From the NCBI GenBank assembly GCA_947627005.1, contig CANQUJ010000011.1, positions 1 through 64,000 on the forward strand: DNA of 64,000 nucleotides. Direction: 5' to 3'. The position numbers and the translations under genes were made by a program. The notes below the pieces were generated by a model. That model did not search any database. It was not told the origin of the DNA and saw only the letters and a list, made by a program, of their open reading frames with translations. Origin of the DNA: an uncultured Clostridia bacterium. Its GTDB lineage: Bacteria; Bacillota; Clostridia; Oscillospirales; Ruminococcaceae. Positions 1-64,000 of the stretch are shown here, one piece after another. Positions within the stretch are counted from its first letter, which is position 1, and the number at the start of each line of letters is the position of its first letter.

Positions 1-194
1 CCGCACACCGAAACGGTGTAGCGTATCCCGCAGCCGCCGACTTTTGTCGAGGCAGCTCTGCGCACATCTTTTACCCTGTCCACTTCATAGACCATGCCGT
101 CCTCCCAACGAATGAGCCGAGGACGGATTTTGCCGTCAATGCCAACATCAAGATTGACGGCGACATAGGTCTTTTTGAAATTTCTGTATGTCAC
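1..194 (-). CDS. Small protein of the UmuC-linked type, partial (3' end off window)
   Basis: Only the first 64 or so codons are in the window. The start is a GTG at 194 with a good ribosome site (AGGAAGTGAG, 201-210). The protein begins with a pattern of the form YVAVNLDVGIDGKIRPR followed by a WEDG..YEVDRV stretch. From memory, small proteins of this pattern commonly sit immediately before a Y-family DNA polymerase (UmuC/DinB-like) in Firmicutes. The pattern is seen; the association is recalled knowledge; its biochemical role is unknown. LexA-type boxes just upstream agree with an SOS-induced operon whose polymerase gene would lie left of the window. Confidence 0.5.
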   Translation of the reverse strand, partial: MTYRNFKKTYVAVNLDVGIDGKIRPRLIRWEDGMVYEVDRVKDVRRAASTKVGGCGIRYTVSVC

Positions 195-270
195 GGTAAT
201 CTCACTTCCTTACAGTAAAAAATCTAAAACTTTCTCTTGACATATTCTTTCGCTTATGGTATTCTTAATA

Positions 271-325
271 AAGAACAAATGTTCTTTTCTAAAACTATAT
301 TATCACGAAACATATGTTTTGTCAA
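271..325 (-). promoter_or_regulatory. SOS promoter with two LexA-type boxes
   Basis: A perfect palindrome AAGAACAAATGTTCTT (271-286) contains GAAC-N4-GTTC, the Gram-positive LexA box. A second imperfect box, AAACATATGTTT, lies at 308-319 between a minus-strand TTGACA (320-325) and an AT-rich -10 (about 297-304). Binding of LexA here would block the leftward gene. A plus-strand TTGACA at 237-242 with a weak -10 at 260-265 could also drive transcription rightward toward the mcrB remnant. Confidence 0.65.
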
Positions 326-384
326 TACTCTTTTAAAGAAAAATTTTAAAAATATGGAAATTTGCAATAAGAAAAAATGAATTA

Positions 385-894
385 TTGGATTTAAGTATGA
401 GCAAAATTTTCGGCGAGCTTTTGATGCTCATCGAAAACGACTACCGCGGCAAAAAGCTGACTCTTGCATATAACGGCATGCCGTTCTCGGTGCCGGAAAA
501 TCTCTATATAATCGGCATGATGAACACCGCCGACCGCAGCCTTGCGATGATAGACTATGCGCTTCGCAGGCGGTTTAGCTTCTTCGACATGAAGCCGGGA
601 TTTGATTCGGAGGGCTTCGGAAAGCTTCAGAAAGAGCAGAACAGCGAAAAGCTTGACAGGCTCATAGAATTGATTCAAAAGCTTAATGAAGTTATTAAAA
701 ATGACCGTTCTCTCGGCGAGGGTTTCTGCATTGGTCACAGCTATTTCTGCTTCAACGAAAAGAATGTCTGCACCGATGAAAATCTCAAAAGGATAGTCGA
801 CTATGACATTCTTCCGACGCTCAGCGAATACTGGTTTGACAGCGAAAACAAGGTGAAAGAATGGAAAAGCAGATTTGACGGGGTATTCAAATGA
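385..894 (+). pseudogene. mcrB: 5'-truncated mcrB (AAA+ GTPase subunit of McrBC), C-terminal part only
   Basis: The 169 residues match the C-terminal third of McrB, the GTP-driven motor of the McrBC modified-cytosine restriction system. The frame starts at SKIFGELLMLIE, which in intact family members follows the Walker B stretch, and continues through the sensor region IIGMMNTADRSLAMIDYALRRR. Walker A, Walker B and the DNA-binding N-terminus are absent. The only available start is a TTG at 385 or an ATG at 397, without a convincing ribosome site, and the frame is open only back to 337. It overlaps mcrC by ATGA, the normal arrangement, so the 5' part was probably lost by recombination beside the SOS cassette. 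Unlikely to be functional. Confidence 0.8.
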
Positions 895-1958
895 CCGAAG
901 AAAAGGGAATATTCATTAAGAATATTTACTATATGCTTGCCTATGCGTTTTCGGCGCTGAATCAGGGCGAATATGAAAACATCGCCAAGGAAAAGTTTGA
1001 TAATATACATAATCTTTTCGCGGCGATACTGTCGGCGGGAATAGGTAAGCAGCTTAAACAGGGCTTGTATAGGGAATACGTCAACAAAACCGAGAGCCTG
1101 ACGACTGTTCGCGGGAAGATAGATATTGCGGGAACGATCAAAAATCAGCTTGCCCGAAAGCGGGCGGTGAGCTGCGAATACGACGAACTGACCGAGAATA
1201 ATTTGCTTAATCAGATTATCAAAACTACTGCGGCGCTGCTGATAAAATGCCCCGACGTCGAGGGGAAATATATAATCAGCTTAAAAAGAGAAATGATGTT
1301 TTTCTCGGATATCGACGTCTTAGAGCCTGCGAAAATTCCGTGGCAGGCAGTGCGCTATCAGCGAAATAACAGCGCGTACCGAATGCTGATAGGGCTTTGC
1401 CGGCTTGCGATTGAGGGAATGTTTCAGACGACCGAATCGGGCGAATATTGCCTCGCGACTTTTATAAACGAGCGGCAGCTGGAACTGCTTTATGAAAAAT
1501 TTATCCTTGAATACTACGCCAAAGAATGCCCGCAGGTCAAGGCAACGGCGGCGCAGATACATTGGGCTCTGGACGACGGAATGAGCGACATGCTCCCCGT
1601 CATGCAAAGCGACATCACCCTGTCAAAGGGCAGCAACGTGCTGATTATCGACGCGAAATTTTATGCCCACACGACGAAGGAGCAGTTTGACGTGCATACG
1701 ATCCACTCGAATAATCTGTATCAGATTTTCACCTACGTCAAGAACCGTGACAAAGAATTCGGTGACAAGCCGCACACCGTTTCGGGTATGCTTCTGTATG
1801 CGGCGACCGGCGAGGCGATACAGCCCGACAACGAGTACGGCATGAGCGGGAATAAGATAAGCGTAAAGACGCTGGATCTGAATAGGGAGTTTTCGGAAAT
1901 TGCCGAGCAGCTGAATGAGATTGTGAGGGAGCATTTTGGAGAAGAGCGAGACGAATGA
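891..1958 (+). CDS. mcrC: McrC, nuclease subunit of the McrBC restriction system
   Basis: 355 residues, full length for McrC, which joins McrB rings and cuts DNA between two modified sites. The N-terminus (IKNIYYMLAYAFSAL) and the ..RGKIDIAGTIKNQLARK.. segment are family hallmarks. A PD-(D/E)xK-type nuclease core is visible as D241 and the DAK motif at 254-256 (IIDAKFY). The start codon ATG overlaps the mcrB stop (ATGA), implying translational coupling. Because mcrB lacks its GTPase motifs, the pair is probably a decaying defence locus, unless an intact mcrB exists elsewhere. Confidence 0.88.
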   Translation: MTEEKGIFIKNIYYMLAYAFSALNQGEYENIAKEKFDNIHNLFAAILSAGIGKQLKQGLYREYVNKTESLTTVRGKIDIAGTIKNQLARKRAVSCEYDELTENNLLNQIIKTTAALLIKCPDVEGKYIISLKREMMFFSDIDVLEPAKIPWQAVRYQRNNSAYRMLIGLCRLAIEGMFQTTESGEYCLATFINERQLELLYEKFILEYYAKECPQVKATAAQIHWALDDGMSDMLPVMQSDITLSKGSNVLIIDAKFYAHTTKEQFDVHTIHSNNLYQIFTYVKNRDKEFGDKPHTVSGMLLYAATGEAIQPDNEYGMSGNKISVKTLDLNREFSEIAEQLNEIVREHFGEERDE

Positions 1959-2039
1959 CTTCATGGGACGGTGTATATAGGCTTGCAGTAGAATTTATAT
2001 AAGATATTTTGAACTTAATATATAATAATATAATGCACT

Positions 2040-2880
2040 GCCTCTTTTGAAAAGAGACAGTGCGTTTGATGGGGGTATGTATTGAGCGTGGGTGCGTGCG
2101 GGTCTTTAAGTGTGGGGAACGCCCCCTCCCGCGGGGAGGGGGGAAATAAAAGAAAAAGAGCGCCGAAAGAGGACAAGGCGCGGGGGCGGCGGAAAAGGTA
2201 TTCGCTGCTCGAATGGCGTTTTGAGCGGCCGAAAAGAGTTAAATCCGGAAAATTCCCGCCCACCGTCCCCTTGCCTAAAGGTATACCCGCGAACTCGCTC
2301 GCCGCTCGTTCGGGGTATGCTATTTTTAGCCACCTCTCCCCCTGTCCCCGCCCCTCGAGGGGCGGGGGCTTTGCTTTTTATACTTTCGCTCAAAGCTTTG
2401 CGGGGGTGGGGTGCAAGCGACGCCCGCTGCAAAGAAGCAAAGGTCTTTTTCGTCAGCGTCGCTGCGAGCCCGCCTTTCGGCGGTCTCCCAACTCGGGCGG
2501 AGCGATTCAAATAGCACGAGGCGAAGCCGAGTACCTTTTAGCAGCGGGTAGTGGCGGGCAGGAGCATACCTTGTTTTTAAGTACAAGTCCGGTGGGCGGA
2601 TCCCCCTCCTCTCGGGAGGGGGCAGGGGGTGGGCGGCTAAAATAGTATACCCGCGGTACGCGGGTATACCTTTTACGCGTGGGTCGGCGGGCGGGATTTA
2701 TCTGTTTTATCTTCGTCCGGCCGCGTAAACCCCATTCGCGTAGCGAATACCTTTTCACAGTGGGCGGCCGAGTGCGGGACAAAATTATCTGTGCTCTGCT
2801 GCACTTTAGTTGCGCCCAAAAATCATCGCTCCCCGCGCGATACCTTTTAACAAGTCGCCCGCACCCCCCTCTCTTGACTT
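2040..2880. repeat. GC-rich intergenic repeat mosaic, copy A
   Basis: No convincing gene lies between mcrC and the FTR-like gene. The stretch is a patchwork of short motifs reused here and at 13200-13860: AATAGTATACCCGCG, the TACCTTTTACGCG block followed by a GGCGGGCGGGA tail (2663-2695), and a CCCCTCGAGGGG palindrome flanked by CCCGCC. Positions 2277-2411 recur, inverted and about 90 percent identical by eye, at 13401-13534. Long open frames here are products of GC content and differ between repeat copies. Confidence 0.7.
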
Positions 2881-2925
2881 TTTTCCGCGGGTGTTATAAA
2901 ATAAAATTACAGCGAGGTGATGATT

Positions 2926-3123
2926 ATGAAGATAACCTATAATACCGACGAAAGGCTTGTCGCCGCGATTCGCGAGGGTATCGCCAAAAAAGGCGGGCAT
3001 TGCCCCTGCCGCCGCGAAATGACCGAAGACACTATGTGTATGTGCCGCGAATTTCGCGAACAGATAGCCGACCCGGATTTCGAGGGATATTGCCACTGCA
3101 TGCTGTATTACAAAGAAAAATAG
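2926..3123 (+). CDS. Ferredoxin-thioredoxin reductase catalytic-subunit-like protein
   Basis: A 65-residue protein with three Cys pairs: CPC (26, 28), CMC (38, 40) and CHC (56, 58), with the ending GYCHCMLYYKEK. This is the signature of the FTR catalytic subunit, whose [4Fe-4S] cluster and redox-active disulfide pass electrons from ferredoxin to thioredoxin. It is shorter than the plant subunit and the spacing between pairs differs (9 and 15 residues), as in anaerobe FTR-like proteins. The start at ATG 2926 is chosen because GCGAGG sits about 8 bases upstream; GTG 2917 and ATG 2920 are too close to it. A thioredoxin gene follows after 52 bases, supporting a ferredoxin-driven thioredoxin system. 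No variable subunit is seen. Confidence 0.8.
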   Translation: MKITYNTDERLVAAIREGIAKKGGHCPCRREMTEDTMCMCREFREQIADPDFEGYCHCMLYYKEK

Positions 3124-3175
3124 GATATTTTTTGCTTCGCGGGCAAAAATGTTATAAAAGAAAGGATGATTTTAA

Positions 3176-3484
3176 ATGCACATTGAGCTTACGGGCGCAA
3201 ACTTCGAGACCGAGGTTTTAAATTCCGAAAAACCGGTTATAGTCGATTTTTGGGCGGAATGGTGCGGCCCCTGCCGTATGATGGCCCCGATAATCGACGA
3301 GATTTCCGACCTGCGCGCAGACGTTAAGGTCTGCAAACTTAACGTAGACGACGAAGGCGACATTGCGAATAAATACAATATCTCCGCGATACCGACCGTT
3401 TTGTGCTTTAAAAACGGCGAGGTTTCGGCGACCTCCGTCGGCTATAAACAAAAAGACGAGCTTTTGGCGGCCCTCGGGCTTTGA
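3176..3484 (+). CDS. trxA: Thioredoxin
   Basis: 102 residues with the classical WCGPC active site (Cys30, Cys33), the FWAEWCGPCRMMAPI context and the cis-Pro loop (AIPTVLCF). It is a cytosolic disulfide reductase. A ribosome site (GAAAGGATGA) precedes the ATG. It lies between the FTR-like protein and MscS in one direction with short gaps, so co-transcription with the putative ferredoxin-dependent reductase is likely. No NADPH-thioredoxin reductase gene is visible in the window. Confidence 0.95.
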   Translation: MHIELTGANFETEVLNSEKPVIVDFWAEWCGPCRMMAPIIDEISDLRADVKVCKLNVDDEGDIANKYNISAIPTVLCFKNGEVSATSVGYKQKDELLAALGL

Positions 3485-3508
3485 TCATCGAAAGGACTGA
3501 CAGCTATT

Positions 3509-4324
3509 ATGGAAAACCTTATGAACATCGTTATCAACTTCGTAAACAACTATCTCGTTAAATTCGCGGTTTCGCTAATCTGCGCCGCTATCGTTCTGCT
3601 CATCGGCCTTAAGGTCACAAAGGCTTTGGTAAAACGCCTCGGAAAGACCAAGGGCTTCCAAAAGATGGACAGCAGCGCCGCGGCCCTTATCTTAAACGCG
3701 ATAAAGCTTCTTTTAAACGTTCTGATTATAATCATCGCCGTACAGATTCTCGGCGTCCCTTCGGCGACCATAATCGCCGCGATCGGCTCATGCGGGCTGG
3801 CTATCGGCCTTGCCCTTCAGGGCGGGCTTTCAAACCTCGCCGGCGGTGTTATGATCATGATCTTCAAGCCGTTCCATATCGGCGACTATGTAAGCACCCC
3901 TGTCGGTGAGGGGACCGTTGAAGACATCGGCCTGTTCTATACAAGGCTGGTGACTATCGACAACCGCGACGTTAATATCCCGAACTCCGTCCTGTCCTCC
4001 TCTACCGTAGTAAACCTTTCGGCGAAAGAGACCAGGGGGATAGACACCGAGGTCTCGCTGGCCTACGGCAGCGACATCGAGCTTGCCCGCAAGACGCTTT
4101 TGGACTGCGCCGCCGGCTGCGAATACGTCTTAAAAGACCCCGCGCCTATCGTCTTCGTCTCGGCTCACGGCGACTCCGCAGTAAAGGTCACCTTAAGGGT
4201 CACCGTCAAGGGAAGCGACTATTGGCCCGCAAGATTCTATCTTTCCGAGCACACCCTTTCGGACGTTGCCGCCGCAGGGCTTACCATCCCGCTGCCGCAG
4301 GTCGACGTACATATGAAAAACTGA
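3509..4324 (+). CDS. Small-conductance mechanosensitive channel, MscS family
   Basis: 271 residues with three N-terminal membrane helices and a cytoplasmic beta/alpha domain, the minimal MscS layout. The pore helix shows the Gly/Ala-rich pattern (GSCGLAIGLALQGGLSNLAGGVMIM), followed by the beta domain FKPFHIGDYVSTPVGEGTVEDIGLFYTRLVT with the NIPNS motif typical of the family. It releases solutes on osmotic downshock. Only 24 bases separate it from trxA. A bidirectional terminator follows. Confidence 0.9.
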   Translation: MENLMNIVINFVNNYLVKFAVSLICAAIVLLIGLKVTKALVKRLGKTKGFQKMDSSAAALILNAIKLLLNVLIIIIAVQILGVPSATIIAAIGSCGLAIGLALQGGLSNLAGGVMIMIFKPFHIGDYVSTPVGEGTVEDIGLFYTRLVTIDNRDVNIPNSVLSSSTVVNLSAKETRGIDTEVSLAYGSDIELARKTLLDCAAGCEYVLKDPAPIVFVSAHGDSAVKVTLRVTVKGSDYWPARFYLSEHTLSDVAAAGLTIPLPQVDVHMKN

Positions 4325-4341
4325 TTCAAAACCAAAAGAAA

Positions 4342-4380
4342 CCCCGCTGCCGCAAAGCGCGACGGCGGGGGATTTTATTT
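4342..4380. terminator. Bidirectional terminator between mscS and atpC
   Basis: CCCCGC (4342-4347) pairs with GCGGGG (4365-4370) with partial pairing inside, followed by ATTTTATTTTTA on the plus strand and preceded by an A-rich run that serves the minus strand. It separates two convergent operons. Confidence 0.65.
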
Positions 4381-4788
4381 TTACTTTAAATTTTCGGCGA
4401 TTTTGATTCTAAGCTCGGCTCGCTTAAGCTTTATCTTTGCAAGCTCTTTCGCGGCATCGCTTTTCGGGGCTTCTATTCTCGAAAGAGCCTTTTGCTTTGC
4501 GGCTTCGGCTCGCTCGCGGTCTATATCCTCGGCCCACTCGAAGGTGGTCGGCGCCAAGAATACGCCCTCTTTGGTGACGTTTAAAAGCCCGCCGCAGCAG
4601 GCCGCCCGCCTCGGTTCGCCGTCGCCTTGATATACCCTACATTCGCCGATCCCGACGGCCGTAAGATAGGGGATATGCCCCGCCAAGATCGAGACGTCGC
4701 CGTCTATTGAGCGCAGCGAAAGCTGCCTTGCCTCGCCGTCGAAGAAAACGCCGTCGGGCGAAACTATCTTTAAGTGAAATTCAGCCAC
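4381..4788 (-). CDS. atpC: ATP synthase F1 epsilon subunit
   Basis: 135 residues: an N-terminal beta-sandwich (FHLKIVSPDGVFFDGEARQLSLRSIDGDVSILAGHIPYLTAVGIGECRV) and a C-terminal helical hairpin rich in Arg, Lys and Glu. It is the central-stalk subunit that couples rotation and restrains ATP hydrolysis. It is the last gene of the operon, 18 bases after atpD. Confidence 0.95.
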   Translation of the reverse strand: MAEFHLKIVSPDGVFFDGEARQLSLRSIDGDVSILAGHIPYLTAVGIGECRVYQGDGEPRRAACCGGLLNVTKEGVFLAPTTFEWAEDIDRERAEAAKQKALSRIEAPKSDAAKELAKIKLKRAELRIKIAENLK

Positions 4789-4806
4789 AGCGATTCTCCT
4801 TTCGGG

Positions 4807-7081
<2,275 letters not shown>

Positions 7082-7115
7082 TGCCGCGCCCCCCTTTCTT
7101 TATCCGAAATATCGA

Positions 7116-8621
7116 TCATTTGCCGGTGAATTTTGCGGTATATTCCTCTACCGCCTTTGAAAGGGCGGCCTTGTGCTCGTCGTCAAGGCTTCCGCCCCCC
7201 GCGATATAATCCAAAAGGTCGCGGTGATAGGAATTCATCTCAAAGTAAAGGCCCTTTTCGTATTCTTTGACTTTAGATACATCTACGTCGCGGAGGAAGT
7301 TATTTACCACCGCGAAGATGATGCAGACCTGAAGCTCGACGTCTACCGGCGAGTTGCGGTCCTGTTTTAAGACCTCTACTATCCTCTCGCCCTGCGCGAG
7401 GCGCTCTTTGGTGTCTTTATCGAGGTCAGAGCCGAACTGCGCAAAGCTTTGAAGCTCGCGATACTGCGAATACAGCAGCTTCAGCGTTCCCGAAACCTGC
7501 TTCATCGCCTTAAGCTGCGCCGCGCCGCCGACGCGCGATACCGAAATACCCGGGTTTACGGCCGGCATGATGCCGGAGTTGAACATCTCGGTCTCAAGGA
7601 ATATCTGGCCGTCGGTGATCGAGATGACGTTTGTCGGGATATAAGCCGAAACGTCGCCCGCCTGGGTCTCGATTATCGGCAGGGCGGTAAGCGAGCCGCC
7701 CCCGGACTCGGGTGAAAGCCTTGCGGCCCTCTCAAGAAGTCTTGAATGAAGGTAGAATACGTCGCCCGGATAGGCTTCTCTTCCCGGCGGGCGGCGGATA
7801 AGAAGCGACATCGTTCTGTAAGCGACCGCGTGCTTTGAAAGGTCGTCATAGATGATGAGCGCGTCGAGCCCCTGTTTCATGAAGTATTCGCCCATAGTGC
7901 AGCCCGCGTACGGGGCGATATATTGAAGGGTCGCGAGCTCGCTCGCGGTAGAGCTTACGACTATCGTGTAGTCCATCGCGCCCGCTCGCGAAAGAGTTTC
8001 AACAAGCTGGGCGACGGTCGAGTTTTTCTGCCCGATGGCGACGTAGATGCAAATGCAGTTTTTGCCCTTTTGGTTGATTATTGTGTCGGTCGCGATGACG
8101 GTCTTGCCGGTCTGCCTGTCTCCGATGATAAGTTCGCGCTGGCCGCGGCCTATCGGTATCATCGAGTCGATGGCCTTGATTCCGGTCTGAAGCGGTACGC
8201 TTACCGACTTTCTTTCGATGATCCCGGTCGCCTTTTGCTCTATCGGAAGAAAAGCCTCGCTCTCAATAGGGCCCTTGCCGTCTATCGGCTGGCCGAGCGC
8301 GTTGACTACTCTTCCTATAAGGCCCTTTCCGACCGGCACCGAAACGACCGAGCCGGTGCGCTTGACTACGTCCCCCTCGCGGATGCCGACGTCGGAGCCG
8401 AGCATGACCACCGAGACGGAGTCCTCTTCAAGGTTAAGCGCCATTCCGTAGGTGCCGTTCGAGAATTCGACAAGCTCGTTTGAAAGGCAGTTGTCAAGCC
8501 CATAGACCGAAGCGATACCGTCGCCGACGGTTATAACGCTGCCGGTCTCGGAAAGCTCCGCCTTTTTGTCGTAGTTTTTTATTTGAGTCTTTATCAGACT
8601 GCTGATATCGTCAATGTTCAT
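7116..8621 (-). CDS. atpA: ATP synthase F1 alpha subunit
   Basis: 501 residues. The P-loop GDRQTGKT and the [22 protein letters not shown] region are diagnostic of alpha. It binds nucleotide non-catalytically, supports beta and contacts the delta stator. The ribosome site GGAGAG lies just before ATG 8621. Confidence 0.97.
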
Positions 8622-8634
8622 AGATACTCTCCAA

Positions 8635-9174
8635 TCAGTCCGAATTTTTTATCGAGCGCCCCAAAGCGGCGAGCCGCCCGCGAACGCTTGCGTCATAGCG
8701 CTTTCCGCCGTATTCGAGGCGGATTCCGCCGACGCATGCGGGGTCGGTCTTGCAGGTTAAAAGGATCTCTTTGCCGGTCTTCGCCTTAAGCTTTTCGATG
8801 AGTCTGCGCTTTTGGTCTTCGCTCAAATCTACCGCCGAGGTAGCGGTAACCGGGAGGATTCCGGCCTCTTCGCAGTAGAGCTTTTTATAAACCTCGAAGC
8901 ATTTGCAGACCGAGCCGCAGCGGCGCTTTTCGGCGAGGATCTTAAGGGCGTTCAAGAGATTTTTGTCTATCTTACCTTCAAAAACGCTTCCGACGGTTTC
9001 GGCGCGCTCGCTTGCGCTAAGCCTCGGGTTTGAAAGAAGGCGGACAAACTCCGGGTTTCTTTCAAATGCCGCGCTTACGTCGCGAAAATCGTTAAAAACC
9101 GCTTCGGCGTTGCGCTCTTCGCTCGCAAGTGCGTATATCGCCGCGCCGTATTCATGAGAAAAATCCTTGGCCAT
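8635..9174 (-). CDS. atpH: ATP synthase F1 delta subunit
   Basis: 179 residues with the OSCP/delta pattern: an N-terminal helical bundle ([12 protein letters not shown]) and a C-terminal Cys/Val-rich strand region ([31 protein letters not shown]). It links the peripheral stalk to the alpha subunit. Its ATG overlaps the atpF stop codon by one base (TAATG), indicating coupled translation. Confidence 0.93.
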
Positions 9175-9686
9175 TATTCTTCACCGAGGCTTTCTATCGC
9201 GCCGTCGATAAGCGAAGCGTGCGCCTTCGGGTCGATCTCTTTCTCTACCACCTGCTCGGCGAGAGAAATAACCATCTCCGAAATAGAGTCTCGCATTTCG
9301 TCGGCGGCCTTTTTCTTAGCGAGCTCGATGTCTTCGTCGGCGTTTCTGCGCCTGCGCTCGGCCTCTGCCTTCGCGCCGGAAATGATCTCGGCCGATTCGG
9401 CCTTGGCGCGCTCGCTCGCGGTTTTGATCATCGAGTCTGCCTCGGACTTGGCGTCGTCGAGCTTTTTAAGATAAAGCTCTTTTTCGGCTTCGGCCTCGGA
9501 TAGGGCCTTGTCGGCGTCGGAATAAGCCTTGCCGATCTCTTCCTCGCGCTGTTTAAGAATCTTCTGAACAGGCTTAAACAGGAACTTTTTGAGTATCAGA
9601 ACGAGTATCAGAAGGTTTCCTATCGCCATAAGGATATGCCAGACGTTTACGGAGAGAAAATCAAGCGTTCCCGCCATTGTAACCAT
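9174..9686 (-). CDS. atpF: ATP synthase F0 b subunit
   Basis: 170 residues: one N-terminal membrane helix (HILMAIGNLLILVLILKKFL) followed by a long charged, Ala-rich helix that forms the dimeric peripheral stalk. The FKPVQKILKQREEEI segment is typical. It overlaps atpH by one base. Confidence 0.93.
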   Translation of the reverse strand: MVTMAGTLDFLSVNVWHILMAIGNLLILVLILKKFLFKPVQKILKQREEEIGKAYSDADKALSEAEAEKELYLKKLDDAKSEADSMIKTASERAKAESAEIISGAKAEAERRRRNADEDIELAKKKAADEMRDSISEMVISLAEQVVEKEIDPKAHASLIDGAIESLGEE

Positions 9687-9707
9687 GATACTATGCCCTT
9701 TCTTTTA

Positions 9708-10052
<345 letters not shown>

Positions 10053-10091
10053 TCAATAATTGACGGTAATTATCGACTTTTTAATGTATTT

Positions 10092-10838
10092 CTAATCCGA
10101 AGGCTCGGCGGCCGAGGCGATATAGAGCATTGTGAGCATGCAGAATATAAACGCCTGTAAAACGCCGCTGAAGACGTCGAAATAGAGCGAAAGAATTGCG
10201 GGGACGCCGAGCTGGAGGATCGGGAGCTTTTGCCCCATCTCTCCCAATATCCCCGGAAGCCACCCGAAGAGCGCGTTGTTGGCGACGGAGAGCGCGGCGT
10301 AGACGAGCGCCGAGACTACCGTCCCCGAGGCGACGTTTCCGAACATACGGAACGCCATCGAAAGGGGAGTGGCGAATTCGCCGAGAATGTTCATCGGGGT
10401 CATGATGAATATCGGCTCGGTAAGGCTTTTTGCGTAGCCCAAAGGCCCGTTTGTCTTTATCTTGTAGAAAGTTATCATCACAAACGTCATTATCGCCCAG
10501 CCGGCGGTGGTGTTTAGGTCCGAGGTCGGCGGATACATTCCGAGCAGAGAAGAGAGCGAGCAGAACATCGCCAAAGAAAACAGCGCGGCGATATACGGCG
10601 CGAACCACTTCCATTTTTTGCCCATGTTTGAGGTGACGAAGTTTTCGGCCGTCTTGACGAGGTATTCGGCGATTATCTGGCGCTTCGAGGTCGGCCTTAC
10701 TTTAAGCCCGCGGGTGAGCCATATGCAGACCAGCGCTATCCCGAGCATGACTATCCACATATTCACCTGCGTTTCGGTGATGGTGATACCGAACGGAAGC
10801 TCTAAAAGTATCTTCGCGCCGGTTACTTCTATTTCCAT
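10092..10838 (-). CDS. atpB: ATP synthase F0 a subunit
   Basis: 248 residues with five to six membrane helices. The essential stator Arg lies in ATPLSMAFRMFGNVASG, and the C-terminal helix continues as VFSGVLQAFIFCMLTMLYIASA. It forms the ion half-channels against the c-ring. Its start lies one base after the atpI stop (TGA-G-ATG) with an embedded GGAGGGCG ribosome site, so translation is coupled. Confidence 0.95.
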   Translation of the reverse strand: MEIEVTGAKILLELPFGITITETQVNMWIVMLGIALVCIWLTRGLKVRPTSKRQIIAEYLVKTAENFVTSNMGKKWKWFAPYIAALFSLAMFCSLSSLLGMYPPTSDLNTTAGWAIMTFVMITFYKIKTNGPLGYAKSLTEPIFIMTPMNILGEFATPLSMAFRMFGNVASGTVVSALVYAALSVANNALFGWLPGILGEMGQKLPILQLGVPAILSLYFDVFSGVLQAFIFCMLTMLYIASAAEPSD

Positions 10839-10839
10839 C

Positions 10840-11274
10840 TCAATCGCCCTCCTTTTCTTCGGCGTCAGCCTTTTTTGCGTTTAAAATCTGCCATACCGCT
10901 ATCGTTATTCGCGGAACTATCATAGAAATTATTATCGGAAGCCAGTGGAAAATTTTTACGGGCGAGTAGTCGGTCGAGAAAAACAGCCCGAGGCCGATCA
11001 ATACCACCAAAAGAAACATTCTTAAGCTGTAAGCCGCCTGTATTCTCTTTTTTGCGGCGGCGGGGTCTTGATCTTCCGCTGCCTTGGCGGTAGCGTTCGC
11101 GAAGAGGAAGTAGTATAAAATCATCGCGGCCGAGCCGTATACCGCGCCGGCAAACACGCTTAAAGAAAGCCTTCCGGCGATCAGAAAGCCCAAGCAAACG
11201 AGCGGGATATACGCCGCCTGGCCTATCGCTATGCTTAAAACAAAGCTGCGCACCGCCTTTTTGCTTTCGCTCAT
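10840..11274 (-). CDS. atpI: ATP synthase subunit I-like membrane protein
   Basis: 144 residues with four predicted membrane helices and a charged middle (KAAEDQDPAAAKKRIQAAYSLRM). First gene of the atp operon. AtpI proteins help assemble the c-ring, notably in Na+-type enzymes. The assignment rests on position and topology; sequence conservation in this family is weak. GGGGTGG precedes the ATG. Confidence 0.75.
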   Translation of the reverse strand: MSESKKAVRSFVLSIAIGQAAYIPLVCLGFLIAGRLSLSVFAGAVYGSAAMILYYFLFANATAKAAEDQDPAAAKKRIQAAYSLRMFLLVVLIGLGLFFSTDYSPVKIFHWLPIIISMIVPRITIAVWQILNAKKADAEEKEGD

Positions 11275-11303
11275 AAAACCACCCCGAAAATCTTTATAGA
11301 GTC

Positions 11304-11332
11304 ATTATATAATAATACCTCGCGATTGTAAA
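11304..11332 (-). promoter_or_regulatory. Promoter of the atp operon
   Basis: On the minus strand TTTACA (11327-11332) is followed after 17 bases by TATAAT (11304-11309), about 30 bases before the atpI start. Confidence 0.6.
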
Positions 11333-11514
11333 TAGACAATTCCGCTGTTTTGTCTGATTCAACAAAAAATTGCGCCTTTGTGTAAAAAATTTAGCCGTTG
11401 AAACCGTCAAACTGCACAAAGCGGTCGAAAGTTTATTGTTTGAAATCCCACTTCAAAACGGCGGCGAACTGTGGTAAAATCATAGCATATATTTTTTAGT
11501 TTTACGGAGGAGTT

Positions 11515-12855
11515 ATGAAAAGGATATTATCTTTAATTTTGGTTTTGTCGATGGCCCTGGGGCTTTGCGCCTGCGGTTCTTCCGAGCCGGTCGACTATAA
11601 AACCGAGCTTACCGACCAAACCCTTACCTACACCCTCGACGAGCTCAACTCGATGTCGGGCGACCGAAGCCTTTTGATCTCGGACTACGGCGTTCCCGCG
11701 CTCTATAAATACTTCGAGGGGAAGGTCAATATCGGCGTGGCGTTCGGCGCTAATCAGATCTCGCTTTTAGACGCCAAGGACGTCGACCTTACCGCCGAGA
11801 CCGACAACGCCGAGGCCAACATCACCAAAAGCATTTTAAAGCACTACAATATGTTCGTTTTGGGCAACGAATTGAAGTCGGACCACTGCAACCCCGCGCC
11901 GGACACCTATAACTTCGACGACGGAGACAGGCTTGTCGCCGCCGGAAAGGCCGCCGGGGCCGAGCTTAGGGGCCACACCATCGTATGGCACTCGCAGGTC
12001 CCGCAATGGTGGTTTAAGGCCGACCCGAACGATCAGTCTTCGCTTCAGGACTGCTACAACAACGGAACTCTCGCGACCCGCGAGCAGCTTACCGAGCGGC
12101 TTGAGACCTATATCACCGAGCTTATGACCCACTTTAAGGACAACATCAAGATCTGGGACGTTTGCAACGAGGTTTTGAACGATTCCGGCATCCGCCAGGT
12201 CAAAGACGACTCGTACTGGGCCGAGATCATCGGCGACGTCGACGGCAACGGCTATGCCGACGACTATGTCGAGATTGCGTTTAACAAGGCACGCGAAGTC
12301 GGCGGAGAAGACTTGGTTCTTATGATCAACGACTTCAACCTTGAGTGGCAGGATTCTAAAGTCAACGCGATGTACGACATGGTCGAAAGAATGTTGAGAA
12401 AGGGCGTAAGGATCGACGGCGTCGGCTTCCAGTCTCACATTTCGGTAGACTGCAATGTCGAAAAATACCGCAGCTGCATCGAGAAAATCGCAAGCCTTTC
12501 GGAGATCTACGACGAATGTTTCCCCGAATACAAGGGCAACTTCAGGGTTCAGATCACCGAACTTGATATGAACATGTTCGTCGGCGCGAACTCGAACGGA
12601 ACCTTCTATGTTTGGAGCGAGGAGGAATTTGCGCAGCAGGCCGACAAATACTACGAGCTTATCGACATGTTCCTCGACTTTGTCGACGAGGGCAAGATCG
12701 ACGCGATAGTGTTCTGGGGCACCGACGACGAGAACTCTTGGCTTAACACCACCCCGCATTTGAGAAGAAACGCCGCCATGCTCGTCGACCGCGACCTTAC
12801 GATAAAGCCCGCGTTCTGGGCGGTCGCCCGCGCCGCGCTGGAGCATTGGAAATAA
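11515..12855 (+). CDS. GH10 endo-beta-1,4-xylanase, lipoprotein
   Basis: 446 residues. The signal peptide ends in a lipobox-like LCAC followed by GSS, so the enzyme is probably anchored to the outer face of the membrane. The GH10 barrel follows from about residue 60: HTIVWHSQVPQWWF, the acid/base E219 in WDVCNEVLND, and the nucleophile E349 in ITELDMNMF, ending in VFWGTDDENSWL. It cleaves internal xylan bonds. No carbohydrate-binding module or dockerin is visible. A strong ribosome site (GGAGGAG) precedes the ATG. It is monocistronic, flanked by the divergent atp operon and by repeats. Confidence 0.95.
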   Translation: MKRILSLILVLSMALGLCACGSSEPVDYKTELTDQTLTYTLDELNSMSGDRSLLISDYGVPALYKYFEGKVNIGVAFGANQISLLDAKDVDLTAETDNAEANITKSILKHYNMFVLGNELKSDHCNPAPDTYNFDDGDRLVAAGKAAGAELRGHTIVWHSQVPQWWFKADPNDQSSLQDCYNNGTLATREQLTERLETYITELMTHFKDNIKIWDVCNEVLNDSGIRQVKDDSYWAEIIGDVDGNGYADDYVEIAFNKAREVGGEDLVLMINDFNLEWQDSKVNAMYDMVERMLRKGVRIDGVGFQSHISVDCNVEKYRSCIEKIASLSEIYDECFPEYKGNFRVQITELDMNMFVGANSNGTFYVWSEEEFAQQADKYYELIDMFLDFVDEGKIDAIVFWGTDDENSWLNTTPHLRRNAAMLVDRDLTIKPAFWAVARAALEHWK

Positions 12856-12908
12856 GAAAAGTCGATTTAATAATGAATGAAAGAGCGCAGCCCATAAAGC
12901 CCCTCTGA

Positions 12909-13077
12909 CGTAAGGAAACAAAGGTGCCCTGCGGGCACCGCAAAGCGCCGCATAATCGCGCAGAGCCGCCAAATTCAAGGCGGCGGCTCGCACGCACTAC
13001 TGTATGTAATGCAAGAGCCGCCAACACAGAAGTTGGCGGCTTTGAGTTAGATTATGCGGGTTTGGTTTCTTGCGGAA
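12909..13077. repeat. Nested inverted-repeat element downstream of GH10
   Basis: CCGCATAATC (12948-12957) pairs with GATTATGCGG (13050-13059), and farther out GTAAGGAAACAAA is partly complementary to TTTGGTTTCTTGC (13061-13075). Inside lie two further hairpins, one with arms GAGCCGCC/GGCGGCTC and one with AGCCGCCAAC/GTTGGCGGCT (13016-13041); the latter is followed by TTTGAGTT and may terminate GH10. The nested layout suggests a small mobile repeat or a structured RNA; which is unknown. Confidence 0.55.
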
Positions 13078-13199
13078 GAGGGGCAAAGGGAGGCGCTTTT
13101 TTATATATTTTGGGGAGGGGAGGGAAAATGAGATTTAGGGGGCTAAAAGTAAGGTGAAGGAGCGGGGAGCAAGGAACCGGCATTGAGAATATATTTGCC

Positions 13200-13860
13200 C
13201 CAATTATCTATGTGTTAAATTATAATTGCGTTTCCCGCCCGCCGGCCGCGCCTTGTCTAAAGGAACTCGACTGCGCAGAGGGCAGTTTTTAGGCACACCG
13301 TCATACTTTAGATAGACGTCAAGAGGCGATCCCCACCCCAAAAGGCCGCTGTCCCCCCCTGTAAAAAGGAATTCGCTACGCTCATACTATCTAAAGTCAT
13401 CCCACCCCCGTAAGGCTTTGAGCGAAAGTATGAAAAAGCAAAGCCCCCGCCCCTCGAGGGGAGGGGGCGGGGGGAGAGGTGACTAAAATAGCATACCCCC
13501 GAACGAGCGGTTAGCGAGTTCGCGGGTATACCTTTTACGCGCGGGCCGGCGGGCGGGAATGTACATTATTTTTGATTTAACACCATGTTTGATAGAAATG
13601 CCCCCTCCCCGCGGGAGGGGGCAGGGGGTGGGCGTCTAAAATAGTATGAGCGTAGCGAATACCTTTTACGAGTGGGGTCGCGGCCTATGGGCGGGAATAT
13701 GCTTTGCTTTTAAGCATGAACCCAGTGGGCGTGCAATAGAAATAGCACTCGTCGCAGTCGAGTTCCTTTTACTCGTGTCCACCGATCTGGCTCACATCTC
13801 GTTTTTAAGATAAGCCCTGTGAGCATGCAACAGAAACCGCCCTCTCTTATCCTATTTCCT
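13200..13860. repeat. GC-rich intergenic repeat mosaic, copy B (inverted partner of copy A)
   Basis: No gene is supported here. Positions 13401-13534 are the reverse complement, with about 90 percent identity by eye, of 2277-2411. The block at 13523-13557 (GGTATACCTTTTACGCG then a GGCGGGCGGGA tail) repeats 2663-2695 in the same orientation, and variants occur near 13640-13700. A TTTTTAAG-containing unit recurs at about 13710 and 13802 and in copy A near 2575. Confidence 0.65.
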
Positions 13861-13871
13861 TTTCCTCCCCC

Positions 13872-14135
13872 TTGACAAACCTTTATCTTTGTGCTATATA
13901 TAATGCAATACTGATAGAGGCGCGGCGCGCCATCAGTAGGCGGGGCATAAAAAGGTATGCCGATACCGTTCCGCCGAAAGGGGCCGCCGCCGAGAACATT
14001 TCGCGGCAAAGAAATGATTCGGCGCAACGGATTAACAGCCTTTGCGCTGTCGCAGTCGATGCGGAGGGCTATCGCAATAATTTCATCTTTATGATGTTGC
14101 TGCGGGGTCTGTTATCAGTCTCCGCGGTTATTTTT
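13872..14135 (+). promoter_or_regulatory. Lysine riboswitch (L-box) with promoter and terminator
   Basis: A TTGACA at 13872-13877 is followed by TATATA/TATAAT at 13895-13904. The leader starts with GATAGAGGCGCG and the conserved CAGTA. It ends with CTGTCG and GGAGGGCTATC, so P1 is GATAG (13913-13917) with CTATC (14069-14073). These are the hallmark L-box segments. After it, GCGGGGTCTG (14102-14111) pairs with CAGTCTCCGC (14116-14125), followed by GGTTATTTTT, an intrinsic terminator. Lysine binding would switch off the dapA-lysA-dapF-dapL operon that begins at 14153. Confidence 0.85.
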
Positions 14136-14152
14136 CACGAAAGGAAATTTTT

Positions 14153-15058
14153 ATGCACAAGACAGTTTTTAAGGGCGCGGCAACCGCCATCATAACTCCG
14201 TTTAAAAACGGCAAGGTAGATTACGAGGCGTTCGGCAGACTTATCGAATGGCAGATATCCTCCGGCATAAGCGCGATAGTCGCCGCGGGGACTACCGGCG
14301 AGGGCTCGACCCTTACCGACTCGGAGCACCGCGAGGTCATCAGGTTTTGCGTCGAAAAGGCGGCCGGAAGGGTTCCGATCATCGCCGGGACCGGCTCGAA
14401 CGACACCGCCTACGCAATAGATTTGACCAAATTCGCCTGCGACGCCGGCGCCGACGCCATGCTTTTGGTCACCCCTTATTACAATAAAGCGACCCAAAAG
14501 GGCCTTATCGAAAGCTTTACCGCCGTCGCGGACATAAGCGCGAAGCCCGTCATACTTTATAACGTTCCTTCTCGCACCGGCTGCAACATCGCCCCCGCGA
14601 CCGCGAAGATTCTGTCTCAACACGAAAACATCGCGGGGATAAAAGAGGCGAGCGGAAATATCTCGCAGGTGGCAGAGATCGCGCAGCTTTGCGGCGACGA
14701 CCTCGACATATACAGCGGCAACGACGACCAGATCCTTCCGGTTCTCTCGCTCGGCGGAAAGGGCGTTATCTCGGTTCTTTCAAACCTTATGCCGGCAGAG
14801 ACCGAAAAGATCTGCCGCGACTTCTTCGAGGGCAGATTCGACGACGCTTTAAAGGCACAACTTAAATATCTCCCGCTGATAAACGCCCTGTTTTCCGAAG
14901 TCAACCCGATACCCGCAAAGGCCGCGATGGCCGCTATGGGCTACGGCGAAAACGAGCTTAGGCTGCCGCTCACCGAAATCGAGCCGGAGCACAAAGAAAA
15001 GCTCTTTAAGCTTATGAAGGAGCAGGGTCTTATCCGACCCGAAAAGGAGATTTGTTAA
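14153..15058 (+). CDS. dapA: 4-hydroxy-tetrahydrodipicolinate synthase
   Basis: 301 residues of the DapA aldolase family, which condenses pyruvate with aspartate semialdehyde. The motif GTTGEGSTL, the catalytic YNVPSRTGCN with its Tyr, and the Schiff-base Lys in IAGIKEASGN are visible. AAAGGAA precedes ATG 14153. It is the first gene behind the lysine riboswitch, which fits its place as the committed step to lysine and meso-diaminopimelate. Confidence 0.96.
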   Translation: MHKTVFKGAATAIITPFKNGKVDYEAFGRLIEWQISSGISAIVAAGTTGEGSTLTDSEHREVIRFCVEKAAGRVPIIAGTGSNDTAYAIDLTKFACDAGADAMLLVTPYYNKATQKGLIESFTAVADISAKPVILYNVPSRTGCNIAPATAKILSQHENIAGIKEASGNISQVAEIAQLCGDDLDIYSGNDDQILPVLSLGGKGVISVLSNLMPAETEKICRDFFEGRFDDALKAQLKYLPLINALFSEVNPIPAKAAMAAMGYGENELRLPLTEIEPEHKEKLFKLMKEQGLIRPEKEIC

Positions 15059-16356
15059 TGCTTTACGACAATATCGAAATTAAGGACGGAGAGCTTTGCT
15101 TCGGCGGGGCGAGGGTTTTAAATCTCGCCGAAAAATACGGCACTCCGCTCTATCTTGCCGACGAACGCAAAATTCGCGAAAATTGCAGAAAATATAAGTC
15201 CGCGCTCGATTCCTGCGGGCTGCCCGGCTCTTCGGCGATATACGCCTCAAAGGCCTGTTCGTTCGCCGGAATTTACAAGATCATCGCCGAAGAGGGCCTC
15301 GGCGCGGACGTCGTCTCTTCGGGGGAAATTTATACCGCGAAAAAGGCGGGTTTCCCTATGGAGCGGGCATATTTTCAGGGAAACAACAAAACCGACGAAG
15401 ACATAAATTTCGCGCTCGACTGCGGGGTCGGGTACTTCGTCTGCGACAATTTTGAAGAGATTGAAGCTCTCGACAAAATCGCGGGGAAGCGCGGAGTCAG
15501 ACAAAAAATTCTTCTAAGGGTCACCCCGGGGATAGACCCCCACACCTACGCCGAAGTCGCGACCGGAAAGGTGGACTCTAAATTCGGCGTGGCGATAGAG
15601 ACAGGCCAGGCGATTGAGGCCGTAAAGCTCGCGCTTTCAAAGAAAAACCTCGAGCTTGAGGGAATACACTGCCATGTCGGGTCGATGGTTTTCGACTCGG
15701 AGGTGTTCTTTAAGGCCGCAGCGGTTATGCTCGGCTTCGCGGCAGAGATCAAAAAGGTCTGCGGATTTGAAATAAAGATACTCGACCTCGGCGGCGGCTA
15801 CGGAGTAAAATACTACGACGGCCAGGGCGAGATCGACATCGAAGAGAATATCGCGAGCGTTGCGGAATATATCTTAAAAAAGGCGAAGGAGCTTGAAATC
15901 AGCGCGCCGTCGCTTAGATTGGAGCCCGGGCGGAGCATAGTCGCCGACGCGGGAATCACCGTTTATACCGTCGGCTCGGTTAAAAAGATAACCGGCTATA
16001 AAAACTACGTCTCGGTCGACGGCGGAATGACAGACAACCCGCGCTATGCGCTCTACGGATCGAAATACACCGTTCTGACCGCGAACAAGCCCGAAGAGCC
16101 CGCTAACCTCGTCGCCGATCTCGTCGGCCGCTGCTGCGAATCGGGGGATATAATCCAGCCCGAGGTGAAATTCCCCGAGAGTATCGAAAGGGGAGACTTG
16201 GTGGCGGTTTTGACCACCGGGGCGTATAACTATTCGATGGCTTCAAACTACAACCGAATCCCGCGTCCGCCGATTGTTTTGGTCGACGGCGGAAAAGACC
16301 GCCTCGCGGTTCGGCGCGAAAGCCTTGACGACCTTATTTTAAACGACATAATTTAA
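15058..16356 (+). CDS. lysA: Diaminopimelate decarboxylase
   Basis: About 432 residues of the alanine-racemase-like fold. The PLP Lys is in YASKAC, the Gly-rich phosphate-binding motif is LDLGGGYGVKY, and EPGRSIV and the late CCESGDI segment (substrate Cys from the partner subunit) are present. It converts meso-diaminopimelate to lysine. ATG 15058 overlaps the dapA stop by one base (TAATG), with AAGGAGA upstream. A TTG at 15052 is in frame but less likely. Confidence 0.96.
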   Translation: MLYDNIEIKDGELCFGGARVLNLAEKYGTPLYLADERKIRENCRKYKSALDSCGLPGSSAIYASKACSFAGIYKIIAEEGLGADVVSSGEIYTAKKAGFPMERAYFQGNNKTDEDINFALDCGVGYFVCDNFEEIEALDKIAGKRGVRQKILLRVTPGIDPHTYAEVATGKVDSKFGVAIETGQAIEAVKLALSKKNLELEGIHCHVGSMVFDSEVFFKAAAVMLGFAAEIKKVCGFEIKILDLGGGYGVKYYDGQGEIDIEENIASVAEYILKKAKELEISAPSLRLEPGRSIVADAGITVYTVGSVKKITGYKNYVSVDGGMTDNPRYALYGSKYTVLTANKPEEPANLVADLVGRCCESGDIIQPEVKFPESIERGDLVAVLTTGAYNYSMASNYNRIPRPPIVLVDGGKDRLAVRRESLDDLILNDII

Positions 16357-16497
16357 ATTTGCGCGATTGCCGGGGCGCCGCTGACGAAAAGCCTTCGGCT
16401 TTTCGCCCCCGCCCCCTGCGGGGGCGGGGGCCCGCGCGAAGCGCGGGCAGGGCGGCGCCGGCAGAACGCCGATCGCGGCGAACCGAGGAGGAAGAGA

Positions 16498-17337
16498 ATG
16501 AAATTCACAAAAATGCACGGCATAGCCAACGACTATGTATATATCGACTGCTTTAAAGAGCATATCGAAGACCCGAACGCCCTTTCAATCAGGCTTTCGG
16601 ATCGCAGGCGCTCGATCGGCGGCGATGGGATAATCCTCATCTGCCCGTCCGAAGTCGCCGACTTTAAGATGAGAATGTTCAACGCCGACGGCAGCGAGGG
16701 GAAGATGTGCGGCAACGGCGCAAGATGCGTCGGAAAGTTCGTATACGACAAAGGGCTTACCGACAAAACTACGGTCACACTTGAAACCCTCTCGGGGATA
16801 AAAACCCTGCGGCTGCACGTCGACAACGGCGAGGTAAAAACCGTCACCGTGGATATGGGAAAGGCGGAATTTTCCGCAAAAAAGGTCCCCGCGGTCTTCA
16901 ACGGCGAAGAGATGATAGATTCTCCGCTTTCTTTGGCCGGCGACGAATGGCGCGCTACCGCCGTTTCTATGGGAAACCCACACTGCGTTGTTTTTACCGA
17001 TAAAGAGATAAGTTCCCTTGATTTGGAGCGCATAGGCCCGGAATTTGAGAACAGCCCGATCTTTCCGGACAGGGTAAATACCGAGTTCGTGAACATAAAA
17101 GACCCGCATACCCTTTGCATGAGGGTATGGGAGAGGGGAAGCGGCGAAACTCTCGCCTGCGGAACCGGCGCATGCGCGGTCGCTGCGGCGGCGGTAAAAT
17201 GCGGGATATCCCCCTTTAACGAAAAGATAACGGTAAAGCTTTCCGGGGGGGACCTTGAAATAGTCTGCGCCGAGGATTACAATATAACCATGACCGGCCC
17301 GGCCGAGATCGCGTTCGAGGGCGAAGTCAAGATATAG
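16498..17337 (+). CDS. dapF: Diaminopimelate epimerase
   Basis: 279 residues with the two catalytic Cys motifs, CGNGARCVGKF and ACGTGACAVAAAA, and the N-terminal FTKMHGIANDYVYID. It turns LL- into meso-diaminopimelate for peptidoglycan and lysine. GAGGAGGAAG precedes the ATG. The 141-base gap after lysA holds a very GC-rich hairpin (CCCCGCCCCCTGCGGGGGCG region, 16407-16431) but no gene. Confidence 0.96.
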   Translation: MKFTKMHGIANDYVYIDCFKEHIEDPNALSIRLSDRRRSIGGDGIILICPSEVADFKMRMFNADGSEGKMCGNGARCVGKFVYDKGLTDKTTVTLETLSGIKTLRLHVDNGEVKTVTVDMGKAEFSAKKVPAVFNGEEMIDSPLSLAGDEWRATAVSMGNPHCVVFTDKEISSLDLERIGPEFENSPIFPDRVNTEFVNIKDPHTLCMRVWERGSGETLACGTGACAVAAAAVKCGISPFNEKITVKLSGGDLEIVCAEDYNITMTGPAEIAFEGEVKI

Positions 17338-17350
17338 AAAGGAAATCGCT

Positions 17351-18532
17351 ATGAAAATAAACCGCAACTACGAAAACGTCAAAAAAAGCTACCTCTTCAT
17401 CGAGATAGCCCATCGCCTTCGCGAATATACGAGCGCTAACCCGGGGGCCGACATTATCAAAATGGGCATCGGCGACGTGACCTTGCCGCTCGCGCCCGCG
17501 GTAGTCGAGGCTATGCGCAAGGCCGCCGACGAAATGGGCAAGAAAGAGACTTTTAGGGGCTACGTCGACGACAACGGCTACGATTTTCTCATCAACGCGA
17601 TAAAGGGGTATTACAAAAAGTTCGGGGTAGACCTCGATTATTGGGAGATTTTCGTTTCGGACGGCGCGAAGAGCGACCTCGGGAACATCTTGGACCTCTT
17701 CGATTCGGACAACACCGTTTTGGTCACCGACCCGGTATACCCCGTCTACGTCGACACAAACGTTATGGCCGGCCGCAGGATAATCTATGCCGACGCTACC
17801 GAAGAAAACGGCTTTTTGCCGATGCCCGACCCGAGCGTCAAGGCGGACATAATCTACCTCTGCACCCCCAACAACCCCACCGGCGCGGCATATACGAGGG
17901 CGCAGCTTAAAGAATGGGTCGACTACGCAAAGGCGCAGGGCGCGATAATTCTTCTCGACTCCGCCTACGAGGCATTCGTCACCGACCCGGACGTCCCTCA
18001 TTCCGCCTACGAAATCGACGGCGCAAGGGACTGCGTTATCGAGTTCTGCTCGCTGTCTAAAACCGCCGGCTTCACCGGCACAAGGTGCGGCTATACGATA
18101 GTTCCGAAGACCTTAAAGGCCGACGGCGACCTTAACGCGATGTGGCTTAGAAGGCAGACCACAAAGTTCAACGGCGTGGCCTATGTCATTCAGCGCGCGG
18201 CCGAGGCGGTATTCACCGACGAGGGGCAGCGCCAGATCCGCGAAAACATCGCCTATTATCAGCAAAACGCAAAAATTTTGATGTCCGGCCTCGAAAGGTG
18301 CGGAATAAAATACTTCGGCGGAAAAAATTCGCCCTACATATGGCTTAAATGCCCGGGCGGAATGGGCTCGTGGGAGTTCTTCGACAAGCTCTTAAAAGAA
18401 GCCGGAGTGGTCGGGACCCCGGGAGAGGGCTTCGGCGTAAACGGAAAGGGATACTTCCGCCTGACCTCGTTCTCGACCCATGAGAAGACCGAGGAAGCGA
18501 TGGAAAGACTTTATAAGATGCTGAACGGCTGA
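17351..18532 (+). CDS. dapL: LL-diaminopimelate aminotransferase
   Basis: 393 residues of the DapL type class I aminotransferase, which makes LL-diaminopimelate in one step from tetrahydrodipicolinate. The N-terminus NRNYENVKKSYLFIEIAHR, the IKMGIGDVTLPL segment and the PLP Lys in SLSKTAGFTGTR are seen. Its presence means that the acylated intermediates (DapD/DapH routes) are not needed. It lies 13 bases after dapF in the riboswitch-controlled operon. Confidence 0.93.
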   Translation: MKINRNYENVKKSYLFIEIAHRLREYTSANPGADIIKMGIGDVTLPLAPAVVEAMRKAADEMGKKETFRGYVDDNGYDFLINAIKGYYKKFGVDLDYWEIFVSDGAKSDLGNILDLFDSDNTVLVTDPVYPVYVDTNVMAGRRIIYADATEENGFLPMPDPSVKADIIYLCTPNNPTGAAYTRAQLKEWVDYAKAQGAIILLDSAYEAFVTDPDVPHSAYEIDGARDCVIEFCSLSKTAGFTGTRCGYTIVPKTLKADGDLNAMWLRRQTTKFNGVAYVIQRAAEAVFTDEGQRQIRENIAYYQQNAKILMSGLERCGIKYFGGKNSPYIWLKCPGGMGSWEFFDKLLKEAGVVGTPGEGFGVNGKGYFRLTSFSTHEKTEEAMERLYKMLNG

Positions 18533-18554
18533 TCGCTCGGCGAAAGGGAAAACA

Positions 18555-19181
18555 ATGAAAACACTGAAATCACTCTTCCCCGAAATCTTCGGGGGAATCG
18601 CCTCGGGGCTTCTTATCGCCATCGGGGGAACGGTTCTTTTAAGCGTTGAAGACAGGGCGCTCGGCGCAGTCCTGTTTTCGGTCGCGCTGCTCTCTATTTG
18701 TATGCTCGACCTGTTTTTGTATACCGGAAAGATCGGCTTCGTGGCCGAATCCTTCGAGAAAAAGACAGCGCTAAGGCTTTTCGTCGGCCTTTTGGCGAAT
18801 TTCGTCGGCGCTTCATTCGGCGGCTACGCGATAAGGTTCGCCCGCCCGGCGATCATAGAAAAAGCGCAGGAGGCCTGCGCCGTAAGGCTTGACAACGGGA
18901 TACTGCGGTCCTTCGTGCTCGGCTGCTTCTGCGGAATGTTGATGTACGTCGCGGTGAAGATCTATCGCTCGAAAAACAGCATCGCCGGAATAGTCTTCTG
19001 CATACCGGTCTTCATTCTCTCGGGGTTCGAGCACTCAATCGCCGATATGTTCTATTTCGCCCTCGCGGGAATGATCGACTTCGCCTACCTCGGGTTTATA
19101 ATCGCGGTAATCTTCGGAAATTCCGTCGGCGCGATACTTATAGCCTGGCTTTGCAGAATGAAAGCCCCGCCGAAAAATTGA
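18555..19181 (+). CDS. Formate/nitrite transporter (FNT) family membrane protein
   Basis: 208 residues with about six membrane helices. The GGIASGLLIAIGGTV start, LLANFVGASFGGY in helix three, LGCFCGMLMYVAVKI and GFEHSIADMFYF match the FNT pentameric channel family for formate, nitrite or hydrosulfide. It is shorter than FocA (about 280). Which anion it carries cannot be told. It starts 22 bases after dapL and may be read through from it. Confidence 0.75.
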   Translation: MKTLKSLFPEIFGGIASGLLIAIGGTVLLSVEDRALGAVLFSVALLSICMLDLFLYTGKIGFVAESFEKKTALRLFVGLLANFVGASFGGYAIRFARPAIIEKAQEACAVRLDNGILRSFVLGCFCGMLMYVAVKIYRSKNSIAGIVFCIPVFILSGFEHSIADMFYFALAGMIDFAYLGFIIAVIFGNSVGAILIAWLCRMKAPPKN

Positions 19182-19222
19182 TTTGCATTTCCGCGGAGCT
19201 TTGAGATTATTGTATTTTACGC

Positions 19223-19345
19223 TTGACAAATCGTGAAAGTTGTGGTATCATAATGGCAGAGAGCCGAACGGCTCGGCATAAATAGTTTAATTACAAAAAA
19301 GTAATCGCCCGATTTAGCAAGCTCTGGCGGTTACTTTTTTATTTT
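19223..19345 (+). ncRNA. Orphan antitoxin-like small RNA (unit 0)
   Basis: TTGACA (19223-19228) and TATCAT (19246-19251) with 17-base spacing begin a short transcript starting near 19257. It opens with the same AGAGAGCCGAACGGCTCG hairpin as the antitoxin RNAs of the neighbouring array and ends at AAGTAATCGCC paired with GGCGGTTACTT plus a T-run (about 19341). No toxin frame lies opposite it. It looks like a diverged or orphan antisense RNA. Confidence 0.5.
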
Positions 19346-19383
19346 ACACTTGACAAATTGCAAGAGTTGTGGTATCATAATAG

Positions 19384-19460
19384 CAGAGAGCCGAACGGCT
19401 CGCCTATGCTACAGTTAGAATAACCGCCGCTTTTGGACGAGTAGGGCGGTTATTTCTTTG
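19384..19460 (+). ncRNA. Putative antitoxin RNA, unit 1
   Basis: Promoter TTGACA 19350-19355, TATCAT 19373-19378, spacing 17. The RNA begins with a GAGCCG..CGGCTC hairpin and ends in AATAACCGCC/GGCGGTTATT. Its 3' part is antisense to the end of the unit 1 toxin gene. The loop differs from units 2 and 3, which could give pairing specificity. Confidence 0.55.
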
Positions 19461-19527
19461 GGTAAAATCTATCTAAAAGCTCAATTACAAGAATAAGTAA
19501 CAAGCAGAAAAATAAGTATTCTTCCAC
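19450..19527 (-). CDS. 25-residue hydrophobic peptide, putative type I toxin, unit 1
   Basis: GTG start at 19527, AAAGGGGGGA ribosome site about 8 bases upstream, TAA stop inside the terminator hairpin. The peptide is VEEYLFF, a Leu/Ile/Val-rich membrane segment with one Cys, then ELLDRFYPKK with a basic end. This layout is that of TxpA/BsrG-type membrane toxins of Firmicutes. The promoter is TTGACA (19614-19619, minus) with TAGAAT (19591-19596), spacing 17. A CCCT segment upstream could mask the ribosome site. The sequence is identical in all three units; toxicity is an inference. Confidence 0.65.
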   Translation of the reverse strand: MEEYLFFCLLLILVIELLDRFYPKK

Positions 19528-19715
19528 AAAGCATCCCCCCTTTCGTTTTAGGTTAGGGAGGCGAGCCGCCCACGGCTCTCTGCAACGCTAATTCTACCAC
19601 GTTTCGCGAAAAATGTCAATCCGGCGATAAAATAAACCCCCGCCGAGGCTTGACAAGGCGGGGGAATATTTATTTTATACTTGACAAATCGAAAGTATTG
19701 TGATATCATAATCGT

Positions 19716-19795
19716 AGAGAGCCGAACGGCTCGCCTAAAGTTAAAGATTATAAGAAATAACCGTCGCTTTGGAGAGCAGGGCGGTTATTTCTTTG
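19716..19795 (+). ncRNA. Putative antitoxin RNA, unit 2
   Basis: Promoter TTGACA 19681-19686, TATCAT 19704-19709, spacing 17. Begins with the GAGCCG..CGGCTC hairpin and ends in the AATAACCGTC/GGCGGTTATT hairpin that overlaps the 3' end of the unit 2 toxin gene. Confidence 0.55.
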
Positions 19796-19862
19796 GGTAA
19801 AATCTATCTAAAAGCTCAATTACAAGAATAAGTAACAAGCAGAAAAATAAGTATTCTTCCAC
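19785..19862 (-). CDS. 25-residue hydrophobic peptide, putative type I toxin, unit 2
   Basis: Identical peptide to unit 1. The leader here reads CCTCCTTAGGAAAGGAGGGG, so the strong AAGGAGGGG ribosome site can pair perfectly with CCTCCTT just upstream, a typical device of type I toxins to stay silent. Promoter TTGACA (19943-19948, minus) and TAAAAT (19920-19925), spacing 17. Confidence 0.65.
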   Translation of the reverse strand: MEEYLFFCLLLILVIELLDRFYPKK

Positions 19863-20044
19863 AAAGCATCCCCTCCTTTCCTAAGGAGGGCGAGCCGCCC
19901 ACGGCTCTCTGCAACGCTAATTTTACCACATTTCGCGAAAAATGTCAATCCGGCGATAAAATAAACCCCCGCCGAGGCTTGACAAGGCGGGGGAATATTT
20001 ATTTTATACTTGACAAATCGAAAGTATTGTGATATCATAATCGT

Positions 20045-20124
20045 AGAGAGCCGAACGGCTCGCCTAAAGTTAAAGATTATAAGAAATAACCGTCGCTTTG
20101 GAGAGCAGGGCGGTTATTTCTTTG
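20045..20124 (+). ncRNA. Putative antitoxin RNA, unit 3
   Basis: Promoter TTGACA 20010-20015, TATCAT 20033-20038, spacing 17. The sequence of promoter, hairpins and loop equals that of unit 2. Confidence 0.55.
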
Positions 20125-20191
20125 GGTAAAATCTATCTAAAAGCTCAATTACAAGAATAAGTAACAAGCAGAAAAATAAGTATTCTTCCAC
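20114..20191 (-). CDS. 25-residue hydrophobic peptide, putative type I toxin, unit 3
   Basis: Identical peptide to units 1 and 2, with the unit 1 type of leader (AAAGGGGGG ribosome site). Promoter TTGACA (20278-20283, minus) and TAGAAT (20255-20260), spacing 17. The start is GTG; an overlapping ATG in another frame would give only 17 residues and is less well spaced. Confidence 0.65.
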   Translation of the reverse strand: MEEYLFFCLLLILVIELLDRFYPKK

Positions 20192-20385
20192 AAAGCATCC
20201 CCCCTTTCGTTTTAGGTTAGGGAGGCGAGCCGCCCACGGCTCTCTGCAACGCTAATTCTACCACGTTTCGCGAAAAATGTCAATCCGGCGATAAAATAAA
20301 CCCCGGCCGAGGCTTTACAAGGCGGGAAATTTGTGATATAGTATATTACGAAGTGATTTTTTCAGCTGCGAAAGGAAGGTATATT

Positions 20386-20628
20386 ATGGCGACCAAAAAG
20401 CTTTATAAATCAAGAACTAACCGCGTTATCGCCGGGGTGTGCGCCGGGATCGCCGAGTTTTTCAACATCGACCCGACGATAGTCCGCGTGGTCTGGGCGA
20501 TACTTATCCTTTGCTTCGGGACCGGGATTTTGGCCTACATAATCTGCGCGCTCATCATTCCCGAAATGCCGGACGGCACCGTGATAGTCGAGGACGACAA
20601 GGACAGATTCGACGGCGGAGACTTCTGA
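20386..20628 (+). CDS. PspC-domain small membrane protein
   Basis: 80 residues: KKLYKSRTNRVIAGVCAGIAEFF is the PspC signature, followed by FNIDPTIVRVVWAILILCFG and a second membrane segment ending in IIPE. PspC proteins respond to envelope stress. GGAAGG precedes ATG 20386. It stands alone and ends at a terminator. Confidence 0.9.
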   Translation: MATKKLYKSRTNRVIAGVCAGIAEFFNIDPTIVRVVWAILILCFGTGILAYIICALIIPEMPDGTVIVEDDKDRFDGGDF

Positions 20629-20653
20629 AAATTTCTGAAAAATATAAAAACTT

Positions 20654-20685
20654 CCTCCCGGTTTGCGGCCGGGAGGATTTTGTTC
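20654..20685. terminator. Bidirectional terminator between pspC-like gene and DUF6171 gene
   Basis: CCTCCCGG (20654-20661) pairs with CCGGGAGG (20669-20676), followed by ATTTTGTT. Confidence 0.75.
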
Positions 20686-20960
20686 TATTCAATTTCCGCC
20701 CAAAAGTGTTCTGCGCTCGGGCAATAGTTCTTTTTGGTCGCCGCCCGAAGCTCGACAAAGCAGCCGCACTCTCTGCAAATGCCGTTTTCGAGATTTTTGC
20801 AGCTTTTGCAGATCTCAAGCCGTCGCGAGTATTCGCCGTCGGGCGTTTTGGTGTCCTCGGGTATCAGCGAAATAAGCTCGCCGACCTTTTTATAGAGCCC
20901 GTCCGGGTCGATATCGAGCAAAAGGCAGCGCTTGCAGATCGGTTTGCCCTCGATCAGCAT
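20685..20960 (-). CDS. DUF6171 family Cys-rich protein
   Basis: 91 residues with a CKRCLL start, a CKSC..CRECGCFVELRA centre and a late YCP, a pattern that suggests a zinc-ribbon-like protein of the DUF6171 family. Function unknown. Its ATG overlaps the end of the GH51 gene (ATGCTGA), so it is translated as the second gene of that unit. Confidence 0.75.
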   Translation of the reverse strand: MLIEGKPICKRCLLLDIDPDGLYKKVGELISLIPEDTKTPDGEYSRRLEICKSCKNLENGICRECGCFVELRAATKKNYCPSAEHFWAEIE

Positions 20961-22423
20961 AGCTCGATCGAGACGACCGAGCAGGCCGGAAGCTTAAAGC
21001 AGAGCTTTTCGCCGCTAAGACTTACGGCGTAATCCTTCGGCGAAACCGCGTCGGGGCGGTCGAAGTCGTTGAGGGCGTCGTACTTCGCCGTGAGGATCTT
21101 CGCGGAGGCGCTTTTATATTCGGCGCGCGGGATAGCGCAGTCGATGTCGAAGTCTTCGCAGAGCGAGGCGTTCGAGACGGTTATGTGCATCTTTCCCTCC
21201 GCGTCGACCGAGACGGACTGCGAGATCGCGGGGAATTTGCCGTCTTTCGCTTCAAGCTCGACATTCTCGCAGCTCGAATATACGAGGTCGGCCTCCATAT
21301 GATCTTTATACATATCGAAGACGTGATATGTCGGGGTCTTGATCATCTTTTCGCCCTCGGTCAATATTATCGCCTGCAAAACGTTTACCATCTGGGCGAT
21401 GTTCGCCATCTTGACCCTTGCGGAATGTTGGTTGAAGAGGTTGAGGTTTATCGAGGCCAAAACAGCATCGCGCATGGTGTTCTGCTGATATAAGAACCCG
21501 GGGTTGGTGCCCTCTAAAACGTCGGTCCAGATTCCCCATTCGTCGACTATAAGGCCGATCTTCTTGTCGTTGTCATAGCGCTGCATTATGCCCTCTTGGC
21601 CTTTGAGGATCCTCTCCATAAACCAAGTGTGCTGCAAGGTGTTGTAGTATTCTTCCTCGTCGAATTTCACCGAATCGCCCTTGTGCTGCCACTGATTCGT
21701 CGGGACGGTATAGTGGTGGAGCGAAAGCCCCTGCATCTGCCACGGGCCGACGTTTTTCATCATCGTATCCGTCCAGTTGACGTCGTTCGAGTTAGGGCCG
21801 CAGGCGATCTGCTGCTCGGCGCCGCGAACAAAGCAGTGGAACTGTTTATAGAGGCTTGAATAGTAGTCGGCGTTCATCTCGCCGCCGCAGCCCCAGTTTT
21901 CGTTGCCGATTCCGACGTACTTGACTTTCCACGGCTTTTCGCGGCCGTTTTTCTTTCTAAGCTCGGTCATCGGGCTCTCGTTCGCCGAGGTCATGTATTC
22001 AAGCCACTCCGCGGCCTCCTGAACCGTTCCGGAGCCTACGTTTACCGCAACGTAAGCCTCGCAGCCGACCTGCTCGCAGAAATCCAAAAATTCATGGGTG
22101 CCGAAGGAGTTGTCCTCGGTGACTCCGCCCCAGTGGATATTTACTATCTTTTTTCTGCTTTCTTTCGGGCCGATGCCGTCGCGCCAGTGGTATGTATCGG
22201 CAAAGCAGCCGCCCGGCCAGCGGCAGACGGGAAGTTTTATCGCCTTAAGCGCCTCGACTACGTCGTTTCTTATCCCCCTTGTGTTGGGAATGGGCGAGTC
22301 TTCGCCGACGTAGATTCCGCCGTATATGCAGCGGCCGAGGTGCTCGGTGAAGTGGCCGTAAATTTCTTTATTGATTTTTGATATTCTGTTGGTTTTGTCG
22401 ATCGTCATTTTTAAGGTTGACAT
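20954..22423 (-). CDS. GH51 alpha-L-arabinofuranosidase
   Basis: 489 residues, close to the usual 500. The N-terminal KINKEIYGHFTEHLGRCIYGGIYV and RWPGGCFADTYHWRDGIGP are family hallmarks. The acid/base E175 is in GNENWGCGG and the nucleophile E295 in VDEWGIW. No signal peptide, so it acts in the cytoplasm on arabinose-decorated xylo-oligosaccharides taken up after extracellular hydrolysis, for example by GH10. GGAGG precedes the ATG. Confidence 0.95.
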   Translation of the reverse strand: MSTLKMTIDKTNRISKINKEIYGHFTEHLGRCIYGGIYVGEDSPIPNTRGIRNDVVEALKAIKLPVCRWPGGCFADTYHWRDGIGPKESRKKIVNIHWGGVTEDNSFGTHEFLDFCEQVGCEAYVAVNVGSGTVQEAAEWLEYMTSANESPMTELRKKNGREKPWKVKYVGIGNENWGCGGEMNADYYSSLYKQFHCFVRGAEQQIACGPNSNDVNWTDTMMKNVGPWQMQGLSLHHYTVPTNQWQHKGDSVKFDEEEYYNTLQHTWFMERILKGQEGIMQRYDNDKKIGLIVDEWGIWTDVLEGTNPGFLYQQNTMRDAVLASINLNLFNQHSARVKMANIAQMVNVLQAIILTEGEKMIKTPTYHVFDMYKDHMEADLVYSSCENVELEAKDGKFPAISQSVSVDAEGKMHITVSNASLCEDFDIDCAIPRAEYKSASAKILTAKYDALNDFDRPDAVSPKDYAVSLSGEKLCFKLPACSVVSIELC

Positions 22424-22452
22424 AAAATTCCTCCTTTAATGTTCTTGTTGAT

Positions 22453-22481
22453 ATTTTACACTCTCGCAGCCCCGCTGTCAA
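22453..22481 (-). promoter_or_regulatory. Promoter of the GH51 gene
   Basis: Minus strand TTGACA (22476-22481), 17-base spacer, TAAAAT (22453-22458), about 30 bases before the ATG. Confidence 0.65.
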
Positions 22482-22568
22482 TCCGTTTTAACAAGGTTTT
22501 TTGATAAATCGTATGATTTCGGCTTTTAAGAGCGAGATATTTTCGGCGAAATTTTTTTGAAAAAGCGG

Positions 22569-22890
22569 TTGACAAAGCCGCCGCGCGGTGATATAATAAC
22601 GAAAAATTTAAAGGCAACGACGAAGACGGATCGCTTTATTCCGCGCTTTACAGAGAATCGGGGTGGGTGTAAGCCCGATAGGCGCCAAAGCATATCACAT
22701 CACTTCCGAGCCGAAGGTCCGAGCCGCGAAAGCGGAGTAGGCGCCTTCCGCGTCTGCGCGTTACAGCAGAAAGCTTTATATTTTAGAGCTATGAGCGGCG
22801 GGGTTCCCCGCAATTTGAGTGGTACCGCGGGTACATGACAAAGTTGTTATGTCTCGTCTCAAAGAAATTTGAGGCGGGATTTCTTTTATT
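22569..22890 (+). promoter_or_regulatory. T-box leader, Ile (AUC) specifier, with promoter
   Basis: A consensus promoter TTGACA (22569-22574), 17 bases, TATAAT (22592-22597) starts a leader with the T-box hallmarks: AGAGA and GGGTGGGTG in the upper Stem I, a specifier context ACATCACTTCCGAG in which the codon ATC falls at 22699-22701, and the antiterminator sequence TGAGTGGTACCGCGGG (22816-22831). A terminator follows: CTCGTCTCAAA (22853-22863) pairs with TTTGAGGCGGG (22868-22878), then ATTTCTTTTATTT. The same specifier context with TTC is found in the pheS leader of this window, supporting the reading. Uncharged tRNA-Ile would turn on the gene at 22923. Confidence 0.85.
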
Positions 22891-22922
22891 TCAATTATTC
22901 TTTATGACAAAGGGGAGTTTTT

Positions 22923-25199
22923 ATGAGCACTAACACCGCTGAAACCCGACTTTACGAGATGGCGGCGAGGATCCGCGAAATGCGCGAGATCATGGGCTGG
23001 AGCACGGCGGAAATGGCCGAAAAGACCGAAGTTACCGAGGCGGAGTATCTTGAATACGAAAACGCCGAGGCCGACCTTCCGTTTACGTTTATCCACAAAT
23101 GCGCCCTCGCGTTCGAGATCGACCTTACCGACCTTTTAGAGGGTCGGACAGCCGCCCGACTTTCAAGCTATACCTTGACCCGCAAGGGGCAGGGGCAGGT
23201 CACCGCTCGCGAAAAGGGGATAGACATCGCCAACCTTGCGCCGAAGTTTCGCAACAAGATCGCCGAGCCCTATTGGGTAAAATACGAATACAGCGAGGCC
23301 CAGCAGAATATTCCCATCCACCTTACAAAGCACAGCGGGCAGGAGTTCGACATCGTAATCTCGGGCAGCCTTAAGGTTCAGGTAGGAAGCCACATCGAGG
23401 TATTGACCGAGGGGGACAGCATTTATTACAATTCCTCGACCCCTCACGGAATGATCGCCGTCGGCGGAAGCGACTGCGTTTTCGTGGCGGTAGTTCTTCC
23501 GGGCGAAGACGCCGAGGAGGAGACGGTCAGAACCTCGGTAATTCAGGCCAACCGCCCCGAAAAGAACACGCTTTTGTGCGAAAAGTTCGTCGACACCGAA
23601 GAGGACGAGACCGGCAAACTTAAGAGCATAAAATTCAAGAACACCGAAAGCTTTAACTTCGGGTTCGACTGCGTAGACGCCATCGCCGACAAATACCCCG
23701 AAAAGCTCGCGATGGTCCACCTTGACAAACACAAGGTCGAGCGCAGATTTACCTTTAAAGACATCAAGCGCGCCTCGAACCAGACCGCAAACTACTTCAA
23801 ATCCCTCGGGATCAAGAGGGGGGACAGGGTAATGCTCGTATTAAAGAGGCACTACCAGTTCTGGTTCGCGATGACGGCGCTTCACAAGCTCGGCGCGGTG
23901 GCGATCCCCGCGACCAACCAGCTTAAAGAGCACGACTTCGAGTATCGCTTTAACAGCGCGACCGTCTCGGCTATCCTTTGCACCGCCGACGGCGACGTCG
24001 CCGATATCGCCGAGCGCGCGGCCGAAAAATGCCCGAGCGTTAAGACGAAAATTCTCGTCGGCGGCGCGAAAGAGGGTTGGCACGACTTCGACAACGAATA
24101 CCCGCTGTTTACCGGAAAGTTCGAGCGCCCCGAAGACTGCTCTGCGGGCAGCGATATGGCGCTTATGTTCTTCACCTCCGGCACCACCGGCAACCCGAAG
24201 ATGGCCGCCCACGCCCATACATACGCCCTCGGGCACTTTGTCACCGCGAAATACTGGCACTGCTGCGAGCGCGACGGTCTTCACCTTACGATCTCCGACA
24301 CCGGCTGGGGAAAATCCCTTTGGGGCAAGCTGTACGGCCAGTGGCTTTGCGAGGGCGCGGTCTTCGTCTACGACTTCGACAAGTTCGACGCCGCCGATAT
24401 CCTGCCGCTCTTCAAAAAATACAATATAACCACCTTCTGCGCTCCGCCGACTATGCTTAGAATGATGATAAAGGAAGACCTCTCGGTCTACGACCTTTCT
24501 TCTATCCACCATATGACCACCGCGGGCGAGGCGCTTAACCCCGAGGTCGCGAAGCAGTTTAAACAGGCGACCGGGCTTGAAATAATGGAGGGCTTCGGCC
24601 AGACCGAGACCACCCTCGTCATCGGCAACCTCTACGGAGATATTCCGAAATACGGCTCGATGGGCAAGGCCTCGCCGCAGTACGACATCGACATCTTGGA
24701 CCCGGACGGAAATTCCTGCCCGAACGGCGAGGTCGGCGAGATCTGCATAAAAACCTCCGACGAGGTTCCGGTCGGGCTTTACAAAGAATACTACCTTAAC
24801 GAAGAGCTTACCAAAGAGGCTTGGCACGACGGCTACTACCACACCGGCGACACCGCCTGGCGCGATGAAGACGGCTACTTCTGGTATGTCTCGCGGGTCG
24901 ACGACGTCATCAAATCTTCCGGCTACCGAATCGGCCCGTTCGAGATCGAGAGCGTTATCATGGAGCTCCCCTATGTTTTGGAGTGCGGCGTTTCCGCAGT
25001 CCCGGACGAAATCAGAGGGCAAATCGTCAAGGCAAGCATCGTTTTGACCAAGGGAACGGTCGGCACCGACGAGCTTAAAAAAGAAATTCAGAACTACGTC
25101 AAGAGCCACACCGCGCCCTATAAATATCCTCGCGTCATCGCCTTCCGCGACGAGCTCCCGAAGACGATAAGCGGAAAGATCCAGAGGAACAAGCTTTAA
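22923..25199 (+). CDS. HTH-cupin-acyl-CoA synthetase (AMP-forming) fusion
   Basis: 758 residues in three parts. Residues 10-70 form a Cro/CI-type HTH (MAARIREMREIMGWSTAEMAE). About 105-200 is a cupin (HSGQEFDIVISGSLKVQVG, then STPHGMIAVG). From about 235 an adenylate-forming ligase follows: FTSGTTGNPKM near 416, SDTGWGKSLWGKLYGQW near 458, GFGQTETT, YHTGDTAWRDEDGY, and catalytic Lys in KTISGKIQRNKL at the end. The SDTGW motif is typical of medium-chain acyl-CoA synthetases, some of which favour butyrate, isobutyrate or 2-methylbutyrate. The T-box leader and the downstream Vor and ilvE genes suggest activation of branched short-chain acids. Substrate is inferred. Confidence 0.85.
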   Translation: MSTNTAETRLYEMAARIREMREIMGWSTAEMAEKTEVTEAEYLEYENAEADLPFTFIHKCALAFEIDLTDLLEGRTAARLSSYTLTRKGQGQVTAREKGIDIANLAPKFRNKIAEPYWVKYEYSEAQQNIPIHLTKHSGQEFDIVISGSLKVQVGSHIEVLTEGDSIYYNSSTPHGMIAVGGSDCVFVAVVLPGEDAEEETVRTSVIQANRPEKNTLLCEKFVDTEEDETGKLKSIKFKNTESFNFGFDCVDAIADKYPEKLAMVHLDKHKVERRFTFKDIKRASNQTANYFKSLGIKRGDRVMLVLKRHYQFWFAMTALHKLGAVAIPATNQLKEHDFEYRFNSATVSAILCTADGDVADIAERAAEKCPSVKTKILVGGAKEGWHDFDNEYPLFTGKFERPEDCSAGSDMALMFFTSGTTGNPKMAAHAHTYALGHFVTAKYWHCCERDGLHLTISDTGWGKSLWGKLYGQWLCEGAVFVYDFDKFDAADILPLFKKYNITTFCAPPTMLRMMIKEDLSVYDLSSIHHMTTAGEALNPEVAKQFKQATGLEIMEGFGQTETTLVIGNLYGDIPKYGSMGKASPQYDIDILDPDGNSCPNGEVGEICIKTSDEVPVGLYKEYYLNEELTKEAWHDGYYHTGDTAWRDEDGYFWYVSRVDDVIKSSGYRIGPFEIESVIMELPYVLECGVSAVPDEIRGQIVKASIVLTKGTVGTDELKKEIQNYVKSHTAPYKYPRVIAFRDELPKTISGKIQRNKL

Positions 25200-25687
25200 T
25201 GAATGCGATCCTGAGATATGCCTGTCCCGAGGACGCCGAGGCGGTCGGAAGGCTTCACTACACCTGCTGGCAGGAGACCTACCGGGGTCTTCTGCCCGAC
25301 GGCTATCTTGACAAAATGAGCCCCGAAAGGAGCGCGAAGATATTTCGCTCGACCGGCTGCCGCAACCTCATCGTCGCGATATGCGGCGGCGAGATAATCG
25401 GCGAATGCGGATTCGGCGCCTCGCGCGACGCGGATCTTGAAAACTGCGGCGAGATCCAGGGAATATATGTCCTGAAAAAATATCAGCGCCAAGGTATCGG
25501 CAGAAGGTTGATGTCGCTTTCTCTTGACAGGTTAAAATCCTACGGGTATGCTAAGGCGTGTCTTTGGGTGCTTAAAAGCAACGAAAATGCCAAGGAATTT
25601 TACCGTTCGGCAGGATTTTCGCCAGACGGCGCAGAAAAGGCGGTTCCGTTCAACGAGATAAGATATATAACCGATATCGAGAGGTGA
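25199..25687 (+). CDS. GNAT family N-acetyltransferase
   Basis: 162 residues with the acetyl-CoA binding motif A as YVLKKYQRQGIGRRLM and a following LWVLKSNENAKEFYRSAGF segment typical of GNAT proteins. The TAATG overlap with the ligase indicates coupled translation. Its acceptor is unknown; it might modify a protein of the cluster or simply hitch-hike. Confidence 0.85.
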   Translation: MNAILRYACPEDAEAVGRLHYTCWQETYRGLLPDGYLDKMSPERSAKIFRSTGCRNLIVAICGGEIIGECGFGASRDADLENCGEIQGIYVLKKYQRQGIGRRLMSLSLDRLKSYGYAKACLWVLKSNENAKEFYRSAGFSPDGAEKAVPFNEIRYITDIER

Positions 25688-25689
25688 AT

Positions 25690-26346
25690 ATGCACAGGGT
25701 AACTCTTTTCGCCGGGCATTACGGAAGCGGGAAGACCAATCTTGCGGTAAACTGGGCGATTATGCTTAAAAAAGAGCATGAGCGCGTGGTAATCGCCGAC
25801 CTCGACATCGTGAACCCCTATTTCAGAACCAAAGACTCCGCCGAGCTCCTCGAAAAAAGCGGGATAGAAGTGGTCTCGCCGGAATTTGCGAACTCTAACG
25901 TCGACCTTCCCGCCCTGCCGTCAGAGCTTTACGGAGTTGTTCAGCAGCGGGGAAGATTCGCGGTTTTGGATATCGGCGGCGACGACCGGGGGGCCTATGC
26001 CCTCGGAAGATTCGCGCCCTATATCCTTGAAGAAAACGACTACGAGATGATCTTCGTCGCTAACTTTATGAGGCCGCTCACCCGAACCCCCGAGGAAGCG
26101 CTTGAGGTTATGAGAGAGATCGAGGCCGCCGGGGGTATCCCATTTACCGCCATCGCGAACAACACCAATCTTTCAAAGCTCACCGACGAAGCGGTAATCC
26201 GCGAGGGGGAGGAAAAATCCGCCGAGCTTTCAAGACTTTGCGGGCTGCCGGTTTTGTTCACATCGGTCGAAAAAAATCTCGCCCGGGGGCTTGATTTAGA
26301 CGGCGTTTTGCCGATAGAATTGCAGAAGAAATACTATGATTTATAA
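25690..26346 (+). CDS. ParA/MinD-like P-loop ATPase of the Vor/Kor cluster
   Basis: 218 residues. The Walker A variant is GHYGSGKTN, followed by VIADLDIVNPYFRT and VLDIGGDDRGAYAL. Proteins of this type often precede 2-oxoacid:ferredoxin oxidoreductase genes in Clostridia (recalled association); the role is not established. The start at ATG 25690 is supported by GAGAGG; a GTG at 25684 lies on that site. It overlaps nothing but follows the GNAT stop by two bases. Confidence 0.75.
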   Translation: MHRVTLFAGHYGSGKTNLAVNWAIMLKKEHERVVIADLDIVNPYFRTKDSAELLEKSGIEVVSPEFANSNVDLPALPSELYGVVQQRGRFAVLDIGGDDRGAYALGRFAPYILEENDYEMIFVANFMRPLTRTPEEALEVMREIEAAGGIPFTAIANNTNLSKLTDEAVIREGEEKSAELSRLCGLPVLFTSVEKNLARGLDLDGVLPIELQKKYYDL

Positions 26347-26362
26347 AAACGGAGGTTGATTT

Positions 26363-26572
26363 ATGGCCAAGATCACATTCGCGACCGATATTTGTAAGGG
26401 CTGCGGGCTTTGCGTAAACGCCTGCCCGAGAAAGCTTATCGTTCTCGCAAAAGACAAAATCAACAAAAAGGGCCATTCGCCCGCCGAGATAACCGACCAA
26501 TCAAAGTGCATCGGCTGCGCCTGCTGCGCGGTTATGTGCCCCGACTGCGTTATCACGGTCGAAAAAGACTGA
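26363..26572 (+). CDS. vorD: Ferredoxin subunit of 2-oxoacid:ferredoxin oxidoreductase
   Basis: 69 residues with two [4Fe-4S] motifs, CKGCGLCVNACP and CIGCACCAVMCPDC. It passes electrons between the TPP/CoA site and free ferredoxin. It is the first of the D-A-B-C subunit genes. GGAGG precedes the ATG. Confidence 0.9.
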   Translation: MAKITFATDICKGCGLCVNACPRKLIVLAKDKINKKGHSPAEITDQSKCIGCACCAVMCPDCVITVEKD

Positions 26573-26585
26573 AAGGGGAGATATT

Positions 26586-27647
26586 ATGGCAAAGGTTTTG
26601 ATGAAGGGCAACGAGGCGATCGCCGAAGCCGCGATCCGCTCGGGCTGCCGCCACTATTTCGGATACCCGATAACCCCGCAGACCGAAGTCGCCGCCTATA
26701 TGGCGAAGAGAATGCCGAAGATAGGCGGAACCTTTTTGCAGGCAGAGAGCGAAATTTCCGCGATCAATATGGTCTACGGCGTTTCGTCGGCCGGGCTTAG
26801 GGTCATGACTTCTTCCTCGAGCCCCGGAGTTTCTCTTAAGCAAGAGGGGATATCCTACCTCGCGGGGTCGGATCTTCCGGCGCTTATCGTAAACGTACAG
26901 AGGGGCGGCCCCGGCCTCGGCGGAATACAGCCCTCGCAGTCGGATTACTTCCAGGCGACAAAGGGCGGCGGCCACGGCGACTATCACCTTATCGTTCTTG
27001 CGCCGGCCTCGGTTCAAGAGATGGCCGACCTTACCGCCAAGGCGTTCGACCTTTCGGACAAATACAGAATGCCCGCGATGCTTCTTGCCGACGGCACCAT
27101 CGGCCAGATGATGGAGCCGGTGGAATTGCCCGAAAAGATGAGCGAGGGCGGATTTGAAAAGCCCTGGGCGGTCACCGGGACCGAAAACAAGCGGGAGCAC
27201 AACATAATCAACTCGCTCTATCTCGTCCCCGAGCAGCTTGAAGACAAAAACCTCGAAAGATACGAAAGATACAAAGTAGTCGAGCAAAACGAGGTTATGT
27301 ACGAGGAATATATGACCGACGACGCCGACGTTGTAGTCGTCGCGTTCGGGATAGCGGCGAGGGTCTCTAAAAACGCGATTACCGCCGCGAGGGCGAAGGG
27401 GATAAAAGCCGGGCTTATCAGGCCGATAACCCTTTGGCCTTTCCCGAAAGAGGCGATAGCAAAGGCCGCCGAAAGGGCGAAGGGCTTTATTTCGGTAGAG
27501 CTCTCGATGGGCCAGATGATAGACGATATCCGCCTCGCCGAGGGCTGCAAAAAGCCGGTAACGCTTTGCAACAGGGTCGGCGGAATGATACCCTCGCCGG
27601 ACGAGGTTCTTAAAGCTATTGAAGACATGGAAGGAGGCGCTTTCTGA
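26586..27647 (+). CDS. 2-oxoacid:ferredoxin oxidoreductase alpha subunit, VorB/KorA type
   Basis: 353 residues. [50 protein letters not shown] and [18 protein letters not shown] match the subunit commonly annotated as the 3-methyl-2-oxobutanoate (2-ketoisovalerate) oxidoreductase VorB rather than pyruvate enzymes. The reaction is reversible: oxidative CoA-acylation of branched 2-oxo acids or, with reduced ferredoxin, reductive carboxylation of branched acyl-CoA. Direction is inferred from the T-box context as anabolic. Confidence 0.88.
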
Positions 27648-27648
27648 T

Positions 27649-28404
27649 ATGGCGACAGTATTTTCAAAGCCCAAGGCGCTTACCGACGCGCCGCTCCACT
27701 ATTGCCCGGGCTGCACCCACGGCATTATCCACCGCCTTGTCGCCGAGGCTATCGACGATTTGGGCATACTCGGCAAAACCGTCGGCGTTGCGCCGGTGGG
27801 CTGCGCGGTTATGGCCTATGACTACTTCTCCTGCGATATGGTAGAGGCCGCCCACGGAAGGGCCCCCGCCGTCGCGACCGGCCTTAAAAGGGCAATGCCG
27901 GACAGGATTATCTTCACATACCAGGGCGACGGCGACCTTGCCTCTATCGGCATGGCAGAGACTGTTCATGCCGCGACGAGAAACGAAAACATCACCGTTA
28001 TTTTCGTGAACAACGCGATCTACGGAATGACCGGCGGCCAGATGGCGCCGACCTCTTTGCCGGGGCAGGTCACGCAGACTTCGCCCTACGGCCGCGACGT
28101 CAAAACCGTCGGCTACCCGATAAGGGTCTGCGAGCTGCTTTCGGCTCTCGATGCGCCGGAATATATCGAAAGGGTCGCGGTAAACAACGTCAAAAACGTC
28201 TTAAACGCGAAAAGGGCGATCAAAAAGGCGTTCCAAAACCAGATCGAGGGCAAGGGCTTCTCGCTTATAGAGGTCGTCTCAAGCTGCCCGACAAACTGGG
28301 GAATGACCCCGCAAAAGGCGCTCGACTGGGTCGAGAGCGATATGATTCCCTATTATCCTCTCGGCGTCTATCGCGATAAATCGGCGAAGGAGGGCAAAGA
28401 ATAA
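27649..28404 (+). CDS. 2-oxoacid:ferredoxin oxidoreductase beta subunit (TPP-binding)
   Basis: 251 residues with the TPP motif [12 protein letters not shown]...[11 protein letters not shown] and Cys residues for the proximal [4Fe-4S] cluster (YCPGCTHG and further Cys). The ATG at 27649 follows the alpha stop directly, with AGGAGG upstream; longer in-frame readings lie inside the alpha gene. Confidence 0.92.
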
Positions 28405-28940
28405 TGTATACGCAGATTCTCATCGCCGGCTTCGGCGGGCAGGGCGTATTGTTCGCCGGAAAGGTTTTGGCCTATAAGGGCCTTACCGAAGAAAAACAGA
28501 TAAGCTGGCTGCCCTCATACGGCCCCGAAATGCGCGGCGGAACCGCCAACTGCTCGGTCATAGTAAGCGATACCCCGGTCGGCTCGCCGATAGTTCACGA
28601 GCCGGATATCCTCATCGTCATGAACCTTCCGTCGCTCGACAAATACGAGGGCGCGGTATCAAAGGGCGGCTACGCTTTCGTCGATTCCACCCTTATCGAA
28701 AGAAAGCTCGAAAGAACCGACGTCAAGGCGTTTTATATTCCCGCGACCAAGATGGCGCGCGACCTCGGAATCCCCACCCTTGCGAATATGATAATCGTCG
28801 GAAAGGTCATAAAAGAGACCGGCGTGGTGAGCATGGACGGCCTTAGAGACGCTTTGGCGAAGACGGTTTCGGCCAAGCACCAAGACCTTATCGACATCAA
28901 CCTTAAGGCCATCGAGGCGGGGTATAATTTTAAAGACTGA
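28404..28940 (+). CDS. 2-oxoacid:ferredoxin oxidoreductase gamma subunit
   Basis: 178 residues: ILIAGFGGQGVLFAGKVLAY at the start and LPSYGPEMRGGTANCSVIVS are diagnostic for the gamma (CoA-handling) subunit. Its ATG overlaps the beta stop (TAATG). It completes the DABC set. The operon probably ends here, since ilvE has a promoter of its own. Confidence 0.93.
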   Translation: MYTQILIAGFGGQGVLFAGKVLAYKGLTEEKQISWLPSYGPEMRGGTANCSVIVSDTPVGSPIVHEPDILIVMNLPSLDKYEGAVSKGGYAFVDSTLIERKLERTDVKAFYIPATKMARDLGIPTLANMIIVGKVIKETGVVSMDGLRDALAKTVSAKHQDLIDINLKAIEAGYNFKD

Positions 28941-28957
28941 TTTTTTCAGTTAAAGTA

Positions 28958-28986
28958 TTGCATTGTCGCGAAAACGGTATTATAAT
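28958..28986 (+). promoter_or_regulatory. Promoter of ilvE
   Basis: TTGCAT (28958-28963), 17-base spacer, TATAAT (28981-28986), 33 bases before the ATG. Confidence 0.65.
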
Positions 28987-29018
28987 ATTCAAAACCGATT
29001 TTTTCAGGAGGCATAATT

Positions 29019-30086
29019 ATGCTTGACATTAAAATTCAGAAGACTACTTCTCCCAAGAAGATCCCCCAGAAGGGCGAGCCCCTCGGATTCGGGCACATTT
29101 TCACCGACCACATGTTCATTATGAACTATACCGAGGGCAAGGGCTGGCACGACCCGCGCGTTGTCCCCTTCGGGGATATAACCCTAAGCCCCGCGGCGAT
29201 GGTCCTTCACTACGGGCAGGAGATGTTTGAGGGCCTAAAGGCTTATCGCGGCGCTAACGGAGAGATTTATCTCTTCAGGCCGGATATGAACGCCAAGCGC
29301 GCGAACAACTCGAACACAAGGCTCTGCATACCCCACATTCCCGAAGAGGATTTCGTTCAGGCGATAAAAACCGTAGTCGACGTAGACCGCGACTGGGTTC
29401 CGTATGAAGAGGGAACTTCTCTCTACATTCGGCCGTTCGTGATCTCTACCGACCCGCATTTAGGCGTCGCCCCCTCTAAGACCTATATGTTCATAATCAT
29501 TCTCTCCCCCTCCGGGGCGTACTATGAAAGCGGCCTCGCGCCGGTCGGAATTTGGATAGAGGACGAATACGTCAGAGCGGTTCGCGGAGGAATGGGCTTC
29601 GCGAAAACCGGCGGAAACTACGCCGCCTCCCTTGCGGCGCAGGTCAAGGCCCACGACAGCGGCTATTCTCAGGCCCTTTGGCTCGACGGAGTCGAGAGAA
29701 AATATATCGAGGAAGTCGGCTCGATGAACATCATGTTCAAGATCAACGGCAAGGTCGTCACCCCGATGTTAAACGGCTCTATCCTTCCGGGCATCACCCG
29801 CGACTCGATTATCCACCTCTGCCGCGAGTGGGGATATGAAGTCGAAGAGAGAAGAATTTCGGTCGACGAGCTTGTTGCTGCGGCCCATTCGGGCGAGCTC
29901 GAAGAAGTCTTCGGGACCGGCACCGCGGCGGTCGTTTCGCCGGTCGGAAAGCTTAGATATAAAGACGACGTTATCGAGATCGGCGGCGGAAAGATCGGCG
30001 AGCTGACCCAAAAGCTCTACGACGAGCTGACCGGTATCCAGTGGGGCAAAAGGCCCGACCCCTACGGATGGAGAGTCACCGTTTGA
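29019..30086 (+). CDS. ilvE: Branched-chain amino acid aminotransferase
   Basis: 355 residues of the larger (type II) fold-type IV aminotransferase. Seen are HYGQEMFEGLKAYR, RPFVISTDPHLGV, the PLP Lys in GGMGFAKTGGNYAAS, and EEVFGTGTAAVVSPVG. It interconverts 2-oxo-3-methylvalerate, 2-oxoisovalerate and 4-methyl-2-oxopentanoate with Ile, Val and Leu. Lying directly after the Vor cluster, it supplies the last step of the proposed fatty-acid-to-amino-acid route. AGGAGG precedes ATG 29019. Confidence 0.95.
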   Translation: MLDIKIQKTTSPKKIPQKGEPLGFGHIFTDHMFIMNYTEGKGWHDPRVVPFGDITLSPAAMVLHYGQEMFEGLKAYRGANGEIYLFRPDMNAKRANNSNTRLCIPHIPEEDFVQAIKTVVDVDRDWVPYEEGTSLYIRPFVISTDPHLGVAPSKTYMFIIILSPSGAYYESGLAPVGIWIEDEYVRAVRGGMGFAKTGGNYAASLAAQVKAHDSGYSQALWLDGVERKYIEEVGSMNIMFKINGKVVTPMLNGSILPGITRDSIIHLCREWGYEVEERRISVDELVAAAHSGELEEVFGTGTAAVVSPVGKLRYKDDVIEIGGGKIGELTQKLYDELTGIQWGKRPDPYGWRVTV

Positions 30087-30108
30087 ATTAAAAATTGATT
30101 TAAACTTT

Positions 30109-30137
30109 AAAAGCCGAGAGCCGTCTCGGCTTTTTTC
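30109..30137 (+). terminator. Terminator of ilvE
   Basis: AAGCCGAGA (30111-30119) and TCTCGGCTT (30124-30132) with a four-base loop, followed by TTTTC. Confidence 0.85.
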
Positions 30138-30199
30138 TTGACTTATTCTTAAAAAAGCGGTATGATGTTGATATAAAATCAAGAAAAGAGGTATTTGCC

Positions 30200-31654
30200 G
30201 TGAAAAGAATAATAACCCTTCTTGTCGCGCTCGTGATGATATGCGCCGCCGGCTTCGCCGAGGGGATCTGCACCGCTTTGCAGGCCGCAGAGAGCGCCGA
30301 AACGGTCTCTGTGGGGCTTAAGGCGACGAGCGGAGACAAAAAGGTCAAGCTAAGCTGGAACGCCGCGGAGGGCGCTTCGAGCTATACCGTTTACTGGAAA
30401 CGCTCAAGCTCTAACGCCTGGAAAAAGCTCGGAACGACAAAGCGCACCGTCGTAAACGTCACCGACCTTATCAACGGCCGCAGCTACGACTTTAAAATCG
30501 CGTTCGGAAAGAGCGAGACCGCAAAGGTGACCATAACCCCTTCGGATAAAAAGACGGTCACCGCCTATGCCGCAGACCCGGAAAAGCCCGAAGCCCCTAA
30601 AATCGAGACCGCAGCCGAAGCCGTCGCGAATATGGACATAGGCTATAATATCGGCAACAGCTTCGATTCTATGGGCGGCCACCTTCCTAAGACTGCCACC
30701 CCCGCGCAGCACGAGACCGCCTGGGGCAACCCGCAGATCTCGAAGTCTTTGGTGGATTCCATCGCGAAGCAGGGCTTTAAGGCGGTTCGCCTGCCCGTGA
30801 CCTGGGGCTTTAACGCCGACGAAAAGGGGAATATCCGCAAGGAGTGGCTCGACAGGGTTCAGGAAGTAGTCGACCTTATTTTGGACGCGGATATGTACTG
30901 CGTCATAAACGTTCACCACGACACCGGAACGGACGGCTGGATACATGTCTCGAAAGACTCTTTCGAGAGCGCGAAAGACCGCTTCGGAACGATCTGGACC
31001 CAAATCGCCGAGCGCTTTAAAGACTATGGCGAAAAGCTGATCTTCGAGTGTATGAACGAGACCTTGAACGACTCTAACGACTGGGGCGCGACCGACAAGA
31101 CCTCGGCGGAATACATCACCAAATATCAGCAGATTTTCGTCGACAACGTCAGAAAAACCGGCGGCAACAACGCCGAAAGAAACTTGGTCGTATCGACCTA
31201 CGCCGCTTCGAGCAGCTCGGCGGTAGTCAACGCCTTCGTTTTGCCGAAGGATTCCGCGAAGGATCACCTTATTATGGAAGTTCACAACTACGACCCCGCC
31301 GGATTCGTCAGAACCGAGGCCGGGTGGACTACTCTTCGCGACACTTGGGGGACCTCGCAGGATAAAAAAGACGTCGAAAACCTTATGAACACCCTTGCGA
31401 AAAAGGGCGAAGACCTCGGCGTTCCCGTCATCATCGGCGAGTTCGGCTCGATGAACAAGGGCAACGAGAGCGACAGAGTCGCCCACGCGGCATATAACGT
31501 CAAGACCGCCGCTGAAAAGGGCATAGTCATCTTTTGGTGGGACAACGGCTGCGACAACGCCCAGTATACCGAGCCGTTCGCCCTCTTCGACCGCTACTCC
31601 GCAAAGGTTACCCACCCCGATATCGTCGAGGCGCTTATCAACAACGCGAAATAG
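30200..31654 (+). CDS. GH5 endo-beta-1,4-glucanase with N-terminal Fn3-like domain
   Basis: 484 residues. The signal peptide spans about 1-30. A fibronectin type III-like domain follows at about 35-115 (VSVGLKATSGDKKVKLSWN, YTVYWKR), then a GH5 barrel (probably subfamily 4): IGYNIGNSFDS, VRLPVTWG, VINVHHDTG, the acid/base E287 in FECMNETLND, the nucleophile E414 in IIGEFGS, and FWWDNG. It is a secreted enzyme acting on cellulose, mixed glucan or xyloglucan. GTG start at 30200 with AAAGAGG upstream. Confidence 0.93.
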   Translation: MKRIITLLVALVMICAAGFAEGICTALQAAESAETVSVGLKATSGDKKVKLSWNAAEGASSYTVYWKRSSSNAWKKLGTTKRTVVNVTDLINGRSYDFKIAFGKSETAKVTITPSDKKTVTAYAADPEKPEAPKIETAAEAVANMDIGYNIGNSFDSMGGHLPKTATPAQHETAWGNPQISKSLVDSIAKQGFKAVRLPVTWGFNADEKGNIRKEWLDRVQEVVDLILDADMYCVINVHHDTGTDGWIHVSKDSFESAKDRFGTIWTQIAERFKDYGEKLIFECMNETLNDSNDWGATDKTSAEYITKYQQIFVDNVRKTGGNNAERNLVVSTYAASSSSAVVNAFVLPKDSAKDHLIMEVHNYDPAGFVRTEAGWTTLRDTWGTSQDKKDVENLMNTLAKKGEDLGVPVIIGEFGSMNKGNESDRVAHAAYNVKTAAEKGIVIFWWDNGCDNAQYTEPFALFDRYSAKVTHPDIVEALINNAK

Positions 31655-31722
31655 CTTTATAGACAAATTTTCGCGCCGGTTTTAGTGCAGATTGACATTT
31701 TGCATTTTGCCACGCAAAACCC

Positions 31723-31750
31723 TTGACTTTTTCGAAGAAAGAGTTATAAT
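31723..31750 (+). promoter_or_regulatory. Promoter of the first surface-protein gene
   Basis: TTGACT (31723-31728), 16-base spacer, TATAAT (31745-31750). Confidence 0.6.
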
Positions 31751-31802
31751 ATACTTAAGTTTGTGCATAGGCACGGCTGAACTTATTAAGGAGGAAATTT
31801 TC

Positions 31803-32345
31803 ATGAAAAAAATTCTTGCAATTGCCATAGCTCTCGTTATGGCTATGGCGCTAAGCGTTACCGCTTTCGCTGCTGAAACCGGCACTTACACCACTACCAT
31901 TACCAGCGCTGACGAGTGGTGGCATGAGGTCATGTTCAGCGAATTTCTCGATTTCGATAAGGTTGCTGAATACGACACCCTTACCATCGCGGTCGACGGT
32001 GTAAACCTCGTCTTCGGATACAACAGCGCAGACGGCTCTTGGGCTCAGACCGATCCCGCTCCCAGCCCCATAACCCTCAACGTCGCGGACTGCAAGTTTG
32101 ACGAGTACGCCAAGGTCGCTGTTTGCGCCGCTGCCGGCGACTACACCATTACTTGGACTCTTTCCAAGGCCGACGAAGCCGTAGAGGCTCCCGCTGACGA
32201 TACTGCCGCCGAGGCTCCCGCTGACGATACTCCCGCCGAGACTCCGGCAGAGACTCCCGCCGACGCTCCCGCTACCGGCCTCGCCCTCGCGGTTATCCCC
32301 GCTGTTGTCGCTATGGCCGCCGCTGTAGTTTCCAAGAAACACTAA
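31803..32345 (+). CDS. Small surface protein A: signal peptide, beta-rich head, Ala-Pro-Asp linker, C-terminal anchor
   Basis: 180 residues. The signal peptide ends near SVTAFA. The head (about 22-120) has a DEWWHEV..EFLDFDK segment and beta-strand patterns. A linker made of EAPADDT/AETPA repeats follows, then APATG, a hydrophobic stretch and KKH. The end resembles a sortase signal or a simple tail anchor. Ala codons are mostly GCT, unlike the GCC/GCG of neighbours, which suggests high expression. It is a paralogue of the gene at 32548. Family not recognised; carbohydrate binding is a guess from the GH5 neighbour. Start by GGAGG before ATG 31803. Confidence 0.75.
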   Translation: MKKILAIAIALVMAMALSVTAFAAETGTYTTTITSADEWWHEVMFSEFLDFDKVAEYDTLTIAVDGVNLVFGYNSADGSWAQTDPAPSPITLNVADCKFDEYAKVAVCAAAGDYTITWTLSKADEAVEAPADDTAAEAPADDTPAETPAETPADAPATGLALAVIPAVVAMAAAVVSKKH

Positions 32346-32355
32346 GATTTTAAAC

Positions 32356-32392
32356 AAAAAAGCCGTGACTTGACCGTCGCGGCTTTTATTTT
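32356..32392 (+). terminator. Terminator of surface protein A gene
   Basis: AAAAGCCG...GTCGCGGCTTTT stem followed by ATTTTG. Confidence 0.8.
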
Positions 32393-32547
32393 GCGCAAAT
32401 TTCGTTAAAAAGCTTGCGAATAAGTCAATTTGCATAAAATTTTGGTTAAAACGGAAAAAATTGCTTGACATTCCGCTTGAAATATGGCACTATAATAAAT
32501 GTAGATTCTCACAAGAGGGTCTTAAAGAAAAATAGGAGGAATTTAAT

Positions 32548-33276
32548 ATGAAGAAAATTTTAGCGATTGCCGTAGCCCTCGTTATGGTTATGGCTCTTTG
32601 CGTCCCTGCTTTCGCGGTTGAAGCTGCGGATGTTGCGGATATGGATGTTGCTTTCGAATGGACCGAAGGCAAGGCCGCTCACGATTGGTGGACCGCTAAG
32701 GATGTTTTCAGCGCCGATGACTTCGCTAAGTTCATCGAGGCTATCAACACCGAAGGCGCTGTCATCGAAATCGCCGGTAACAACACTACCAGCGGCGGCA
32801 CTATGACCAACTTCGGTACCGACTTCGAAAAGGGTTATATGACCCAGATGGCCGGCGAAGGCAAATGGCCTATGGGAGAGTTTGATCTCTATCTCTCCAT
32901 CGCCGAGGCTCAGGCTGCCGGCAAGGCTCCCGAAACCTTCGATAACGCTATCTTCCAGTTCAACGTATATGACTCTACTGAAGACGTAACCGTTTCTAAG
33001 GTTGTTATTTACGTTCCCGCCGGCGCTGCTGCTGCCGACGACGCTGCTGATGACGCCGCCGAGGCTCCCGCCGACGACGCTGCCGCCGAGGCTCCTGCCG
33101 ATGACGCTGCCGAGGCTCCCGCTGACGACGCTGCCGAGGCTCCTGCCGACGACGCTGCCGCCGAGACTCCCGCAGAGGCTCCTGCCGAGACTCCCGCTCC
33201 GGCTACCGGCCTTGCTCTCGCGGTCGTTCCCGCTGTCGTAGCTATGGCTGCCGCGGTTATCGCCAAGAAGCACTGA
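32548..33276 (+). CDS. Small surface protein B, paralogue of A with a longer repeat linker
   Basis: 242 residues. Signal peptide (MKKILAIAVALVMVMALCVPAFA) very like that of A. The head (about 25-150) carries AHDWWTAKDVFSADDF, matching the WW segment of A. A long (EAPADDAA)n linker follows, then PATGLALAVVPAVVAMAAA and KKH. Codon use again favours GCT and GTT. Strong GGAGG ribosome site. TTGACA and TATAAT lie upstream (32465, 32491) but 20 bases apart, so the promoter is uncertain. Function unknown; likely an abundant cell-envelope protein. Confidence 0.75.
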   Translation: MKKILAIAVALVMVMALCVPAFAVEAADVADMDVAFEWTEGKAAHDWWTAKDVFSADDFAKFIEAINTEGAVIEIAGNNTTSGGTMTNFGTDFEKGYMTQMAGEGKWPMGEFDLYLSIAEAQAAGKAPETFDNAIFQFNVYDSTEDVTVSKVVIYVPAGAAAADDAADDAAEAPADDAAAEAPADDAAEAPADDAAEAPADDAAAETPAEAPAETPAPATGLALAVVPAVVAMAAAVIAKKH

Positions 33277-33296
33277 TTTGATTTAAAATCAAAATA

Positions 33297-33322
33297 AAAG
33301 CCGCGATTTTCGCGGCTTTTTT
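33297..33322. terminator. Bidirectional terminator, surface protein B and proC
   Basis: AAAAGCCGCGA (33297-33307) pairs with TCGCGGCTTTT (33310-33320), flanked by A- and T-runs. Confidence 0.85.
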
Positions 33323-33329
33323 CTTTGCG

Positions 33330-34130
33330 CTATTTTTCGGCGAGAGCCTTTGATTTCAGCTCGCAGGCCCTTGCCGCCCTTGATACGATATCCTCGAACC
33401 CCGCGCCGTCAAGAACCTTTACCGCCTCGACGGTAGTCCCGCCGGGGGTGCAGATGTTCTGTTTAAGCTTTTCGGGCGGGTCGTTTGATTGCAAAACCAT
33501 TTTCGCCGAACCGAGAACGGTCTGCGCGGCAAAAAGCTTTGCGGTTTCGGGGGACATTCCGCTTTCCTCGGCGTATTTCATCAGCCCGCAGATGAAGGAA
33601 TAGACATAGGCGGGGCCCGAGCCGCTCACCGCGGTGACCGAATCGAAGAGCCTTTCGGGAAGGATTTCCGCCCTCCCGAGGCTTTTGAAAATCTCCGCGA
33701 TGGCGAAAAGCTCGGCTTCCGAGACGTTTTTGTTTGCGCAGAGGGCCGACATTCCCTCCCCGACGAGGGCGGGGGTGTTCGGCATAACGCGGATCAGCTT
33801 GATGTCGCCGAAGAGCTCGGCGAGGGTTTCAAGCCGCTTTCCCGCGCAGATCGAGACGACGACCGCGCCGGGCTCGAGCCTGTCTTTGATGAGCTCTGCG
33901 AGCTCCGGCAGGTTGTTCGGCTTGACGGCGAGCAGAACGGTTTTTTGCCCGACGACCGCCTCCTCGGCGCGGGGGGTGGTCTTCGTCCCGAGAGCGGCGG
34001 CCCTTTCAAGCGCCTGCGGCGAGCTGTCCGCGACCGTAACGTCGCCGGGTTTGATCGCCCCGGCCCGAACCGCCCCGGCGACAATCGCCGAGCCCATATG
34101 CCCGAAGCCGATGATAGCAAGATTTTTCAT
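33330..34130 (-). CDS. proC: Pyrroline-5-carboxylate reductase
   Basis: 266 residues. The N-terminal dinucleotide fold reads LAIIGFGHMGSAIVAGAV, followed by VMPNTPALVGEGMSAL and the C-terminal helical signature VTAVSGSGPAYVYSFI...TPGGTTVEAVKVLD. It catalyses the last step of proline synthesis with NAD(P)H. AAAGGTGG precedes the ATG. Confidence 0.96.
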   Translation of the reverse strand: MKNLAIIGFGHMGSAIVAGAVRAGAIKPGDVTVADSSPQALERAAALGTKTTPRAEEAVVGQKTVLLAVKPNNLPELAELIKDRLEPGAVVVSICAGKRLETLAELFGDIKLIRVMPNTPALVGEGMSALCANKNVSEAELFAIAEIFKSLGRAEILPERLFDSVTAVSGSGPAYVYSFICGLMKYAEESGMSPETAKLFAAQTVLGSAKMVLQSNDPPEKLKQNICTPGGTTVEAVKVLDGAGFEDIVSRAARACELKSKALAEK

Positions 34131-34170
34131 ATATATCCACCTTTCGAGAGTTTTGGTCGAAGCGGCGCGT

Positions 34171-35022
34171 TCAGCCTTTCGCCCGAGTTATAACCTTACC
34201 CACGCACTCCATAACCGGGTCGTCGGTGATAATCTCTCCGACGCTGTCGGCCACGATGATGCCGGATTTCGGGTTTTTGACCGAAACTATGCTGCCGTTG
34301 ATCTCCGCGATGACGTCGGAATACTCGAACGAAAGGTCGCAACCCTCGGTCTCGCAGTTTGAGAGCCTTAGGTTTTTGCAGTAGCAGAGCGGCTGCGTGC
34401 CCGAAATTTTGCAGTTTATAAGGGTGAGCCCCTCCGAAAACCAGCCGAGATATTCGCCCTTGACGACCGAATTTTTAACGGTGACGTTTTTCGAGTGCCA
34501 AAAAGCGTCCTTCGTGTCTAAAATCGAGTCTTCGATGCAGAGGTTTTCGATGTATTGGAAGGAGTATTTCCCCTTCATTCTGACGTTTTTAAGCGCGATG
34601 TCGCGGCTGTCCAAAAAGAGATATTCGCTCGTGATTTCGCTGTCGCGAAGAGATATCCCCGCCGACTTCCACCCGAACTCTTCGGAAACGATCTGCGAAT
34701 CGGAAATTTCGATATCGCTGCACTCGCGAACCGCCTTAATTCCGCTTAGAACGCAGTTGTCGATCTTTCCGCCCCGGCTGTACCAAATCGCGGCGCGGGT
34801 GAGTTCGTCCATCTTCGAGCCGGAAAGGGTGAAGCCGTCGACGTGCCAGAGCGGGTATCTAAGCGAAAATTCGCAGTTTTTGACGTTTATATCCCGCGAT
34901 TCTTTGAGCACCGACTCGCCGTCGGCAGGCCCCGCGAAAACGCAGCCGACGATGTCGGCGTTTTGTGTGTGGTATAAAGCGCGCTCCTCGTCGAACTGTT
35001 TGTTGATGATTTCCCTGCGCAT
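34171..35022 (-). CDS. DUF3737 family beta-helix protein
   Basis: About 283 residues. The protein starts REIINKQFDEERALYHTQN and continues as a ladder of short hydrophobic strands with Asn/Cys turns (for example KIDNCVLSGIKAVRECSDIEISDSQIV), a right-handed beta-helix pattern of the DUF3737 family. Function unknown; no signal peptide. ATG 35022 is chosen because GGAGG lies about 9 bases before it. Confidence 0.8.
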   Translation of the reverse strand: MRREIINKQFDEERALYHTQNADIVGCVFAGPADGESVLKESRDINVKNCEFSLRYPLWHVDGFTLSGSKMDELTRAAIWYSRGGKIDNCVLSGIKAVRECSDIEISDSQIVSEEFGWKSAGISLRDSEITSEYLFLDSRDIALKNVRMKGKYSFQYIENLCIEDSILDTKDAFWHSKNVTVKNSVVKGEYLGWFSEGLTLINCKISGTQPLCYCKNLRLSNCETEGCDLSFEYSDVIAEINGSIVSVKNPKSGIIVADSVGEIITDDPVMECVGKVITRAKG

Positions 35023-35059
35023 CAATCCAAGCCTCCTTGTGCCCAAGATATTATACACC

Positions 35060-35740
35060 TGATTTTAAGGTTTGGCAAGGGGGAAAATGAGTTTAGGATC
35101 AATGAAAGCGGTTTTGTAGTTGTGAAAGATTTTAAAAGTTTTCGATCCAACCTTTTTCAAAAGGCTTGCGGGGATAATAAAAGTTTTCGCTCAAGCCTTT
35201 TCCAAAAGGCTTGCAGGGGTCAAGGGGGCAGAGCCCCTTGTCGCGCTCCGTAGAGCGCGAAAGCCCCTTACGAAGGCGCTCCGAAATGGGTGAATTGAAA
35301 AAACAGTCCTGCGGACTGTTTTTTCAAGAGGGAAAGCCCTGTAAGAGAGGGCTTTCCCTTTATATTCGCGGCTGCGACAGCAGTCGCGCACCTTAATGTC
35401 GGGCTTTCGACTCTTTTATCCGCAGCTCCGGCAAGAGCTGCGAGCCTTAAAATTTTCTCACTTTGCGTTCGAAAATCGGGGGAACCCCCGGCGAGCAAGT
35501 GCCTCGACCGCAGGGGACCCCTTGATAGGGTCCCCTGCGCCCGAACAGTCCACCGGACTGTTCGGGCTACCCTCCTGATCTTTTTTCGCTTTTTAAAAAG
35601 AGCACGCTCGGTCGCGTGCTCTTTTTGAGTTTTCGCGCTCTGCGGAGCGCGACCAAAGGCTACTCGCCTTTGGAATCTCGTGAGCCTTTTAAAAAAGGCT
35701 CAAGCGAAAACTTTTAGTTTTTGCCTTAAATCGGCTGAAA
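35060..35740. repeat. Hairpin-rich island with terminal inverted repeats
   Basis: No gene. AAAAGTTTTCGCTCAAGCC (from 35179) is matched in inverse at 35691-35716, bounding about 540 bases. Inside are at least five near-perfect hairpins: 35297-35325 (GAAAAAACAGTCC arms), 35330-35358 (GGGAAAGCCCT), 35510-35538 (GCAGGGGACCC), 35539-35567 (GCCCGAACAGTCC) and 35595-35626 (AAAAAGAGCACGC). Each arm end carries its own small AAGCCTTTT/AAAAGGCTT hairpin. A third arm-like copy starts at about 35132. The layout resembles a non-autonomous mobile element. Confidence 0.65.
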
Positions 35741-35749
35741 TTTCCTTTC

Positions 35750-37735
35750 TTAAACCCTCTCGAATACCGGCATGTATTCTATCGGCGCGGCGACGGTTAC
35801 AGTCTTGCCGCCTTCGAATTTCTCGCCTGTCGAGGTGAGCTTCCAGCTTCCGGCGGGAAGGTATACCTCGCGCTCGAACTTGTTAAGCTCGAATATCGGC
35901 GCGACAAGGTATTTTTCGCCGAACATGTACTGATCGTTAAGCTCCCAACACTTCTCGTCGTCGGGAAATTCGTAGAACATCGTTCTGATAAGCGGCGAGC
36001 CGTCGGCGTGGGCCTGTTCGTATAGCTTCTTGACGTAGTCGTGCATCGAGACCCTGATGTCGTAATAATGCCGCATTATCTTGTAGTTGTCCTCGCCATA
36101 GCTCCAAAGCTCGTTTGGCTGGCCGGTGTGAAGATATCCGCCGCCCCAGTCGCGGTCGTCGAGCGGGGGAATGTCGTAAGGGCCCCTGTCGCCGTGCATA
36201 CGAAGCACCGCCGAATAGACCGCAAACTGATACCACCTAATCAAAAGCTGCCTGAAATCGGGGTCGTTCACGTCGTCGGTCATAAATCCGCCGATGTCGG
36301 TCGTCCACCAAGGTATCCCCGCGAGGCCCATGTTGAGTCCGCACTGAAGCTGGTCCTTAAAGGCTTCAAAGGTCGACGGAACGTCGCCCGACCAGACCAC
36401 GTTTCCGTATTTCTGCGAGCCCGCCCAAGCGCATCTTAAAAGATTTACGACCGGCTTGCCTAACTTTTTCATCTCGTCGTAGAAGACCCTGCTGTACATC
36501 TGCGGGTACATATTGCTGACCTCGAGAGCGGGGCCCGCCGAATAGCGGTAGTTTTCAAAATCGTAGACTCCGTAGTCCGGCTCCGAATTGTCAAGCCAGA
36601 ACGCGTCGATGCCGAAGTCGTAATAATTCTTCTTGCAGACTTCCCAGACATATTTTCTCGTCTCGGGGTTGAACGGGTCGATCTCTACGCAGTCGCCCTG
36701 ATAGTCATAGGTCTGCGCGGCGCCGCGCTCGGTCTTGATCAAAAGCCCCTGCTCCATCATCGGATAGAAGTTTTCGCTCTTTCTGTCGACTGACGGCCAT
36801 ACCGATACGATGACTTTTATTCCCATACTGTGAAGCTCGTCGACCATCGCTTTCGGGTCGGGCCAATAGGTTTTGTCGAACTTCCAGTCGCCCTGAACAG
36901 TCCAGTGGAAGAAGTCGATGACTATCTGGTCGATCTTTATGCCCTCTTTTTGATACTGCCTCGCAACGGTCAGAACCTCGTCCTGCGTGCGATAGCGAAG
37001 CTTGCACTGCCAAAGGCCCATAAGGTCTTCGGGGAACATATCGGCGCGGCCGGTGGCCGAGGTGTAGTTTTCTATGATCTTCTTCGGCGTGTCGGCGACG
37101 GTTATGTAGTAGTCCATCTCTTTGGTCGCGCGGGCTATCCATTCGGTGTAGTTGTTTCCGAAGGTGACTCTTCCGACCGCGGGGTTGTTCCACAAGAACC
37201 CGTAGCCCAAAGACGAGACCGCAAAGGGCACCGATATCTGCGAGTTGCGCTGCGCAAGCTCTAATACGCAGCCCTTAAGGTTAAGGCAGCCGTCCTGATA
37301 CTGCCCCATGCCGAAGATTTTTTCGCCGGGGTTGGGCTCGAACTTAAGGTTTAAAGAATATTCGCTGCCGCCGATGATACCCTTCCATTCGCGGTTTACG
37401 ATTTTTAAGCAGCGGCTTTTTTGCGAAATGGTTCCGCCGTACGAGCGGAAATATTCGCGCAGGATGAGTTTGTCGTCTTTATAGAAAGAAATTACCCCCG
37501 CGAAGTTTACCACCGCCTTGACCCTTCCGTTTCTAATCGAAGCGAAATCGCCCCGCTCGGCGACCACTTCGGTTTCGGTCTTTTCGGGCGATTCGGTAAG
37601 CGCCCAAAGGTTGCCGGTGAATTTTCCGAGCATAGTCGCCCTTACGCGAAGGGAATCCTTCCCCCAAGCCTCGATCCTAAGGGTCTCGCCGCCGGTGCGG
37701 CAGATAAGCGCGCCGTTGTCGTTTATAAATTTCAT
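35750..37735 (-). CDS. GH31 alpha-xylosidase
   Basis: 661 residues. The GH31 barrel shows the nucleophile D382 in FWLDNSEPD and the acid/base D451 in WSGDVPSTFEAF; the SEPD ending is typical of alpha-xylosidases (YicI type) that trim alpha-xylose from xyloglucan oligosaccharides. YLPAGSWKLTSTG near the end is the usual C-terminal beta domain. There is no signal peptide, so it is cytoplasmic. ATG 37735 is chosen for the GGAGG 7 bases before it; the frame extends upstream without a ribosome site. Confidence 0.88.
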   Translation of the reverse strand: MKFINDNGALICRTGGETLRIEAWGKDSLRVRATMLGKFTGNLWALTESPEKTETEVVAERGDFASIRNGRVKAVVNFAGVISFYKDDKLILREYFRSYGGTISQKSRCLKIVNREWKGIIGGSEYSLNLKFEPNPGEKIFGMGQYQDGCLNLKGCVLELAQRNSQISVPFAVSSLGYGFLWNNPAVGRVTFGNNYTEWIARATKEMDYYITVADTPKKIIENYTSATGRADMFPEDLMGLWQCKLRYRTQDEVLTVARQYQKEGIKIDQIVIDFFHWTVQGDWKFDKTYWPDPKAMVDELHSMGIKVIVSVWPSVDRKSENFYPMMEQGLLIKTERGAAQTYDYQGDCVEIDPFNPETRKYVWEVCKKNYYDFGIDAFWLDNSEPDYGVYDFENYRYSAGPALEVSNMYPQMYSRVFYDEMKKLGKPVVNLLRCAWAGSQKYGNVVWSGDVPSTFEAFKDQLQCGLNMGLAGIPWWTTDIGGFMTDDVNDPDFRQLLIRWYQFAVYSAVLRMHGDRGPYDIPPLDDRDWGGGYLHTGQPNELWSYGEDNYKIMRHYYDIRVSMHDYVKKLYEQAHADGSPLIRTMFYEFPDDEKCWELNDQYMFGEKYLVAPIFELNKFEREVYLPAGSWKLTSTGEKFEGGKTVTVAAPIEYMPVFERV

Positions 37736-37780
37736 ATTGCAGCCTCCTGTCTGAAAAAATTGACGGTTTATGATAAGTCG

Positions 37781-37878
37781 ATTATACAATAAACCCCCTC
37801 GGTTGTCAATCGAAATATTGACCTGCTTTTGCCCGAAATTCCGGTAAGATTGACTTTCGCGGCGCTTTGGGATATAAT
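37781..37878. promoter_or_regulatory. Divergent promoters for GH31 (minus) and CPBP protease (plus)
   Basis: Minus: TTGACA (37804-37809), 17 bases, TATAAT (37781-37786). Plus: TTGACT (37850-37855), 17 bases, TATAAT (37873-37878). The plus promoter places transcription start near 37885, after the first in-frame codons of the downstream gene. Confidence 0.75.
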
Positions 37879-37908
37879 TTTAAAAAATCCGTAAGAGGGG
37901 GCCGCGAC

Positions 37909-38562
37909 TTGAAAAACAAATATACGATAATCGCTCTCGTTATAGTCTGCTGCGCGTTTATGGCGGCGGTAGAGCTTTTTATAGAGCCCGCGTACGCCGT
38001 AAAGTCGGCGCTTAAGGCGGCGGCGTTCTTGGCTGCGCCCTTCGCCGTTTTAAAGCTTTTAAAGATAAGTCCTTTCGGCGCGGCCTTTAAGCTTGATAAA
38101 AGGGCGCTTATGGGGCATTTGGCCCTCGGCGCGGGGGTATACGCCGTTATTATGCTCGGCTATCTTTTTACGAAAAATCTCTTCGACTACGCCGCGCTGG
38201 TCTCCTCTTTGTCGAGCGACCAAAAAGTCGGCGGATTTTGGCCGGTTGCGATATATATTTCTTTCGCAAATTCATTTTTAGAGGAATTTTTGTTCCGACA
38301 GATCGCCTTTATCCGGCTTAAAGAGTTCTCCGGCAGGGCGTTCGCCTATGTCTTTTCGTCGCTCGCGTTTTCGATCTACCACGTCGCGATGATAGGCCAA
38401 TCCTTTCCGCCGGCGCTTCTTCTCCTTTCGCTTATAGGGCTCGCGGTCGGCGGGGTCATCTTCAATCTTGCCGACGAAAAGAGCGAAAATATCTACAACT
38501 CGTGGTTTATCCACATGTTCGCCGATTTCGCGCTGATGACGGTCTGGCGGATTTATATTTAG
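37909..38562 (+). CDS. CPBP (Abi/CAAX-type) intramembrane metalloprotease
   Basis: About 217 residues with six to seven membrane helices. The family motifs are EEFLFRQIAFIRL, FSIYHVAMIG and a late NSWFIHMFADF, supplying Glu and His for the intramembrane active site. Related proteins process peptides or confer bacteriocin immunity; the substrate here is unknown. TTG 37909 is taken as start because the promoter -10 lies at 37873 and GAGGGGG precedes it. Confidence 0.8.
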   Translation: MKNKYTIIALVIVCCAFMAAVELFIEPAYAVKSALKAAAFLAAPFAVLKLLKISPFGAAFKLDKRALMGHLALGAGVYAVIMLGYLFTKNLFDYAALVSSLSSDQKVGGFWPVAIYISFANSFLEEFLFRQIAFIRLKEFSGRAFAYVFSSLAFSIYHVAMIGQSFPPALLLLSLIGLAVGGVIFNLADEKSENIYNSWFIHMFADFALMTVWRIYI

Positions 38563-38575
38563 CGCGGCTCTCGTA

Positions 38576-38604
38576 TTGACTGCCCGCGCCTGTTGTGTTA
38601 TAAT
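38576..38604 (+). promoter_or_regulatory. Promoter of the small HTH gene
   Basis: TTGACT (38576-38581), 17 bases, TATAAT (38599-38604). Confidence 0.7.
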
Positions 38605-38622
38605 AACAGTCGAGGTGATATT

Positions 38623-38895
38623 ATGATTTCATATAAGCCGTTGATGGTAACTCTGGCGCAAAAGGGGATAATGAAAACGGAGCTTGCGGAGAAAGCAGGA
38701 ATCAGCTCTGCAACATTAGCCAGGCTTGGCAAAGGGGAGAATGTCGCTTTGAGCGTCATTGAGAAAATCTGCATAGTTCTCAACTGCCGCGTTGAGGACG
38801 TGGTAGAAATCCTGCCGGATAAAAATAAGGACTGGATTCTTCCAGTCCTTATGCAAACGAACGACAGACGCCGTCTGCTCAGCGAATCTTTTTAA
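38623..38895 (+). CDS. Small Cro/CI-type (YozG-like) HTH regulator
   Basis: 90 residues. A helix-turn-helix of the type KTELAEKAGISSATLARLGKG is followed by IEKICIVLNCRVEDVVEILPD. Such short regulators are common in mobile elements and beside toxins. ATG 38623 has GAGGTG upstream. Its last 17 bases overlap the convergent HTH gene at 38879. Base composition is more AT-rich than in neighbours, which hints at transfer. Confidence 0.85.
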   Translation: MISYKPLMVTLAQKGIMKTELAEKAGISSATLARLGKGENVALSVIEKICIVLNCRVEDVVEILPDKNKDWILPVLMQTNDRRRLLSESF

Positions 38896-39118
38896 CTGTT
38901 GACATTTCGGGGTCCTTGTTTGGTACCCGAACCAGCAGGTCATCAAGGTCGCAGTCGAGAGCCTCGCATATACGATCAAGATATTCGATATTAACTCGGT
39001 CAGTTAATTCGTTGTAGTAATCGTTGATAGTTGCGGCTCTTATGTTTGTGGCTTTTGCAAGCTGCGCTTGTGTTATTCTTAGCTCGCCGAGCTTTTTGGA
39101 AAGTAGAATCTTAATCAT
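38879..39118 (-). CDS. Second small Cro/CI-type HTH regulator, convergent
   Basis: 79 residues: ITQAQLAKATNIRAATINDYYN and IEYLDRICEALDCDLDDLLV. It belongs to the same broad family as the plus-strand gene it meets tail to tail, but the recognition helix differs. AAAGGAG precedes the ATG. Upstream (39160-39200) an AT-rich ATTAC..GTAAT palindrome could be its operator. No partner toxin or phage gene is seen. Confidence 0.8.
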   Translation of the reverse strand: MIKILLSKKLGELRITQAQLAKATNIRAATINDYYNELTDRVNIEYLDRICEALDCDLDDLLVRVPNKDPEMSTVKKIR

Positions 39119-39237
39119 GCGTTGCGCTCCTTTTGTTATATTCTACATCGTTTCGGAATAGAAATCTTAAAATCGGAGTATTATTACATATATCGTAATA
39201 AAATTACGCATAACTAAGGATAATCCATCAGGAACGC

Positions 39238-39273
39238 AAAAAACGCTACCGTATCACTACGATAGCGTTTTTT
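39238..39273. terminator. Bidirectional terminator next to tRNA-Ala
   Basis: AAAAAACGCTACCGT pairs with ACGATAGCGTTTTTT around a short loop. Confidence 0.85.
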
Positions 39274-39365
39274 GTCAGTCATTTTGTAGTTGATAGGTCA
39301 GTACAATAAGACCACCTACCATAATGTACTGCGCGGACCCCGAAGGTGTTCGCATAAGAGAAATT

Positions 39366-39441
39366 TGGTGGAGCATACGGGATTCGAACCCGTGACCTCC
39401 ACACTGCCAGTGTGGCGCGCTTCCAACTGCGCTAATACCCC
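39366..39441 (-). tRNA. tRNA-Ala (GGC)
   Basis: On the minus strand the 76-base gene starts GGGGTATTAGCGCAG, has the anticodon stem-loop CCACA-CTGGCAG-TGTGG with anticodon GGC, the T-loop GGTTCGAATCC, and ends ATGCTCC-A-CCA, so the CCA tail is encoded. The acceptor stem GGGGTAT/ATGCTCC pairs with two G-U pairs. Confidence 0.95.
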
Positions 39442-39567
39442 GAATATATGCGCGGCCTCGGCCGCTGTCTGTTATCATACCACATTCGTTTTGATTTTGC
39501 AAGTGTTTTTTGAAAATTTTTTTAATTTTTTTAAGAGGCCGACCTTCAGCCTCTCTGCCCTCGAAAA

Positions 39568-39813
39568 AACGCCCCCGCAAATCCGTCTCAAATCCGCCGA
39601 CTCCGCGCAGTCAGCGGCCTTATATTTCGCGGCTTAGGCGAGCGAGCCGCCTTTTTCTTTCGCGGAGCGGCGTTCGGTCCGCGCTTTGATGACCTCTCTC
39701 GCCCCGGCGAAAAGCTTTGCCGTTGTCTGAAAATCTTTTTAAAAGCTCGGTGCCGCCCCCCTCGCGAAAACGCCCCCGCAAATCCGTCTCAAATCCGCCG
39801 ACTCCGCGCAGTC
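39568..39813. repeat. Pair of 45-base direct repeats and flanking low-complexity sequence
   Basis: The sequence beginning AACGCCCCCGCAAATCCG occurs exactly at 39568-39612 and again at 39769-39813. The region 39445-39980 otherwise holds no supported gene. Between 39815 and 39950 lie pyrimidine-rich tracts such as CTTCTGACTTCTG, the same family seen at 43660-43890 and, inverted, at 51073-51110. Confidence 0.7.
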
Positions 39814-39987
39814 GGCGCACTCTAACTTCTAACCTCTACCCTCTTTCCGGGAGCGTCTAAATCGCTCGCATTATTCTTTATTTTAAAAATTGTCGCCGCA
39901 GGCGACCCCTTGAAATTCCGATATCCGACTTCTGACTTCTGTTTTCTTGATGTGGCCGCCTTGGCCACATCTCTCTATCTTCTAATA

Positions 39988-40016
39988 TTGACAGTTCTGC
40001 CGAAAGATGGTATAAT
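39988..40016 (+). promoter_or_regulatory. Promoter of the DUF4867 gene
   Basis: TTGACA (39988-39993), 17 bases, TATAAT (40011-40016). Confidence 0.75.
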
Positions 40017-40087
40017 CAATTCGGCAAAGCGCGCGCAGGTTAAGCCGCGCTATCTCGCAAAATTTTGACTTTGAGGAGGACCACAAG

Positions 40088-40723
40088 ATGAAAATTTATT
40101 CCGTATACGACGACGAGTTTCGCCCCTATGGGCAGGTATTAGAGGGCTACGACGTCTCCTGCCTTTTAAAGGCGATGAAGACTATCGCTCTTCCCGAAGA
40201 GGGGACCGCCTACGAGCCGAGCATACCGGCATTAGAGGCCGCCTGCGCCTTCGGCGAGTTTACCAACAACGCCTACGGCGGAATGCCGGTTCAGCTCGGA
40301 ATGTGCTGGGGGCATAACACCAAGCTCAACTGCCTTGAATATCACCGCGACAGCGAGGTGAACGTCGGCGACGTCGACTTTATCCTTCTTCTTGCGAAGC
40401 AGGGCGAGATCTGCGACGGCGTACTCGACACCGCCTGCGTCAAGGCGTTTAAGGTTCCTGCCGGCGTACCGGTAGAGGTTTACGCCACCTCTCTTCACTA
40501 CGCTCCCTGCCAGTCAAGCAAAGACTGCGGCTTTAGGGTCGCCGTCGTTTTGCCGAGGGGGACTAACACCGCCGCCCCCGGAGCAGCCCCCAAGAACGCC
40601 GAAGACAAGCGCCTTACCGCCCGCAACAAGTGGCTTCTTGCCCACCCCGAGGCCGCCGAGGCCAAACAGGGCGCGTATATCGGCCTTAAAGGCGAAAACA
40701 TTGATATCGCGGACTCGATCTGA
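40088..40723 (+). CDS. DUF4867 family cupin-like protein
   Basis: 211 residues. YSVYDDEFRPYGQVLEGYD at the start, GMCWGHNTKLNCLEYHRDSEVNVG in the centre with His residues placed as in a cupin metal site, and VYATSLHYAPCQ later match the DUF4867 family, often found near sugar-metabolism genes. Possibly a sugar isomerase or mutarotase-like protein; unproven. GAGGAGG precedes the ATG. Confidence 0.8.
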   Translation: MKIYSVYDDEFRPYGQVLEGYDVSCLLKAMKTIALPEEGTAYEPSIPALEAACAFGEFTNNAYGGMPVQLGMCWGHNTKLNCLEYHRDSEVNVGDVDFILLLAKQGEICDGVLDTACVKAFKVPAGVPVEVYATSLHYAPCQSSKDCGFRVAVVLPRGTNTAAPGAAPKNAEDKRLTARNKWLLAHPEAAEAKQGAYIGLKGENIDIADSI

Positions 40724-40751
40724 TCTTACAAAACAAACACAAAACAAACAA

Positions 40752-40786
40752 AAAGCCGGGGACTGAACCTCGGCTTTATTTTTTTA
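40752..40786. terminator. Bidirectional terminator, DUF4867 and degV-like gene
   Basis: AAAGCCG (40752-40758) pairs with CGGCTTT (40771-40777), followed by ATTTTTTT. Confidence 0.8.
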
Positions 40787-40797
40787 TAACTTCGATT

Positions 40798-41655
40798 TTA
40801 AGGCTCTCTCTTGTCACAGATGAAATAAAGCGACAGCGCCTCGGGGCCGCAATGGCAGCCGAACACCGGGCCGATATAGCCTATCGTAACGCTTTTGACC
40901 TTTCCCTTTAACATCTGCGCAAGCTCTTCGGCGTCGTCGGGGCAGTCTGCGTGCGCGATGTAAACGTTCTGGCTCTTCGGGTTCATCGCGTGCTTCTCAA
41001 ACGCTTCATAAAGCGCGCGGACTGCGGCTTTTCTTCCCCTTACTTTGCCGGATATATATATCTTTCCGTCGTCGCCGACGTACAGCACCGGCCTTATTCC
41101 CAAAACAGTCCCCGCGACGGCGGCGGCCGCCGATATCCTTCCGCCCTTTTTAAGATACATCAGCGAGGGCATAGTGAAGGAGTGGTAGACCTTTAGCATA
41201 ATCTTTTCGGCGAAGGCTTTGGCCTCGTCTATCGTCGCGCCTGCGGCACGCTTTCGAGAGACAAGGTCTGCCAAAAGGCCCTGGCCGTTGTTGGCGCATT
41301 TGGTGTCTATAATGTATATCTTTCTGTCGGGGTATCTCTCTCTAAGTTCGGCGGCGGCCTGTTCGGCGTTGTTGACCGAAGAGCTTAGCCCCGAGGTGAA
41401 GCCCAACAAAAGGATATCCTCGCCGTTTTTAAGATGGGGCTCGAACGCCTCGATATAGTCGTTTACGTTCGCGGCGGCGGTGGTCATCATCTCGCCCTTG
41501 CGCTCTAAGTCGTAGAACACCTTCGGGTCCATCTCTTCGTTGGTGTATGTCTTCTCGCCCCTTATAAGCTTAAGGGGGACAAGGTCGAGCCCGAAGGTTT
41601 TTAAAAGCTTGGGGGTGAAGTCGGCCGAGGATTCGACGAAAATTCTGTAACTCAT
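40798..41655 (-). CDS. DegV family fatty-acid-binding protein
   Basis: 285 residues. IFVESSADFTPKLL at the start, the LLGFTSGLSSSVNNAEQAA segment and PSLMYLKKGGRISAAAA are DegV hallmarks. DegV/FakB proteins present fatty acids to the kinase FakA for phospholipid synthesis. A strong promoter overlaid by a palindrome lies upstream, suggesting repression. Confidence 0.92.
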   Translation of the reverse strand: MSYRIFVESSADFTPKLLKTFGLDLVPLKLIRGEKTYTNEEMDPKVFYDLERKGEMMTTAAANVNDYIEAFEPHLKNGEDILLLGFTSGLSSSVNNAEQAAAELRERYPDRKIYIIDTKCANNGQGLLADLVSRKRAAGATIDEAKAFAEKIMLKVYHSFTMPSLMYLKKGGRISAAAAVAGTVLGIRPVLYVGDDGKIYISGKVRGRKAAVRALYEAFEKHAMNPKSQNVYIAHADCPDDAEELAQMLKGKVKSVTIGYIGPVFGCHCGPEALSLYFICDKREP

Positions 41656-41733
41656 TCTTTTTTCTCCTTCCTATAAGAAATATATATAGTATTTTGAGGA
41701 AATTATCAGAAAACACGGTTTTTAATATCGCTA

Positions 41734-41767
41734 TATCTAATATAACATATTAGATACGCTCTGTCAA
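41734..41767 (-). promoter_or_regulatory. degV promoter with an overlapping palindromic operator
   Basis: Minus-strand TTGACA (41762-41767), 17 bases, TATATT (41739-41744). The perfect palindrome TATCTAATAT-AAC-ATATTAGATA (41734-41756) covers the -10 and most of the spacer, an ideal repressor site. Confidence 0.7.
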
Positions 41768-41800
41768 TAGATTACAAAAAAATATTTTATTTCTGTTTTT

Positions 41801-41841
41801 GACAAATTTGTCTTGAATTATCGTCAAAGGTATGTTATACT
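41801..41841 (+). promoter_or_regulatory. GH130 promoter with a GACAAATTTGTC palindrome
   Basis: TTGAAT (41813-41818), 17 bases, TATACT (41836-41841). Directly upstream lies the perfect 12-base palindrome GACAAATTTGTC (41801-41812), a candidate activator or repressor site. Confidence 0.6.
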
Positions 41842-41899
41842 TTTGTATGCAAGGGGTTTCGCCTTGCCTATTGAATTTATCTGAAAGGACGACAGAACA

Positions 41900-42922
41900 A
41901 TGTCAAAAGTTAAGATTATCAACGGCACCACGTTGCCTAACATTCCTTGGCAGGATCGCCCGGCGGGGCACAATCTTCCCGTATGGCGCTACACCGAAAA
42001 CCCTATAATCGACCGCAACCCGATCCCCGGGATCGCCAGAATATTCAACTCTTCGGTGGTTCCGTATGAAGACGGCTTCATCGGCGTATTCAGAGCAGAG
42101 GCCACCGACGGCGTTCCGTTTTTATATCTCGGCCGCTCTAAAGACGGCATCCGCTGGGAATACGAGAACAACGTTATCCCGATGGTAAACGAAAAGGGCG
42201 AAAGCGCCATTCCGTTCTATCAATACGACCCGAGGCTTATCAAGATCGAAGACGACTACTACATCGTCTGGTGCCAGGATTTCTACGGCGCCTCGCTCGG
42301 AGTCGCAAAGACCCACGACTTCAAACACTTCGAGCGGCTCGAGAACCCGTTTATCCCCTTTAACCGCAACGGCGTACTCTTCCCGCGGAAGATAAACGGA
42401 ATGTATAAGCTTCTCTCCCGCCCGTCGGACAGCGGCCACACCCCCTTCGGCGACATCTTTATCTCGGAGAGCCCGGATATGATCTATTGGGGCAAACACC
42501 GCCACGTTATGGGCCCTTCCGGCAACTGGTGGGAAGGAATGAAGATAGGCGGCGGCGCCAACCCGATCGAAACTTCCGAAGGCTGGCTTTTGATCTATCA
42601 CGGCGTATGCAACACCTGCAACGGCTATGTATACACCATCGGCGGCGCGATTCTCGATATAGACGAGCCCTCTAAGGTTCTCTACCGCTCGAAGAGATAT
42701 CTGTTGACCCCGGAGCAGTGGTACGAAGAGAGGGGCTTCGTCCCGAACGTAACCTTCCCTTGCTCGACTCTTCAGGACGACGCGACCGGCAGGATCGCCC
42801 TTTATTACGGCTGCGCAGACAGCTATGTGGGTCTCGCGTTCACCACAGTCGACACCCTTGTGGATTACATCAAAGAGAACGACGGCGCAGGCTGGAACGA
42901 CCACGACCTCGGCAGAAGATAA
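41900..42922 (+). CDS. GH130 beta-mannooligosaccharide phosphorylase
   Basis: 340 residues of the five-bladed beta-propeller family GH130. NPIPGIARIFNSSVVPYEDGFIGVFR, FYQYDPRLIKIEDDYYIVW (with the general-acid Asp) and FPRKINGMYKLLSRPSD, GPSGNWWEGMKIGGGANPI, HGVCNTCNGYVYTIGGAILD are visible. It splits beta-1,4-mannosyl bonds with phosphate to give mannose 1-phosphate, saving ATP. Cytoplasmic. GAAAGGACG precedes the ATG. Confidence 0.9.
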   Translation: MSKVKIINGTTLPNIPWQDRPAGHNLPVWRYTENPIIDRNPIPGIARIFNSSVVPYEDGFIGVFRAEATDGVPFLYLGRSKDGIRWEYENNVIPMVNEKGESAIPFYQYDPRLIKIEDDYYIVWCQDFYGASLGVAKTHDFKHFERLENPFIPFNRNGVLFPRKINGMYKLLSRPSDSGHTPFGDIFISESPDMIYWGKHRHVMGPSGNWWEGMKIGGGANPIETSEGWLLIYHGVCNTCNGYVYTIGGAILDIDEPSKVLYRSKRYLLTPEQWYEERGFVPNVTFPCSTLQDDATGRIALYYGCADSYVGLAFTTVDTLVDYIKENDGAGWNDHDLGRR

Positions 42923-42975
42923 TAAAAAATAAAGGCGGGGGGCCGAAAGCGCCCCCTGCCGATTCGGAGATATAA

Positions 42976-43617
42976 ATGCTTTACGACAAAGAGCTTATCG
43001 CTCACAAGCTTTTAAGATGGGAAAAGGCGGTATCGGGGTTCAGACTTCCGGAGTGGGAGAATATACCCGACATCGGGCTTTATATGGACCAAGTCCTGGT
43101 GCTGCTTTCGCAGTATCTCGGGCTTATTTCGCCTGCGACCGAGCACGAGGCCGACGAAAAAGGCGACGAGAAGGGCGACGAGGGAGAGACTAAGATCTTC
43201 TCCGCCGCGGCGGTAAACAACTACGTCCGCCTTAAAATTATGCCCGCGCCGATAAAAAGAAAATACTACCGCGTTCATATCGCATATATGATCATTATTT
43301 TCACCTTAAAACAGGCGGTGAGCATAAATATAGTCAAAGAAATGCTCTCTAACGAGCTCCCGGAAGAGAGCGTTCAGGCCCTTTATTCCGACTATATCGT
43401 AAAGCACCACGCGGCGACTATGCTCTTTACCAACATCGTGCGCGAGTGCGCGACCGACGTTTTGAACCCCGAGACTACGGGCGAGAATATCGTTTCAAGC
43501 TTTGTCATTCAAGAGGCTTTGATAGCCGGCTTTTCGCGGGTCATAACCGAAAAGCTCGTAAGGCTTAAGGGCAAGAGCTACGACGAAATAGTCTCACGCG
43601 AGACGCCGAGAGATTGA
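42976..43617 (+). CDS. DUF1836 family putative regulator
   Basis: 213 residues. IFSAAAVNNYVRLKIMPAPIKRKYYR is the DUF1836 core, which resembles a MerR-like winged helix; an acidic repeat DEKGDEKGDEGE lies before it. Probably a DNA-binding protein of unknown target. It follows GH130 by 53 bases in the same direction and ends at a terminator, so it may be co-transcribed. Confidence 0.8.
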   Translation: MLYDKELIAHKLLRWEKAVSGFRLPEWENIPDIGLYMDQVLVLLSQYLGLISPATEHEADEKGDEKGDEGETKIFSAAAVNNYVRLKIMPAPIKRKYYRVHIAYMIIIFTLKQAVSINIVKEMLSNELPEESVQALYSDYIVKHHAATMLFTNIVRECATDVLNPETTGENIVSSFVIQEALIAGFSRVITEKLVRLKGKSYDEIVSRETPRD

Positions 43618-43618
43618 A

Positions 43619-43645
43619 AAAAGCAGCCGAAAGGCTGCTTTTAGA
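43619..43645 (+). terminator. Terminator after the DUF1836 gene
   Basis: AAAAGCAGCC (43619-43628), GAAA loop, GGCTGCTTTT (43633-43642). Confidence 0.85.
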
Positions 43646-43659
43646 TTGTCAGATAATCG

Positions 43660-43893
43660 GATTGTCGGAGAACAGATTTGTTTTTGCGGCTTTGTGCGAT
43701 TTCGGACTTTCTATCCTTTTAACTTCTGACTTCTGACCCTCTGATTTCTGATTTCTGTTTTCTACTTGCGCAGATTGTCGGAGAACAGAAGTTGTTTTCG
43801 GAAGTTAGTGCGGTTTTTCGCTTTCTATCCTTTTAACTTCTGACTTCTGAACCTCTGATTTCTGATTTCTGTTTTCTGTTCTCTACTTGCGCT
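43660..43893. repeat. Tandem duplication of a 113-120-base pyrimidine-rich unit
   Basis: Units start at 43660 and 43773 with GATTGTCGGAGAACAGA and end in TTCTGATTTCTGTTTTCT. Both contain TATCCTTTTAACTTCTGACT. The second unit runs into the 3' end of the DUF1934 gene and supplies its last codons. Related tracts occur at 39911-39946 and inverted at 51073-51110. Confidence 0.75.
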
Positions 43894-44297
43894 TCTATAA
43901 GCAATTCATAGTCTCCGATGAGCGCGGAGTTTACGTCTATAACATAGCTCGCGCTTACGCTTCCGCCCGAATCGGTCATTCTGCTCTCTACGTTCTTGCC
44001 CTGAACCCCGACCGTAAGTTCGCCGAAGGGGGTTCCGTATAGGCAGAAATTCTTTCTTCCGCGCTCGATATAAAGCTCGCTCGTGACCGCTCCGGTGCGG
44101 GTAAGCTCGATCCTCGAGCCGTCCATAATTCTTAAAACGGTCTGCGAGCCCTCGTATCCGGTGGCGTCTGTGTCGTCGTATCTAAGCTCGTAGCCGGATT
44201 TTATTTTGCCGAAGGTCCCGGCGGTGATGATTTCGGTCTCGCTCTTGTCGCCGCCCTCGCGCTGTATGCTCTTGATTTTTATAACCGCGTCTTTCAT
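43833..44297 (-). CDS. DUF1934 (YwiB-like calycin) protein with repeat-derived tail
   Basis: 154 residues of the DUF1934 beta-barrel family: VIKIKSIQREGGDKSETEIITAGTF, YELRYDDTDATGYEGSQTVLRI and a strand-rich remainder to IGDYELLIEAQ. The last 17 residues (VENRKQKSEIRGSEVRS) are translated from the intergenic TTCTGATTT repeat and are not part of the fold. Function unknown. It follows murI directly on the minus strand. Confidence 0.85.
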   Translation of the reverse strand: MKDAVIKIKSIQREGGDKSETEIITAGTFGKIKSGYELRYDDTDATGYEGSQTVLRIMDGSRIELTRTGAVTSELYIERGRKNFCLYGTPFGELTVGVQGKNVESRMTDSGGSVSASYVIDVNSALIGDYELLIEAQVENRKQKSEIRGSEVRS

Positions 44298-44313
44298 CTT
44301 TATAACCTCTTTT

Positions 44314-45132
44314 TTATTCGACGCTGCACCGCTCTACCGTCGCGCCGCTTATGTCTATAAACCGCGAAGCGTTTTCTTTAAAAAGCTCGGGGCTGTCGGT
44401 GCAGTAAAGCTTCATCTTCCCCGCGGACTTTCCCTCGCATAAAAGCCCCTTTTGTTCAAGAAGCATTTTCGCGCACCGCGCGGCCTCCGCCCCCGAGGAT
44501 ATAAGCTTAACCCCGCCGCCGACTACGTCGGAGATGACGTCGGACAAAAGGGGATAGTGGGTGCAGCCGAGGATCAAAACGTCTATCCCTTCGTCTTTAA
44601 GCGGCGAAAGATATTCCCTCGCAAAGGCGGCGGTGGGCTCGCATTCGCGGCCGACATAGCCGTTTTCTACAAGAGGGACGAACATCGGGCAGGCCTTTGA
44701 AAAAACCTTCGCCTCGGGCATAACGTATTTTATAAGCCGCTCGTAGCTCTCGCTTCTTATAGAAGCGCTCGTCGCGATGACCCCTATCCGCTTGTTTACG
44801 GTCGCCCGACAGGCCGCCTTTACCGCCGGAATGATGACCCCGGTGCAAAGGTCGGCGTCGAAGGAATCTTCCCCGACTTTAACGCTCGAGACTGTTCCGC
44901 AGGCGGCTATGGTGAACTTCACCCCGAGGCGGCTTAAAAACCCGAAGTCCTGCTCGGCGTATTTAAGAACCGTCTCGCGGCTTTTCGTCCCATAGGGGAC
45001 CCTCGCGGTGTCCCCGAGATAGATGATGTCCTCGTGGGGCAGGATTTTTCTAAGCTCGTTTACGGTGGTAAGCCCGCCGAGGCCGGAGTCGAAGACCCCG
45101 ATGGGGCGGTTTCGCATTTCGCTTGGGCTCAA
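44314..45132 (-). CDS. murI: Glutamate racemase
   Basis: About 270 residues. RPIGVFDSGLGGLTTVNEL, YLGDTARVPYGTKS and the second catalytic motif LGCTHYPLL identify MurI, which makes D-glutamate for peptidoglycan. The first catalytic motif reads ACGTVSS, where ACNTAS is usual: the Cys is kept, the Asn is replaced by Gly. The start may be MRNRPIG at 45117 or five codons earlier. Confidence 0.93.
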   Translation of the reverse strand: MSPSEMRNRPIGVFDSGLGGLTTVNELRKILPHEDIIYLGDTARVPYGTKSRETVLKYAEQDFGFLSRLGVKFTIAACGTVSSVKVGEDSFDADLCTGVIIPAVKAACRATVNKRIGVIATSASIRSESYERLIKYVMPEAKVFSKACPMFVPLVENGYVGRECEPTAAFAREYLSPLKDEGIDVLILGCTHYPLLSDVISDVVGGGVKLISSGAEAARCAKMLLEQKGLLCEGKSAGKMKLYCTDSPELFKENASRFIDISGATVERCSVE

Positions 45133-45188
45133 TTTATATCACTCTGCTTTCTTGCTTTTGTTTTAATTTTATTTCGCCGCCTGCCCGA

Positions 45189-45659
45189 CTATTCTTCTCT
45201 GTGTTTGTCGAGAATACTTTCGGTCGGGCGGTTGTTATATTCGTTTTTCTTTTCTGCGCGGTCGGATATAATCTGCCATATCCTTATTATACAAAGCGCC
45301 GCCGCGAGTATCGCAAAGCCGATTACGGGAAGATATCTAAGCTCGAACGAGGGCTTGAATACCGCCCCGCTGCCCTCGACGTGGGCAATCATCTCTCTCG
45401 CCGGGGTCAGGAAAACCGCAAGCCCGACGGCGCAGGGGATTATCTGCAAAATATAAAGCCTTAGCCAGCAGAGAATCAGCGCGAAGAGAAGCAAAAGGCT
45501 TCCGGCGACAAATTGATAGGCGAGGTGGGAATATTCGGTGTTTAAAAGCGCGAAGTTGACGATAGTGACCCCGCTCCAGAAAAAGCCGGACCACAAAAAT
45601 ATCGCGGTCATAACCGCTTTTATAAAAATGTGCGCTTTAGTATCGCTCGGTCGCTTCAT
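45189..45659 (-). CDS. Small membrane protein, four predicted helices
   Basis: 156 residues with hydrophobic stretches at about 12-35, 43-62, 68-85 and 110-130, and a charged C-terminus. No family recognised. Its start overlaps the end of the next upstream minus-strand gene by four bases (ATGA), so the two are translated together. Confidence 0.65.
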   Translation of the reverse strand: MKRPSDTKAHIFIKAVMTAIFLWSGFFWSGVTIVNFALLNTEYSHLAYQFVAGSLLLLFALILCWLRLYILQIIPCAVGLAVFLTPAREMIAHVEGSGAVFKPSFELRYLPVIGFAILAAALCIIRIWQIISDRAEKKNEYNNRPTESILDKHREE

Positions 45660-46024
45660 TTTTCATACCCCTCTATAAGGCCGTCTCTTTCAAAGGTCAA
45701 AAATCTGTCCCCTCTGTGGGTCAAGAACCCCTCGTCGCCCTCTTCAAAAAGCTTCCATTCGCTTTCGCCGACGCTGAATTCAAGCTCGCCCTCGTCGGTT
45801 TTGAATTTTGCGGTATAAACCTTTTTCCCGAGTCTTATCCCGCTGCCCGAAAATTCGCCGTCGCCGACGGTCTCGGTCTTGCTTAAAACTTCGGCCTTTT
45901 CGGTAGAGATTTTGGTTTTGCTTTTTGAAACAAGGCCGGTTATCGCGGAGACGAGGGCTTTTGCAAATAATGCCAAAACCGCGAAGAACGCCGCCGAAGC
46001 GATAATTTCTTTTAAAACGCTCAT
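45656..46024 (-). CDS. DUF2500-like membrane protein
   Basis: About 122 residues: one N-terminal membrane helix (IASAAFFAVLALFAKAL) and a soluble beta domain with YTAKFKTDEGELEFSVGESEWKLFEEGDEGFLTHRGDRFLTFER, the pattern of DUF2500. Function unknown. The start at 46024 is chosen because it begins at the helix; the frame extends upstream without a ribosome site. Confidence 0.65.
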   Translation of the reverse strand: MSVLKEIIASAAFFAVLALFAKALVSAITGLVSKSKTKISTEKAEVLSKTETVGDGEFSGSGIRLGKKVYTAKFKTDEGELEFSVGESEWKLFEEGDEGFLTHRGDRFLTFERDGLIEGYEK

Positions 46025-46290
46025 ACTCGGGTATATCCTTTCAAAAATTGAGAAGTATATCTTTTGTTGTTCTTTGAATCGCGGCGCGAAAGCCGCCCGC
46101 AAAAATCCGACTTTTATTATTATACCAAATACCTTCGCAACATTCAAGCCTTATTTTTCTGCATGTGACATCTTTTTGTCCGCGAATTTGACAAAGAAAA
46201 TAATACTTACTTTCGGCGCGGAGTATTTTTTATGCCTTCGGCAAAAAATATCGAAGCAGCAAGCTTACCGAAAGGAACGGATTTAAAAAA

Positions 46291-47490
46291 ATGAACAGGT
46301 TTATAAAACGCTTGGCGGGGCTTTTGGCGGCGTTGAGCATATCTTTGATGACTGCGGTGGGGTATTTTTCCGAGGCCCTGCCGGACAGCTATTTCGTCTC
46401 GAAAGAGGGGCTGCCCCGATTGAGCGGAATGGTTAAGCTTATCCCCTCGGCCGACGAGGGCGAGGCCGCGCCCGCAAGCTCTTCCGGGGCGGTTTGCGAA
46501 AGGGCGACGGTATCGCTCTTCGGGATCATACCTATTAAAGACGCGCAGATTAAACGAACCGAGGCGCCGCTTCTGATCCCGGGCGGGTCGCCGGTCGGTA
46601 TAAAGCTTTTGACCGAAGGGGTGGTAGTGGTATCCACCCAAAAGGTGGCGGGAGAGGGCAACCCCGCCGAAGAGGCGGGTATCGAGGCGGGGGACTGTAT
46701 AGTTTCGGCCAACGGCGAAAGGCTTACCTCTTCTAACCGCCTCGCGGAGATAATAATGAACTCTCACGGCGAGAGCATAGCGATGACGGTTCGGCGGGAC
46801 GGCGCCGAATTTAAGGCGAGCCTTACCCCGAAATTCTCCGACTCGGAGGGGACCTTTAAGGCCGGGCTTTGGATAAAAGACAGCTCGGCGGGGGTGGGGA
46901 CTATGACCTTTATAGACCCCGAGACCGGGGCGTTCGGCGCGCTCGGCCACCCCATCTCCGATTCCGAGACCAAAAAGATTCTCCCCCTCGGCTCGGGAGA
47001 GATAGTAGACGTCACCATAACCGGCTGCGACAGGGGAAGTGCGGGCTCGCCGGGCGAGCTTTACGGGACCTTTCTTTCCGGCCTTGCGGCGGGAAATATC
47101 GCGAAAAACTGCGAGCAGGGGATATTCGGAACGCTAAACTATACCGCCGGCCGCGGCAGGGCGATACCGATAGCCTTTAAAACCGAGGTCGAGACCGGCC
47201 CCGCGAGCATTTTGACGACTATCGAGGGCAGCGAGCCGCAGGAATACGGCGTGGTCATTGAAAAAATAAGCCTAAGCGAGGATTCGGACACCAAGAACTT
47301 GGTCCTAAGGGTTACCGACCAAAGGCTTTTAAGCGCCACCGGCGGGATAGTCCAGGGAATGAGCGGCAGTCCGATAATCCAGAACGGAAAGTTAGTCGGC
47401 GCGGTGACCCACGTTTTTGTAAGCGACCCGACTATGGGCTACGGAATATTCATAGAAAATATGTTGAAAGCGGGCGGAGAGCTTAGATAG
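46291..47490 (+). CDS. spoIVB: SpoIVB peptidase (sporulation signalling serine protease)
   Basis: 399 residues: an N-terminal membrane anchor, a PDZ domain (about 110-185, PAEEAGIEAGDCIVSANGERL) and an S55 peptidase domain with His in GALGHPISD and Ser in GGIVQGMSGSPIIQNGKLVGAVTHV. In Bacillus it is made in the forespore and activates pro-sigmaK processing. Its presence indicates a spore-forming lineage. GAAAGGAAC precedes the ATG; a G-type sigma promoter was not identified. Confidence 0.95.
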   Translation: MNRFIKRLAGLLAALSISLMTAVGYFSEALPDSYFVSKEGLPRLSGMVKLIPSADEGEAAPASSSGAVCERATVSLFGIIPIKDAQIKRTEAPLLIPGGSPVGIKLLTEGVVVVSTQKVAGEGNPAEEAGIEAGDCIVSANGERLTSSNRLAEIIMNSHGESIAMTVRRDGAEFKASLTPKFSDSEGTFKAGLWIKDSSAGVGTMTFIDPETGAFGALGHPISDSETKKILPLGSGEIVDVTITGCDRGSAGSPGELYGTFLSGLAAGNIAKNCEQGIFGTLNYTAGRGRAIPIAFKTEVETGPASILTTIEGSEPQEYGVVIEKISLSEDSDTKNLVLRVTDQRLLSATGGIVQGMSGSPIIQNGKLVGAVTHVFVSDPTMGYGIFIENMLKAGGELR

Positions 47491-47504
47491 AAAACCGCCG
47501 GTTT

Positions 47505-47537
47505 CGCCGCCGACTTCGCCTCGGCGGCGGATTTTTA
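47505..47537 (+). terminator. Terminator after spoIVB
   Basis: CCGCCGA (about 47507-47513) pairs with TCGGCGG (47521-47527), followed by CGGATTTTTAAAT. Confidence 0.75.
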
Positions 47538-47556
47538 AATTATTTTCAAAACCCCC

Positions 47557-47585
47557 TTGCCAAGAGGCGGTTAAAATGTTAAAAT
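47557..47585 (+). promoter_or_regulatory. Promoter of the GH94 gene
   Basis: TTGCCA (47557-47562), 17 bases, TAAAAT (47580-47585). Confidence 0.55.
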
Positions 47586-47621
47586 ATACCCGACCGTATT
47601 TTATATATGAGGAGGATTTTT

Positions 47622-50018
47622 ATGCAGTACGGACATTTCGACCTTAAAAACAAAGAATATGTCATCACCCGGCCGGATACCCCCGCCCCTTGGTGCAACT
47701 ATCTCGGCTCGCCCGCCTACGGCGCAATCATCTCTAACAACGCGGGCGGATACAGCTTTGTTCAAAGCGGCGCAAACGGAAGAATCTCGCGCTACCGCTT
47801 TAACTCTATGATGGCTCTTCCGGGCAGATACGTCTATATCCGCGACAATGAGCTTAACGACTATTGGTCCGCGACCTGGCAGCCCGTCGGCAAGCCGCTC
47901 GACGAATACAAATCCGAGGTAAGGCACGGCACCGGCTATTCGGTCATGAGCGCGGAATACAAGGGGATAGCTTCCGAAGTCACCTACTACGTCCCTAACG
48001 GCGCTACATACGAAGTCTGGCGCGCAAAGGTGAAGAACGTTTCGGACAAGCCGAGAAAGCTCTCGGTCTTCGGCTTCCTCGAATTCACCAACGACAACAA
48101 CTACGAGCAGGATCAGGTAAACCTGCAATACACCCTCTTCATCACGAGAACTTCATTCGAGGGCAACCGCGTGATCCAGCACATCAACGAAAACTCCGGG
48201 CGGGACGCTTCCGGCTCTAACCACCGCGAGCGCTTCTTGGGCCTTGCCGGCCAAAAGGTCGACTTCGCCTGCGGAAACCTTGACAGCTTCATCGGCCCAT
48301 ACAGGACCTATTCCAACCCGATTGCGGTCGAGAGCGGCCGCTGCGACGGTTCGATGAACTACAACTCCAACGCCTGCGGCGCTCTTCAATCCGATATAAC
48401 CCTTGCCCCCGGCGAAGAAAAGACCTTTGTCTATATCCTCGGGCAGCGCGACTCAAAGGCTGCGGGTGAGATCATCGCGAAGTATGAGAACACCGCGATC
48501 GTCGACTCCGAAGTCGAAGAGCTTCGCTCATACTGGCACGAAAAACTTGAGCACTTCGAGATCGAGACCCCCTCGGACGAGTTCAACAATATGATAAACG
48601 TCTGGAACGCCTATCAGTGCTTCATCACATTTACTTGGTCGAGAGCGGCCTCGCTCATCTACTGCGGCCTCAGAAACGGCTACGGCTACCGCGACACCGT
48701 CCAGGACATTCAGGGAATTATCCACCTCGACCCGGAGATGGCGGCGGACAAGATCAGATTTATGATCTCTGCGCAGGTCGACAACGGCGGCGGCCTCCCG
48801 CTCGTCAAATTCAACCACAACGCGGGCCACGAAGACACGCCCGACCAGCCCTCATACGTTCAGGCGACGGGGCACCCGTCATACCGCGCGGACGACGCGC
48901 TGTGGCTCTTCCCGACGGTTTATAAGTATATCGGCGAGAGCGGAAACATCGGCTTTTTGGACGAAGTCATCGTCTATGCCAACGGCGGGGAAGACACCGT
49001 CTACGACCACCTTAAGAGGGCGATAAACTTCTCGATGGAGCGCCTCGGCGCACACGATATGCCTGCGGGGCTTCACGCCGACTGGAACGACTGCCTGCGC
49101 CTCGGCGCAAAGGGCGAATCCACCTTTGTCGCGTTCCAGCTCTACTATGCGATGAGCCTTATGAGAGACTGGGCGAAGGGCAGAGGGGACGACAAATACA
49201 TCGCCTATCTCGACGACGTACAGTCCAAGCTCGGCGCTTCGCTTGAAAAATGCTGGGACGAAGACAGATTTATCCGCGGTATCCGCGAGGACGGCGTAGT
49301 AGTCGGCGCGAAGAAAGACCCCGAGGCCAATATGTGGCTTAACCCGCAGAGCTGGTCGGTTATTTCGGGCTTCGCCGGAAAAGAGCGCGGAAATATCGCG
49401 ATGGAGAGCGTTCACAGAATCTTGAACACCAAATACGGCGTAAAGCTTCTTGAACCGCCCTATGTCGACCACTACTTCGACGGCGCTTTAATGCACATCT
49501 TCAACCCCGACACCAAGGAGAACGGCGGAATTTTCTCGCAGTCGCAGGGCTGGGCAATCCTCGCCGAATCCCTTTTGGGCAACGGCAACCGCGCCTTTGA
49601 ATACTTCACCGAAAGCTCGCCCGCGACTATGAACGACAAGGCAGAGATACGCGTCATCGAGCCCTATGTTCACGGCCAGTTCGTCGAATCCACCCGCTCG
49701 CCTTATGAGGGCAGGGCGCATGTCCACTGGCTTACCGGCACCGGCTCGACGGTTATGGTCGGCTGCGTAGAGGGTATATGCGGAATGAGACCTAACGCCG
49801 AGGGCCTGATCATAAGCCCCGCTATCCCCTCAAGCTGGAGCGGCATGAAGATGAAAAAGCTCTTCAGGGGCAAAAAGCTTAACATAACCGTCGACAATTC
49901 GGCCCACGTCGAATCCGGCGTTAAAGAGCTTTGGCTCAACGGCGAAAGGCTTGAAGGCGAGCTTGTTCCCGCCGCAAAGCTTAAAGAAGAAAACGAAATT
50001 AAAGTAGTTTTGGGATAA
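47622..50018 (+). CDS. cbpA: GH94 cellobiose phosphorylase
   Basis: 798 residues, close to the 810-820 of known cellobiose phosphorylases. MQYGHFDLKNKEYVITRPDTPAPW is a typical start. DWNDCLRLG places the general acid at D490, the same number as in the Cellvibrio (Cellulomonas) gilvus enzyme. It splits cellobiose with phosphate to glucose 1-phosphate and glucose in the cytoplasm, feeding on GH5 products. ATG 47622 has GAGGAGG upstream. Cellodextrin or other beta-glucobiose specificity cannot be excluded. Confidence 0.9.
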   Translation: MQYGHFDLKNKEYVITRPDTPAPWCNYLGSPAYGAIISNNAGGYSFVQSGANGRISRYRFNSMMALPGRYVYIRDNELNDYWSATWQPVGKPLDEYKSEVRHGTGYSVMSAEYKGIASEVTYYVPNGATYEVWRAKVKNVSDKPRKLSVFGFLEFTNDNNYEQDQVNLQYTLFITRTSFEGNRVIQHINENSGRDASGSNHRERFLGLAGQKVDFACGNLDSFIGPYRTYSNPIAVESGRCDGSMNYNSNACGALQSDITLAPGEEKTFVYILGQRDSKAAGEIIAKYENTAIVDSEVEELRSYWHEKLEHFEIETPSDEFNNMINVWNAYQCFITFTWSRAASLIYCGLRNGYGYRDTVQDIQGIIHLDPEMAADKIRFMISAQVDNGGGLPLVKFNHNAGHEDTPDQPSYVQATGHPSYRADDALWLFPTVYKYIGESGNIGFLDEVIVYANGGEDTVYDHLKRAINFSMERLGAHDMPAGLHADWNDCLRLGAKGESTFVAFQLYYAMSLMRDWAKGRGDDKYIAYLDDVQSKLGASLEKCWDEDRFIRGIREDGVVVGAKKDPEANMWLNPQSWSVISGFAGKERGNIAMESVHRILNTKYGVKLLEPPYVDHYFDGALMHIFNPDTKENGGIFSQSQGWAILAESLLGNGNRAFEYFTESSPATMNDKAEIRVIEPYVHGQFVESTRSPYEGRAHVHWLTGTGSTVMVGCVEGICGMRPNAEGLIISPAIPSSWSGMKMKKLFRGKKLNITVDNSAHVESGVKELWLNGERLEGELVPAAKLKEENEIKVVLG

Positions 50019-50033
50019 TTTTTATAAACGCGG

Positions 50034-50064
50034 TCGGTCGGGCAGTCGCCCGGCCGATTTTGCG
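50034..50064 (+). terminator. Terminator after GH94
   Basis: TCGGTCGGGC pairs with GCCCGGCCGA across AGTC, followed by TTTTGC. Confidence 0.7.
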
Positions 50065-50107
50065 CGGAAGAAGATTTTATAATTGCGCCGAAAATATCCG
50101 AAATCGG

Positions 50108-50135
50108 TTGACTTTTCGCAATTCGGTGCTATAAT
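50108..50135 (+). promoter_or_regulatory. Promoter of the AraC-type regulator gene
   Basis: TTGACT (50108-50113), 16 bases, TATAAT (50130-50135). Confidence 0.7.
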
Positions 50136-50201
50136 AAATCGCAAGCGAATGTTTAAATCCCGGCGCGAAATATGCGCCTTTTCCGAGAGAAGGCTGTCAT
50201 A

Positions 50202-51074
50202 ATGTCAGAAGCTCCTTTGGTCTCGATGGACTACCCCGTAATGTGCTATTCGCGAAGCACCACCCCCGGAATACAGGGCGACGGCGACGTTCCGTTTCAT
50301 CGGCACGACGGATACGAGTTCTATCTTTTTTTGGGCGGAAATATCTCTTTCTACGTCGGCGAGGCCGCATACTACCCCGTAAGGGGGGATCTTTTTATCC
50401 TCGCGCCGGAGCTTTCGCACCGCGCCATAAGCCGGGGCGAGCAGCAATACGACCGCTTTATCGTCAATTTAAGAAAAGACCGTATGACCGACTTTTTGGC
50501 CTCTAACGCCGACCTCGCCAAAAGCTTCGAGCCGGCAGAGCCCCAGCCTTTCAGAAGAATAAAGCTTTCGGCCGACGGCTTTGACGAATATCTTTCGATA
50601 ATAGAAAAGCTATCTTCGGCGGTGTATCTAAGGCTTCCCTGCGACGACCTTTTGGTCGAGGCGTATCTTACCGAGCTGCTGGTACTTATAAGCCGCCAGC
50701 TCGAGCAAAGCCCCGAATCCTACGGCGGCGGCGCCGTACCGAGCATAGTCACCGAAGTCAAAAGCTATGTTATAGAGCACCTTTCGGAGCAGATCTCGCT
50801 TGAAGACCTTTCAAAGAAGTTTTATTTCAACGGAAAATACATCAGCGCGACCTTTAAGAAGTACACCGGAATGACCCTGCGCTCATATATCCTCGACCAG
50901 AGGATAATGTTTGCAAAGCGCCTTTTAAGAGAGGGCAGCAACGTCTCGGAGGCCTGCTATCACTCCGGATTTTCCGACTATACCAACTTTATAAGAAGCT
51001 TTACCAGATACGTCGGAATGTCGCCGGGGAAGTATTCGCGCTGCGCGAGGGCGGGCAACGCCGGGAAATACTGA
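50202..51074 (+). CDS. AraC family transcriptional regulator with cupin sensor domain
   Basis: About 290 residues. The N-terminal cupin shows VPFHRHDGYEFYLFLGGNISFYV; the C-terminal double HTH shows ISLEDLSKKFYFNGKYISATFKKYTGMTL and VSEACYHSGFSDYTNFIRSFTRYVGMSPGKY. It likely senses a sugar and regulates nearby carbohydrate genes such as GH94, just upstream. ATG 50202 is preferred (GAGAAGG upstream). Confidence 0.9.
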   Translation: MSEAPLVSMDYPVMCYSRSTTPGIQGDGDVPFHRHDGYEFYLFLGGNISFYVGEAAYYPVRGDLFILAPELSHRAISRGEQQYDRFIVNLRKDRMTDFLASNADLAKSFEPAEPQPFRRIKLSADGFDEYLSIIEKLSSAVYLRLPCDDLLVEAYLTELLVLISRQLEQSPESYGGGAVPSIVTEVKSYVIEHLSEQISLEDLSKKFYFNGKYISATFKKYTGMTLRSYILDQRIMFAKRLLREGSNVSEACYHSGFSDYTNFIRSFTRYVGMSPGKYSRCARAGNAGKY

Positions 51075-51110
51075 TTAGAAGTTAGAAGATAGAAGTTAGA
51101 AGTTAGAAGA
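51073..51110. repeat. AGAAGTTAGAAG simple repeat
   Basis: Five or so copies of TTAGAAG(A/T) in tandem just after the AraC gene, the reverse complement of the CTTCTAACTTCTAA tracts elsewhere in the window. Confidence 0.7.
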
Positions 51111-51158
51111 TTAGCGGCGCGGCTGCGCAATATAAAATAATTTGACTGGAGTCGTAAT

Positions 51159-52748
51159 ATGGCTGATTTTATAAACGAAATAAACCGCCGGCGGACTTTT
51201 GCGATAATCTCTCACCCGGACGCCGGCAAGACCACCCTTACCGAAAAGCTTCTTTTATACGGCGGGGCTATCGCGCTCGCGGGGTCGGTCAAAGGCAAGA
51301 AAAACGACCGCCACGCAGTCTCGGACTGGATGGAGATAGAAAAACAGCGCGGAATTTCGGTCACGAGCTCGGTCATGCAGTTTGAATACGGCGGCTGCTG
51401 CATAAATATTCTCGACACCCCCGGTCACCAAGATTTTTCGGAAGACACCTATCGAACCCTTATGGCCGTAGACTCTGCGGTTATGGTAATCGACGCGGCG
51501 AAAGGGGTCGAGAATCAGACGAGAAAGCTCTTTAAAGTCTGCGTAATGCGGCATATACCTATATTCACATTTATAAACAAGCTCGACCGCGACGCGAAAA
51601 ACCCATTCGATCTGATGTCCGAGATAGAAGACGAGCTCGGGATATCCACCTATCCGATGAACTTTCCTATCGGCAGCGGGGTGGATTTTAAAGGGGTATA
51701 CGACAGGGCGAGCAAGAGGATTTTAAGCTACGAGCGGGGCGACGGCAGCCGCGAGATCGAGGCGATAGAGGCGGATATAAACGACCCTTCGCTCGACTCG
51801 CTTATAGGTTCGCAGAATCGGCTTCAGCTTATCGAAGACGTCGAGCTTTTGGACGGCGCCGGCGGCGATCTCGATATGAAAGAGGTCTCGGCGGGGCGGC
51901 TTTCGCCGGTCTTCTTCGGCTCGGCGCTTAACAATTTCGGGGTAGAGCCATTTTTAAAAAGCTTTATTGAGATGAGCCCCGGCCCTTTGCCGAGGGAGTG
52001 CGAGGGCGGGATAGTCGAACCGACCGACCCGGCGTTTTCGGCCTTTGTATTTAAAATCCAGGCGAATATGAACAAGGCCCACCGCGACCGCCTTACGTTT
52101 ATGCGTATCTGCTCCGGCAAGTTCGAGCGGGATATGGAAGTCGTCCATATTCAGGGCGACGGCAAAAAAATGCGCCTTTCGCAGCCCCAGCAGATGATGG
52201 CGGACAGCCGCGAGATCATCGAAGAAGCCTACGCGGGCGACATTATCGGCGTCTTCGACCCGGGCGTTTTCTCGATAGGCGACACCGTCTGCGCAGTCGG
52301 AAAAAACATCAAGTTCGAGGGGATACCCACCTTCGCGCCCGAGCATTTCGCACGGATACGGCACAAAGACACTATGAAGCGCAAACAGTTCGTCAAGGGC
52401 GCGACCCAGATCGCCCAAGAGGGCGCGATACAAATCTTCCGCGAGCCGGATACCGGTATGGAAGAGGTAATAGTCGGGGTGGTCGGTATGCTCCAGTTCG
52501 ACGTATTCGAGCACCGAATGAGGACGGAATACAACGTCGAAATCATCAACGAGGGCCTGCCGTATCAGTATATCCGCTGGATCGACAACGAGGATATCGA
52601 CCCGAAAAAGCTTAACCTAAGCTCCGACACCAAGATAGTTCAAGACTTTAAGAACAACTATCTTTTGCTGTTTACAAGCGAGTGGAACATCCGCTGGGCG
52701 CTTGAAAAGAACGACGGCCTCTCGCTCTCGGAGTTCAATAAAAACTGA
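51159..52748 (+). CDS. prfC: Peptide chain release factor 3
   Basis: 529 residues. The GTPase motifs SHPDAGKTT, DTPGHQDFSEDT and NKLDR are followed by RF3-type domains (GAIQIFREPDTGMEEVIVGVVGMLQFDVFEHRM). It recycles RF1/RF2 from the ribosome after termination. It is flanked upstream by AGAAGTTAGAAG repeats. Confidence 0.96.
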   Translation: MADFINEINRRRTFAIISHPDAGKTTLTEKLLLYGGAIALAGSVKGKKNDRHAVSDWMEIEKQRGISVTSSVMQFEYGGCCINILDTPGHQDFSEDTYRTLMAVDSAVMVIDAAKGVENQTRKLFKVCVMRHIPIFTFINKLDRDAKNPFDLMSEIEDELGISTYPMNFPIGSGVDFKGVYDRASKRILSYERGDGSREIEAIEADINDPSLDSLIGSQNRLQLIEDVELLDGAGGDLDMKEVSAGRLSPVFFGSALNNFGVEPFLKSFIEMSPGPLPRECEGGIVEPTDPAFSAFVFKIQANMNKAHRDRLTFMRICSGKFERDMEVVHIQGDGKKMRLSQPQQMMADSREIIEEAYAGDIIGVFDPGVFSIGDTVCAVGKNIKFEGIPTFAPEHFARIRHKDTMKRKQFVKGATQIAQEGAIQIFREPDTGMEEVIVGVVGMLQFDVFEHRMRTEYNVEIINEGLPYQYIRWIDNEDIDPKKLNLSSDTKIVQDFKNNYLLLFTSEWNIRWALEKNDGLSLSEFNKN

Positions 52749-52798
52749 CCCCGCGGAAAACTTCAAAAAATTCGTGTAAAATTCGTGTTAGAAATAAT

Positions 52799-52824
52799 AA
52801 AGCCCCTTAATCAAGGGGCTTTTG
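52799..52824 (+). terminator. Terminator of prfC
   Basis: AGCCCCTT (52801-52808), AATC, AAGGGGCT (52813-52820), TTTTG. Confidence 0.9.
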
Positions 52825-52829
52825 CGTTG

Positions 52830-53250
52830 GCAAAATGCGGTGTAAATTTTAGCGGAAATAGTTTCAGCGCAGTTCAAAAAACCGCGAAAAGTTGGTAGCG
52901 CCGCGGAGCCGTCGTGAGCGCGCTTGCAAGCGAACAGGCGAAGCAAGCGTGACTTTTCGCGGAAGAGGCGGAAAAAGAAGCGCTGCTTTTAGCCGCTCGC
53001 ACTTCGCGGGCATATCTGCCCGCCCTGCTCGTGCTTGCGGAAAAGCAATCGCATCTTTGCGCGGAGCGAGTGAAGCGGCAATTATAAAAAATAAACGCCC
53101 CGCTTGCCGCAAGCGATATGGGGCTTGCGAATAGGGACCCCCGAAAATGCGAAGCATTTTTGGGGAAAAGGAGCGGCAGCCCGTCAAGCGAAGCCGCGAT
53201 TTGCAAATTATTTTATAAGGCAAATCGCGGCGAGCCAAAAGGGCTCGCCG
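52830..53250. other. Intergenic region of hairpins between prfC and tRNA-Val
   Basis: No gene is supported. It holds GC-rich inverted repeats, among them CCCCCGAAAATGC/GCATTTTTGGGG (about 53139-53165), GCCGCGATTTGC with GGCAAATCGCGGC (53192-53233), and CGGCGAGCC/GGGCTCGCCG (53228-53251) directly behind the tRNA 3' end on the minus strand, which may act as its terminator. Codon-like frames here disagree in every reading. Confidence 0.5.
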
Positions 53251-53255
53251 CGACG

Positions 53256-53332
53256 TGGTGGAAGCTGGCGGGCTCGAACCGCCGACCTCCTGCGTGTGAA
53301 GCAGGCGCTCTGACCGGCTGAGCTAAGTTTCC
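53256..53332 (-). tRNA. tRNA-Val (CAC)
   Basis: On the minus strand the 77-base gene starts GGAAACTTAGCTCAG, has the anticodon stem-loop CCTGC-TTCACAC-GCAGG with anticodon CAC, the T-loop GGTTCGAGCC, and ends AGCTTCC-A-CCA. The acceptor stem has one A-C mismatch. Confidence 0.93.
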
Positions 53333-53383
53333 GCGCCGGAAAGTTCTTCTAAAGTATATACCCTTTTTTCGGTTTTGTCAAGG

Positions 53384-53412
53384 TTGACAAGAGGGGATAT
53401 TTGTGAGATAAT
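53384..53412 (+). promoter_or_regulatory. Promoter of the tgt unit
   Basis: TTGACA (53384-53389), 17 bases, GATAAT (53407-53412), upstream of the small membrane protein and tgt. Confidence 0.7.
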
Positions 53413-53437
53413 CATAAAAAAAGAGAGGAGCGGGAAA

Positions 53438-53791
53438 ATGTCTTTAAAGCGCGACCTTAAGGTATTGGCCGAATTTTCCGAAAACCCATACGAAGCCAAA
53501 TACCGCCCGGATAAAGAGATGAATCGACTCTACGCCGGCCTGTTGATAACTCTGCCGATATTCCTCGGGTTCTGCTGCCAGTTCTATATTCTGATCTCCG
53601 CCCCGATCTTTATCTATTGGATAGTCATATACGTCCGTGCGGCGGAATATTGGAAAGAGCTCGGAAGAAAGCTTCGGTGGTATATAATCCCGGTCGTTTT
53701 TGTCGCGCTGTTCGGGATATATCTCGCTTTAAGCCAAAATCTCGTTCATCTGATCGGCTGGTTTATCTCAAACTTTGTTTTTTACAGATAG
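53438..53791 (+). CDS. Small membrane protein upstream of tgt
   Basis: 117 residues: a charged N-terminal third (DLKVLAEFSENPYEAKYRPDKEMNR) and three membrane helices. No family recognised. ATG 53438 has GAGGAG upstream. Only 7 bases separate it from tgt, so they share a transcript. Confidence 0.65.
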   Translation: MSLKRDLKVLAEFSENPYEAKYRPDKEMNRLYAGLLITLPIFLGFCCQFYILISAPIFIYWIVIYVRAAEYWKELGRKLRWYIIPVVFVALFGIYLALSQNLVHLIGWFISNFVFYR

Positions 53792-53795
53792 GTGA

Positions 53796-54935
<1,140 letters not shown>

Positions 54936-54964
54936 CCTTCTTTCCGCCCGAATAAGGGTATTTT

Positions 54965-55534
54965 ATGGCGCTTTTTGAAGTTTTTTTGATCGGCCTCGGC
55001 CTTGCGGCCGACGCTTTCGCGGTATCCGTCACAAACGGCATGTGCCGAAGCGGCAAAACCGCCTGTATCGCCTTGGCGTGCGGGGTCTGCTTCGGGGCGT
55101 TCCAGGGGCTTATGCCCGCGCTCGGATACGCCCTGGGCTCTACCTTTGCAAGCTATATCGAGCGGTTCGACCATATCGTCGCGCTGGTTCTTCTTTGCTA
55201 TATCGGCGGAAAGATGGTTATAGACAGCTTTAAGAAAGAAAGCGGCGGCGCCTCTTCCGGCCCGCTGAAGCTTACGGAGCTTGCGCTTCAAGGCGTCGCG
55301 ACTTCTATCGACGCCCTCGCGGTCGGCGTTTCTTTCGCCGCGCTTATGCCTTTAAGCGATATGGCGGTCTCTGCCGCAGTGATCGCGGGAACGACCTTTA
55401 TTATCTCCGCGGCCGGGGCTTTCGTCGGCAAAAAATTCGGCGACTTTTTAAACAGCAAGGCCCAGCTTATCGGCGGGCTTATACTTATCGCGATAGGGGT
55501 GAAGATCTTTGTCGAACACACTTTCTTCCAATAA
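54965..55534 (+). CDS. mntP: Manganese efflux pump MntP
   Basis: 189 residues with six membrane helices. Two-fold repeated motifs GLAADAFAVSVTNG and VATSIDALAVGVSFA contain the conserved Asp residues of the MntP family, which exports Mn2+. Its end overlaps the gph start by 26 bases. Confidence 0.93.
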   Translation: MALFEVFLIGLGLAADAFAVSVTNGMCRSGKTACIALACGVCFGAFQGLMPALGYALGSTFASYIERFDHIVALVLLCYIGGKMVIDSFKKESGGASSGPLKLTELALQGVATSIDALAVGVSFAALMPLSDMAVSAAVIAGTTFIISAAGAFVGKKFGDFLNSKAQLIGGLILIAIGVKIFVEHTFFQ

Positions 55535-56189
55535 ATACGACCTCATCGTTTTCGACCTCGACGGAACGATTTTGGACACGATAGCCGACCTTAGCGATTC
55601 GGTCTGCTTCGCTCTTAAAGAAAACGGCTTTCCGCCGAGGACCGAAGAAGAGGTAAAAAGCTTCGTCGGCAACGGAGTTTTAAAGCTTATCGAGCGCGCC
55701 CTGCCCGACGGCGCAAAAGACCCGGAGACCGTAAAGCGGGTATACGACTGCTTCAATACAAGATACGCCGAGCACTATGCCGACAAAACCCGCCCTTACT
55801 GCGGAATGGCAGAGCTTTTAAAAAGCCTTAAGGCCGCGGGGTATAAGCTTGCGGTGCTCTCTAATAAGCCGGACAAGTTTACAAAAGAGCTCATCGAAAA
55901 ATTCTACGGCGGGCTCTTCGATATAGTCGAGGGGAGCGGGGAGAATACGCCCCGAAAGCCCGACCCAACCGGCGAACTTAACATAATTGCCCGGCTCGGG
56001 GCTTCACCCGAAAAAACGGTTCATATCGGGGATTCGGACACCGACGTTATGACCGCGAAAAATTCCGGCGCCGCACTTATCGCCTGCTCTTGGGGGTATC
56101 GTTCGAGGGAGACGCTTGAAAAAGCCGGGGCTAAGCTCATCGCAGACAGCGTGGAGGAGCTCGGAAAAATTTTTTTAGAAAACAGTTGA
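55509..56189 (+). CDS. gph: Phosphoglycolate phosphatase-like HAD hydrolase
   Basis: 226 residues with HAD motif I IVFDLDGTILDT, motif II VLSNKP, the Lys in PRKPDP and motif IV IGDSDTDVMTAKNSG. It removes phosphate from phosphoglycolate or a similar small molecule. TTG 55509 is the start, with AGGGGTG upstream, inside the end of mntP. Confidence 0.85.
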   Translation: MSNTLSSNKYDLIVFDLDGTILDTIADLSDSVCFALKENGFPPRTEEEVKSFVGNGVLKLIERALPDGAKDPETVKRVYDCFNTRYAEHYADKTRPYCGMAELLKSLKAAGYKLAVLSNKPDKFTKELIEKFYGGLFDIVEGSGENTPRKPDPTGELNIIARLGASPEKTVHIGDSDTDVMTAKNSGAALIACSWGYRSRETLEKAGAKLIADSVEELGKIFLENS

Positions 56190-56460
56190 AATTATCGAAA
56201 AAATGTGTTAGAATAACTTTTAATATCAAACGCAAAGACTGAGAGAGTAAGCCGCAAGGGATTATAGAGAGGGGCTGCATGAGCTGAAACGGCCCTATTT
56301 CCGACCGGCCGAAGTTCACTCACGAGCGGTTCCGCTGAAGCTTTTTGTTGTAGGCGGAAACGCACCCGCGGCGTTATCGCGGAGGAAGTGTCTGCTTCCG
56401 CAGGGTGGTTTATAAGCATAGCTTAAAGTTATGTCCCGGTTTCGGGGCATTTTTGTTTGA
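56186..56460 (+). promoter_or_regulatory. T-box leader of pheST, Phe (UUC) specifier, with promoter
   Basis: Promoter TTGAAA (56186-56191), 17 bases, TAGAAT (56209-56214). The specifier context GAAGTTCACTCACGAG gives TTC (Phe) at 56315-56317. The T-box sequence is CAGGGTGGTTTA (56401-56412), less canonical than the usual form. A terminator follows: ATGTCCCGG/CGGGGCAT with TTTTTG (about 56431-56455). Uncharged tRNA-Phe would raise pheST expression. Confidence 0.85.
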
Positions 56461-56493
56461 TAAAGGAAATTTTACCGAAAGGAAGAAAAACCA

Positions 56494-57513
56494 ATGAAAC
56501 AAGCACTTGAAAAGATCGAGCTTGCCGCCAAGGCCGAGCTTGAGAAAATCGGCGACTCTGCCGAGCTTGAAAACCTAAGGATCAAGTTTTTGGGCAAAAA
56601 AGGCGAGCTTACGGCGATTTTAAAACAGATGGCCGCGCTTTCGGCGGAAGAGAGGCCGGTTATCGGCCAGCTTGCGAACCGAGTCAGGGCGGATATCGAA
56701 GAGGCGGTCGCCCAAAAGGCGGCGGAACTTAAAGCCGAGGCTTCGCAGAGAAGGCTTATAGAAGAGCGGCTCGACGTAACCCTGCCCGGAAAGGCCCCCA
56801 AGCTCGGCAAGCTTCACCCGATGGATTCGGTCATGCACGAGATAGAAGATATCTTCATCGGCATGGGCTTCGATATAGTCGGCGGACCGGAGGTTGAATA
56901 CGACTACTACAACTTCGAGGCGCTAAATATCCCGCCGGATCACCCCGCGCGCGACACGCAGGACACTTTCTATATTTCCGACAATATTCTTTTAAGGACC
57001 CAGACCTCGTCGGTACAGATCCACGTTATGGAAAACCGCAAGCCGCCGATAAGAATAGTCTCTCCCGGAAGGGTCTACCGTTCCGACGCCGTAGACGCGA
57101 CCCATTCGCCTATATTCCACCAGATCGAAGGGCTTGTGGTCGATAAAGGAATCACGATGGCCGACCTTATCGGGACCCTCGATATGCTGATGAAGCGGCT
57201 TTACGGCGAGGAATGTAAAATAAGGCTTAGGCCCCACCACTTCCCGTTTACCGAGCCCTCGGCCGAAGTCGACGTTTTGTGCTTCAACTGCGGCGGCAAG
57301 GGCTGCTCGATGTGCAAGGGCGAGGGATATGTAGAGCTTTTGGGCGCGGGAATGGTCCACCCGAAGGTTCTTCGCAACTGCGGGATAGACCCGGATGTAT
57401 ATTCCGGCTTCGCTTTCGGCCTTGGGCTTGAGAGAATCGTTATGAGAAAATACGGCGTCAACGACATGAGGCTTCTTTACGAGAACGACCTTCGGTTCCT
57501 TGAGCAGTTCTGA
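56494..57513 (+). CDS. pheS: Phenylalanyl-tRNA synthetase alpha chain
   Basis: 339 residues: an N-terminal coiled coil and a class II core with [62 protein letters not shown] and [10 protein letters not shown]. The insert [28 protein letters not shown] is normal for this family. It aminoacylates tRNA-Phe with PheT. GAAAGGAAG precedes the ATG. Confidence 0.97.
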
Positions 57514-57531
57514 TTAAAGGGGGGTATAATT

Positions 57532-59922
57532 ATGAATCTTTCGATGAAATGGCTCGCGGACTACGTCAAAGTCGACGTCGACGCGAAAAAATATTGCTAC
57601 GATTTAACCATGACCGGCTCTAAGGTCGAGGGATACGAGGTAGAGGGAGAGAACATCAAAAACGTCGTAGTCGGAAAGCTTCTCTCGGTCGTTCCTCACG
57701 AAAACTCCGACCATCTGGTGGTCTGCCAAGTAGACGTCGGAAAGGAAGAACCAATACAAATCGTCACCGGCGCAAATAACGTCAAGGCGGGGGATCTCGT
57801 CCCTGTCGCGCTCGACGGTTCGGACCTTCCGAACGGCGTTCACATCAAAAAGGGCAAGCTTCGCGGGGTCGAGTCAAACGGAATGTTATGCTCGCTCGGC
57901 GAGCTCGGGCTTACAAAGCACGACTTTCCCTATGCGATAGAAGACGGAATATTTATCTTGGAGGAAGACTGCAAGCCCGGCGACGATATCCGCGAGGCTA
58001 TCGGCCTTAACGACACTTCGGTGGAGTTCGAGATAACCTCTAACCGGCCCGACTGCCTGTCGGTCATCGGCCTTGCAAGAGAGACCGCCGCGACCTACGG
58101 CATACCTTTCGAGACCCCGAAGCCGGAATACAACGGTATCCGCGGGAATGTTACGGACAGCCTTAACGTGGTAGTCGAGAACGAAGAGCTTTGCAAGCGC
58201 TATATCGGCGGAATGGTCAAAAACGTCAAGATAGGCCCGTCGCCCCGCTGGATGAGGGAAAGGCTTCGCGCCTCGGGCGTAAGGCCGATAAACAACCTCG
58301 TCGATATAACAAACTACGTCATGCTCGAATACGGCCAGCCGATGCACGCGTTCGACGCACGATTCATCGTCGGAAACGAGATCCACGTCAGAAACGCCCG
58401 CGAAGGCGAGACTATCACCACCCTCGACGGCACGGTTCGCGAGCTTTCGCCCGAAATGCTCGTCATCGCCGACACCGAAAAGCCGGTGGCGGTCGCCGGG
58501 GTTATGGGCGGGGAATACAGCGGAATTATGGACGACACCGTAGACGTCATCTTCGAGTCGGCCTGCTTCGACGGCGCTTCTATAAGGCGGACCGCCAAAA
58601 AGCTCGGAATGAGGACCGATTCCTCCGCAAGATTTGAAAAGGGCCTCGACCAAGAGGGCTGTATGCCAGCTATTCTTCGCGCGTTCCAACTCGTAGAGAT
58701 TTTGGCCTGCGGCGAGCCGCTCGACACCGTTATCGACTGCTGCGCCAAAAAGCGCGAAAGAAAAACCGTCGACTTCGACCCGAAGTGGATAAACTCCTTC
58801 CTCGGGACGGATATCCCCCGCGAGGATATGGTCAAATACCTCAAAAACATCGGCTTCGAGGTGGTTCTGAATAAAGTTATCGTTCCGTCGTTCAGGGTGG
58901 ATATCGAGTGCAACGCCGACATCGCCGAAGAGGTCGCGCGGTTCTACGGATATAACAACATCAAAGGGACCGAGCTCACCGGGGTCGCGAACGCGAGGCT
59001 TACCGAAGACAGAAAGCTTAGAAGAAAGCTCGAGCAGGCCTGCAACGCCCTCGGACTTTACCAGATAGAGACTTTCAGCTTCATCTCGCCTAAATACTAC
59101 GACAAGATCGGCCTTCCGAAGGATTCAAAGCTTCGCGAAAGCGTCACCATCTCTAACCCCCTCGGCGAGGATACCTCGGTCATGAGAACCACCGTCCTGC
59201 CCTCGATGTGCGAGGTTTTGGCGAGAAACTATAACCTTAGAAACCCCGAGGCTTCGCTGTTTGAGCTCGGTACGGAATATCTTCCGACCGAAGAGGGCAA
59301 GCTTCCGTATGAGCCGGACAGGCTTTCGATCGGCATATACGGCGGCGGGGCGGACTTCTATTCGCTAAAGGGGATAGTCGAAGAGATATTCGATTCTATC
59401 GGCATAGACGGCGTAGAATACGAGGCCGCCGACCAAAACTGCGGGTTCGACGAGGTTTCGATGTTCCACCCCGGAAGGGTCGCCGCCGCTTCGGTGAACG
59501 GCGAAAAGCTTGCGATTTTCGGCGAAATGCACCCCGAGATCGCCGAGGGCTACGGGATCGGAACAAGGGTATACTGCGCCAAGATAAACGTCGACGTTTT
59601 GCTTAAGCTCGACTATTCGGAGCGAGTATACAAGCCCCTTCCGAAATACCCCGCCGCGACGAGAGACATTTCGCTTATCTGCGACGATTCTCTTCCGGTC
59701 GCAAGCCTTGAAAAGCTTATAAAGGGCGCCGTCGGCTCGGTGCTCGAAAGGGTCAAGCTGTTCGACGTCTATAAGGGCGAGCAGATCGCCGGCGGAAAGA
59801 AATCGGTCGCGTTCTCGATAGTTATGCGCTCGGCCGAGGGGACCCTTAACGACGAGCAGGCCGACGCCGCGATGAAGCGGGTCAAAAAGGCCCTCGCCGA
59901 AATAGGCGCCGAAGTGAGATAA
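57532..59922 (+). CDS. pheT: Phenylalanyl-tRNA synthetase beta chain
   Basis: 796 residues with the usual order: tRNA-binding OB domain (about 40-150, VPHENSDHLVVCQVDVG), B3/B4 editing domain (about 210-380), B5 domain, core-like domain and a C-terminal ferredoxin-fold anticodon-binding domain (PKYPAATRDISLICDD). AAGGGGGG precedes the ATG, 18 bases after pheS. Confidence 0.97.
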   Translation: MNLSMKWLADYVKVDVDAKKYCYDLTMTGSKVEGYEVEGENIKNVVVGKLLSVVPHENSDHLVVCQVDVGKEEPIQIVTGANNVKAGDLVPVALDGSDLPNGVHIKKGKLRGVESNGMLCSLGELGLTKHDFPYAIEDGIFILEEDCKPGDDIREAIGLNDTSVEFEITSNRPDCLSVIGLARETAATYGIPFETPKPEYNGIRGNVTDSLNVVVENEELCKRYIGGMVKNVKIGPSPRWMRERLRASGVRPINNLVDITNYVMLEYGQPMHAFDARFIVGNEIHVRNAREGETITTLDGTVRELSPEMLVIADTEKPVAVAGVMGGEYSGIMDDTVDVIFESACFDGASIRRTAKKLGMRTDSSARFEKGLDQEGCMPAILRAFQLVEILACGEPLDTVIDCCAKKRERKTVDFDPKWINSFLGTDIPREDMVKYLKNIGFEVVLNKVIVPSFRVDIECNADIAEEVARFYGYNNIKGTELTGVANARLTEDRKLRRKLEQACNALGLYQIETFSFISPKYYDKIGLPKDSKLRESVTISNPLGEDTSVMRTTVLPSMCEVLARNYNLRNPEASLFELGTEYLPTEEGKLPYEPDRLSIGIYGGGADFYSLKGIVEEIFDSIGIDGVEYEAADQNCGFDEVSMFHPGRVAAASVNGEKLAIFGEMHPEIAEGYGIGTRVYCAKINVDVLLKLDYSERVYKPLPKYPAATRDISLICDDSLPVASLEKLIKGAVGSVLERVKLFDVYKGEQIAGGKKSVAFSIVMRSAEGTLNDEQADAAMKRVKKALAEIGAEVR

Positions 59923-59936
59923 TCCCGGGCAAACCT

Positions 59937-59972
59937 AAACCGCTCGGGCGATAAAGCTCGGGCGGTTTGTTG
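59937..59972 (+). terminator. Terminator of pheST
   Basis: AAACCGC (59937-59943) pairs with GCGGTTT (59962-59968), with inner CGGGC/GCTCG pairing, followed by GTTG. Confidence 0.7.
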
Positions 59973-60031
59973 TATCAAACAAAAGTTCTTTGCGCGATTT
60001 ATTTATTTTTTACAAATCTTACCTCGGGTAC

Positions 60032-60060
60032 TTGTTATTCGCGAAAAAATGCGATATAAT
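60032..60060 (+). promoter_or_regulatory. Promoter of the IreB-family gene
   Basis: TTGTTA (60032-60037), 17 bases, TATAAT (60055-60060). Confidence 0.6.
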
Positions 60061-60110
60061 AATCAATAAGTTCGATTGCGGAAGTTCTCTAAACGAAGGA
60101 GCTGAAATGT

Positions 60111-60365
60111 ATGCTGAATGACCGAACAATGACCTTTTCCGTTAAGCAGGACAGGCAGGACGAAATCAAAAAGACTCTGACCGCCGTATACGACGCGCTT
60201 TATGAAAAGGGCTACAACCCAGTAAACCAGATCGTCGGATACATTCTTTCGGAAGACCCGACCTACATCACCACATATAACAACGCAAGAAGCCTTATAA
60301 GGCATATCGACCGCGACGAGCTTTTGCAGGAAATGGTTAAAAGCTACCTTTCCGCCAAGGACTAA
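60111..60365 (+). CDS. IreB family regulatory phosphoprotein (UPF0297)
   Basis: 84 residues. TMTFSVKQDRQDEIKKTLTAVYDALYEKGYNPVNQIVGYILSEDPTYITTYNNARSLIR is the near-invariant core of the family. In Enterococcus, IreB is a substrate of the IreK kinase and affects cephalosporin resistance; in other Firmicutes the gene often precedes ruvX. Here no such neighbour follows on the plus strand. Confidence 0.93.
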   Translation: MLNDRTMTFSVKQDRQDEIKKTLTAVYDALYEKGYNPVNQIVGYILSEDPTYITTYNNARSLIRHIDRDELLQEMVKSYLSAKD

Positions 60366-60376
60366 ACAAAACTCAA

Positions 60377-60409
60377 CCCCGCGCTTAATTCGGCGCGGGG
60401 CGTTTTTTA
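60377..60409. terminator. Bidirectional terminator, IreB-family gene and MGMT-like gene
   Basis: CCCCGCGC (60377-60384) pairs with GCGCGGGG (60393-60400), followed by CGTTTTTTATT. Confidence 0.85.
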
Positions 60410-60721
60410 TTCTTCGCTCGGTCTCCAGCGGTATTTTTCCATAACGACCCTTCCGTCGTCGGTAAATTCCACTCCGTCTTTGGCCAAAAGCTCTCGCTGA
60501 ACGTTTATCCCGCCGAACGCGAAAGCCTCCGAAAGTCCGCCGTCTTTTCTGACGACTCTGTAACAGGGTATTCCGTCCGGGTCGGGGTTGACGTGAAGCG
60601 CATAGCCGACGACTCTGCTAAGCCGCGGGTTGCCCGCAAGCGCGGCGATCTGGCCGTAGCTCGCGACTTTCCCCCTCGGGATAAGCTTTACTATATCGTA
60701 AATCCTCTCAAAAGTGTTCAT
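60407..60721 (-). CDS. MGMT/ATL family protein (alkylguanine-DNA alkyltransferase-like)
   Basis: 104 residues corresponding to the C-terminal DNA-binding domain of Ogt-type proteins: FERIYDIVKLIPRGKVASYGQIAALAGNPRLSRVVGYAL. The active-site motif reads PCYRVV where PCHRVV is usual, so the acceptor Cys is present but the neighbouring His is Tyr. The protein may repair O6-alkylguanine or act as a damage-recognition ATL protein. It overlaps capA by four bases. Confidence 0.82.
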   Translation of the reverse strand: MNTFERIYDIVKLIPRGKVASYGQIAALAGNPRLSRVVGYALHVNPDPDGIPCYRVVRKDGGLSEAFAFGGINVQRELLAKDGVEFTDDGRVVMEKYRWRPSEE

Positions 60722-61992
60722 GATTCGCCGTCCGGCCGCTCGATTTTAAGGTATTCCTCCGGAATGTGGGCCAAAACTTTGTCTATGCTCTCCTGCGTAA
60801 AGCCCGGCGCGCCGTGGGAAGAAAGCTCTTCTTTGGTGTATTCGCAGTAGGGGACTATGTGAATCTGGTAATAATTCGCGCCGTATTGGGTTATTATCGG
60901 TATCGCCGCCGGGTCTTCTATCGAAATTTCGCCGGTCGACGAATTTTTCTTGACGGTAAGCTCGCCGATTATCCCGACGAGCGCCTTCGGGTTGTTCTGC
61001 GCAGAGACGAAATTTCCGAGGCAATAGAAGCAAAAGCCCTTCGTTCCGTCCTCCCGCTCGATATAAGCCGCCTCCTGCGCGGTGTGCGGCTGCGTTCCGA
61101 TGATTATATCCGCGCCCCAGTCGATAAACTGCTTCGCGAGGGTCCGCTGACTGTCGGTAACTTCGTTTGAGATCTCTTTTCCGAAGTGGGGCGAAACGAT
61201 AACCACGTCCGCAAGCTCTTTCGCGCGCTTGATCTGTTCCTCGATGACGTCGAGCTCTTTAAGATAAGTCACCTTGCAGGGCGAATCGCTCGGCAAAGAA
61301 AGGCCGTTCGTGTGCTCGGTATAGCCCAAAAAAGCAAAGGTTATTCCGTTTACCTCGAGGGTTCGGATGTTGTTCATATCCTCCTCGTCGCGATAAGCCC
61401 CGTAGCGGACTATCCCTTCCTGCGAATCCCAGAACCGCAGGGTCGCCAAAAGGCCCTCTTCGCCCCGGTCGAGAACGTGGTTATTTGACATCGAGAAAGC
61501 GTCAAAGCCGAGGTCGATCATCTGCTTTCCGAGGTCCGCCGGAGAGCAGAACTGTGGATAGTCCGACGGCTCAAGTTCGTCGGTGACTATCGTCTCTTGA
61601 TTCAAAATCGCAAGGTCTGCGTCTTTGATGTAGTGCTCGACCCGCTCGTAGACGTATGAAAAATCATACCCGCCGTCGTTGCCGTTTGATTTTGCGCGGC
61701 GCTTGGCCTGGTTGTATATCGAAGAGTGGATAAGATTATCCCCCGCGCAGACGAGCTTGACCTCGTAAATCTCCGGCTCTGCGGGCTCGGTCTCGGTTAT
61801 CGGCTCAGTCTCGGGCTCGGTCGCAGATTCGGTCAAAGCCGAACTCTCTTCGGCTTCGGGCTTCGGCTCGCTGTCCGAAAATTGCGTTTCTTCCGGGGTG
61901 GTTTGCTCGGCGGGGGGCTCTTCAATCCTCCCGCATGAAGACATCAGCGCGACGCAGCAGATCGCGCAGAAAAAGATTTTAAAAGCTTTCAT
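60718..61992 (-). CDS. CapA family (PgsA-like) lipoprotein
   Basis: 424 residues. The signal peptide ends in a lipobox at LMSSCGR, followed by a Glu/Pro/Thr-rich spacer (about 25-75). The CapA metallophosphoesterase-like domain shows LVCAGDNLIHSSI, LAILNQETI, FSMSNNHVLDRG, VIVSPHFGKE and ADIIIGTQPHTAQ. Relatives make poly-gamma-glutamate capsule; many stand-alone copies have unknown function. Confidence 0.85.
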   Translation of the reverse strand: MKAFKIFFCAICCVALMSSCGRIEEPPAEQTTPEETQFSDSEPKPEAEESSALTESATEPETEPITETEPAEPEIYEVKLVCAGDNLIHSSIYNQAKRRAKSNGNDGGYDFSYVYERVEHYIKDADLAILNQETIVTDELEPSDYPQFCSPADLGKQMIDLGFDAFSMSNNHVLDRGEEGLLATLRFWDSQEGIVRYGAYRDEEDMNNIRTLEVNGITFAFLGYTEHTNGLSLPSDSPCKVTYLKELDVIEEQIKRAKELADVVIVSPHFGKEISNEVTDSQRTLAKQFIDWGADIIIGTQPHTAQEAAYIEREDGTKGFCFYCLGNFVSAQNNPKALVGIIGELTVKKNSSTGEISIEDPAAIPIITQYGANYYQIHIVPYCEYTKEELSSHGAPGFTQESIDKVLAHIPEEYLKIERPDGES

Positions 61993-62008
61993 ATAACGCC
62001 TCTTGCGC

Positions 62009-62338
62009 TCAAAGGTCCTCCGTAGAGTCGCCTTGAGCGATTATCTTTTTTATAAGCTTGCAGATTAAATATATCCCCCAAGGGATAAGGCAGGCGGCCA
62101 AAAGAACCGCCGCCCAGACCGCCAGAATAAGGTATCCTATTCCGTCCCAGCCGCCCGCGGTTATCGCGCCGATAAACAGCAGCGCGGTTATAACCGCAAA
62201 AATCGCGCTCGGGATAAGCCTTATTATCAGCGACTTGACGTTAAAACATAGGACAAGCTGAACTATAAAGCAGAGCGGAATTGCCAAAAACAGAAGAATT
62301 TCGCCGAGGTTTGCCGCGCCGACGTGAACGTCCATCAT
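62009..62338 (-). CDS. Small membrane protein, three to four helices
   Basis: 109 residues, mostly hydrophobic (LGEILLFLAIPLCFIVQLVLCFNVKSLIIRLIPSAIFAVITALLF, LAVWAAVLLAACLIPWGIYLI) with a charged C-terminus. Family not recognised. It lies 16 bases upstream of capA and 18 bases downstream of the oxidoreductase gene, all on the minus strand, so they probably share a transcript. Confidence 0.6.
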   Translation of the reverse strand: MMDVHVGAANLGEILLFLAIPLCFIVQLVLCFNVKSLIIRLIPSAIFAVITALLFIGAITAGGWDGIGYLILAVWAAVLLAACLIPWGIYLICKLIKKIIAQGDSTEDL

Positions 62339-62356
62339 AAGCTTCGGCCCCTTTCG

Positions 62357-63958
62357 TCAGAGGTGATTTTTAAGGGTCTCGCGGACTGCGCCCTTTCCGG
62401 CGATAAGCTCTTTGAAGTATTCCTCAATTTTCTCTCCGAGCCCTATCTCGACGAGGTTCGAGCCGAAAATAGTCTCGTTTTCAAGGATCGGCCTAAGCTT
62501 TTCGCCGACCGTCTCGGGTCTGCCTATCTCTATCCCCGCAAGCTTTGCCTGAAGCTCGTCCTTAAGTGGGTCTGAAGAGACCTCGATGGGTTCGAGGTTG
62601 TCGTCGAGCGCCAAAAGATATCTAAGCCAGCCCGCAATCGCGAGCGGAACCGCCTTAAGCTTTGAAATTTTCCCGATTTTCGCGTAGCTTTTAATGGTCT
62701 CGCCGAATCTTATCCCCACCTTTTGCGAGGTGTCGGTCGCTATCCTCTGCGGCGCGTCGGGCATAAACGGGTTGGGCAGGCGTTCGTTGACTACCTCGTC
62801 GATAAAGGCGCGGGGGCTTATTATCTTCGGGTCGACTACGACCGGCAGGCCCTCGTCGTAGCCCAATTTTTTAATGAGTTTGACGAGCTCCTCGTCCTTC
62901 ATTTCCTCGCAGATCAGCGTATATCCGAGCATACAGCCGTATACCGCCAGCGCGGTGTGAAGCGGGTTGAGGCAGGTCGTGACCTTCATTCTCTCGGTCT
63001 TGTTGACGGTCTCGCGGTCGGTAAGGTATACCCCCGCCTTTTCAAGCGGCGGCCGGCCGTTCGGGAAGTCGTCTTCAATGACGAGATACTGCGGCCTCTC
63101 GGCATTTACGAACGGCGCGATGTAGGTGTTTTTAGAGGTTATTATCGGCGACATATCCTCTATCCCCGCGGCGGCCAGCTTTTCTTCGACGGTTTTCGCG
63201 GGGCGGGGGGTGATCTTGTCGATCATCGACCAGGGGAAGGATACCGCCCGGCTTTCGAGGTAGTCGGTGAACTCCTTCGGCGCGAAGCCCTTTTCTACCC
63301 ACGCTTTCGCGACCGTCATAACCGAGCTTTTAAGTTTTTCGCCGTTGTGCGAGCAGTTGTCCATCGAAACCACCGCCAAAGGCAGTCTTCCGGCCTTGAA
63401 TCTTTCAAAAAGCATCGCCGCGACAAAGCTCATCGCGTGGCGGGGCTTTTCGGGGCCGTTTGAAATGTCGCTCTCGACTATCGGCAAAAGCTCGCCCGAG
63501 GTGTTTTTTATAGCGTAGCCCTTTTCGGTGATGGTGAAGCTTATCATCTGTAAAGAGGGCGAGGCGAATATCTCTTTGAATTTAGCCATCTCGGCCTTGT
63601 CGCCGCAGTCGGCCTTAAGAGCGCCGACTATCGAGCCCAAAATTTCGCAGTCGGTCGAGCCGTCGGGGTTTAGGCTTACGTTTAAGGTAAGATTGTCGAA
63701 CGGCTTGTATATTTTGTCGATGATTTCATAGTCAAAGGTGTCGGCCGCGATAATCCCGCGGTCCGAAAGGCCGTCGTTTAAAAGCTTTTGCTGGATCGAG
63801 CCGATAAACCCTCTGAAAATATTTCCCGCGCCGAAGTGAAGCCAGATCGGCTTCTCTGCGGTCTGTTCCGCGACTTTCGCGACGTCGTATTTCGGCAGGG
63901 CGACCCCCGCCGCTTCCCACGCGGATTTATTCTTTAAAGAGGCAATGTTAAGTTTCAT
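62357..63958 (-). CDS. Mannitol dehydrogenase family oxidoreductase (tagaturonate/fructuronate or mannitol type)
   Basis: 533 residues. The NAD-binding motif WLHFGAGNIFRGF is at the N-terminus; VVSMDNCSHNG and the catalytic KVTTCLNPLHTALAVYG (Lys, Asn, His) place it in the polyol-specific long-chain dehydrogenase family. It may reduce fructuronate to mannonate (UxuB) or oxidise mannitol; no uxuA or other neighbours decide this. Weak ribosome site; the true promoter lies beyond the window. Confidence 0.85.
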   Translation of the reverse strand: MKLNIASLKNKSAWEAAGVALPKYDVAKVAEQTAEKPIWLHFGAGNIFRGFIGSIQQKLLNDGLSDRGIIAADTFDYEIIDKIYKPFDNLTLNVSLNPDGSTDCEILGSIVGALKADCGDKAEMAKFKEIFASPSLQMISFTITEKGYAIKNTSGELLPIVESDISNGPEKPRHAMSFVAAMLFERFKAGRLPLAVVSMDNCSHNGEKLKSSVMTVAKAWVEKGFAPKEFTDYLESRAVSFPWSMIDKITPRPAKTVEEKLAAAGIEDMSPIITSKNTYIAPFVNAERPQYLVIEDDFPNGRPPLEKAGVYLTDRETVNKTERMKVTTCLNPLHTALAVYGCMLGYTLICEEMKDEELVKLIKKLGYDEGLPVVVDPKIISPRAFIDEVVNERLPNPFMPDAPQRIATDTSQKVGIRFGETIKSYAKIGKISKLKAVPLAIAGWLRYLLALDDNLEPIEVSSDPLKDELQAKLAGIEIGRPETVGEKLRPILENETIFGSNLVEIGLGEKIEEYFKELIAGKGAVRETLKNHL

Positions 63959-64000
63959 TTTTTGTTATCCTCCGCTTTGCAAATCGCTTCCCACAATCCG

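Follow-up and report, generated by a model that had tools for sequence, protein, structure and literature searches.

Amino-acid-sensing T-box leaders are known from several kinds of genes: a survey names synthetases, biosynthesis and transport genes as targets in its accessible text (PMC2494555), and the corresponding part of a T-box list for C. difficile holds the same kinds (PMC11477304). In rumen anaerobes, branched volatile acids are reductively carboxylated to branched-chain amino acids (BCAA) (Robinson and Allison 1969, as cited in passages of PMC2812497 and PMC7356843). Such acids can be activated by MacsMa, the medium-chain acyl-CoA synthetase of M. acetivorans (pdb entry 3ETC), which prefers 2-methylbutyrate according to excerpts of its description (PMC10455477).

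We analysed a stretch of 64,000 nucleotides from an uncultured Clostridia bacterium (the window), in which a T-box leader precedes eight genes. It is highly probable that this T-box for tRNA-Ile controls an operon for isoleucine salvage from 2-methylbutyrate; the substrates, the direction of the Vor reaction and the switching in the cell we infer. The features are:

22569..22597, + strand: sigma-70 type promoter, TTGACA-17-TATAAT (12/12 consensus matches)
22608..22864, + strand: T-box leader, class Ile (RF00230; also 5' of the same gene in relatives)
22699..22701, + strand: specifier AUC (Ile codon); A and CUUCCGAGC come next (alignment column, with same-genome T-boxes as controls)
22819..22829, + strand: T-box core GUGGUACCGCG (antiterminator; from the sequence)
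22851..22880, + strand: intrinsic terminator hairpin of 13 pairs, then TTCTTTTATT (terminator scan, folding, RF00230 alignment)
22923..25199, + strand: HTH-cupin-AMP-forming acyl-CoA ligase fusion, predicted 2-methylbutyrate--CoA ligase (Pfam, MacsMa identity, Ile specifier, Gly463)
25199..25687, + strand: GNAT acetyltransferase (Pfam)
25684..26346, + strand: ParA/CbiA-like P-loop NTPase (CbiA match below cut-off; adjoins vor in relatives by gene order)
26363..26572, + strand: vorD, ferredoxin-like 4Fe-4S subunit (Pfam; NCBIfam delta-subunit models below cut-off)
26586..27647, + strand: vorB (NF005507, 562.5 bits, curated cut-off 399)
27649..28404, + strand: vorA, TPP-binding subunit (Pfam TPP_enzyme_C over cut-off)
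28404..28940, + strand: vorC, gamma subunit (Pfam POR over cut-off)
28958..28986, + strand: weak promoter-like TTGCAT-17-TATAAT (3/6 + 6/6) before ilvE (by eye; not in the promoter scan list)
29019..30086, + strand: ilvE, branched-chain aminotransferase (TIGR01123, 417.7 bits, curated cut-off 250)

Genes were called with Pfam and NCBIfam models, which recovered the set named in the first-pass annotation (ligase, GNAT, ParA-like ATPase, Vor and ilvE). Within the ligase, which is AMP-forming by family, the Cupin_2 and AMP-binding domains score over the Pfam cut-off and the HTH slightly below. The GNAT gene lies outside the conserved core; among loci L031-L129 it was matched solely in L038, from the sister genome G044. 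The NCBIfam subunit models for vorD, vorA and vorC all score under their cut-offs. The names of the Vor subunits rest on family models.

The canonical promoter claimed earlier is borne out by its boxes at 22569-22574 (TTGACA) and 22592-22597 (TATAAT), which are separated by 17 nt. The proposed T-box leader was checked against RF00230 and confirmed by a full-length match covering model positions 1-219, with 75.3 bits (E 1.7e-16 when 601 bases were searched, 1.4e-16 for the whole genome), which is below the Rfam gathering score of 93. For this reason a default Rfam scan of the window missed the leader. Seven of the ten T-box matches of the genome lie under the gathering score, namely the window leader and those of leuA, alaS, valS, pheS, trpE and thrS. 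Leaders of homologous fused ligases reach up to 111.8 bits (G096) and 103.8 bits (L061) with the same model. In the RF00230 alignment, antiterminator (3' arm) and terminator (5' arm) overlap. Folding of 22823-22885 gave a z of -4.46; the energy of a second segment, 22783-22850, was not unusual (z -0.46). The terminator scan found 10 terminator-like sites versus 11.5 in shuffled sequence, i.e. no excess. The leader is a predicted transcriptional T-box, which would switch in the cell in a tRNA-dependent manner.

For the specifier, the nine other T-boxes of the window genome served as controls. Automatic picking, either by base-pair score or by distance, was dropped because of many false candidates. 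The base-pair score was correct in its top choice for 6/9 controls. For the window it placed AUC second, after a candidate at a distance of 125 nt from AGAGA; the specifiers of the seven aligned controls are 41-49 nt away from that motif. Both pickers were therefore replaced by the alignment column, on which the window reading rests and which returned the same AUC (Ile) as the first-pass annotation. By alignment the specifiers of six controls fit their genes (tyrS UAC, cysE-cysS UGC, leuA CUC, alaS GCU, valS GUC, pheS UUC). The hisS control reads GAC, which fits only with aspS downstream, presumably the arrangement 3' of hisS at this T-box. The trpE and thrS controls are misaligned and were read by eye only, as UGG and as ACC, the latter with a one-base shift. 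The AUC codon agrees with Ile, the predicted product of the operon's pathway.

The proposed search of related genomes found such leaders widely: a T-box core lies at most 650 nt upstream of 125 of 153 ligase matches (99 loci), and the Rfam model confirms leaders in the genomes scanned and in 10 of 11 loci of a further set. Of the 28 matches that are coreless by the pattern used, some lie at contig ends, some are second copies shortly after a first one, and some are split matches; in L039 the core has one mismatch, and its leader was read as Ile. In others, such as L032 and L044, the core seems truly absent. Of the 127 aligned ligase leaders, the window's among them, 84 carry an Ile specifier and 41 a Val specifier, and two were unreadable. 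The latter are L054, at a contig end, and the misaligned L112_6559, with a spurious Cys codon; by the base-pair-score rule it is Val, and with this label it entered the ligase tree. Four Val leaders before broken or contig-end second ligase copies (L060, L079, L085, L088) were left out of the 127. Where a locus has two leaders, Ile precedes Val in 36 of 37 cases, the 37th being misaligned. A Leu T-box precedes 19 of the 34 LeuA-like genes in these loci (19 loci). A Leu, Phe or Trp class of ligases had been expected as well; none was seen among the ligase leaders read.

On the ligase tree the Ile- and Val-labelled rows are separated by a single split (84 + 40 rows, branch support 100), i.e. one label change versus a mean of 34 after shuffling (0/500 shuffles). 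Residue 463 is Gly in 83/84 Ile rows and Ala in 40/40 Val rows; Ala463 is found too in ligases without any T-box. Clade and specifier agree in all 124 labelled rows, residue 463 and specifier in 123. This residue lies four positions before W467, which corresponds to Trp259, a critical residue of MacsMa (YHTGD numbering of the MacsMa paper), so that the acyl-pocket Trp of MacsMa is kept in the window ligase. At E 1e-100 the window genome has one ligase match. The window ligase is assigned to the Ile class, with 2-methylbutyrate as its predicted substrate. Of the substrates suggested in the first-pass annotation, 2-methylbutyrate thus stands for this ligase; isobutyrate would belong to a distinct class of Val ligases, and for isovalerate no class emerges among these ligases, since no ligase leader read Leu.

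In relatives, vorB lies on the ligase strand in 52 of 80 loci, often with ilvE in the same cluster. Five of the 28 loci without vorB have at least 5 kb after the last ligase (L057, L058, L101, L104, L116), and most fused ligases of L033-L049 are likewise without vor. Consequently, the notion that every T-box ligase sits with vor was rejected. At genome level VorB is matched in 24/26 ligase genomes, the exceptions being G048 and G100.

Dependence on salvage alone, for which a check of ilvA and cimA had been proposed, does not apply to the window genome. It has ilvA, ilvC, ilvD and leuA, and no cimA was recognised; an absence of ilvA or ilvC is rejected. By gene content it is not a BCAA auxotroph, and since ilvA and ilvC are kept the salvage route would run in parallel there. 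The sister genome G044 gave no ilvA match at E 1e-60. Elsewhere ilvC is frequently missing: over the cut-off it is absent in 14/26 ligase genomes, and at E 1e-30 in 23/33 T-box-ligase genomes versus 35/115 others (Fisher p 8e-5, kinship ignored, genomes without fetched upstream DNA counted as others and G011 scored present on a partial match below cut-off). All five of these T-box-ligase genomes in which a ligase leader gave Val lack ilvC. IlvD (PF00920) is matched in 15/33 T-box-ligase genomes, a blurred check on ilvC loss because the family includes other dehydratases. Of the 23 genomes without ilvC, 17 match neither gene and six match IlvD, five of them at lower scores (G105, G066, G129, G100, G084); the sixth, G078, matches strongly, which goes against the reading proposed here. 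G073 has ilvC and no IlvD match.

In the proposed mechanism, uncharged tRNA-Ile would pair with AUC and stabilise the antiterminator, so that the operon is transcribed. The ligase would spend ATP to convert 2-methylbutyrate to 2-methylbutyryl-CoA, which VorDBAC would combine with CO2 and reduced ferredoxin to 3-methyl-2-oxopentanoate. Transamination by IlvE would yield Ile, and recharged tRNA would turn the operon off. A second input, sensing the acid, may come from the HTH-cupin part of the ligase fusion. Relatives appear to carry a matching T-box switch and ligase for Val, and the Val branch would lead from isobutyrate to Val.

A starvation-induced, ATP-spending ligase together with Vor and ilvE fits biosynthesis, and conservation across many genera supports the anabolic direction under T-box control put forward earlier, the direction itself being predicted. 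The reverse, that Vor oxidises the 2-oxoacid of Ile to 2-methylbutyryl-CoA and the ligase runs backwards or serves another acid, has a parallel in oxidoreductases of this kind (OFORs) of Clostridium sporogenes and gut acetogens, according to excerpts of PMC13290082. The catabolic loci of gut acetogens described there are often accompanied by phosphate butyryltransferase and butyrate kinase; in the eight operon genes, Pfam and NCBIfam detect neither a kinase nor a phosphotransacylase. Moreover, the T-box would switch on in Ile starvation, when breakdown is harmful, and we regard catabolism as very improbable.

MbcS has a role in Listeria lipids, and its model (NF047394) is the best NCBIfam match of the window ligase (443.8 bits, under the curated cut-off of 850). 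Low Ile would also mean a lack of the anteiso precursor, so that the T-box might induce MbcS-like scavenging of 2-methylbutyrate for fatty-acid synthesis with Vor as a bystander, as the five vor-free loci with long downstream DNA would allow. Against this, Vor and often ilvE cluster with the ligase in the 52 loci mentioned, the Val leaders and the Leu leaders before the LeuA-like gene point to amino acids, and ilvC loss is commoner where T-box ligases occur; a lipid role is therefore unlikely. Ligase and Vor could also act on aryl or straight-chain acids with an incidental Ile leader, given that the first half-reaction of MacsMa accepts acids from C3 to C8 (excerpts of PMC10455477). The agreement of specifier with ligase clade and residue 463 makes this extremely improbable.

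More broadly, isoleucine salvage at this locus is probably one part of a T-box regulon with three codons (Ile, Val, Leu), by which gut and rumen Clostridia meter the salvage of branched acids. The tRNA of the product amino acid would control each of the paralogous ligases, with two T-boxes per operon, and in many genera the regulon would substitute for the lost de novo route, ilvC being absent. Branched-acid-to-BCAA synthesis would thereby gain a concrete set of genes open to testing, equipped with a sensor for the amino acid. If this is true, the specifier is a label naming the ligase substrate, and the sequence predicts which ligase uses 2-methylbutyrate and which isobutyrate. Isoacids are fed to ruminants, and the loci would be candidates for the genes behind the need of rumen bacteria for isoacids. 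Uncultured gut bacteria with these ligases and without ilvC may depend on cross-fed isoacids.

The chemistry is classical, known since the 1960s, and the net conversion proposed here is that of rumen reductive carboxylation. Control of such a gene set by tRNA sensing was not found in the literature searched, which covers the field in part. Compared with transcriptional T-box leaders (RF00230), Stem I, specifier, T-box core and terminator are the same; unlike the targets named in the survey and the C. difficile list, what is controlled here is an operon for an acyl-CoA ligase and a 2-oxoacid oxidoreductase, which would widen the known range. The four-subunit Vor has the same subunits as the VorB family PRK07119 (NF005507), with VorB over the family cut-off, but the synthetic direction is predicted here and a ParA-like NTPase adjoins. 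MbcS belongs to the same ligase superfamily and acts on branched short acids, whereas the window ligase stays below its cut-off and the lipid role is that of MbcS. With MacsMa the window ligase shares 279/539 aligned residues (52%), the Trp259 equivalent and Gly at 463, and it differs by its N-terminal HTH-cupin fusion and its T-box control.

The operon at 22569–30086, delineated by profile and sequence searches, lies on contig C11 of a genome of 2.07 Mb (48 contigs, 99.27% complete). The relevant elements are as follows.

Features of the window
22569–30086: perfect promoter, T-box leader and terminator, then eight genes in the order HTH-cupin-acyl-CoA ligase, GNAT, ParA-like NTPase, vorD, vorB, vorA, vorC, ilvE
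25684–26346: the ParA/CbiA-like NTPase, which adjoins vorDBAC in relatives too
28958–28986: weak promoter-like site ahead of ilvE
13907–14079: lysine riboswitch (87 bits) ahead of an ORF that by eye resembles dapA; a lysA-like decarboxylase gene, dapF and an aminotransferase gene follow
56226–56454: second T-box, ahead of pheS, with specifier UUC (Phe)

The riboswitch and its genes are an ordinary lysine operon. The NTPase perhaps inserts a cofactor into Vor, the four-subunit 2-oxoacid:ferredoxin oxidoreductase (OFOR), and the weak site could, as judged from its sequence, partly uncouple ilvE from T-box control.

In a covariance-model search the leader was significant (E 1.7e-16) but remained below the Rfam gathering score, as did six other T-boxes of this genome. 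The specifier was taken as the codon one base 5' of the 3' strand of the Stem I base helix, with T-boxes from the same genome as controls. Aligned with these, the leader reads AUC (Ile), in agreement with the first-pass annotation. The controls gave Tyr (tyrS), Cys (cysE-cysS), Leu (leuA), Ala (alaS), Val (valS) and Phe (pheS) by alignment, and Trp (trpE) and Thr (thrS) by eye. The hisS leader gave Asp, which would fit only with aspS after hisS.

The ligase was matched in 94 of the 148 genomes of the family, window genome included (E up to 1e-100). Our main set combined 19 loci of relatives (L031–L049) with the best 80 of at least 589 named loci, many of them of ruminant-gut origin according to record titles. 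It contained 153 ligase matches; a T-box core lies no more than 650 nt upstream of 125 of them. With one leader added by eye and that of the window, 127 were aligned, kin sequences whose counts are not independent: 84 carry AUC, 41 GUA or GUC, one is misaligned and one truncated at a contig end. The Rfam T-box model (RF00230) confirmed ligase leaders in relatives' genomes among the matches listed; in 11 loci it gave 16 matches, spread over 10 of them, and 15 precede ligases. Among 60 further loci, part of the places where the ligase portion alone matched, 24 have a core within 900 nt (16 Ile, 3 Val, 5 unreadable) and 36 have none by the same pattern. For most of these 16 Ile cases the core-to-ligase distance is 640–810 nt, which may suffice for a putative separate HTH-cupin gene. 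In L090, L093, L100, L102 and L110, another AMP-forming-ligase-like end (by eye) directly precedes the first HTH-cupin-ligase, which shows no T-box of its own directly upstream.

Two leaders occur in 37 loci, Ile then Val in 36 and Ile then unreadable in one; the 52 one-leader loci comprise 46 Ile, 5 Val and 1 unreadable. Among the 80 named loci, the arrangement lig-lig-parA-vorDBAC-ilvE is the most frequent (23), followed by a lone lig (20; the DNA after the ligase is shorter than 5 kb in 15 of these) and lig-lig-ilvE-parA-vorDBAC (11). A same-strand vorB is present in 52 of the 80.

A quick ligase tree with 148 rows (84 Ile, 40 Val and 24 unlabelled) needs a single change to account for the Ile and Val labels (support 100). 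Since labelled rows beyond the two big clades are all Ile, the Val class looks derived on this tree. At residue 463 (window ligase numbering), 83 of the 84 Ile rows carry Gly (L065 carries Ala) and all 40 Val rows carry Ala; residue 466 is mostly Leu in the Ile class versus Met or Ala in the Val class, and further separating columns lie chiefly within the HTH-cupin part. Val T-boxes also precede more distant ligases in L189, L190 and L192 (45% identity, no HTH-cupin part matched); these may represent a Val class that arose separately. These three have Ala463; several T-box-less ligases share it, so that Ala463 by itself is no proof of Val class. W467 is kept in all 148 rows and equals Trp259 of the M. 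acetivorans enzyme MacsMa, provided that YHTGD 431–435 of the paper corresponds to chain 454–458. Trp259 was shown to be critical in MacsMa, and 2-methylbutyrate is that enzyme's preferred substrate (PMC10455477). The MacsMa residue aligned with 463 is Gly.

The window genome has ilvA (TIGR01127, 497 bits), ilvC, ilvD and leuA; leuA through ilvD share a strand, follow a Leu T-box and fit into roughly 10 kb (intervening genes named by eye). None of the genome's three HMGL-family proteins was recognised as a citramalate synthase. The sister genome G044 has ilvC and no ilvA match at E 1e-60. Across the family, ilvC (E 1e-30) was matched in 10 of 33 T-box-ligase genomes versus 80 of 115 others (Fisher p 8e-5, not corrected for kinship). 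Of the 33, 15 come from the main loci and 16 from the 60 further loci; G129 and G114 are included solely on the position of their T-box. All five genomes in which a ligase leader was read as Val lack an ilvC match at this threshold (G105, G037, G066, G140 and G060; G037 is 84% complete). G105 shows the order Ile T-box, ligase, Val T-box, ligase, parA-vorDBAC, Leu T-box, LeuA-like gene, the last below LeuA cut-offs. A Leu (CUC or CUG) T-box ahead of such a diverged gene near the ligase was found in 19 of the 34 loci having one (L031, L056, L072, L075, L078, L083, L098, L099, L107, L111, L114, L115, L118, L119, L120, L123, L124, L125, L127).

Uncharged tRNA is established to turn T-box-controlled genes on (PMC7778990). 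An Ile-starved cell would gain nothing from oxidizing the Ile 2-oxoacid, and the AMP-forming ligase would consume ATP, unlike the ATP-forming partners often present in catabolic OFOR loci (PMC13290082). Because of this starvation-induced control and the ATP-spending ligase, we infer that the window operon most likely converts 2-methylbutyrate to Ile. The sibling Val operon most likely converts isobutyrate to Val, and the Val 2-oxoacid would in turn supply Leu. In a full-text search of partial literature (subscription papers and TBDB tables outside its scope), none of the listed hits described T-boxes governing genes of this kind; the conversion of branched acids to amino acids is itself old chemistry (PMC2812497, PMC7356843).
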